Source: Okeania sp. SIO2C9 (GTDB lineage Bacteria; Cyanobacteriota; Cyanobacteriia; Cyanobacteriales; Microcoleaceae). Taken from it: 34,142 bases of DNA. The notes beneath the pieces were generated by a model, which was not told the origin of the DNA, did not search any database, and worked only from the letters and a program-made list of their open reading frames with translations. Position 1 is the stretch's first letter; every line of letters begins with the position of its first letter. A program made the translations under genes and the position numbers. Of the stretch, positions 1-34,142 are shown in pieces. The stretch covers positions 1 to 34,142 of the forward strand of contig NZ_JAAHGO010000059.1 of the NCBI RefSeq assembly GCF_010672455.1. The letters are read 5' to 3'.

Positions 1-2717
1 AACATATTGGTTTCCAAGTTCAAAAGGGCAATGTGTTGATAAATTTATCTCGTTTTGATGAAGCTGAGGCAGTTTTTCAACAGTTAATAGAAAAGTATCC
101 ACATCAACCTCAAGGTTATGAGGGTTATGCTAGATTAAACCATAGTTTAGGAAATTGGAATTTAGCTTTGGAACGTTGGGAAAGTGCTATTGAAAAGTTT
201 CCAGAAAATATTGGTTTCCAAGTTAGCAAAGGTAATGTGCTGATAAATTTATCTCGTTTTGATGAAGCTGAGGCAGTTTTTCAACAGTTAATAGAAAAGT
301 ATCCACATCAACCTCAAGGTTATGAGGGTTATGCTAGATTAAACCATAGTTTAGGAAATTGGAATTTAGCTTTGGAACGTTGGGAAAGTGCTATTGAAAA
401 GTTTCCAGAAAATATTGGTTTCCAAGTTCAAAAGGGCAATGTGTTGATAAATTTATCTCGTTTTGATGAAGCTGAGGTAGTTTTTCAAAGGTTAATAGAA
501 AAGTATCCCCATCAATCTCATGGTTATGAGGGTTATGCCAGAGTTGCTAATAGTTTTGCTAACTGGGAATTAGCATTGGAGAGATGGGAAAATGCTATTG
601 ATAAGTTGCCCCACTATTTTAATTTCTATATACAGAAAGGTAATGTATTAATTACTTTATTTAGATATCGAGAAGCAGAAACTTTATTTAATCAAATTAT
701 CTCAAAATATCCTCATCAACCTCAAGGTTATGATGGTTTAGCTAGAGTATCAATGCACGCGCAAAAATGGGAATTAGCTTTAACTCGTTGGCAAACTGCT
801 ATAGATAAGTTTCCCAATAATCTTGCATTTTTAGTTGGTAAAGCTAATGCTTATATAGAATTACATAAATTTGATTCAGCTCAAGATTTAGCAGAAAGAA
901 TATTTCGTCAGTATCCTAACCATTATCAGCAAATATATGCTCTCAAAAAAAATATTGTACTGCGGTCTTCACTTAAAAGATTAAGCGAAGTTGGAGATTA
1001 TTTTAAATCTTTGCTATCTAAATCAGAGATTTCTCCTATTACTGATTATTGCCACCAAATACTGTTAGAGTCGATAAATAGCTTTGCTCAAACTATAACT
1101 AATTCTACTACGCTCGGTATTATTGGCATAGCTGTTAAAAGATTATTAGATGATTACTTTTTAGAGGTATCCCCTGGAGAGATATTAGCTTGTACATTTA
1201 AAAAGTTAATTGCTCAAAAATTAGGTAATGAAAATTTAGATTTGCAGCAGGCAGAAATATTATGTACTGAAGCAAATTTTGACGCTGCTCTAAATATTTA
1301 TCTTAATCTAGGAGACGAAATTGTAGAAAAATTTCTTCCTGACTATCCAGAACATATTGATAGACTTTTTTCTCAAAAAATAGAGCATAGTGTAACAGCA
1401 GCTTTACAAGAAAAATATGGCAGTTTGGAATTAGCAAGGGAAGCGCTAGAAACAGATTTAGTTAATGAAGATTTTGATGGGGATAGTATTTATTCCCAAC
1501 TGGGTTATTTATTAGTACATCTCGGCGAAAGTGAGAAGGGTTTGGCATATTTAAACAAGAGGATAGAAATGTCGGTTTATAGTCAGGATGCCTATATTAA
1601 ATTGGGCTATGCTTTACTCAAGTTAGGCAAAAAAGAGTCGGCACTTGCTAATTATAAACAGGCAGTTAAATTAAATTTAGCCTTAGCTTTATTAGGTGCG
1701 AATTTAATAGAATGGGTTAGTTATAAGTATCAGCAATTAACCAATAGTAGCTGTCAAAAATTAGGAGTATATCAACGATTTTCAGATTTATTAGTTCAAC
1801 AAGGTTTGTCAAAAGAAGCTCTGGAAGTTGCCCGTAAAGTTAAGACTAAATTTGGTAATGGATATCATAGTAAAAAAGTTTTGATATCTATTTTAGTTGC
1901 TCAAGGAAATAGACAACAGGCGTTAGAATATCATCAGCAAATGTTGAAAGAAAATCCTCAAACTGCTAATAAAAATTTGGGTGCTTTGAGAAGTTGTAGA
2001 CACTTAGAAAAATTTAAAAATCGAACTTTTCTGTCAGCAATGCTGTGCGATAGATTTAAAATTGCCTATGCTATGATTCCTAAATGTGCTTGTAGCACAA
2101 TCAGAGCTACTATGCAATGGTTAAAAAACAGACAGGATGATGATTCTAAAATAATTAGTAAGCCCAAATATCAATCTTATCAATACTACGCAGTTAATAT
2201 TCAAGATGTGGCAGAAAATTATTTTAAGTTTGTAGTAGTGAGAGAACCGATCAAGCGTTTTTTATCAGCATTTTCTAACGTGATTTTATTTCACAGATCG
2301 GCATTTGAAAAATCTCCATCATTAACTAGCGCTCAGTATTTATCAATTGCTAATTTGGGAATTAATCCTAAGATAAACTGGTTAATTGAAAATTTAGAGT
2401 TATATTCAGAAATGTCTAATTATTGGAGTTCTCATATAGAACCCCAGCATACCTTCATGGGCAATCAAGTAAAAGGATTCGATCGCGTATTTCAAGTAGA
2501 GTGTTTAGGAGAATTAGGGGAAAAATTATCAGAAATAACTGGCATTGAAATTAACTTACCCAGACTTAATACTGGAGGCAGAAAAATCTCATTAGCAGAA
2601 TTGTCAGAAAAATCTATGAAAAAATTAATTGACTTTTATTCTAGAGATTATGAGTTACTAAAAGATTATTATTCTCCAGACAAAATTTGGAATGAATATC
2701 AAGCATTGAAGAAGTAG
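1..2717 (+). CDS. TPR-repeat protein with C-terminal sulfotransferase domain (5' end outside window)
   Basis: The frame is open from the first bases, so the true start lies to the left; positions below count from the GTG at 33. The N-terminal part is tandem TPR-like units of 68 residues (paired 34-mers with NWNLALERWE and GYEGYARL patterns) to about residue 290. A helical middle, some of it TPR-like, follows to about 660. The C-terminal part has the two PAPS-binding signatures of the sulfotransferase-2 (carbohydrate sulfotransferase) family: IPKCACSTIR near residue 682 for the 5'-phosphosulfate loop and VVVREPIKRFLSAF near 737 for the 3'-phosphate site. Such enzymes move sulfate from PAPS to sugar hydroxyls. 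TPR fusions of this kind are inferred to bind a partner or polymer substrate. No signal peptide can be judged because the N-terminus is missing. The fold call is firm; the substrate is unknown. Confidence 0.9.
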   Translation, partial: HIGFQVQKGNVLINLSRFDEAEAVFQQLIEKYPHQPQGYEGYARLNHSLGNWNLALERWESAIEKFPENIGFQVSKGNVLINLSRFDEAEAVFQQLIEKYPHQPQGYEGYARLNHSLGNWNLALERWESAIEKFPENIGFQVQKGNVLINLSRFDEAEVVFQRLIEKYPHQSHGYEGYARVANSFANWELALERWENAIDKLPHYFNFYIQKGNVLITLFRYREAETLFNQIISKYPHQPQGYDGLARVSMHAQKWELALTRWQTAIDKFPNNLAFLVGKANAYIELHKFDSAQDLAERIFRQYPNHYQQIYALKKNIVLRSSLKRLSEVGDYFKSLLSKSEISPITDYCHQILLESINSFAQTITNSTTLGIIGIAVKRLLDDYFLEVSPGEILACTFKKLIAQKLGNENLDLQQAEILCTEANFDAALNIYLNLGDEIVEKFLPDYPEHIDRLFSQKIEHSVTAALQEKYGSLELAREALETDLVNEDFDGDSIYSQLGYLLVHLGESEKGLAYLNKRIEMSVYSQDAYIKLGYALLKLGKKESALANYKQAVKLNLALALLGANLIEWVSYKYQQLTNSSCQKLGVYQRFSDLLVQQGLSKEALEVARKVKTKFGNGYHSKKVLISILVAQGNRQQALEYHQQMLKENPQTANKNLGALRSCRHLEKFKNRTFLSAMLCDRFKIAYAMIPKCACSTIRATMQWLKNRQDDDSKIISKPKYQSYQYYAVNIQDVAENYFKFVVVREPIKRFLSAFSNVILFHRSAFEKSPSLTSAQYLSIANLGINPKINWLIENLELYSEMSNYWSSHIEPQHTFMGNQVKGFDRVFQVECLGELGEKLSEITGIEINLPRLNTGGRKISLAELSEKSMKKLIDFYSRDYELLKDYYSPDKIWNEYQALKK
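33..440 (+). repeat. Two near-identical 204-bp tandem units inside the TPR gene
   Basis: Bases 33-236 and 237-440 are almost identical at DNA level; one clear difference is GTGTTG versus GTGCTG at the unit start. A third unit starting at 441 matches for about 35 bases and then diverges. Each unit encodes exactly 68 residues, two TPRs. Synonymous sites have not diverged, which points to recent duplication or gene conversion. Confidence 0.9.
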
Positions 2718-2794
2718 CAAGCAATACTTAGCGATCGCCTCTCGTGACATGAAAATAGGCGATCACTTTCCCAATTACCCTAAAGTCACAAAAA

Positions 2795-2946
2795 AACTAT
2801 GACGGCAACCAACTCTCTCAAAATCGCCAAGGAGCTAAACTAGAAGATGCTCGTCTAAAATATCAGAGACTCATCGAATTAAACCCAATTTTGCCTGGAA
2901 TTACTATTACCGAAAAATTCAGGTATAAAGCCTCTGTTTATAATTA
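2795..2946 (+). pseudogene. Remnant of a TPR-protein gene
   Basis: One frame from about 2795 to the TAA at 2944-2946 reads as a TPR end: LEDARLKYQRLIELNP, followed by a short tail. There is no start codon, and a stop lies upstream at 2756-2758. It is a leftover of a TPR gene distinct from the preceding one, whose stop is at 2715-2717. Too little remains to assign a function. Confidence 0.55.
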
Positions 2947-3026
2947 ATAATTGATAATTGACAATTGATAATTATCAATCCAATAGTTTTCATGCTCCAC
3001 TATCCATTATCAATTGTTAAAGATGT

Positions 3027-3276
<250 letters not shown>

Positions 3277-3307
3277 ATCCATTATTAATTATTAATTATT
3301 AATTATA

Positions 3308-4423
3308 TTAAGCTTGTTTGTGTTTCCAAACTTTCCAGCTGGTATAAATAAGTAAACCTGTAGCACTAAAAGCATAAATTGCACCACTAGGAATACCAGA
3401 AAAAGCCATAGCTAAACTTCCTACCCAAAGTGTTAATGAATAGATAAAAAAAACTGTCAATCTTTGGGATAAACCAGCATCTAATAAACGATGATGAAGA
3501 TGGCGTTTATCTGCAATAAAAGGAGATTTACCATTTCGTAAACGGTCTATAATTACAGCAGACATATCAAGAATTGGCACTGCTAGTATTAGATATGGCA
3601 AGATAACAGAAGTAACCACAGTAGTTTTCACTAAACCTATTACTCCTACTCCTGCTAAAGTAAATCCTACATAATAAGCTCCTCCATCTCCCATAAATAT
3701 TTGAGCTGGATTAAAATTATAACGAAGAAAACCCAATGTTCCACCAGCTAAAGCTGCGGCAATTAAAGCTGCTGCCGGTTGATCCATAAATATACTTACA
3801 ATTAACATCACAAAAGCCGCAATACCAGAAACACCAGCAGCCAACCCATCTACACCATCAATCCAATTAATTGCATTTGCCATCCCCACTAACCAGATAA
3901 CAGTTACAGGCCAGCTCAGAATATTAATATGTACTAACCCATAAAAAGGAATTGTCAGAAACTCAATTTGTACACCTACTATCCAAGCCATACTAGCAGC
4001 AATAGTTTGCGTGAATAACCGGAATAAGGGAGATAAACCAAACAAATCATCTGCTAAACCAATTAGAAAAAAAGCTAAACCACCAACTGTTACACCCCAG
4101 ATTTCAAACTCTTTTTCTGGAGGCAAAATATTACCATTAGCATCTATAAATCCTCCTAACCACCAAACAACTAAAAGGGCAATTAGGCTACCAATAAAAA
4201 TAGAAACTCCTCCCAAACGTACCATTGGCTGTTTATGAATTTTTCGACCGCCTGGACTATCCACAAGTCCAATTTTTAAACCAATTTTGCGGATAATTGG
4301 TGTAATTAAAAGTACAACAAAAGTTGAAATTATTAAGGTAATCAAATGGTACAGATAATGAGGTATCTGAAATAATGGGGGGTTAAAAGTTAATAAGAAA
4401 TTATTAATTTGGCCTAGTATCAT
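3308..4423 (-). CDS. Polyprenyl-phosphate sugar-1-phosphate transferase, WecA/MraY superfamily
   Basis: This 371-residue polytopic membrane protein begins at ATG 4423. Superfamily signatures are present: GGRKIHKQPMVRLGG at 58-72, the Mg-binding Asp pair in GLADDLFG (D125-D126), NWIDGVDGL at 186-194, MGDGGAY at 244-250, and the loop HLHHR at 309-313. About ten or eleven hydrophobic segments are visible. The family moves a sugar-1-phosphate (often GlcNAc-1-P) from a UDP-sugar to undecaprenyl phosphate at the inner face of the plasma membrane, the first step of a surface glycan. The WecA/TagO type is preferred over MraY because of the HLHH loop and the absence of cell-wall genes nearby. It stands alone; the nearest gene on either side is an unrelated one. 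The exact sugar cannot be read from sequence. Confidence 0.92.
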   Translation of the reverse strand: MILGQINNFLLTFNPPLFQIPHYLYHLITLIISTFVVLLITPIIRKIGLKIGLVDSPGGRKIHKQPMVRLGGVSIFIGSLIALLVVWWLGGFIDANGNILPPEKEFEIWGVTVGGLAFFLIGLADDLFGLSPLFRLFTQTIAASMAWIVGVQIEFLTIPFYGLVHINILSWPVTVIWLVGMANAINWIDGVDGLAAGVSGIAAFVMLIVSIFMDQPAAALIAAALAGGTLGFLRYNFNPAQIFMGDGGAYYVGFTLAGVGVIGLVKTTVVTSVILPYLILAVPILDMSAVIIDRLRNGKSPFIADKRHLHHRLLDAGLSQRLTVFFIYSLTLWVGSLAMAFSGIPSGAIYAFSATGLLIYTSWKVWKHKQA

Positions 4424-4734
4424 CAGGATATTTTGCTACTATATAAATAATTGGGTATAGTTATAAAAATACTGGAGCTTTCGATCGTCAAACCTTAGTC
4501 TAAATTCCATATATAGTGGATTTAAACTATAGTGCTACGGTATATATAGTATTTTTTGTAGATAAATGGGTCTTTATCTATATACTTGAGACATTGTATT
4601 GAACGCCTCTACTAATTCATAATGCAATATACAGGTTGAGGATTAAATCTAGTCTTTAATTTGCTAGTAGCTCAAGACTAGAAATTAATCTCAAATTAGA
4701 AGTTACCGATTTACCGAAAAATTGGGGTATGCGC
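4424..4734. other. AT-rich gap without recognisable genes
   Basis: This stretch is strongly AT-rich, with several short TATATA-type palindromes around 4510-4585. No frame shows protein similarity that I can recognise. It contains the upstream region of the minus-strand sugar transferase, but no promoter could be defined with confidence. Confidence 0.5.
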
Positions 4735-4739
4735 CTCGT

Positions 4740-4967
4740 CCATAAGCGGGAGACTTTTTGATTGATTAAGTTGGAAGACATAAGCTATAGTATGATTGTC
4801 ACGGATGGGCAATCCGAGACATTAAACGGAATTGGAGGGAAGCGTAGGACTACTGCCAAGGTAGCAGCACCCAGTGTTAGCGGAGCTTTGCGCTAGCAAA
4901 ACGTCAACCCACCGAAGAGCTAAGGCTCAGTTTTGTTTCTCCGCGCCTTCAGGCCGGAGAGGATGTC
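4740..4967 (+). mobile_element. Solo right end of an IS200/IS605-type element (reRNA-like remnant)
   Basis: The block contains features typical of the 3' ends of cyanobacterial IS200/IS605 elements: GAAGCGTAGGACTACTGCCA near 4849, then CGTCAACCCACCGAAGAG near 4901, then an imperfect hairpin CTCCGCGCC/GGCCGGAG at 4939-4960 running into GAGGATGTCA. In intact elements this region gives the RNA guide used by TnpB. No tnpB precedes it on this strand, so it is a solo end. GTTAGCG...CGCTAGC (4876-4897) is a small hairpin that looks like an inserted dispersed repeat. The call rests on recalled sequence patterns, not an alignment. Confidence 0.5.
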
Positions 4968-4984
4968 AAAATATTTATGTATAG

Positions 4985-5110
4985 TCAGTGACATACTCCC
5001 ACACTAAGCTGGCGCTATAGTGTGGGCTTCTCGTTTCGCAGCCCTGCCATTGCATCGGGCTCCACGAGCTTTAAGGACGGAATGCCCTACCGCCCTATTT
5101 TTGATATTTA
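4985..5110 (-). ncRNA. Probable omega (re)RNA and right end of the adjacent tnpB element
   Basis: On the minus strand the tnpB 3' end runs into a strong hairpin (CCCACACTA/TAGTGTGGG, within about 4999-5027) and then GTGGGAGTATGTCAC, which resembles IS200/IS605 right ends. TnpB guide RNAs are known to come from this 3'-overlapping region. The boundaries are estimates, and no transcript evidence is available here. Confidence 0.4.
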
Positions 5111-6278
5111 TCGCTGCATTTCCTAGGTCATGCTGCGCAAACAAGTCGCGGTCTATTACAATACCGCAATGTGGACAAGAATGAGTTCGTATGTTTAATT
5201 CTTTAGGGACTTTTTCCCCACAATTTGAGCAGTCTTGGCTAGTATTTTTGGGGTTTACTGCTATTGTTTTCTGTCCAGCATTTGCCTCTTTCAGAGGAGC
5301 TGCGCTAACGGCTTTGACAGTCAAAATAGACAGGAATTGACCCCATCCAGCATCGTTAATTGATTTACTCAAATGAGTCTTTGCTAGCCCTTTAATGTTT
5401 AAGTTTTCATGGGCGATAACATCCGCTTTTGATAACAATTCATTAGCTGTTTTAAAGTGAAAAGATTTACGTTTATCGGCTACCTTTTTATGTTGTTTGG
5501 CTACAGCTTTAACAGTTTTTAGCCTCCTTTTACTTCCTTTTTTCTTTCGATATAAACGTTTTTGTAGAGTCTTTAATCGCTTCTGAGATTTTCTATAGTA
5601 TTGAGGGATGGGGACAAATTCTCCTTCACTTGTTACTAAGAATTCCTTCAACCCCATATCGATTCCCAGAGTATTTTTTAATGTAGGTTCAACATTAAAA
5701 GTCAAAGCTGGAACTGATTTTTCTTCTAGGGATAAAGTCACATAATAACCATCAGCTTTACGACTAATAGTAACAGTTTTAATTTGAAAACCATCAGGTA
5801 ACGGCCGATGTTGAATCAACTTGATATTGCCTATTTTGGGCAAGTTTATCTTGTTTTCTTGAATGCAGTCTTGCTTGATTTGAGGATAAGTAAAACTACG
5901 ATAACGTCCTTTTCCCTTAAACCTTGCTTTCCCTAGTTTATGTCCATTTTTGTCTGCTGTAAACCATCTATCAAAGGCAAGTTTTACTCGTTTTATGCAA
6001 TCCTGGCATACCTGAGAATGAATCAGCTTGTACTCAGGAAACTTGTCTTTGGTATTGACCAAATCTTTTTTTTGAGAGTAATAATCTGGATTATCTCTAA
6101 GTTGAGGAATTGGCATCACCAAGGGGCAAGCGTTAACTGAACAACGGTTTTCTTCCCACCATGAGAATCTTTCACTCAAACGATAGTTGTACTGACGACG
6201 CAACAATTCTAACCACAATTCTATTATGGCTATTTGTTCTTTGTTAGGCCTTAATTTATATTGGTAAGCAGTCCGCAT
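5004..6278 (-). CDS. tnpB: TnpB, RNA-guided nuclease of an IS200/IS605-type element, with two in-frame insertions
   Basis: This 424-residue protein begins at ATG 6278. The RuvC-like nuclease core is visible: LGIDMGLKEF (D207), IAHENLNIKGLA (E291), zinc ribbon C350/C353 and C368/C371, and IDRD ending at D378. Two stretches break the family pattern. At about residues 324-332, VSAAPLKEA interrupts the usual KAxNAGQKTIAV. At about 379-385, LFAQHDL separates DRD from GNAAINI, where the family has DRDxNAAxNI. Both coincide with small dispersed repeats in the DNA. The last 20 or so residues are also unusual; another frame there reads AGLRNEKPTL then stop, closer to the family ending, so a late frameshift is possible. 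No tnpA lies nearby. Nuclease activity is doubtful because of the insertion beside the active site. Confidence 0.9.
   Translation of the reverse strand: MRTAYQYKLRPNKEQIAIIELWLELLRRQYNYRLSERFSWWEENRCSVNACPLVMPIPQLRDNPDYYSQKKDLVNTKDKFPEYKLIHSQVCQDCIKRVKLAFDRWFTADKNGHKLGKARFKGKGRYRSFTYPQIKQDCIQENKINLPKIGNIKLIQHRPLPDGFQIKTVTISRKADGYYVTLSLEEKSVPALTFNVEPTLKNTLGIDMGLKEFLVTSEGEFVPIPQYYRKSQKRLKTLQKRLYRKKKGSKRRLKTVKAVAKQHKKVADKRKSFHFKTANELLSKADVIAHENLNIKGLAKTHLSKSINDAGWGQFLSILTVKAVSAAPLKEANAGQKTIAVNPKNTSQDCSNCGEKVPKELNIRTHSCPHCGIVIDRDLFAQHDLGNAAINIKNRAVGHSVLKARGARCNGRAAKREAHTIAPA
5119..5143 (+). repeat. Small dispersed repeat X, copy 1, inside tnpB
   Basis: TTTCCTAGGTCATGCTGCGC followed by AAACA also occurs at 22483-22509 and, inverted with small changes, at 24638-24664. 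Inside tnpB it accounts for the extra residues right after the RuvC-III DRD motif and keeps the frame. It resembles the small dispersed repeats of about 21-27 nt described in cyanobacterial genomes. Confidence 0.75.
5284..5310 (-). repeat. Second small repeat inside tnpB
   Basis: On the minus strand this reads GTTAGCGCAGCTCCTCTGAA then AGAGGC. It starts with the same GTTAGCG as the inserts at 4876 and 11744 and contains a CCTCT/AGAGG hairpin. It explains the extra residues at about 324-332 of TnpB. The assignment is weaker than for the repeat at 5119 because only the first part is shared. Confidence 0.5.
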
Positions 6279-6356
6279 GGTGGAAAATTTCCGGGGTTAT
6301 AGCAAAATAATAATACAAGTTTTTCAACTAGGGCGAAAGCTTCTGCTGGGATGGTA

Positions 6357-6393
6357 TGCAAATTGAATGGGCATCGAACCTATTCAATTTGCC
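6357..6393. repeat. Palindrome upstream of tnpB, possibly part of the element's left end
   Basis: CAAATTGAAT and ATTCAATTTG form a perfect 10-bp stem around a 12-base loop, about 80 bp upstream of the tnpB start. A further perfect palindrome, TATAGCGCTATA, lies near 6457, and the right-end hairpin also contains GGCGCTATAG. Subterminal hairpins mark IS200/IS605 ends, but I could not place the left boundary. Confidence 0.35.
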
Positions 6394-6521
6394 ACCGATT
6401 CATCCACCAAATCTGCATATTATGGTGTGAGGCTTCTCGGCGATTCAGCTAAAACTATAGCGCTATACATAAAACCTCAATTTCTGAAAAATCCTCTCCT
6501 CAATTGTCCATCTAAAATTAT

Positions 6522-7799
6522 TTAGACTAGACTGGGAACTTTAGCCATGAGATGAGGATAGAGAGGAAAGCGATCGCACAATGATGCTACCCTATCTCGA
6601 CACATTTGAGCTACCCCTTCATCTTCTTTATTGAGTAATCGTTCAGCAATAATATCGCCTATTTCAGTAAATTCAGCAGCTTTCATACCTCTTGTGGTCA
6701 TTGCAGGAGAACCCAGTCGGAGGCCACTGGTGACAAAAGGAGACTCTGGGTCAAAAGGTACAGTATTTTTATTAGTAGTAATATTAACTCCACTCATCAA
6801 TTTATCTGCCTTTTTCCCTGTCATACTTACTGACCTTAGATCCACCAACATAACGTGATTTTCCGTACCACCAGAAACTATTTTTAATCCGCGTTCTTGC
6901 AGTTGAGTTGCTAAAGCACTAGCATTTTCAATCACTTGGCCGGAATAAGCTTTAAATTCTGGCTTGAGAGCTTCTCCGAATGCTACTGCCTTAGCTGCAA
7001 TAACGTGTTCTAACGGACCCCCTTGAGTTCCGGGAAATACTGACTTGTCCAGTTTTTTGCCTAATTCTGGATCGCGAGTCAGAATCAAACCGCCTCGTGG
7101 CCCCCTTAAGGTTTTGTGGGTAGTAGTTGTGACTACATCACAGTAGGGAACTGGGTTAGGATGATGACCCGTTGCCACTAAACCTGCAATATGAGCAATG
7201 TCTGCTAATAAATAAGCTCCAACTTCATCAGCGATCGCCCGGAATTTCTCAAAATCAATTATCTGAGAATAGGCGGAATAACCACAAATTAGTAGTTTGG
7301 GTTTATGTTGCTTTGCCAATTCGAGAACTTGGTCATAATCTATAGTTTCTGTTTTCTGACTGACACCATAATGATGAACATTAAACCATTTACCAGAAAT
7401 ATTAACTGGAGAACCGTGGGTCAAATGTCCGCCGTGAGATAAGTCCATTCCCATGATGGTGTCCCCTGGTTGTAACAAGGTGAGGAACACGGCAAGATTG
7501 GCCTGTGCTCCAGCATGGGGTTGTACATTGGCATGGGCAGCTCCAAATAATTCTTTGGCACGGTCTATGGCTATTTGTTCGATTTCGTCTATAAATTCAC
7601 AGCCGCCGTAGTAACGTTTACCTGGGAGACCTTCGGCGTATTTGTTGGTGAGTACGGAACCTTGGGCGGCCATTACTGCTGCTGAGGTAAAGTTTTCACT
7701 GGCAATTAGTTCTAGGTGGTCTTGTTGCCGTCCGTATTCTTTTTGAATTAGTTCGGCTACTAATGGGTCAGTATCGGCGAGAAAGTTAGCGTTAATCAT
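6522..7799 (-). CDS. glyA: Serine hydroxymethyltransferase
   Basis: The 425-residue protein begins at ATG 7799, the usual length for bacterial GlyA. It is a PLP enzyme that interconverts serine plus tetrahydrofolate with glycine plus 5,10-methylene-tetrahydrofolate in the cytosol, supplying one-carbon units and taking part in photorespiratory glycine metabolism. The PLP lysine is K229 in [16 protein letters not shown]. Other family signatures are [10 protein letters not shown] (29-39), [15 protein letters not shown] (52-66) and AHIAGL (202-207). The protein is full length and intact. No Shine-Dalgarno sequence is obvious, which is common in cyanobacteria. It is flanked by tnpB downstream and a nitroreductase upstream on the same strand, with 117 bp between it and the nitroreductase; an operon is unlikely given a hairpin in that gap. 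Confidence 0.97.
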
Positions 7800-7836
7800 G
7801 TTGTATATTTTTTGAGCTTGTATTAGTAAAGTATAA

Positions 7837-7871
7837 GCCCCACACTAGCACTTACATTTCTAGTCTGGGGC
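7837..7871 (-). terminator. Hairpin between the nitroreductase gene and glyA, possible terminator
   Basis: GCCCCACACTAG and CTAGTCTGGGGC form a 12-bp stem with one mismatch around an 11-base loop. It lies just past the 3' end of the minus-strand nitroreductase gene. The following minus-strand bases (TTATACTTTA) are only weakly U-rich, so rho-independent termination is plausible but not certain. Confidence 0.4.
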
Positions 7872-7916
7872 AGAGAGTTTAAGTTTATATGTAGTAGAGT
7901 TATGGTTAATTGACTT

Positions 7917-8519
7917 TTAGAATTTATTTTCAATCACTAACTCACTCAATGGTAATTGTCCTGGTTTTGGCCAAGGTTCTTTAACTTTTTTGCCAATAGC
8001 CAACATAGGACCCATTACATAATCTTTGGGTAAATTTATTAATTCTGCTACTTTTTGAATATCAAAACCAATCATCGGGCAGGAATCATAACCCATTGCT
8101 TTTGCTGTTAACATTAAGGTTTGCATTGCCATACCTATTGAACGTTGAGCTTCATCTCGCTGAAGCCATTCACGCCCTTGATGGAAAGGTTCTATCATAC
8201 CTACAAGTTGCTTTGCGACTTGCTCTGGAGCATTTTGCCAATAGCGATGAGGTTCTTTTTCCCAAGCTTTCATATCTGCTGTAAAGAGAATGAGCAAAGA
8301 AGCTTCTGTCATTTGGGCTTGATCGAAACCAAGCTCTCGGATCTTTTGTCGTAATTCTGGGTCTCTAAGAATAACAAAACGCCAATGTTGAATATTAAAG
8401 CTGGTAGGAGCTTGAATTGTTGCTTCTAGAAGTTTTTGTTCTTCTTGGGGTGTTATTTTATGGTTAGGATCATAATGTTTTACAGCGCGACGTTGATAAA
8501 TTACTTCTAAAGCATCCAT
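7917..8519 (-). CDS. Nitroreductase-family FMN oxidoreductase
   Basis: The 200-residue protein begins at ATG 8519 and is the usual size for the family. Signatures are the N-terminal YQRRAVKHYDPNHKI (FMN-phosphate contact RRAVK, 10-14), APTSFNIQHWRFVIL (37-51, cofactor-contacting region) and a C-terminal GYDSCPMIGFD segment typical of the family's FMN-binding fold. Such proteins use NAD(P)H and bound FMN to reduce nitro compounds, quinones or similar acceptors, usually as cytosolic dimers. The physiological substrate cannot be deduced. It sits upstream of glyA on the same strand, separated by a hairpin, and is probably its own transcription unit. Confidence 0.92.
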   Translation of the reverse strand: MDALEVIYQRRAVKHYDPNHKITPQEEQKLLEATIQAPTSFNIQHWRFVILRDPELRQKIRELGFDQAQMTEASLLILFTADMKAWEKEPHRYWQNAPEQVAKQLVGMIEPFHQGREWLQRDEAQRSIGMAMQTLMLTAKAMGYDSCPMIGFDIQKVAELINLPKDYVMGPMLAIGKKVKEPWPKPGQLPLSELVIENKF

Positions 8520-8814
8520 TGAGTCAAATTCCTCTTGATAAGTTTAAGATTTAGAAACTGAGTTTTTCAATAAAATGAAAACTCAAGTTGCCCTATTGAG
8601 GTTTTGTTTGTTAGGGAAAGGTTTTGCTAAATTTTACCTGAAATTAAGAGCAAATAATCTATCTAATTTTTGAGTCCTAAAAAGCTAGTCATTAAATTCC
8701 GATTGTATAGGAATACATACTGGAGAGTAAAGTACCCAAACCTTTCGCGTAGGGAACAGGAAAAAGGGAATAGAGGATCAAAAATAGAATTTTTCTGTAG
8801 TGTTGTGAAATGTT

Positions 8815-9360
8815 TGTAAGATAGCATTAATAAATTTGTATACTACTTTATTATCATCACATAGGGTGTATATTTGTTCAAATTTGTCTGCAATAATTAA
8901 AATACGATTCTGTGGATAATTATGCTGTATTTTATCAAAAATTTTTGATAATGAAGTAGTTTGATTTTAAAGTAATTTTTTTAGCTTTTTGGCTTTATTA
9001 TCTCATTTTTTTTCATTTATTTCTGGAATATAGAGTATGACTAAAGCTTTAGCAAGAGCATAAAAAGGATTTTTTCCAGGGCTAAAATATGCAAATAACC
9101 AATTTTTTGCTTTTGCTAATTTAGGCACTAATTATGCTAAAACCACTGAATATTTACCACTTTTTGATGCACCTAAAATTGGAATAAGATTCTTGACTTT
9201 AACATCCTTTAACCAATTTTTTTACAAATTTATCTCTACCACAAAAGTATTTAGCATTCTCTGGAATAAAACTATACGAACCTAGATAGAGAGAATTAAT
9301 ATTTTCCTCTGTTTGATGAGAATCTCTTTTCTCTTTTTCGGCGTTGATTATTTTGGCTAT
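8815..9360 (-). pseudogene. Decayed nSTAND-type ATPase gene fragment
   Basis: Read on the minus strand from about 9360 down, several frames joined together give a recognisable nSTAND1 pattern: YLGSYSFIPENAKYFCGRDK, then a degenerate P-loop ILGASKSGKYS (about 9145-9190), NWLFAYFSPGKNPFYALAKA after a frameshift, and near 8870 ILIIADKFEQIYTLCDDNKV. In-frame stops and shifts break it at least four times, and both the start and the 3' part are missing. Intact relatives are signalling NTPases fused to WD40, CHAT or similar domains. The gene is dead; the family call rests on recalled motif order. Confidence 0.7.
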
Positions 9361-9465
9361 GATTGTGCTTTAATGGCTATTGCCTAACTATTAACTCAAA
9401 GTATTTTTCTTTTGCCAAATTTAGGTTTCATAACTTGCTTGATTCACCAACGCCTCTTTTTCTAA

Positions 9466-10480
9466 ATAAGGTTTGAGACTACTATTGCGTATAGGCAAAT
9501 AGTAATGAATAATTTTTTAGTTTCTCATTTGCGATAAGTTATGGATTTTCTCTCGGTGGAGCCTTCGGAGAATTTTCAGAGAATGATAGTAGATGGAAAT
9601 TTATGCTCATCAAAGGTTTGAGACTACTATTGCGTATAGGCAAATAGTAATGAATAATTTTTTAGTTTCTAATTTGCGATAAGTTAGTGATTTTCTCTCT
9701 GTGGAGCCTTCGGAGAATTTTCAGAGAATGATAGTAGATGGAAATTTATGCTCATCAAAGGTTTGAGACTACTATTGCGTATAGGCAAATAGTAATGAAT
9801 AATTTTTTAGTTTCTAATTTGCGATAAGTTAGTGATTTTCTCTCGGTGGAGCCTTCGGAGAATTTTGAGAGAATGATAGTAGATGGAAATTTATGCTCAT
9901 CAAAGGTTTGAGACTACTATTGCGTATAACCAAATAGTAATGAATATTTTTTTAGTTTCTAATTTGCGATAAGTTATGGATTTTCTCTCTGTGAAGCCTT
10001 CTGAGAATTTTGAGAGAATGATAGTAGATGGAAATTTATGCTCATCAAAGGTTTGAGACTACTATTGCGTATAGGCAAATAGTAATGAATAATTTTTTAG
10101 TTTCTCATTTGCGATAAGTTAGTGATTTTCTCTCTGTGGAGCCTTCGGAGAATTTTCAGAGAATGATAGTAGGTGGAAATTTTGTCTCATCAAAGGTTTG
10201 AGACTACTATTGCGTATAGGCAAATAGTAATGAATATTTTTTTAGTTTCTAATTTGCGATAAGTTATGGATTTTCTCTCGGTGGAGTCTTCGGAGAATTT
10301 TGAGAGAATGATAGTAGGTGGAAATTTTGTCTCATCAAAGGTTTGAGACTACTATTGCGTATAGGCAAATAGTAATGAATATTTTTTTAGTTTCTAATTT
10401 GCGATAAGTTATGGATTTTCTCTCGGTGGAGTCTTCGGAGAATTTTGAGAGAATGATAGTAGGTGGAAATTTTGTCTCAT
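9466..10480. repeat. Array of seven 145-bp direct repeats
   Basis: Units start with (C)AAAGGTTTGAGACTACTATT at about 9466, 9611, 9756, 9901, 10046, 10191 and 10336, with a final partial start at 10481. The period is exactly 145 bp each time, with no insertions or deletions. Substitutions are few and clustered: TTTGTCTCAT replaces TTATGCTCAT from unit 5 onward, and units 6 and 7 are nearly identical. Each unit has two imperfect inverted repeats: TACTATTGC/GCAAATAGTA around a short loop, and TTCTCTC.../...GAGAGAA around GGAGCCTTCGGAGAATTTT. The array ends about 30 bp beyond the stop of the minus-strand gene at 10512. Confidence 0.95.
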
Positions 10481-10511
10481 CAAAGGTTTGATACTCTTCC
10501 CTATTGAATAC

Positions 10512-11624
10512 TTAGGATAAATTTAGCCACCAACCTCCTACTAATCCGCCGATAGTAATAACTGTCTGTAGTATCATAGAAATAGTAAAAACTTGTTGAT
10601 TTTCTATTTCTCTTGATTTTTGAATTTCTTGATTAAAAACTTCAAGATATTTTCCATTTTCTTTGAGAATAAATTTAGCTTCTTCAATACCAAACCTTGA
10701 TAAATTTTCTTCTTGCTCTACCAAAAATATATTGTAACTTGGATTTTGAAATAAAGATTTAAGTCCTTGGCGATATTGCTTTAATTCCTCTGTTTCTTCT
10801 GTAGAACCATTATCTACAATGTATTGAATACGGTCGAGTTTATACCCTTGTTTATTTGCATATTTATGTAAAAACTGACGCTGTTTATCTAGAGCAGTAG
10901 AGTTTGTTTTACAATCTTGATTTTCAGGGTTAATTACTCTAACAAAAATACAAACTTTAGGCTCATCTAAAGGTACTTTACTTTTGTCGATCTGGGTATT
11001 TGATATTAGTTGCAGGCTTCCTGCCCATATTGCTGCTAATATGGTAAAACCAATTACTATTAATAGATTTTTTCCTAGTTCTACTTGAATCAGTCTATCT
11101 AAAAGAGAAAACTTTATAATACCTGTTACGAGAGCGATCGCTTCTAGGATTGGTAATATAATTCCAGGTATATAAATTGCATAACTTAGTTTATTAGCAC
11201 CAAGATTCAGCAGATAAATCATAGGTATTGTTAACAATAACCAAATGATTTTTAATATTAAAGGAAAAACAGTTAAACCTAAACTATATAACCAAAAAAG
11301 TATTGCTAAAAATGGTGTAACTCTACATAGATTTAGAATATAGTTAAAATAATTTTTGGGATATTCAGGAAATATATTACATAAGAAACCAATAGACAGA
11401 CAACTAGCAGCCATACCAAAATCATGTTCTGTACCGACAGTTTTACTTTTTTGAAGAGGGAAAATTTTCGGTAACAGAAACCAACTTAATAAAATAATTG
11501 AACTAATGGTAATAACACGAATTATATCTACATATTGAAATAAGGAGCCGATTATTATTGCTACAATCAAATTAGTTATTAGAGATAATCCAATAGTTAA
11601 ATGTAGAGAAAATGATGTTTTCAT
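10512..11624 (-). CDS. Multi-pass membrane protein with a serine-recombinase-like domain lacking the catalytic serine
   Basis: The 370-residue protein begins at ATG 11624. Hydrophobic segments lie at about 8-28, 34-54, 102-120, 122-140, 148-170 and 185-206, with one more at about 345-367. Between the last two is a soluble region (about 222-333) that follows the N-terminal domain of IS607-type serine recombinases: CIFVRVINPENQ, where family members have YARVSxxxQ; DKQRQFLHKYANKQGY, matching the RQxxxLxxYAxxxGY pattern; RQGLKSLF; FLVEQEENLSRFG, matching VxxKDRLxRFG; and GKYLEVFNQE. The catalytic Ser position is Ile231 and the first Arg of DRLxR is Asn307, while R229 and R310 remain. Recombination activity is therefore unlikely. 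No DNA-binding MerR-like N-terminus is present. The role is unknown; a membrane-held oligomerisation or sensing module is inference only. Confidence 0.75.
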   Translation of the reverse strand: MKTSFSLHLTIGLSLITNLIVAIIIGSLFQYVDIIRVITISSIILLSWFLLPKIFPLQKSKTVGTEHDFGMAASCLSIGFLCNIFPEYPKNYFNYILNLCRVTPFLAILFWLYSLGLTVFPLILKIIWLLLTIPMIYLLNLGANKLSYAIYIPGIILPILEAIALVTGIIKFSLLDRLIQVELGKNLLIVIGFTILAAIWAGSLQLISNTQIDKSKVPLDEPKVCIFVRVINPENQDCKTNSTALDKQRQFLHKYANKQGYKLDRIQYIVDNGSTEETEELKQYRQGLKSLFQNPSYNIFLVEQEENLSRFGIEEAKFILKENGKYLEVFNQEIQKSREIENQQVFTISMILQTVITIGGLVGGWWLNLS

Positions 11625-12157
11625 ACTATTATGAAGAGATATGTTGAGATAGATGGTAAACTTTGCTATAGAAAAATCTAAAAAATCTCTGACGTGAAAT
11701 TATCTTTTTGTATTTCTATCTTCATCTAGAGGTACTGATAACTGTTAGCGTTTGCGTAGCATTCCGTAGAAAAGCTCTGACCTTAGGAGGCTAACTGATA
11801 ATTGATAACTGAAATAACCTGTTCCCTTAAACCTAAAATTTTGTACCTCACAAGTACAAGAATTGCTATAATTTTAATGAGAATAAATAGAAACAAATCT
11901 TGAGTTTAAATTTATTATAACTCAAGAAAATTAAAACTTTTTACTTATACGTTCAACTAATATAGTGTTTTCAAATGAGATGTAAATCTAGATTGAGCTT
12001 TTTCTAATCAAAAAAATCCTGTCTTGAGTATCCATTAATTATTGTGCAAAGCTACTATTTAATGCTGTTTTCTCTTCTTTACTGTTCCCAGATCCGGTGT
12101 TCCCTGTTCCCTTTTGAGTAAGACTCTGTTTCCGCATTTCAAATGAAAACGCTATAG
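11625..12157. other. Gene-free stretch with scattered repeats
   Basis: This is the upstream region of the recombinase-like gene and the downstream region of the oxygenase gene. It holds a small dispersed repeat at 11744-11795 and a single TGTACCTCAC motif at 11842-11851, which matches the ends of the family D elements and may pair with GAGGTAC at 11729. No coding signal was recognised. Confidence 0.5.
11744..11795 (+). repeat. Small dispersed repeat splitting a GATAACT heptamer tract
   Basis: The insert runs from GTTAGCGTTTGCGTAGC to GGAGGCTAAC and lies inside CTAGAGGTACTGATAACTG...CTGATAATTGATAACTG. At 22508-22543 the same context, CTAGAGGTACTGATAACTGA and onward, is uninterrupted. The pair works as an empty-site and filled-site comparison. 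Confidence 0.6.
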
Positions 12158-12712
12158 TTAATTACTCTCAGCTTCATACATAATATCAGTGCGCAAAACA
12201 TATTTAATGCCTGACTTTACCATGTCACCACAATGTAATTGACGATGGAAAAAAAATAAAGCATCTCCTTTATTTCCCGCTACTTCTTTACTTCTAAATT
12301 TTGTTGCACCACCTTCATAATTATCATTTAGATAAAATAATAAAGTCCATCTCGAACGTTCACCATTTTCTCTTTCATAGTAACCATCATAATGCCAACC
12401 AAACTTTTGACCAGGAGAATATTTATAAAACCTAAATCTCTCATTTAAACCAGTACAATATAATCTTTTGCATGGATTTTTTATGTAAGGCTTTGTTATT
12501 TCAAATAATTCTTTTGCTAATTTTTCATCATCGAAAATAACTCTATCATTATTTCTAATATTTGTGCCCATAATAAACCCTTGACTTGTTGTAATAGTTG
12601 CTGGTTCAAATCCAATTGATTCAGCCATTTCTATGTATTTATCGCATTGCTTTTCAGTCAGTAACTTTCGGACTACAAATAATTTATCTGAGTATCGATC
12701 TATTTGATTCAT
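12158..12712 (-). CDS. 2-oxoglutarate/Fe(II) dioxygenase, prolyl-4-hydroxylase type
   Basis: The 184-residue protein begins at ATG 12712. The double-stranded beta-helix iron site is visible as H107 and D109 in FGWHYDGYY and the distal H160 in RQLHCGDMV. K170 and R174 in SGIKYVLRTDIMYE are placed to bind 2-oxoglutarate. RWTLLFYLND, EGGATKF and KGDALFFFH between them follow the P4H order. Enzymes of this group hydroxylate prolines or other residues, or small molecules, using O2. No signal peptide is seen, so it is probably cytosolic. The protein is slightly short but complete in its core. It is isolated by more than 300 bp on each side, and the target is unknown. Confidence 0.92.
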   Translation of the reverse strand: MNQIDRYSDKLFVVRKLLTEKQCDKYIEMAESIGFEPATITTSQGFIMGTNIRNNDRVIFDDEKLAKELFEITKPYIKNPCKRLYCTGLNERFRFYKYSPGQKFGWHYDGYYERENGERSRWTLLFYLNDNYEGGATKFRSKEVAGNKGDALFFFHRQLHCGDMVKSGIKYVLRTDIMYEAESN

Positions 12713-12892
12713 ATAGAATCTTTTTTTCTTAATTTAAGTTTAGATACAATTAACCTACATTTGCAAAACAAACAGGATGCTTTTTATAGCTAAGAAAGAA
12801 TTGGTGCTTGACTTATGGGGATGATGAATCTTAGACTAGAGTTTTTCTAACTGTTCCCTACTATATAAACTGGAAACTTGTGTTACCGGATA

Positions 12893-13027
12893 ATTACAGT
12901 AGTTTCGGAGTTAGTGAGGTACAAAATTTTAGGACTTTAGGCAACAGGCAACAGGCAACAGGCAACAGGCAACAGGCAACAGAGAATTAATAAACTGTAC
13001 CTCACGCTTCCTAAAAAGTGCTGTAAT
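12893..13027. mobile_element. MITE-like element, family D, copy 1
   Basis: Inverted repeats GTGAGGTACA (12914-12923) and TGTACCTCAC (12996-13005) are nested in outer ATTACAG/CTGTAAT (12893-12899 and 13021-13027). The core is six GGCAACA heptamers (12940-12981). The same end pair bounds segments at 18110-18242 and 27481-27565. AATTATTAATT repeats follow at once. Confidence 0.65.
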
Positions 13028-13097
13028 AATTATTAATTATTAATTATTAATTGTTAATTGTTAAACTATTCCCTGACAACTGCTGCGAAGTCTAATA

Positions 13098-13382
13098 TCA
13101 ATCCTTTTTAGCTGATGATAAAGTCACTCCAGTAATTACATTTTTTGGCAGTTTAGGAGGTGCAGGATCGACTGTTAAATATAAAATACTACTGTAGGGA
13201 ATAACTTGAATACTATTATCTGTTAATTGTAAAACTAATTGATCGGATTTTTGAATTTGAAAAAGACGACTAGCAATACCAATATCTTCCCATCCTTGTC
13301 CCGATACTTCAAAGGTTTGAGTTTCTCCATTAATATAGGTTATTTTGACTTTAAAGGATAAAGAGTTTTCTTCAGTATTCAT
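13098..13382 (-). CDS. Small protein of unknown function
   Basis: The 94-residue frame begins at ATG 13382. The N-terminal two thirds look like a small beta-rich fold with alternating hydrophobics (FKVKITYINGETQTFEVSG, then DQLVLQLTDNSIQVIPYSSI). A proline-rich linker, PAPPKLPKN, and a short basic tail follow. There is no signal peptide, membrane segment or cysteine. No clear Shine-Dalgarno sequence precedes it. I do not recognise a family. The regular hydrophobic pattern and the lack of low-complexity sequence argue for a real protein. Confidence 0.6.
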   Translation of the reverse strand: MNTEENSLSFKVKITYINGETQTFEVSGQGWEDIGIASRLFQIQKSDQLVLQLTDNSIQVIPYSSILYLTVDPAPPKLPKNVITGVTLSSAKKD

Positions 13383-14033
13383 AATGATTATATTTTCAGA
13401 ATAAATATCTACTTGATTACTAATGTTAAGTTAAATATTGAAGATTATTATCAGTCAATATGACAATTTTAGAACTTGCACACCCTATAATACAATTTCT
13501 CAAAAACTTTTCTACATTTTCGCATTGCCGGGGAGTAGGGGAGTAGGGGAGAATTCATTAATCAATTATCAATTAATGAACTAATCCTATGTAATATTTT
13601 GGTGGTAATTAGGAGTTAGGAGTGAGGAGTATTAACGAAGTCACCAACTCAGAAGTTATTTTTGTAACAGGGATTTGAACCCCGCTCCAAAAATATTTCG
13701 CCTGAAAAGGCGGGGTTTTAAACCCAATTTTTTTGATGATTTTCAAAGTTTTCCGTTAATATTTACTGTGATAAAAATTTTCACAACCAATGCACGGATT
13801 GCTAGATTTCCTCCTTTTCTCGATCGGGGAAAACGTCAAAAATAATCACTGATTTAGTATTAAAAATTCTATATCTAAGCTAAGAATTTTTGCTTATTTA
13901 TGAAAAAGATTTTTATATGAAATACAAAAAATTGTACAAATATACGAATCTCCCCATCTCCCCACATTCTCCACATTCCCCACACTCATCTCCTAGATAA
14001 CTAATTGCCTTCTTCCTTCTTCCTTCTTCTTTC
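13383..14033. other. Gene-free stretch with short repeats
   Basis: The stretch contains GGGGAGTA heptamer-like repeats near 13530-13550, an inverted repeat TTCATTAAT/ATTAATGAA at 13554-13580, hairpin repeat Z at 13671-13725, and CTTCCTT repeats near 14011-14030 beside the ABC gene end. Nothing that looks like a gene was seen. Confidence 0.5.
13671..13725. repeat. Dispersed hairpin repeat Z, copy 1
   Basis: AACCCCGC (13678-13685) pairs with GCGGGGTT (13710-13717) around CTCCAAAAATATTTCGCC and adjacent bases. The unit recurs at 21291-21345 with few changes, and upstream TAACGAAGTCA and downstream TTTTGAT are also shared, so the mobile unit may be larger than the hairpin. Confidence 0.75.
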
Positions 14034-15695
14034 TTACTTCTGCAATAAAGGCGCAGCATTTAACAATGTCTGAGTATAAGAATGTTGAGGATGATTAAAT
14101 ATTTCTTCTGTTCTCCCCTCCTCAACAATTTTTCCACCATTCATAACAGCAATTCTGTCACAAATAAATCTAGCCACCCATAAATCGTGAGTAATAAATA
14201 AATAGGTTAAATTTAATTCTTCTTTTAACTCCAACATCAATTCCAAAACTTGAGTTTGAATAGTAGCGTCCAACATACTCACAGGTTCATCACAAATAAT
14301 CAGTTTTGGATTAGTAATCAAAGCTCTGGCAATAGCTACCCTTTGTTGTTGTCCTCCAGATAATTCTGAGGGGTATCTTGTTCCATATTCTGCTACTGGA
14401 GTCAAACCTACCTTTTCTAACATTTGCTCCACTTGAATTTTAGCTTCCTCTACACTAGCCAAGTTATGGATAAATAGAGGGTCAGTTACTATCTGGTCAA
14501 CAGTCATCATGGGGTTGAGACACGCTAGGGGGTCTTGAAATATCATTTGCATTTCCCGACGATAGGGTTGCAATGCTGATAAAGAGAGAGTTGTTAAGTC
14601 TTTGCCTTGAAATTCGACCGAGCCAGAAGTAGATTTAATTAACTGTAAAATAGTCCGAGATAAGGTACTTTTGCCACATCCAGATTCTCCAACTAATCCT
14701 ACTATTTCCCCTGGATAGAGGTCTAGGTTAACTCCATCCACTGCTTTGATAAGTTTACTTTTTCCAGAAAATAATAACTGCTCTATAAAATTACTTTCTA
14801 AGGTGTAGTGCTTCTGTAAATTTTTGACCTGCAAAATTGGTTTGAGGATTTTGGGAACTTCCGTTGATTCAGATTTTTCTGGTTGAATTTGAGCAGGAAT
14901 AGATTCAACTACTTGAATATGTAAGGCAGCTTGAAATAGAGATTTGGTATATTTATGTTGAGGATTGTAGAGAACTTGTTTAATGGAACCTGTTTCTACT
15001 ATTTCACCTCCGTACATTACAGCAATACGGTCACAATATTCTGCCACCATTGCCAAATCGTGGGAAATTAATAACAAGGAAGTCTGACGTTCTTGGCAAA
15101 GTCTGGTAAGTTCCCCTAAAATCTGAGACGCTATAGTTACATCCAAGCTAGTAGTAGGTTCATCCGCAACAATTAACTTAGGGTCCAGTAATAAAGCTAA
15201 AGCGATCGCCACCCTTTGTCGCATTCCCCCACTAAATTCATGGGGATATTGAGACCAACGACTGGCAGGAATATTTACCGCTTCGAGAGTTTCTATAGAT
15301 TTTTGTTGTGCCTGAGATTTAGATATATTGGGTTGATGAGCTTGAATTGTTTCTACACAATGATCCCCAATAGTCATTAATGGATCGAGGCGAGTCATAG
15401 GGTCTTGGAAAACTAATGCTACTGCTTCTCCACGAAATTTTCTCAGTCGGGAGGGGTTCATCCCAAATATGTATTCTCCCCCAAATGTTATAGACCCCTC
15501 AACTTGTACTGACTTAGGTAATAATCTCATGGCAGCACGTCCAAGGGTAGATTTGCCGCATCCAGATTCTCCCACTAATCCTAATTTTTCACCTGGTTGA
15601 AGTGTGAGGGAGACATCATTTACTGCCCAATGAGATTTTCCACGTTTTTCGGGATAAGCTACTCGTAGATTTTTTATATCAAGTAAGGAATTCAT
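14034..15695 (-). CDS. ABC transporter, two fused ATPase domains, oligopeptide/dipeptide type
   Basis: The 553-residue protein begins at ATG 15695. Two complete nucleotide-binding domains lie in tandem. Domain 1 has Walker A GESGCGKST (42-50), signature FSGGMRQRVAIA (154-165) and Walker B LIVADEP (174-180). Domain 2 has Walker A GESGCGKST (336-344), signature LSGGQQQRVAIA (445-456) and Walker B LIICDEP (465-471). The HKYTKSLF and HSYTQTLL segments after each domain are typical of DppD/DppF-type subunits, which import peptides, nickel or glutathione. Fusion of the two ATPases as in GsiA- or DdpDF-like proteins is known. No permease or binding protein lies in the window, so the partners are elsewhere and the substrate is open. 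Confidence 0.95.
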   Translation of the reverse strand: MNSLLDIKNLRVAYPEKRGKSHWAVNDVSLTLQPGEKLGLVGESGCGKSTLGRAAMRLLPKSVQVEGSITFGGEYIFGMNPSRLRKFRGEAVALVFQDPMTRLDPLMTIGDHCVETIQAHQPNISKSQAQQKSIETLEAVNIPASRWSQYPHEFSGGMRQRVAIALALLLDPKLIVADEPTTSLDVTIASQILGELTRLCQERQTSLLLISHDLAMVAEYCDRIAVMYGGEIVETGSIKQVLYNPQHKYTKSLFQAALHIQVVESIPAQIQPEKSESTEVPKILKPILQVKNLQKHYTLESNFIEQLLFSGKSKLIKAVDGVNLDLYPGEIVGLVGESGCGKSTLSRTILQLIKSTSGSVEFQGKDLTTLSLSALQPYRREMQMIFQDPLACLNPMMTVDQIVTDPLFIHNLASVEEAKIQVEQMLEKVGLTPVAEYGTRYPSELSGGQQQRVAIARALITNPKLIICDEPVSMLDATIQTQVLELMLELKEELNLTYLFITHDLWVARFICDRIAVMNGGKIVEEGRTEEIFNHPQHSYTQTLLNAAPLLQK

Positions 15696-15697
15696 TA

Positions 15698-15745
15698 CTA
15701 GGTGGTAGGTCGTAGGTTTTAGGTCGTAGGTTTTAGGTTTTAGGT
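15698..15745. repeat. Heptamer-type short tandem repeats
   Basis: TAGGTCGTAGGTTT-type units occur in a row directly upstream of the ABC ATPase start. They border the inverted-repeat element beginning at 15748. Confidence 0.7.
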
Positions 15746-15747
15746 GT

Positions 15748-15964
15748 TATACCATTTTGATAAATGTTTGTTACAAATGGTAGGGACGTTGCATAAGGGC
15801 GTCCGTACGAAAGAAGGAAGAAGGAAGAAGGAAGAGGGGAAAAATATTGAGAAAAAGGTAAAAACGATAGGTATAAATATCTAAAATAAACTGGAGCAGC
15901 TATTTTTAAGCATATTCGATAAAACTCTACCCTTTTGTAGCATTCTTTTTTCAAAGTGGTATTA
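15748..15964. mobile_element. MITE-like element, family C, copy 1
   Basis: The ends are imperfect inverted repeats: TTATACCATTTTGATAAATG with GTTTGTTACAAA on the left, and the complement of TAATACCACTTTGAAAAAAG with AATGCTACAAAA on the right. Both ends match those of the element at 24280-24533, while the cores differ. The core here carries GAAGGAA heptamers (about 15811-15835). A 73-codon open frame across it has no recognisable similarity. Confidence 0.7.
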
Positions 15965-15992
15965 TGACAGCTTAAAAAAAGGATGTTACTAA

Positions 15993-16985
15993 TAGTTTCG
16001 CTTCTTTAGATGTTAAATAATTTTGGTTAAATTACTGTATTCTCAAAGTTTTAATTCCTCAAAATATTACTTTTAAATTTTTATTTTTAACTTCTAGTTT
16101 CGCTTCTTATAGATGTGAAATAATTTCAGTTAAATTACTGTATTCTCAAAGTTTTTAATCCTCAAAATATTACTTTTAAATTTTTATTTTTAACTTCTAG
16201 TTTCGCTTCTTATAGATGTGAAATAATTTCAGTTAAATCACTGTATTCTCAAAGTTTTGAGTCCTCAAAATATTACTTTTAACTTTTGACTTTTAACTTT
16301 TGACTTTTTACTTCTAGTTTCGCTTCTTATAGATGTGAAATAATTTCAGTTAAATTACTGTATTCTCAAAGTTTTAAGTCCTCAAAATATTACTTTTAAC
16401 TTTTAAATTTTGAATTTTTATTTTTAACTTCTAGTTTCGCTTCTTATAGATGTGAAATAATTTCAGTTAAATCACTGTACTCTCAAAGTTTTAAGTCCTC
16501 AAAATATTACTTTTAAATTTTAAATTTTTACTTCTAGTTTCCCTCCTTTATATATGAAATAATTTCAGTTAAATTACTGTATTCTCAAAGTTTTAAGTCC
16601 TCAAAATATTACTTTTAACTTTTGACTTTTTACTTTTGAGTTCTAGTTTAACTTCTTATATAGATGTGAAATAATTTCAATTAAATTACTGTAATTTCAA
16701 AGTTTTAAGTCCTCAAAATATTACTTTTAAATTTTGACTTTTTACTTTTGACTTTTAACTTCTAGTTTCGCTCCTTTAAATGTGAAATAATTTCAGTTAA
16801 ATTACTGTATTCTCAAAGTTTTGAGTCCTAGAAATATTACTTTTAAATTTTAACTTTTTACTTTTGAGTTCTAGTTTCGCTTCTTATATAGATGTGAAAT
16901 AATTTCAATTAAATTACTGTAATTTCAAAGTTTTAAGTCCTCAAAACATTACTTTTAAATTTTAACTTTTTACTTTTGACTTCTT
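15993..16985. repeat. Array of nine 102-119-bp direct repeats
   Basis: Units begin with TAGTTTCGCTTCTTATAGAT (or variants) at about 15993, 16095, 16198, 16315, 16432, 16535, 16644, 16763 and 16872. A conserved core includes GAAATAATTTCAGTTAAATT and CTCAAAGTTTTAAGTCCTCA. Length differs because a tail of 7-mers such as ACTTTTG and ACTTTTA expands or contracts. The array lies about 85 bp beyond the stop of the minus-strand gene at 17070 and is followed by CTTCCTT heptamers at about 17022-17058. Confidence 0.92.
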
Positions 16986-17069
16986 TACGTGAGGTGGCGC
17001 AGAATTATTTTTTCATTCTTTCCTCTTCCTTCTTCCTTCTTCCTTCTTCCTTCTTCCTTTCATAAAATA

Positions 17070-17678
17070 TTAACTTTGACTCCCTAAACTAAATTTTCCA
17101 TTTAGCTCCTTTCTTTTATTTTCAAATCTGCGTAACATATAAGTAGCAGCACAATCTCCATGAGGATTATCCTCTAATATATCTGCTAATTGAAAAACAT
17201 ACTCAGCTATTTCTTCTCCCAATTTATCAATAACAGTCTGACGATTAATCATTTCTTGTTGATGCTGACGCACCTTAGCTTGCCATCGACTAGAAAACAT
17301 CTCATGTATTTTTGTGTGCAGTCCAAGGGATTCTAAAATTTTCCACTCTTCAGCATTATCAAACCAAATACCACCATCATGTAGACAACGTTCTATATAG
17401 AAAGGTTTTTTAATATTTATTTTGATGCGTGATAAATAAGTACCACATTCTGGACATAACCCCGCTTTACCATCAAAAGGGGAGGGGACAAAATCTTCAA
17501 ATTGATTATAAGGTAATATTTCTTCTGGGGCATACCATGAGGGTAAACTGGCTAACCAGGCTTCATAATTTCTTCCCGAAATCCAAAAACCTTCAGATTC
17601 TGGGCAGTATTTTACCGGGATAATATCATTCAAAATGGCATCTTCTAAATCTACATCGTACTTGGGACTTTTCATCAT
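17070..17678 (-). CDS. Zinc-ribbon protein, zf-TFIIB type
   Basis: The 202-residue protein starts at tandem ATGs (17678 and 17675). AGGA lies a few bases before the first ATG, but the start choice between the two cannot be settled. The zf-TFIIB pattern is clear at 75-113: LCPECGTYLSRI, then IERCLHDGGIWFDNAEEWKI, with C75, C78 and C98 as metal ligand candidates. A degenerate earlier copy is seen around C25 (KYCPESEGFWISGRNYEAW). The C-terminal third is helical and charged. Small bacterial proteins with this ribbon are common in cyanobacteria and mostly uncharacterised; DNA, RNA or protein binding has not been settled. It follows the next upstream gene by 8 bp, so the two are probably co-transcribed. 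Confidence 0.8.
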   Translation of the reverse strand: MMKSPKYDVDLEDAILNDIIPVKYCPESEGFWISGRNYEAWLASLPSWYAPEEILPYNQFEDFVPSPFDGKAGLCPECGTYLSRIKINIKKPFYIERCLHDGGIWFDNAEEWKILESLGLHTKIHEMFSSRWQAKVRQHQQEMINRQTVIDKLGEEIAEYVFQLADILEDNPHGDCAATYMLRRFENKRKELNGKFSLGSQS

Positions 17679-17686
17679 ATATATTC

Positions 17687-18064
17687 CTAATCCTGTGTTA
17701 ATTTTGTTTGACTAAGTATATTTCCGCAATAGCCTATGAGGGTTTTTAGGCGGTCTTTGATAGTGGCCAATCGTTTTTGTGTTGTTTGAGGATTTCGAGA
17801 TGCTTGCAAAAAAATTAAATCTACATATAAGAGTCGAAGTTCCTTGTGGATCTCCGTTAGGTAAGACTTGATCTGGAATACAATAGATTGATCTAATTCT
17901 AAGTTATCTAGGCTCATAATCTGAGTCTCGAAAAACTGTTGGAGTTCTTTCTTCATGGCCGATATTTTTTCTGGCTCTATATTTTCTTGGGCCATAAATT
18001 GTTGCAACTGATTCAGCAGTTGACTGAATTTTTGATATCGCTGATTATGCTCCTTTGGTAACAT
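17687..18064 (-). CDS. Small all-helical protein of unknown function
   Basis: The 125-residue frame begins at ATG 18064. It is rich in Gln, Leu and Lys with long amphipathic helices (QRYQKFSQLLNQLQQFMAQ, then a run to residue 60 and again at 70-115), which suggests a helical bundle or short coiled coil. It has no signal peptide or membrane span. I recognise no family. The stop at 17687-17689 is 8 bp before the start of the zinc-ribbon gene, and translational coupling is plausible. Confidence 0.65.
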   Translation of the reverse strand: MLPKEHNQRYQKFSQLLNQLQQFMAQENIEPEKISAMKKELQQFFETQIMSLDNLELDQSIVFQIKSYLTEIHKELRLLYVDLIFLQASRNPQTTQKRLATIKDRLKTLIGYCGNILSQTKLTQD

Positions 18065-18109
18065 AATATAAATAAATTAAATTAGTATATATAGCAATTC
18101 CCAAGAAGC

Positions 18110-18242
18110 GTGAGGTACAAAATTCGTTTGCTTTAGTAGGGGCGTTAACGATAGTTATGCGCAAGCTTTCGGCCGTTCACCCCTACAGGAGTAATAATTT
18201 GGGAAACAAGCAATAGAAAAGAAGAAACACAATTGTACCTCA
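18110..18242. mobile_element. MITE-like element, family D, copy 2, with an internal hairpin
   Basis: GTGAGGTACA at 18110-18119 and TGTACCTCA at 18234-18242 bound the segment. Inside, GTAGGGGCG and a complementary CACCCCTAC (18136-18186) form a stem whose loop holds ATAGTTATGCGCAAGCTTTC, which looks like a further small insertion. Confidence 0.6.
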
Positions 18243-18734
18243 GTAACTTGAGAAACACTATATTATGAATGTACAAGTTAATAACATAGGATATTCACAA
18301 GCTCAGTAAAGTTACAGAATCAGTTTTAATTTACAGATAAATTAATGTCACTCTACGATTACTGATTTGATGAATATTTTTGATACTTTTTTAGAGTCAT
18401 AATCTATTTATACTCAAGAGTAATTATGTCTTCAATTATTAAGTTATATTGTAGATATCCTTAGACATCAACCCCGATTTGATAATATAATCTTATCCCA
18501 ATGATTATATATAGTTTTCCATATTTTTTTATAAGAATTAAAGTATAAAAAATAACAGATAATATCAAAAAAGCTGTAACTATAAAGTACAAAGCTAATT
18601 GAAATTAAGAACGCTTTCTCATCAACTATAAATTGATAATTTCGGTTAATAAAATACTGAAATATAACTATAGTATATCTAGTTAAAATTAGCTAAAAAA
18701 ACAACCAATTAACCTGATTTATAAATTAACTCCT
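18243..18734. other. AT-rich upstream region of the (p)ppGpp enzyme gene
   Basis: About 490 bp precede the (p)ppGpp gene. The sequence is very AT-rich, with no repeat family and no recognisable open frame. Several TATAAT-like hexamers occur by chance in such DNA, so I mark no promoter. Confidence 0.4.
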
Positions 18735-21002
18735 ATGAATACAAAAACTCTAGCACCTAAATCTGTAATTTCATGTGTAATTCCTGACTGGCTACAAGAA
18801 TGCATAGATAGCAGAAATAACAGCGATAATTTAACTAGCTGTTCCCTGGATACAGCATTAATCTGTCAAGCATTTGAATTTTCTTATAAGTTGCATGAAG
18901 GGCAATATCGTAAATCAGGAGAACCTTATATATGTCATCCTATAGCTGTTGCGGGATTGTTGAAATATCTCGGTGGTGATAGTGCGATGATTGCTGCAGG
19001 TTTTCTACATGATATTGTTGAAGATACTGATGTAACTATTGAAGAAATAGAACAAAAATTTGGCTCGGAAATAGCTTTATTAGTTGAAGGTGTAACTAAG
19101 CTTTCTAAATTTAATTTTTCTAGTAAAACAGAGCTACAAGCTGAGAATTTTCGCAGGATGTTTTTGGCAATGGCAAAGGATATTAGAGTAATTGTTGTGA
19201 AGTTGGCAGACAGGTTACACAATATGAGAACTCTGCAACATTTGCCACGTCATAAACAGTTAAGTAAAGCATTAGAAACACGGGAAATATTTGCACCTTT
19301 AGCAAATCGTTTGGGGATTGGTCGAATTAAATGGGAATTAGAAGATTTATCTTTTAAATATATAGAACCAGAAGCTTATCGAGAAATTCAAGCATTAGTA
19401 GCAGATAAAAGGGCTGACCGAGAAGCTAAATTGTTAGAAATGACAGAAAATTTACGACAAAAATTAGACCAAGCAGGAATAGAATGCTACGACATTAGTG
19501 GTCGTCCTAAACATCTGTATGGAATTTATCGGAAAATGCATTTAAAACAAAAAGCATTTCACGAAGTTTATGATATTGCTGGACTAAGAATTATTGTGAA
19601 TAAAAGAGAAGATTGTTACCGAACTTTAGCCATTATCCACGATTCTTACCGTCCTATTCCTGGAAGATTTAAAGACTATATTGGTCTGCCAAAACCTAAT
19701 CGTTATCAGTCATTACATACAGGAGTAATAGGTAATGCAGGTCGCCCTGTAGAAGTACAAATTAGAACTGTAGAAATGCACCATATTGCTGAGTATGGAA
19801 TTGCCGCTCACTGGAAGTATAAAGAAACCGGATCGAGTAATACTAAAATTAATGCTGAAGATGAAAAATTTACCTGGTTAAGACAGTTATTAGAATGGCA
19901 AAGCGACCTGATAGACGATCAAGAATATTTGGAAACTATAAAAGGTGATTTATTCTATGAAGATGTTTATGTATTTACACCAAAAGGTGATGTAATTTCT
20001 CTTAAACAAGGCTCGACTTCGGTAGACTTTGCTTATCGTATTCATACAGAAGTGGGAAACCATTGTACAGGGGCTAAAGTAAATGATAAAATTGTTAGTT
20101 TAGATACTCCATTAAAAAATGGTGATATTGTCGAAATATTAACTCAAAAAAATGGGCATCCTAGTCTAGATTGGCTAAATTTTGTTGTAACTGGTGGGGC
20201 GCGAAACCGTATTCGTCAGTGGTATAAACGTTCTCATCGGGAAGAAAATGTATCTAGAGGGAAGGAATTATTAGAAAAAGAATTGGGTAAAAAAGGTTTT
20301 GAATCTTTACTCAAGTCTGAGCAAATGCAACTTGTTGCTGAGAGATTTAATTACCATAATGTGGAAGATTTACTAGCAGCTTTAGGTTACGGTGAAATAA
20401 CTTTAAATTTAGTAGTTAATCGATTACGAGACGCAACTAAGGAAGTCACACAAGTTGAGCAAAATTCAGATATTTGTGAAGAATTTTCTGAGCATAAATC
20501 TAGTTTAATGCTGCCTCGTACAACTCAAATTTCATCTTCAGATAAATCTCATCCTATTGCTGGAGTTGAAGGTTTAATGTATCATTTGGCTGGTTGTTGT
20601 AATCCAATTCCAGGTGAACCTATTATTGGTAGCGTAACTCGCATTAATGGTATTTCTATTCATCGTCAAGGTTGTTCTAATGTGGAAAATGTACCTGGGG
20701 AAAGGTTAGTTCCTGTTAGTTGGAATTCTACTAATAAAAATCAAGGACGACCTCAAACTTATCCAGTTAATATTTGTATAGAAGTGATGGATAGAGTGGG
20801 AGTTTTGAAAGATATTTTGTCTCGTTTGATGGATAATAATGTTAATGTCCAAAATGCTCAAGTTAAAACAAATCCCGGTCATCCAGCAATTATTAATCTA
20901 TGTATTGAAGTGAGCGATCGCCAACAATTTGAAAAGACTTGTACTCAAATTAAAAATATGAGTGATATTTTGAATTTACGTCGTCTTAGTCAAGTTGAAT
21001 AG
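18735..21002 (+). CDS. rel: Bifunctional (p)ppGpp synthetase/hydrolase (Rel/SpoT)
   Basis: The 755-residue protein begins at ATG 18735. The hydrolase domain has H68 (YICHPIAVAG) and the HD pair at 92-93 in FLHDIVEDTD. The synthetase domain has YDIAGLRIIV and RFKD at 311-314, the RxKD form found in bifunctional enzymes, then YQSLHTGVIG and EVQIRTVEMHHIAEYGIAAH. A TGS domain begins near 410 (YVFTPKGDVISLKQG), a zinc-finger-like CC lies in YHLAGCCNPIPG, and an ACT domain spans about 676-752. The enzyme makes and breaks (p)ppGpp in the stringent response. All catalytic motifs are present and the length is normal. It stands alone, with repeat-filled gaps on both sides; no Shine-Dalgarno sequence is obvious. 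Confidence 0.97.
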   Translation: MNTKTLAPKSVISCVIPDWLQECIDSRNNSDNLTSCSLDTALICQAFEFSYKLHEGQYRKSGEPYICHPIAVAGLLKYLGGDSAMIAAGFLHDIVEDTDVTIEEIEQKFGSEIALLVEGVTKLSKFNFSSKTELQAENFRRMFLAMAKDIRVIVVKLADRLHNMRTLQHLPRHKQLSKALETREIFAPLANRLGIGRIKWELEDLSFKYIEPEAYREIQALVADKRADREAKLLEMTENLRQKLDQAGIECYDISGRPKHLYGIYRKMHLKQKAFHEVYDIAGLRIIVNKREDCYRTLAIIHDSYRPIPGRFKDYIGLPKPNRYQSLHTGVIGNAGRPVEVQIRTVEMHHIAEYGIAAHWKYKETGSSNTKINAEDEKFTWLRQLLEWQSDLIDDQEYLETIKGDLFYEDVYVFTPKGDVISLKQGSTSVDFAYRIHTEVGNHCTGAKVNDKIVSLDTPLKNGDIVEILTQKNGHPSLDWLNFVVTGGARNRIRQWYKRSHREENVSRGKELLEKELGKKGFESLLKSEQMQLVAERFNYHNVEDLLAALGYGEITLNLVVNRLRDATKEVTQVEQNSDICEEFSEHKSSLMLPRTTQISSSDKSHPIAGVEGLMYHLAGCCNPIPGEPIIGSVTRINGISIHRQGCSNVENVPGERLVPVSWNSTNKNQGRPQTYPVNICIEVMDRVGVLKDILSRLMDNNVNVQNAQVKTNPGHPAIINLCIEVSDRQQFEKTCTQIKNMSDILNLRRLSQVE

Positions 21003-21184
21003 TTTTTTTGAAGGAAGAAGGAAGATGAAGGAAAAATGGTAAGTATTTTCTAGATCGTGCTGCACAAACAGCAATAAAAATGAATCACCTAATATCATGT
21101 ATCTTGAAATACCCATAATAAAAATTTTAGGGAATAGGGAACAGGGAACAGAGTTAACGAAGTCAGAAGTCAGAAGTCAGAAGC

Positions 21185-21232
21185 GGTGAGACCCCGCGAC
21201 GACGCAAGTCGCACCTGGTAGCGCACCAAGAG
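21185..21232 (+). repeat. Small dispersed repeat Y, copy 1
   Basis: GGTGAGACCCCGCGACGACG then CAAGTCGCACCTGGTAGCGC and ACCAAGAG. An inverted copy with a few changes lies at 24405-24452. The repeat can fold because GGTGCGAC and GTCGCACC are complementary in copy 2. It sits among GTCAGAA heptamers (about 21159-21183). Confidence 0.75.
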
Positions 21233-21243
21233 AGTCAGAAGTT

Positions 21244-21284
21244 AACCCACCCCTAGCCCCTCCCCCTCCCCTCCTGGGAGGGGA
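21244..21284 (+). repeat. Dispersed repeat W, copy 1
   Basis: AACCCACCCCTAGCCCCTCC and the following CCCTCCTGGGAGGGG form a G/C-rich unit with a terminal palindrome. An inverted relative is at 21859-21893. This type of sequence is common in cyanobacterial intergenic regions. Confidence 0.65.
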
Positions 21285-21290
21285 AGTAGG

Positions 21291-21345
21291 GGATTTAAGC
21301 CCCGCTCCAAAAATATTGCGCCTTAAAAGGCGGGGTTTTAGACCC
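21291..21345. repeat. Dispersed hairpin repeat Z, copy 2
   Basis: This is the same hairpin as at 13671-13725: GCCCCGC pairs with GCGGGG(T), and TCCAAAAATATT lies in the loop. It directly follows repeat W. Confidence 0.75.
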
Positions 21346-21858
21346 ATGTTATTTTGATAAATTTATCAGAGAAAACATTTTTATTATGGCTAATTAATCA
21401 GACTTGATATAAGTATTCTTTTGACAGCTAAGATTAACAGATTTGCTTTGATCCATACTTTTAATTTTATGAAATTTATCAATACTAATTCCTTTTTCAA
21501 GGCAATGAAGCTGATAACTGATGGTTGACATATAAATGCTGACAATAAAGGTCAATTTTCCAGGGAATTTAAACAGTTTTAAATGCAGAATTACCAATAT
21601 TTAAAATCGACCTAGTCATTCTAGATAAAAGATGAACATTAGCTATATATCAAGATAAGTAATTAGAGCTTGCTGATTAAATCTAAAAGCATTGACATAT
21701 AAAGACAAGTGCCTTTTTTTGGGCCTTTCAAAAGTGCCTGGTTTTCAGCTGTTTATGCTCATGCATGGAGCGTATTTTAGGCTCATAGTTGGGCATAAAA
21801 ATCCCAAATTGACAATTGTTACTCCTACCTACTCGCTCATTCCCATTTCTCCTGTCTT

Positions 21859-21893
21859 CCCCTCCTGGGAGGGGGAGGGGCGAGGGGTGGGTT
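21859..21893 (-). repeat. Dispersed repeat W, copy 2 (inverted)
   Basis: CCCCTCCTGGGAGGGGGAGG then GGCGAGGGGTGGGTT is the reverse complement of the repeat at 21244-21284 with small changes. It is nested in the family A element. Confidence 0.65.
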
Positions 21894-21991
21894 GTCTCCT
21901 ACCTCCTACCCCTACTAAAAGACTAGTGCCGCTACGCGGAAGTTAAAAGTCAAAATTCATGCATCGAGTGCTAATTGGCGAGGTGTCCTAC

Positions 21992-22031
21992 GGGGCGCCT
22001 ACTGTGCGGAATTACTTCCGCACACAGCCCC
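21992..22031. repeat. Strong isolated hairpin
   Basis: CTGTGCGGAA and TTCCGCACA(CAG) pair around TTAC, extended by outer GGGGC/GCCCC with a small internal bulge. No gene ends nearby, so a terminator role is unlikely. It is more probably a small palindromic insertion. Confidence 0.6.
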
Positions 22032-22164
22032 TCCAGAATGTAAGACGCACATCTGACAGTCAATCATTTTTGATTTGTAATTGTTTTGGGATTTTGTAAC
22101 TGGTCAGTTATTTCCGCCATCCTGCACTAGTGAAGCGCAAACCCTAATTATTAGTATTTAGGTA

Positions 22165-22627
22165 ATACCAAATTCATAAGAAGTTGCATAGAATAATATT
22201 TTCATCAGAGTTGACTGTAGCTCGAGATAGACAAGTTAATAAATTTCATAATTCTGTGCCACCTAATATACAATTGATATAATATCAAGTCTCTTTAAAT
22301 ACCCAGAAATAACATTTATTAGGTACTAGGGACATTCCATGTAAAATCCCTACAGAGTAGGGATAAATTTGATAAATTATCAAGATAATTGAGAAGAGAA
22401 TTTTTACCGAAAATTTCGGGTCTAAAGCCTCCCCTTTTAAGGGGATAAAAAAAGAGAATATTTCAGATTTCAAGCCTCTCGCTTTCCTAGGTCATGCTGC
22501 GCAAACAGCTAGAGGTACTGATAACTGATAACTGATAACTGAAATGACCCTTTTCTAATTAATTAGACTTGATATAACACTCAATGCCTAACACCTAATT
22601 CTGTGCAACCTCAGATAAAATTGGTAT
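22165..22627. mobile_element. Candidate composite inverted-repeat element
   Basis: ATACCAAATTCATAAGAAGT with TGCATAGAAT at 22165 is similar to the reverse complement of the segment ending at 22627 (ATACCAATTTTATCTGAGGT with TGCACAGAAT). An inner pair, TATCAAGTCT (22283-22292) and AGACTTGATA (22564-22573), suggests nested elements. The ends also resemble those of family C. Confidence 0.35.
22483..22509 (+). repeat. Small dispersed repeat X, copy 2
   Basis: TTTCCTAGGTCATGCTGCGC then AAACAGC. It is identical over 25 bases to the segment inside tnpB at 5119-5143. It is followed at once by CTAGAGGTACTGATAACTG, the uninterrupted form of the context at 11725. Confidence 0.8.
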
Positions 22628-22902
22628 AACTAAAATTTGTTCAAAACTTATATAGGAAAGCTATATATAACTAAGAATAATACAGCAGTCTAAGGGAAGG
22701 TTAGGACAGGTCAAAAGCTTAAAACTCAGACAACGAGAGGTTTTTTATTCTTCCTTCTTTCTTCTGCTATAAGATAAAATTTAACGTTAACTCTTGACTT
22801 CGATCTTTGCTCTATTTTTTCCTAAGTAAATGCTAGATAATGAGTGAAGCGTAAAAATATTCTGGAAATTTTTTCTACTTAGATTGACTTAGGAGAAAAA
22901 CT

Positions 22903-24282
22903 ATGGTTTTAGACCAATCATCAATCAGTAAGATATTAAATAAACAACGTCAATTTTTTGCCACAGGAAAAACTAGAAATGTTGAATTTAGAATAAAACA
23001 ACTTAAACTTTTAAAGCAGGTTGTTTCAGATGATCGAGAACAAATAATTGCTGCTATTAAAGCAGATTTGAATCGACCAACTTTTGAAGGTTATTTTGAA
23101 CTTGGTTTTGTCAAAGAGATAAATAATGCAATTAAAAAGCTAAAATATTGGATAAAACCTAGAACAGTTTCTACCCCAATTGAACAGTTTCCTGCTGGAG
23201 CAAAAATTTATCCAGAACCTTTAGGAGTAGTTTTAATTATTGGTGCTTGGAATTATCCATTTCAATTAGTAATATCTCCCTTATTAGGTGCTATTGCAGC
23301 AGGAAATTGTGCAATTATTAAACCTTCAGAAGTAGCTGCTAATACATCTGAAGTTGTGGCTAATTTAATTGCTAATACTTTTGACCCTGTTTATATTTCT
23401 ACGGTTACAGGAGGAGTAGAAATAACTCAGCAGTTATTAGCAGAAAAATTTGACCATATTTTATTTACTGGAGGTACAAAAGTAGGCAAAATAGTGATGG
23501 AAGCTGCTGCTAAAAATCTCACCCCTGTTACTTTAGAATTAGGTGGAAAAAGTCCTTGTATTGTTGATGCTGATGTTCAGTTAGAATATACGGCAAAACG
23601 TATTGCTTGGGGGAAGTTTATTAATGCTGGTCAAACTTGTGTTGCTCCTGATTATTTGTTGGTAAATCAAGCAGTTAAATCAGATTTATTAGATAAAATC
23701 AAAAAATATATTGTTGAATTTTATGGTAAAAATCCTGCTAATAGTCCAGATTATTGTCGGATTATTAATGAAAAACAATTTAGTAGATTAACTAACTTAC
23801 TGCAAGATGGAAAAATCGTTATTGGTGGTGAAACTAACTCAGAAGACCGCTACATTGCTCCAACAATTATTGAGGGAGTTTCTTGGGATTCATTAATTAT
23901 GCAAGAAGAAATTTTTGGACCTATTTTGCCTGTTTTAGAATACAGTAATTTAGAAGAGGCGATCGCTATTGTTAATTCTCGTCCTAAACCTCTAGCACTT
24001 TATTTCTTTTCTCGAAACAAACAAAAGCAAGAGCAGGTTTTAACAGAAACTTCTTCTGGAAATGTTTGTATTAATGATACTGTGATGCAATTTGGAGTAG
24101 TATCTTTACCATTTGGCGGTGTAGGAAATAGTGGTATTGGTAGTTATCATGGTAAGGCTAGTTTTGATACTTTTTCCCATTACAAAAGTGTGTTGAAAAA
24201 GGGTTTATGGTTTGATTTAAGTTGGCGATATGCTCCGTACAAAAATAAAATAAGTTTGATTAAAAAAGTTATTTTTAAGTAA
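22903..24282 (+). CDS. Aldehyde dehydrogenase, class 3-like (fatty-aldehyde type)
   Basis: The 459-residue protein begins at ATG 22903, with AGGAG at 22891-22895 giving a clear ribosome-binding site. Catalytic residues are visible: general base E212 in LELGGKSPC and nucleophile C246 in NAGQTCVAPDYL. The NAD(P)-binding GAWNYPFQL is at about 113-121, FTGGTKVGK at about 188-196, and the IFGPILPV and PFGGVGNSGIG motifs are in the C-terminal half. The short length without an N-terminal extension and the PFGGVGNSG motif fit class 3 enzymes, which in cyanobacteria oxidise long-chain or apocarotenoid aldehydes; the actual substrate is inferred only from that resemblance. Its TAA stop coincides with the first bases of a family C element. 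Confidence 0.95.
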   Translation: MVLDQSSISKILNKQRQFFATGKTRNVEFRIKQLKLLKQVVSDDREQIIAAIKADLNRPTFEGYFELGFVKEINNAIKKLKYWIKPRTVSTPIEQFPAGAKIYPEPLGVVLIIGAWNYPFQLVISPLLGAIAAGNCAIIKPSEVAANTSEVVANLIANTFDPVYISTVTGGVEITQQLLAEKFDHILFTGGTKVGKIVMEAAAKNLTPVTLELGGKSPCIVDADVQLEYTAKRIAWGKFINAGQTCVAPDYLLVNQAVKSDLLDKIKKYIVEFYGKNPANSPDYCRIINEKQFSRLTNLLQDGKIVIGGETNSEDRYIAPTIIEGVSWDSLIMQEEIFGPILPVLEYSNLEEAIAIVNSRPKPLALYFFSRNKQKQEQVLTETSSGNVCINDTVMQFGVVSLPFGGVGNSGIGSYHGKASFDTFSHYKSVLKKGLWFDLSWRYAPYKNKISLIKKVIFK

Positions 24283-24533
24283 TACCAAATTGATAAATGT
24301 TTGCTACAAATATCTAGGGTATTTCTTAGGAGTCAGGAGTCAGGAGTCAGGAGTCGTATGGGAATGGCTTTAATACCATTTTTTAAGGCGTAAATTATCT
24401 TTTTCTCTTGGTGTGCTACCAGGTGCGACTGGTGTCGTCGCGGGGTCGCACCACTTTCTCACAGGGACATCTCCTGCACTTGTCTTTTTATCGCTCTTAC
24501 TATTCGTAACATTCTTTTTTCAAAATGGTATAA
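24280..24533. mobile_element. MITE-like element, family C, copy 2, abutting the aldehyde dehydrogenase stop codon
   Basis: TAATACCAAATTGATAAATG starts at 24280, where its TAA is the stop codon of the aldehyde dehydrogenase. The right end CATTCTTTTTTCAAAATGGT with ATAAC closes it at about 24533. Ends match those of 15748-15964. The core contains four GGAGTCA heptamers (about 24329-24354) and small dispersed repeat Y. Confidence 0.7.
24405..24452 (-). repeat. Small dispersed repeat Y, copy 2, inside the family C element
   Basis: This is the inverted copy of the repeat at 21185-21232, with a few substitutions such as GGTGCGACCC for GGTGAGACCC. Its presence in one family C copy and absence from the other shows an insertion into the element. 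Confidence 0.75.
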
Positions 24534-24637
24534 CATTAAAAGTAGTATAAAAATCGGTAGTTTGCTAGGTATTTATACTATTTCAATAATTGATAATTGA
24601 TAATTACCCCTATTATTTCCTCCTGAATTGCAGAATT

Positions 24638-24664
24638 GCTGTTTGCGGACCATGACCTAGGAAA
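24638..24664 (-). repeat. Small dispersed repeat X, copy 3
   Basis: GCTGTTTGCGGACCATGACC then TAGGAAA is the reverse complement of repeat X, with three changed bases in the centre (CTG to GTC), where the sequence is partly palindromic. Confidence 0.7.
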
Positions 24665-24745
24665 TTCTGACTCCTTTTTTATACTAGATTTTGAAGTGCA
24701 GAATGTAGGTTGTAGTAATGCCTGAAAAGTGTGAGGAAAAAATTC

Positions 24746-24922
24746 TATAGCAATATTATTTGAGTTGTGAGATATTGGAAACTTTTAGGCAATAGGCAAC
24801 AGGCAACAGGCAACAGGCAACAGGCAAAAGAGAAGAAAACGTATCATATGAATATAATAATTGCTATATTCTATACTTTTAAGGAACACTTCAATTCTCA
24901 CAACTGATTCCTGATTGCTATA
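24746..24922. mobile_element. MITE-like element, family B, copy 1
   Basis: TATAGCAATATTATTTGAGT with TGTGAGA on the left mirrors TCTCACAACTGATTCCTGAT with TGCTATA on the right. The inverted sequence at 27298-27458 matches along its whole length (CTATACTTTTAAGGAACA, ACGTATCATAT, TATTGGAAACTTTTAGG). The core here has GGCAACA heptamers (24788-24827). Confidence 0.85.
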
Positions 24923-25091
24923 TGTTTTAGGGAACAGGAAATAGGGAATAGGGAATAGGGAACATAAATTGCAATTCAACTGTATTTCACTATTTTAAAA
25001 AATGCTGTAATTTAACATTTGTTGGAGATAGGGAAAAGAGAAGATTCAGACATCATAAAATATATCTTAGTAGTAGATATGCAAATAATTT

Positions 25092-25228
25092 TCCCTATCT
25101 ACTTAACTAGCAGTTAACTAATAGCTTTCAGCTTTGGTTGAACTTCCTGACTTGTAGACATCGGATAATATCAAATCCCAAAAAGTTTGCCATATAGCCA
25201 TATATCTTTGTAACTGAGTAGATAGGGA
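25092..25228. mobile_element. MITE-like element, family E
   Basis: Perfect 12-bp inverted repeats, TCCCTATCTACT (25092-25103) and AGTAGATAGGGA (25217-25228), bound 137 bp with no coding signal. No second copy was noticed in the window. Confidence 0.5.
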
Positions 25229-25338
25229 AATGGGAAGGTAGGGAGTGGCGAGATGTTGAACAATTAATAATTAATAATTAATAATTACCTCTCCCTAAAA
25301 GGAAGAGGATTGAATAAAAGGAAAATTTTTTCTCTCTT

Positions 25339-25380
25339 GGTCGATTGGATATGGCGAGGAGACCTCGCCATCCCCCGACC
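25339..25380. repeat. Palindromic hairpin element
   Basis: ATGGCGAGG pairs with CCTCGCCAT around a 3-base loop (25351-25371), and outer GGTCG/CGACC extend the stem. Complementary A/G-rich and C/T-rich flanks (AAAAGGAAGAGG near 25297 and CTCCTTTAAAGGAGAG near 25390) suggest a larger unit. Confidence 0.55.
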
Positions 25381-25547
25381 GCTTGTTTCTCCTTTAAAGG
25401 AGAGAATCTTTACCTTAATTATTCAGCAACACTTCAGTTATTAAGTAATTAACTTATGCCCATGGAATTTTTTTGATAATTTTACCCAAATTAATGTTAA
25501 TTATTCTTATGTTTACTTCTCTCCCACTCCCCTACTCCCCCACTCCC

Positions 25548-27023
25548 CTACTCCCTATTCTTTGATTTTGCCTGTAAATTTTCTAAAGCTTGATGAGCGC
25601 TAGATAAATCTGGTGCAAGTTCAATAGCTTTTTCTAAAGAAGATATTGCTTGTTCATCTAAGCCTAAATTAGTCAAAGCTTCACCCAAATGATAATGTAC
25701 AATACCCGAATTTGGATGAAGTTCAATTGCCTGATTATAAGAAGCGATCGCCTCATCCCACTTTTCCAAACTTGCCAAAGCATATCCTAATTTATGGTGA
25801 ATATCGGCAGCAGTGGGATTAAGATTTATCACTCGACGATAAGCAGAAATAGCCTCCTCAATAAACCCTTGTTGTTCCATCATTTCTGCTAATTTCAAAT
25901 GAGAATCTATTACTGTTTTATTCTGTTGTTGTCTTCTCGCTAATGCCTCTTGTAGATGCTGATTAAACTTTTGATTATCTGGTTTAATTTCGACAGCTTT
26001 TTGATGACAATTTATTGCTTCTTCCCACTTTTGCATTTCTGTTAATGCTTCTCCCAACTGGTCATATACAACTGCTGAATTGGGATTAATTCTGAGAACT
26101 TCACGATATTCAGTTATAGCTTCTTCCCATTTTTTGAGTTGAGCAAAAGCATAAGCTAACTGATGATGAATTATTGCTGAATTAGGATTAAATTCAATTG
26201 CATTTTGATATGCAGCAATAGCTTCTTCCCATTTTTGTAGTTGGGCTAAAGCTGCTCCTAAATGATGATAAATTTCGGCATTTTTGAGATTTAGGGAAAT
26301 AGCTTGCATACAAGAATCAATGGCTTCTTCCCATTTTTGTAACCTAGTTAAAGCTAGCCCAATATAATAGTAAGCTTCTGCTAAATTTGGATTTAAATCA
26401 AGAGTGTGACGGTAAGAAATAACCGCTTCTTCGAGTTGACCAGAGTCTTCTAGAACCTTACCTAAACTTAAATGATATTCTGGCAAATAGGGATTAATTT
26501 CAATCGCTTGATTAAGAGCATCTATGGATTCATTCCACTCTTTTTTATTTGCTAGAGCTTCCCCTAAATATTGATAAGCTGAAGCAAAGTTTTGGTCAAT
26601 TTCAATAGCATGACGATAAGCAACTATTGCTTCATCAAATAATCCTTGTTTTGCCAAAGCAAATCCTAAACTACTATAAAATTTGGGAAATTCTGAATTA
26701 ATTTCAATCGCTTGGCTTAGATAAATAACTGCCTCATCAAATCTATCTAGTTTAATTAAAATTTCTCCTAAATTATAGTAAGACCAAGGATAGTTCGGTT
26801 GCAGTTGAATTCCTTGGTGATATATATTTGCTGCTGCTTCTAAATTTCCCTGTAAACTAAGAGTTTCGCCCAAGTTTTGATAAGCTACTGCTGATTTCGG
26901 ATTAAGTTTAATTACTTGTTGATAAGCATCAACAGCTTCTGCTAAATTACCTTCTCTTAGTAGTTTATTCCCAGTATGAAGATAGTTGACACTTGTTTCT
27001 GTTGCTATTGTTGAGGTTGACAT
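25548..27023 (-). CDS. TPR-repeat protein (about 13 TPRs)
   Basis: The 491-residue protein begins at ATG 27023. From about residue 13 to the end it is almost entirely consecutive 34-residue TPRs with the W-LG-Y-A-F-A-P spacing (for example AYQNLGETLSLQGNLEAAAN and HHLGAALAQLQKWEEAIAAY). Only about 365-378 (ALARRQQQNKTVID) departs from the register. There is no signal peptide, membrane segment or catalytic domain. Such proteins act as protein-protein interaction scaffolds; the partner cannot be inferred. Several units share LQKWEEAI almost exactly, which shows recent internal duplication. It lies in opposite orientation to its neighbours on both sides and is separated from them by more than 1.2 kb. 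Confidence 0.9.
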   Translation of the reverse strand: MSTSTIATETSVNYLHTGNKLLREGNLAEAVDAYQQVIKLNPKSAVAYQNLGETLSLQGNLEAAANIYHQGIQLQPNYPWSYYNLGEILIKLDRFDEAVIYLSQAIEINSEFPKFYSSLGFALAKQGLFDEAIVAYRHAIEIDQNFASAYQYLGEALANKKEWNESIDALNQAIEINPYLPEYHLSLGKVLEDSGQLEEAVISYRHTLDLNPNLAEAYYYIGLALTRLQKWEEAIDSCMQAISLNLKNAEIYHHLGAALAQLQKWEEAIAAYQNAIEFNPNSAIIHHQLAYAFAQLKKWEEAITEYREVLRINPNSAVVYDQLGEALTEMQKWEEAINCHQKAVEIKPDNQKFNQHLQEALARRQQQNKTVIDSHLKLAEMMEQQGFIEEAISAYRRVINLNPTAADIHHKLGYALASLEKWDEAIASYNQAIELHPNSGIVHYHLGEALTNLGLDEQAISSLEKAIELAPDLSSAHQALENLQAKSKNRE

Positions 27024-27297
27024 TATTATTGAAAAATTCCTTTATTTGATAGTTATGGATTGGGCAATATTGCTCATTAGCTGTTGATATCTTACAGTGT
27101 TTTAGTAGATTGATTCTGCCTATCAATTTAGATATAATGAAATTACCCTGACTTGGTTCACATCATATAGTAAATGTTTTTCTATGTCATTTACTTGAGG
27201 AAATATTACTAAATTTACCAGAGTAAATTAAAAATTTTATTATAGGCTGAATTTTTATCAAGAAACAGTTTGATTGTAAGCCGTTAAGCATTTAAAC

Positions 27298-27458
27298 TAT
27301 AGCAATTATAAATCATTTGTGACAATTTTACTGTTCCTTAAAAGTATAGAATATAGCAGTTATCATATTTATATGATACGTTTTTTTCTTCTTCCCTATT
27401 TCCTGTTCCCTGTTCCCTAAAAGTTTCCAATACTCACAACTTAAACATATTGCTATAT
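27298..27458. mobile_element. MITE-like element, family B, copy 2 (inverted)
   Basis: This is the reverse complement of the element at 24746-24922. The core carries GGGAACA-type rather than GGCAACA heptamers, so the tandem repeat type changed while the flanks stayed alike. Family D copy 3 starts 23 bp further on. Confidence 0.85.
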
Positions 27459-27480
27459 ATACAGAACTTTTGATGGATAG

Positions 27481-27565
27481 TGAGGTACAGTTTTATATTA
27501 ATCTCTATTCCCTCTTTTGTTTCCCTAGATGAGGTATTGCCTAGTACCCAAAATTTTGTACCTCC
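27481..27565. mobile_element. MITE-like element, family D, copy 3
   Basis: GTGAGGTACA (27481-27490) and TGTACCTC (27558-27565) bound 85 bp; outer TACAG and CTGTA flank it. CAAAATTTTGTACCTC matches the end of the copy at 12914. Confidence 0.6.
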
Positions 27566-27761
27566 GGAAAGTGGCAAACTGCTGTAAGTTATTTGTAAAA
27601 GTAAACCCTTAAGACTTAACAGAGAACATAAAATCTAAATGTGTCTTAGCTTAAGTCAAGAGTAGGAACCTAATCAGATTTTCTGGCGTTGAGTCGTGGT
27701 AATGATTTTGAGATTAACTTTGGGCGCAAAACATAAGTTTTTCAATTTTACCTTCAGCTAA

Positions 27762-27860
27762 TAGACATCTCCAAGAATAAAAAATCAAATCAATTATCCC
27801 TCATAAATTATCAATTATTTACCCCTACTCCCTACTCCCTATGGGTGGAGGAGATGTCTA
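27762..27860. mobile_element. MITE-like element, family F
   Basis: Perfect 11-bp inverted repeats, TAGACATCTCC (27762-27772) and GGAGATGTCTA (27850-27860), bound 99 bp containing CTACTCC heptamers. The rest of 27566-28300 is AT-rich, and I saw no other feature in it. Confidence 0.5.
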
Positions 27861-28302
27861 ATTATCATTACATTTAAGCAACGCCGATTTTCTTAGTGGA
27901 TCGAGAAGATGATAAAATCAGGTAAATCAAAATAAGACTAAATTTATTTGAGTCTGTCCTAACTGAAAGTTCAGACAAAAATCGATAAATGCTAACAACC
28001 AAAAAATTAATATAAATCATTGACAAATCTGTATGAATAATGGTATTAGAAGTGAAAATTATATAGGGGTGCTAACTGATCCTAATTAATATTAGACCTG
28101 TTTAAGTTCGCAAATTTTGTATAGTAAAGTTGAAATAAAAATATAGTCAGATATACTTAAACATAGCTTTTTATTTTGGTAGTTGACAAAATATTTAGCT
28201 TTAGTTAATTTTTTTTCTGACCGACTCAAGTATATAAACAATTATGCTCTTAGTAGAATATCATTTGATCAAAAAAAATCATTCACTTTTCGCCAAGGGC
28301 GG

Positions 28303-28953
28303 TTGTTTATCTTTTTTGTTTGACGAAAAATATCTACAATGCTGCGAATTATTTAGATTGTCAAAACTTTTTTAACGGTCAAACAACGGATACTACTACT
28401 GTTTATTATCAGATAAAAAATAGTCATATACTAAGAGTTTTACCTCGTCAAATTAGTCAAGAAGTTCTCAGAATGGTTCTGAAAGTATGGCAAAGTTATT
28501 ATAGTGCTTACCGAGAATATAAAGCTTTCCCAAGTAAATTTAAAGTGAGGCCAAAAAATCTTAATTATCAAGTTAGTGCTGGAGATAGAAGTAATGGTAG
28601 ATATGTGGTAATTTATCATAACCAAGCTCTTAGTCAAAAATCTTAAAAAAAGGATTCATTCGCCCTAGTAAAACTAATATTTATTGAAAAACTAGAGTTT
28701 AAAAAACAAAAAAAGTTCTAATTATTCAGAAAAAAAATGCTGAGATAATTGAGGTAGTTTACGAACAGGAAATAGAAACATAACCTTTAACTCAAACTAG
28801 GATAGCAGCTGTCGATTTAGGATTAAATAATCTGGCAACTTTAAGCACAAACTTACCGAACCATCAGCCTAAAAACTATGATGGTAGAGGATTTAAAGTA
28901 GTTAATCAATATACCAAAAAGTCAACAAGACGATCAAAAAAATTATATAGTAA
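28303..28953 (+). pseudogene. Degenerate tnpB (IS200/IS605 type)
   Basis: The frame from about 28320 reads LTKNIYNAANYLDCQNFFNG and on to YHNQALSQKS, a pattern of the TnpB N-terminal half (TKNLYNAANY, WQSYYxAYREY, PKYK, IYxNQALS). It then hits a stop at 28644-28646. Other frames continue with EVVYEQEIE and, after another stop, IAAVDLGLNNLATLSTN, the RuvC-I motif, ending in KKSTRRSKKLYSNINN. The first part of the protein and everything after RuvC-I are missing. Multiple stops and frameshifts make it dead. It is a different lineage from the tnpB at 5004-6278. It ends about 30 bp before the next gene. Confidence 0.85.
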
Positions 28954-28984
28954 TATTAATAACTAATACATAATCAAAATCCAT

Positions 28985-31732
28985 ATGATGCAAAAAACAG
29001 AAAAATCAACTCTAATTATTACCAGTATGCACCGTTCAGGAAGTTCTTTAACAGCTTCCATGCTCCAAGGTTCTGGTTTACATATTGGTCGAAAATTAAC
29101 AGAGGGAACAGAAACTAATCCTCAAGGATATTTTGAAAATTTAGACTTCTATGAATTTCATAAACAAGTATTAGAATCTCAAGGAATAGAGGCAGATGGT
29201 TGGACTCTTCAAGAAAGAATAGATATAGAAGAAAATTTTGTAGAAATAGCAAAAGAAATTCTCGCCAAAAATTCTATAAGTGGAAATTGGGGATGGAAAG
29301 AAACCCGTACAACTTTATTTCTAGATTTTTGGGCAAATCTACTGCCAAATGCCAAATTTTTATTAGTTTATCGTTCTCCTTGGGAAGTAGTTAATTCTCT
29401 GTATAGTCGGCAAGATAAAATATTTCAAAGTCAACCAGAATTAGCAGTAAAATTATGGTTACACTACAATCAAAAAATTATTAATTTTTATAATCATGCT
29501 GCTAATTATTGTCTATTGACAAATATTCAAACAATCATAAATAACCAACAAGTATTTATTGAAGCAATTAATCAAAAATTTCAGACAAACTTTAATTATC
29601 CCGCTGCAAATATCTACGAACCATCATTATTTAATAATCAATTATCAGCAGACGACCATAGATCCACTCTCATAGATTATTACTTTCCTGAAGCTATAGA
29701 AATGTACCAGGAATTAGAAGCAAGAGCCTGGAAACCAGCCGATGAAATACCAGACTTTTCCTGGCAAGAAAAAATCAAATCATCTCCCTATAGAATTTGG
29801 GCTTTTAAAGACTGGATGAATTTGTGTAGTGTAGAAAGTCAGAATAAAAACTTATTAGCAGAGGTAGAAAAATATAAAAATCAATACCAACAAAGTCAAT
29901 TAGAACTAACACAAACTAAGTCTCAATTAACACAAACACGAGATGAGTTAGAAAAATATGCTTCTCAACTCGATACCACCGAAACAACATTATTAGAATC
30001 TCAAAAAAAACTCCACGACACAGAAACAGTACTAGAAGAAACTCAGTCTCAACTGAAAAAAGTTGAACATATTCAAACCAGATTTGATCAAACAGAAAAT
30101 GAACTAGCTAGAGCAAAATCTCAATTACATCAAACTCAAACTGAGCTAACACAATGTCAGTCAAAACTACATCAGACTGAAAGTGAATTAAAAAAAGACC
30201 GGGAAATAGAAAAAGAACTTATACAAACAAAATCTGAACTACACCAAACTCAAGGAGAGCTAGTACAAAATCAGTCACAACTACATCAAACACAAGAAGA
30301 ACTAGAACAATTTACTTATAGACTTCAGCAAACAGAATCAGTATGGCAAAACTCTCAATCTCAGCTAGAAAAAACAGAAGTATTGTTAGAAAAGTCCGAA
30401 TCCCAAAATAAACAAACTCAAGCAGAATTAGGGAAAGTAAAACATAATTTGTATGAGACTAAAGTTAAATTAAAAGTTTGCCAAAATCAGCTACACCAAA
30501 CTCAAGAAGAGTGGGAATATTCTCAGGTTCAGTTAATAGCAAATGAGAAGAGTTTACAACAATATCAAGAACAGTTAAACAATGTAGAGACAGAATTAGA
30601 AAACTCCCACTCACAACTGAAACAAACTCAGGCAGAATTAGGATTAACAAAACATAATTTATGTGAAACTAGAGACGAATTAGTAGTTTATAAACATCAG
30701 TTACACCAAACTCAAGAAGAGTGGGAATATTACCAGTCTCAGTTAACAGCAACTGAGGTAATGTGGCAAGAATCTCAGTCACAGTTGCAGGCAAAAAAGG
30801 CCGAGTTAACAGAATCTAATTATCAACTAAAAAACCATGAACAAAAGTTAGAAAAGTATGAATATGAGCTGCAAAAAACTAGCCAAGAATTACAACAAAC
30901 TCAATCTCAGCTAAATCAAACTCAAGCCGATTTAACAGAATCTAACTCTCAACTAAAACAAAAAGAAATAATATTGCAACAGTCAAAAACACAACTAAAA
31001 GAAATTCAAAAAAATCAGCAGGAATGGGAAAAATCTAAATCTCAATCACATAAAGCAAAGCAAGAATTGAAGCGAACTAACCTACAAATGCAAGAACTTC
31101 AAACAGAATTAGTAGAATCTAATTCACAACTGCAACAGACAGAAACACTATTGCAACAATCTCAATCTCAAACGAAACAGACAAAAACATTATTAAAAGA
31201 GTTTCAAACTCAGTTACATCAAACTGATGAAGAACGAAAAAATCAGCAACTACAATTACAGGAAACTCAGACAGTATTGCAACAAATTCAGATTCAATGG
31301 AGGCAGACAGAAATATTATTGCAACAATCTCAATCTAAACAACAAAATGCACAAAAAGAATTAGTTAAAACAAAGTCTCAACTAACACAAACTAAGTCAG
31401 AATTAGAAAAATTGCAGTATCAACAAGCCATTCTGATAAATTCTAAATCCGAGAGTCAAACAGAATATCAACTATTAGTTTGGGAAGCTTGGTATGCTTA
31501 TCAAAAAGGTAATTTGCTTGAAATGCAAGAGTGCCTTCAGAAATCTTTGAAATATACTGAAAACTCTCGGACAGAAATAGTAATGGAATGGTTAGATAGT
31601 TTTGCTAATTTCTCTCAGCAAAAAGGTCTAGAGTTAGATAGTGAAAAGCTGACAAATTCTGAAGAATGGCAAAAATTGATGAAGCGCACTATGAAAATTC
31701 AGCAGAAAGTTTTGGTAAATAGTGAAAAATAA
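28985..31732 (+). CDS. Sulfotransferase-like protein with very long coiled coil
   Basis: The 915-residue protein starts at tandem ATGs 28985 and 28988. Residues 1 to about 275 form a P-loop sulfotransferase-type domain: ITSMHRSGSSLTASML (12-27) for the 5'-phosphosulfate loop, GWKETRT (103-109) and FLLVYRSPWEVVNSL (125-139) for the 3'-phosphate site. From about 283 to 840 the chain is an almost unbroken coiled coil of Gln- and Glu-rich heptads (SQLxQTQxEL). Two 70-residue blocks starting near residues 479 and 549 are clear duplicates (QAELGKVKHNLYET and QAELGLTKHNLCET). The last 75 residues (WEAWYAYQKGNLLEMQECLQ) resemble a helical domain seen at the end of other cyanobacterial modular proteins. 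It likely transfers sulfate to a surface glycan, with the coil as scaffold; the substrate is unknown. Confidence 0.88.
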   Translation: MMQKTEKSTLIITSMHRSGSSLTASMLQGSGLHIGRKLTEGTETNPQGYFENLDFYEFHKQVLESQGIEADGWTLQERIDIEENFVEIAKEILAKNSISGNWGWKETRTTLFLDFWANLLPNAKFLLVYRSPWEVVNSLYSRQDKIFQSQPELAVKLWLHYNQKIINFYNHAANYCLLTNIQTIINNQQVFIEAINQKFQTNFNYPAANIYEPSLFNNQLSADDHRSTLIDYYFPEAIEMYQELEARAWKPADEIPDFSWQEKIKSSPYRIWAFKDWMNLCSVESQNKNLLAEVEKYKNQYQQSQLELTQTKSQLTQTRDELEKYASQLDTTETTLLESQKKLHDTETVLEETQSQLKKVEHIQTRFDQTENELARAKSQLHQTQTELTQCQSKLHQTESELKKDREIEKELIQTKSELHQTQGELVQNQSQLHQTQEELEQFTYRLQQTESVWQNSQSQLEKTEVLLEKSESQNKQTQAELGKVKHNLYETKVKLKVCQNQLHQTQEEWEYSQVQLIANEKSLQQYQEQLNNVETELENSHSQLKQTQAELGLTKHNLCETRDELVVYKHQLHQTQEEWEYYQSQLTATEVMWQESQSQLQAKKAELTESNYQLKNHEQKLEKYEYELQKTSQELQQTQSQLNQTQADLTESNSQLKQKEIILQQSKTQLKEIQKNQQEWEKSKSQSHKAKQELKRTNLQMQELQTELVESNSQLQQTETLLQQSQSQTKQTKTLLKEFQTQLHQTDEERKNQQLQLQETQTVLQQIQIQWRQTEILLQQSQSKQQNAQKELVKTKSQLTQTKSELEKLQYQQAILINSKSESQTEYQLLVWEAWYAYQKGNLLEMQECLQKSLKYTENSRTEIVMEWLDSFANFSQQKGLELDSEKLTNSEEWQKLMKRTMKIQQKVLVNSEK

Positions 31733-31947
31733 GTGAGTAGAAGACAGATTTAATTAAATAAAATTAGACAAATAAAACATGAGCCAAAATACTACATAAA
31801 TATTCAATAGAAGAAATTCAATCAGGAATATTGGGAACAAATGGAAGTAGGATAAAGTCACTTACTCAGTATAGTTAACTAATTTTTAGAATTTGATTTT
31901 ATCAAGATATTGGTAATATTTGAAGAAATTAAGGGGAATATAAATTA

Positions 31948-34142
31948 ATGGCAGCAACAATAGAAAAAGAACTAGAAGAAGCTAAGGCTAAATGGCAACA
32001 AACTCAACAAGAGTTGGATCAAACTAAGTCCGAGTTGCATGATGTCACAGAAGAGTTGGAGCGGACGCAATCTCAGTTAGATGAGGTATTAGGAGAGTTG
32101 GAGCAAACCCACTTTGAGTTATATCAGCTTAAGGAGAAAGGAGAGCAACAGCAGTCGGAATCAGATGGAGAAGTTAAGCAGGAATTGGCAGTAACCAAGT
32201 CCAAGTTGCAGGAGACCAAACAGTTATGGGAGGAGTCCCAGTCGCAGTTAGGTGAGACGATGGGAGTGTTGGAAGAGTATCAGTCTCAAATTGAGCAAAC
32301 GATGGCGATACTGGAAGAGTCGCAAGGAAAGTTGCAGGAGAAGCAGGAAGAGTTGGAGCAGGTTAAGGCAGAGTTAGCACAGAAGCAGTCGGGGTCAGAG
32401 TCTGAGTTGCACAAACAGTTGGAGGAAACTAAGTCTCAGTTGCGGGAAACTGAGCAGTTGTTAGATGAGTATCAGTCGCAATTAAGTGAGACAATGGAAG
32501 TATTGGAGCAATCTCAATCACAATTGCAGCAAGCTCAGTTGAGAGAAAAACAGGAACAACAACAGCCACGATTGGACTCGGAGTTGCACAAAGAGTTGGA
32601 GGAAACTAAATCTCAGTTGCGGGAAACCGAGCAGTTATTGGAGCAGTCGCAGTCCCAGTTAAGTGAAACAATGGATGTGTTGGAGCAGTATAAGTCTAAA
32701 CTGGAACAAAGGATGGAGATATTAGAAACATCTCAATCAAAATTGCAGCAAAAAGAGTCAGGGTTAAAGCAGGAAGTTGAGAAGAATGAGCAATTGTCAA
32801 AGGAGTCAGATGAAGAGAATAGATTGTTTAAAATAAACAATGCTATAGTCAAACCTATTGAAATTCGTGGTAAGTGGCTAGGAGGCGTTATTTTTCCCAA
32901 AAATATGCCGGAAATATTCCGTCATAGACGCGGTGGTCCCCCAGATCAAGAAATGGTCTACATGGATCAAAATGTTGATGCCAACAACTGTAGCGATCGC
33001 CACATTGATACTTCAAAAACTTATAATGGTACATATATTTATGCAGGTCCTTTTCATCCTCACTTTGGACACGCTTTAACTGAAAGTATTCATCGTCTTT
33101 GGGCATTTGATAACAATTTACATGATGGTGTTGTTTTTGCTGTATCACTACGACGAAATAGCAAACCTCATAAATATACTCCTCCTAAATGGTTTATTGA
33201 AACCTTGGAGATTTTAGAAATACCTCTAGGTAAGTGTATTTGGGTAACAAATGACTGTGCTTTTGAAAATCTCATTATCCCAGAAGCAGGTAGCGAACTA
33301 TCATTAGGACTTAAGCAATGGTACCGCCCCTATTTAGAAAAGCTACAGCAGAGAATTCTGGAGCTAACATCTCACCTGAGAAAAAATAAACCAGAAAAAT
33401 TGTTTTTAGGCAGAAATCATCTTCGTTTTAGTGGTTCTTTAGCTGGTGATAAATACATTGAAACTTTATTGCTGAATGAAGGTTATATTTCCTTAAAACC
33501 AGAAAATTATGATTTACTCGAACAACTTGCTTATATAATGAATGCAAAAAAAATTATTTTTAGTGAAGGAAGTGCTATCTATATTTTGGAGTTAATAAAT
33601 TATTTAGAAGCTGAAATTGCCTGTATTTCTAGGAAACCAAGTAACAAACCTTTTTATCTACATATACATACCAAGTGTCGCAATTATATTGTTGCTGGAA
33701 ATGCTGCTGATATTCTACCTTTAGGTAATTGGGAAAATAAAGGAATTAAAAGTATTCCAGTAAGTAAAAATCCACACCTAATTATTCAATCATTAAGGAA
33801 ACATAATTTTGCATTATTAAAAGACTGGGACGAAAATCAGTTCTTGGCTGAAGAAAACCATGATTTTATGGCTTATTTGGATGAAGTGTATAACTTCTTA
33901 ACAAATCAAGATTCTGTTCATCGTCCAGGTATTGTAGAAAAGTATTTACAAATTCGTGGTATAGTTCAAGACAATTTAATATCTAAAGTTTCTGAAAGTA
34001 AACCACCTAAAAGTAGAAGCGATCGCCTCAACAAATTTGCTAGTATTAATCAATCATCCAGGTATCTAGAAATAGGAGTATCCAAAGGTCTAACTTTCAA
34101 CGCTATCAACATAAAGAATAAAGTAGCAGTCGATCCGCAATT
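31948..34142 (+). CDS. Coiled coil - GT61 glycosyltransferase - methyltransferase composite (3' end outside window)
   Basis: The frame is open from ATG 31948 to the window edge (731 codons and more); AAGGGGAA lies at 31931-31938. Residues 1 to about 295 are Gln/Glu/Leu heptads. From about 296 to 565 a GT61/DUF563-like glycosyltransferase is indicated by GPFHPHFGHALTES (from about 367), LFLGRNHLRFSG and KKIIFSEGSAIYILELINY (from about 534). Near residue 705 RYLEIGVSKGLTFNAI begins a SAM-dependent methyltransferase of the kind often attached to glycan loci; it is cut by the edge. The coil uses GAG, CAG, TTG and TCG codons far more than the coil of the gene before it, so the two coils are unlikely to be recent copies. 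A glycan-building role is inferred. Confidence 0.85.
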   Translation, partial: MAATIEKELEEAKAKWQQTQQELDQTKSELHDVTEELERTQSQLDEVLGELEQTHFELYQLKEKGEQQQSESDGEVKQELAVTKSKLQETKQLWEESQSQLGETMGVLEEYQSQIEQTMAILEESQGKLQEKQEELEQVKAELAQKQSGSESELHKQLEETKSQLRETEQLLDEYQSQLSETMEVLEQSQSQLQQAQLREKQEQQQPRLDSELHKELEETKSQLRETEQLLEQSQSQLSETMDVLEQYKSKLEQRMEILETSQSKLQQKESGLKQEVEKNEQLSKESDEENRLFKINNAIVKPIEIRGKWLGGVIFPKNMPEIFRHRRGGPPDQEMVYMDQNVDANNCSDRHIDTSKTYNGTYIYAGPFHPHFGHALTESIHRLWAFDNNLHDGVVFAVSLRRNSKPHKYTPPKWFIETLEILEIPLGKCIWVTNDCAFENLIIPEAGSELSLGLKQWYRPYLEKLQQRILELTSHLRKNKPEKLFLGRNHLRFSGSLAGDKYIETLLLNEGYISLKPENYDLLEQLAYIMNAKKIIFSEGSAIYILELINYLEAEIACISRKPSNKPFYLHIHTKCRNYIVAGNAADILPLGNWENKGIKSIPVSKNPHLIIQSLRKHNFALLKDWDENQFLAEENHDFMAYLDEVYNFLTNQDSVHRPGIVEKYLQIRGIVQDNLISKVSESKPPKSRSDRLNKFASINQSSRYLEIGVSKGLTFNAINIKNKVAVDPQ

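Follow-up and report, generated by a model that had tools for sequence, protein, structure and literature searches.

A membrane-anchored resolvase domain without catalytic residues in Okeania sp. SIO2C9 and the small gene linked to it

A membrane-resolvase gene and its surroundings

The window analysed here, a stretch of 34,142 nucleotides from the cyanobacterium Okeania sp. SIO2C9 (contig NZ_JAAHGO010000059.1), carries on its minus strand at 10512..11624 a gene for a protein of 370 residues, which we call MR (membrane-resolvase). Its open reading frame has a full-length homologue with 57% identity in a second genome, G311 (L015:1495-2625). Residues 1-210 (10995..11624, minus strand) form an N-terminal membrane region with six clear, possibly seven, hydrophobic helices according to hydropathy and a low-confidence single-sequence model. 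Residues 222-333 (10626..10961, minus strand) are a serine-recombinase catalytic domain of the IS607 type without the catalytic serine and without the Asp-Arg of the DRLxR motif. Residues 345-363 (10536..10592, minus strand), a C-terminal hydrophobic helix by hydropathy, lie at the place of the helix-E region of IS607 TnpA.

The initial annotation had counted six hydrophobic segments before the domain and a seventh after it, and hydropathy agrees: segments 11-29, 34-52, 96-114, 115-133, 152-170 and 189-207 precede the domain, and a single one follows it (345-363, hydropathy 1.86; 350-368 in the G311 homologue, hydropathy 1.61). The single-sequence model draws seven helices ahead of the domain with low confidence (pLDDT 47), the extra one being 63-84, and in the G311 homologue hydropathy gives an extra weak segment at 68-86. 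As read from sequence and hydropathy, the positive charges fit a cytosolic domain with six preceding helices, but not clearly with seven. From its ancestry, and from these charges if six helices precede it, the domain would lie on the cytosolic side. When residues 1-220 alone were searched against 388 genomes of the class, they found their own genome and one weak match of 53 residues with three stops, i. e. no convincing homologue outside the MR family.

On the same strand as MR and 1473 bases away lies SM (13098..13382), whose product of 94 residues is a rare variant within a family of small cyanobacterial proteins. Between the two is a gene for a 2OG-Fe(II) oxygenase (12158..12712, minus strand; Pfam PF13640, 1.4e-11), flanked at 11832-12933 by perfect inverted 20-base repeats (42-base arms, 76% complementary); a third copy of the 20-base repeat with 3 mismatches is found at 27547-27566. 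The oxygenase gene and its repeats may be a small mobile element. In an all-against-all comparison of neighbouring ORFs, none beside MR in G311 or beside the MR remnant in a third genome, G298, was an oxygenase, and the oxygenase probably stands outside the MR-SM module.

The segment of about 3.5 kb that holds MR, oxygenase and SM (10509..14004) has no counterpart at the corresponding place in any of four congeners (E 1e-3, in the stretches fetched), and no full-length MR was found elsewhere in these genomes. It is thus specific to the window genome among five of the genus. The neighbouring ABC transporter gene (14034-15695) has orthologues with 96-98% identity in all four congeners, and glyA is syntenic in G002, G003 and G004, the contig of G001 ending short of it. 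The insertion spot is variable, as the congeners there also differ from one another. An array of 145-base tandem repeats, about seven in number and 94-98% alike over 300-base stretches, occupies 9468-10495 and stops close to the 3' end of MR. In the congener stretches fetched, this array is present in G001, G002 and G004 and absent in G003.

A tnpB-like gene (5004-6278; OrfB_IS605, Cas12f1-like TNB) lies between glyA and a glycosyltransferase gene, 4.2 kb from MR with nitroreductase and glyA in between, and no candidate tnpA ORF of at least 100 aa adjoins it. Of the ORFs directly beside MR that were scanned in the window, in G311 and in G298, none was a tnpB. The neighbours of MR in G311 are a GUN4-domain gene and two protein kinases; the remnant in G298 lies beside a gene for a SLOG-GUN4-pentapeptide-receiver protein. 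A scan of 8500-14100 against Rfam had no hit at gathering scores.

Homology, fold and active site of the resolvase domain

Serine recombinases are known as soluble DNA enzymes. The initial annotation had read residues 222-333 as an IS607-type resolvase domain, and the profile searches bear this out. Residues 220-337 match the NCBIfam model for IS607 transposases (NF033518) with an E-value of 5.2e-9 and 35.9 bits, far under the curated cut-off of 110 bits. PHROG 6620 (transposase) is matched at 7.8e-8, and among PDB sequences 3lhk at 0.00048 and 6dgc at 0.0011. The likeness to small serine resolvases and invertases of the gamma-delta type is a weak match to Pfam Resolvase (PF00239, E 0.0032), under the gathering score. 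Scores under the NCBIfam and Pfam cut-offs are expected from a diverged domain. The G311 homologue alone gives weaker matches (NF033518 7.0e-6, E for one genome; PHROG 6620 3.3e-4; no Pfam family in a scan at 0.01), and a profile of both MR proteins matches 3lhk at 0.017 and 6dgc at 0.048. Judged from these scores, the similarity of the MR domain to IS607 is beyond chance.

The initial annotation had proposed a structure prediction as a check. With MR residues 205-350 and 66 IS607 catalytic domains, out of 80 viral-contig loci, as input, AlphaFold2 gave a model with pLDDT 77 and pTM 0.71. In a Foldseek search of the PDB, the top seven matches to this model come from chains of 6dgc and 3lhk, both IS607-like serine recombinases (E 6e-6 to 2e-4, TM about 0.55, rmsd 3.6-5.9), and other serine recombinases come next. 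Since the alignment contained 66 IS607 rows, this result is supportive rather than an independent proof, and the homology rests on the profile scores. The single-sequence model is poor (pLDDT 47), yet its strand-helix-strand-helix-strand are correctly placed. A resolvase fold of the domain is thus supported by the predictions.

To compare residues, the MR domain was aligned with 44 IS607 TnpA (170-240 aa) encoded in the loci retrieved; of 49 ORFs found, three belonged to MR (window, G311 and a piece of that of G311) and two IS607 ORFs below 170 aa were left out. Ile231 (codon 10932..10934, minus strand) occupies the position of the catalytic serine of YARVS, which is serine in all 44 TnpA. Asn307 aligns with the first arginine of DRLxR (43/44). 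Both assignments had been made in the initial annotation, which also asked whether the two residues are conserved. The loss of serine and arginine is indeed common to both MR proteins, but the letters themselves differ, G311 having Val and His. The Asp of DRLxR (Asp in 40, Glu in two of the 44) has changed as well, to Glu306 in the window and to Glu in G311, so that codons 10704..10709 (minus strand) read Glu-Asn in place of Asp-Arg, and Glu-His in G311.

Other residues in the region of the old active site are kept in both MR proteins: Arg229, Gln248, Arg285 and Glu303, each found in 44 of the 44 TnpA, and Arg310, the second arginine of DRLxR (43). We take Arg229, Arg285 and Arg310 to correspond to Arg8, Arg45 and Arg71 in gamma-delta numbering, residues of the phosphate site. 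Altogether, 47 columns are conserved in at least 85% of the 44 TnpA; both MR proteins keep 20 of them, both lose 25 (two of these being gaps in G311) and 2 are mixed. Two inserts relative to the IS607 consensus are common to both, one of six residues within CKTNSTA/GKTNSHA, the other of seven in the loop GSTEETEE/GSIEETEE.

Could MR still be an active recombinase that uses another nucleophile? Several active-site residues are kept, and both proteins have Thr240 and Ser242 in the inserted loop after Asp237. We nevertheless consider this scarcely credible. The first DRLxR arginine is lost in both proteins, hydrophobic segments lie on either side of the domain, and MR has no DNA-binding domain. 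The last point, made already in the initial annotation, agrees with a Pfam search at E up to 1, which found no HTH family; hydrophobic helices occupy its place. Moreover, IS607 OrfA with Gly at the active Ser gave no transposition (PMC6188088).

MR thus resembles IS607-family TnpA (NF033518; 6dgc, 6dgb, 3lhk) in the sequence and predicted fold of the catalytic domain and in the five kept residues. It differs from TnpA by the missing nucleophile, Asp-Arg pair, N-terminal HTH and helix-E region, by its embedding in a membrane protein and by its immediate neighbours, which do not include tnpB. The embedding and the missing nucleophile and Asp-Arg pair also set it apart from small serine resolvases and invertases; in gamma-delta resolvase the DNA-binding domain is C-terminal (PMC6188088).

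Distribution, conservation and the linked gene SM

Full-length MR was searched against 388 genomes of the order. This gave a single further intact member, that of G311 (E 5e-131), which has the same architecture and belongs to a different family of the order, and in G298 a truncated remnant consisting of the last 63 residues. The arrangement of membrane helices and resolvase domain, for which the initial annotation had suggested a search of other cyanobacteria, is thus no accident of one genome, for the intact homologue from another family has lost the serine and the arginine too. No further member was found in 59 relatives, 217 genomes of the family of G311, 61 of the own family and 386 of the phylum (overlapping sets). 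The counts from these searches are lower bounds, as the best five candidates per genome were scored in the order and phylum searches, the best nine in the 217 genomes of G311's family and the best 12 in the search of the order with SM. MR matched plasmids and phages in the domain, and all these matches were of IS607 transposase or resolvase-like type. Protein-pattern scans of genome and viral contigs gave no MR relative; with few short starting peptides, this is weak evidence of absence.

The other matches in the MR searches cover the domain alone, and the ORFs translated from them are IS607 TnpA of 143-212 aa, save one. This one, in G083 (L138:1500-3125, minus strand), is a glycosyltransferase of 541 aa with a C-terminal IS607-type resolvase domain (Pfam Resolvase 2e-11). 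As in MR, such a domain is joined to an unrelated protein and DRLxR has degenerated (GKLDW). Unlike MR, the fusion keeps the serine of YARVS, has a glycosyltransferase as partner and was seen in one genome. Three weak matches that reach into the membrane part (G000:C24, G029, G291) contain 4 to 7 stops each and were taken as chance or as extended IS607 matches.

Between the two MR proteins the domain is the best-conserved part, as far as two sequences can be compared: it is 74.6% identical (pN 0.14, and pS 0.78 with saturation of synonymous changes), as compared with 51.9% for the membrane part (pN 0.28, pS 0.62) and 35% for the C-terminal tail. This comparison of pN and pS in two sequences argues that selection has kept the domain outside a transposon. 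It also bears on the idea that MR is a decaying fusion, in which a fragment of IS607 dropped into a membrane-protein gene and left a functionless ORF. The loss of catalytic residues and HTH, the absence of MR from nearly all genomes searched and the remnant in G298 would fit such an origin. Yet a full-length homologue without stops in another family, and amino-acid changes far fewer than synonymous ones, above all in the domain, already contradict it, and we regard it as very improbable.

In a tree with the 44 IS607 TnpA, the MR pair forms one branch with a support of 100/100 and a very long stem. Because of this stem, the unusual letter make-up of both MR rows and a bootstrap that had not settled, the tree is silent on when MR left IS607. 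MR shares 27% identity with the other match in its own genome and 35-38% with the closest TnpA elsewhere. These values speak against the possibility that MR acts as a dominant-negative brake on IS607, its dead domain pairing with active TnpA and holding it at the membrane. The numbers of matches to the IS607 model would be in line with a brake in one respect: with MR itself and fragments counted, there are 20 in the own genome and 22 in G311, compared to 2 in G298, where MR is broken. But three genomes prove nothing, and most of the 57 genomes with matches in the search of the order carry IS607 TnpA without MR. Changes in helix D, described next, add to the reasons why a brake appears quite improbable.

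IS607 TnpA catalytic domains dimerise via helices B and D, and the dimers form nucleoprotein filaments (PMC6188088). Hence the dead domain might be an oligomerisation scaffold and nothing more, i. e. it would dimerise via these helices and hold membrane subunits together without any ligand. The two MR proteins differ little in helix B and the following strand, as a scaffold would have it. However, two helix-D positions that are constant in 44 of 44 TnpA are altered, Tyr to Glu315 and Leu to Ile319 (Thr in G311), the assignment to helix D being taken from the order of elements in the AlphaFold2 model. Besides, residues of the old active-site region, which a scaffold does not need, are kept. A pure scaffold is therefore unlikely in our view, if worth serious consideration.

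In three of three genomes with MR or its remnant, SM is found less than 2 kb away, a linkage seen in these three genomes only. In G311 the relative of SM (47% identity) is found 960 bases past the MR gene; in G298 it follows about 75 bases past the remnant and has a single in-frame TAG, so that in this genome both genes are broken, MR cut down and SM interrupted. The two genes are on the same strand in the window and convergent in G311 and G298, and an unrelated gene separates them in the window and in G311. A profile search with SM in the 388 genomes of the order gave matches in 20. The three with E below 1e-45 are the genomes with MR or its remnant; in the remaining 17 the form is more remote (E 5e-12 to 5e-4), its identity to the two SM proteins being 24-36%. 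Near these 17 no MR-like ORF was found among ORFs of at least 60 aa (best E 0.68; some regions end at contig ends). Thus, in the regions fetched, it is the SM variant and not the whole small-protein family that accompanies MR.

A single-protein search of 39 further relatives of G311, among them four of the same genus, found no SM. SM also had no match among plasmids and phages, no Pfam family above cut-off and no relative among solved structures at a useful E-value. The broader family (L121-L137 and window 13098-13382) shares the pattern Y-NG--Q-FEF ... IP--NI--IEI-P-P-KLP and recurs in the same kinds of chromosomal context; the gene beside some of the distant relatives is presumably hemL. The two members of it that were scanned gave no Pfam family above cut-off.

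A putative switch at the membrane

What the computations establish is that a membrane protein has a domain derived from a transposase, that this domain is without its catalytic residues, that members from two families conserve it and that SM lies beside it. The initial annotation had suggested that the resolvase fold is reused here at the membrane, for example for oligomerisation or signalling. The homology, the loss of nucleophile and arginine in two families, the missing DNA-binding domain, the conservation of the domain and the hydrophobic helix replacing the helix-E region all support such a reuse, for which oligomerisation and signalling are putative roles. The changed Asp of DRLxR, the linked gene SM, the variable insertion spot and the retained arginines go beyond it. 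The initial annotation also knew of no described system of this kind. A search of titles and starts of abstracts in the open literature, with subscription papers mostly outside its coverage and hence as weak evidence, found no membrane-anchored or catalytically dead serine recombinase domain. Like domesticated transposases in general, MR is a transposon-derived domain that appears to be under selection outside a transposon; it differs from them in being a membrane-anchored serine-recombinase domain without catalytic residues.

In our reading, the resolvase domain of MR is exapted and non-catalytic, is anchored at the membrane, and belongs to a module that moves horizontally. The catalytic domain of an IS607-type transposase would have been captured long ago between membrane helices and would then have lost its nucleophile, the Asp-Arg pair of DRLxR and the DNA-binding domain. 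Selection would have retained the dead domain as a non-catalytic cytosolic module of the multi-pass MR, which may travel with SM, a dedicated small soluble protein, as an accessory module. MR is probably a switch controlled by a ligand or a partner. Through Arg229, Arg285, Arg310, Gln248 and Glu303 the dead domain could bind a phosphate-bearing ligand or SM itself, and binding would alter its oligomeric state and thereby switch the membrane part, with SM as the regulator. We infer these last steps, i. e. the binding through the kept residues, the switching and the role of SM. A dimer switch is possible given the dimerisation of the IS607 catalytic domains (PMC6188088), although the two changed helix-D positions could temper this idea. 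The retained residues could instead have a structural role. Taken as a whole, the captured domain, the module with SM and the switch driven by ligand or SM are our best explanation, which we hold tentatively, at somewhat less than an even chance; MR is known from two intact members and one remnant, which counts against it, as do the varying orientation of MR and SM to each other, the unrelated gene that separates them in two genomes, and the searches that gave SM no solved relative at a useful E-value and MR no PADLOC match.

The patchy distribution, the joint decay in G298 and the variable insertion spot resemble those of accessory or conflict modules; the PADLOC models gave 0 families for both MR proteins at E up to 1. 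One could go further and suppose that the dead active site with its three conserved arginines is a nucleic-acid or nucleotide sensor gating a membrane effector, which together with SM would form a mobile defence or toxin-antitoxin-like module. We consider this rather doubtful.

Returning to the switch as the preferred reading, the design of MR recurs in a member of another genus, so that an old enzyme fold seems to have been taken over for a different task at the membrane. With SM beside MR, the system lends itself to experiment, as it consists of two genes that some close relatives naturally lack and that are both broken in one genome. Through a conserved serine recombinase without catalytic residues that is part of a membrane protein, transposase domestication would reach as far as the membrane, and MR could show how a fold that cuts DNA turns into a sensor or a scaffold.
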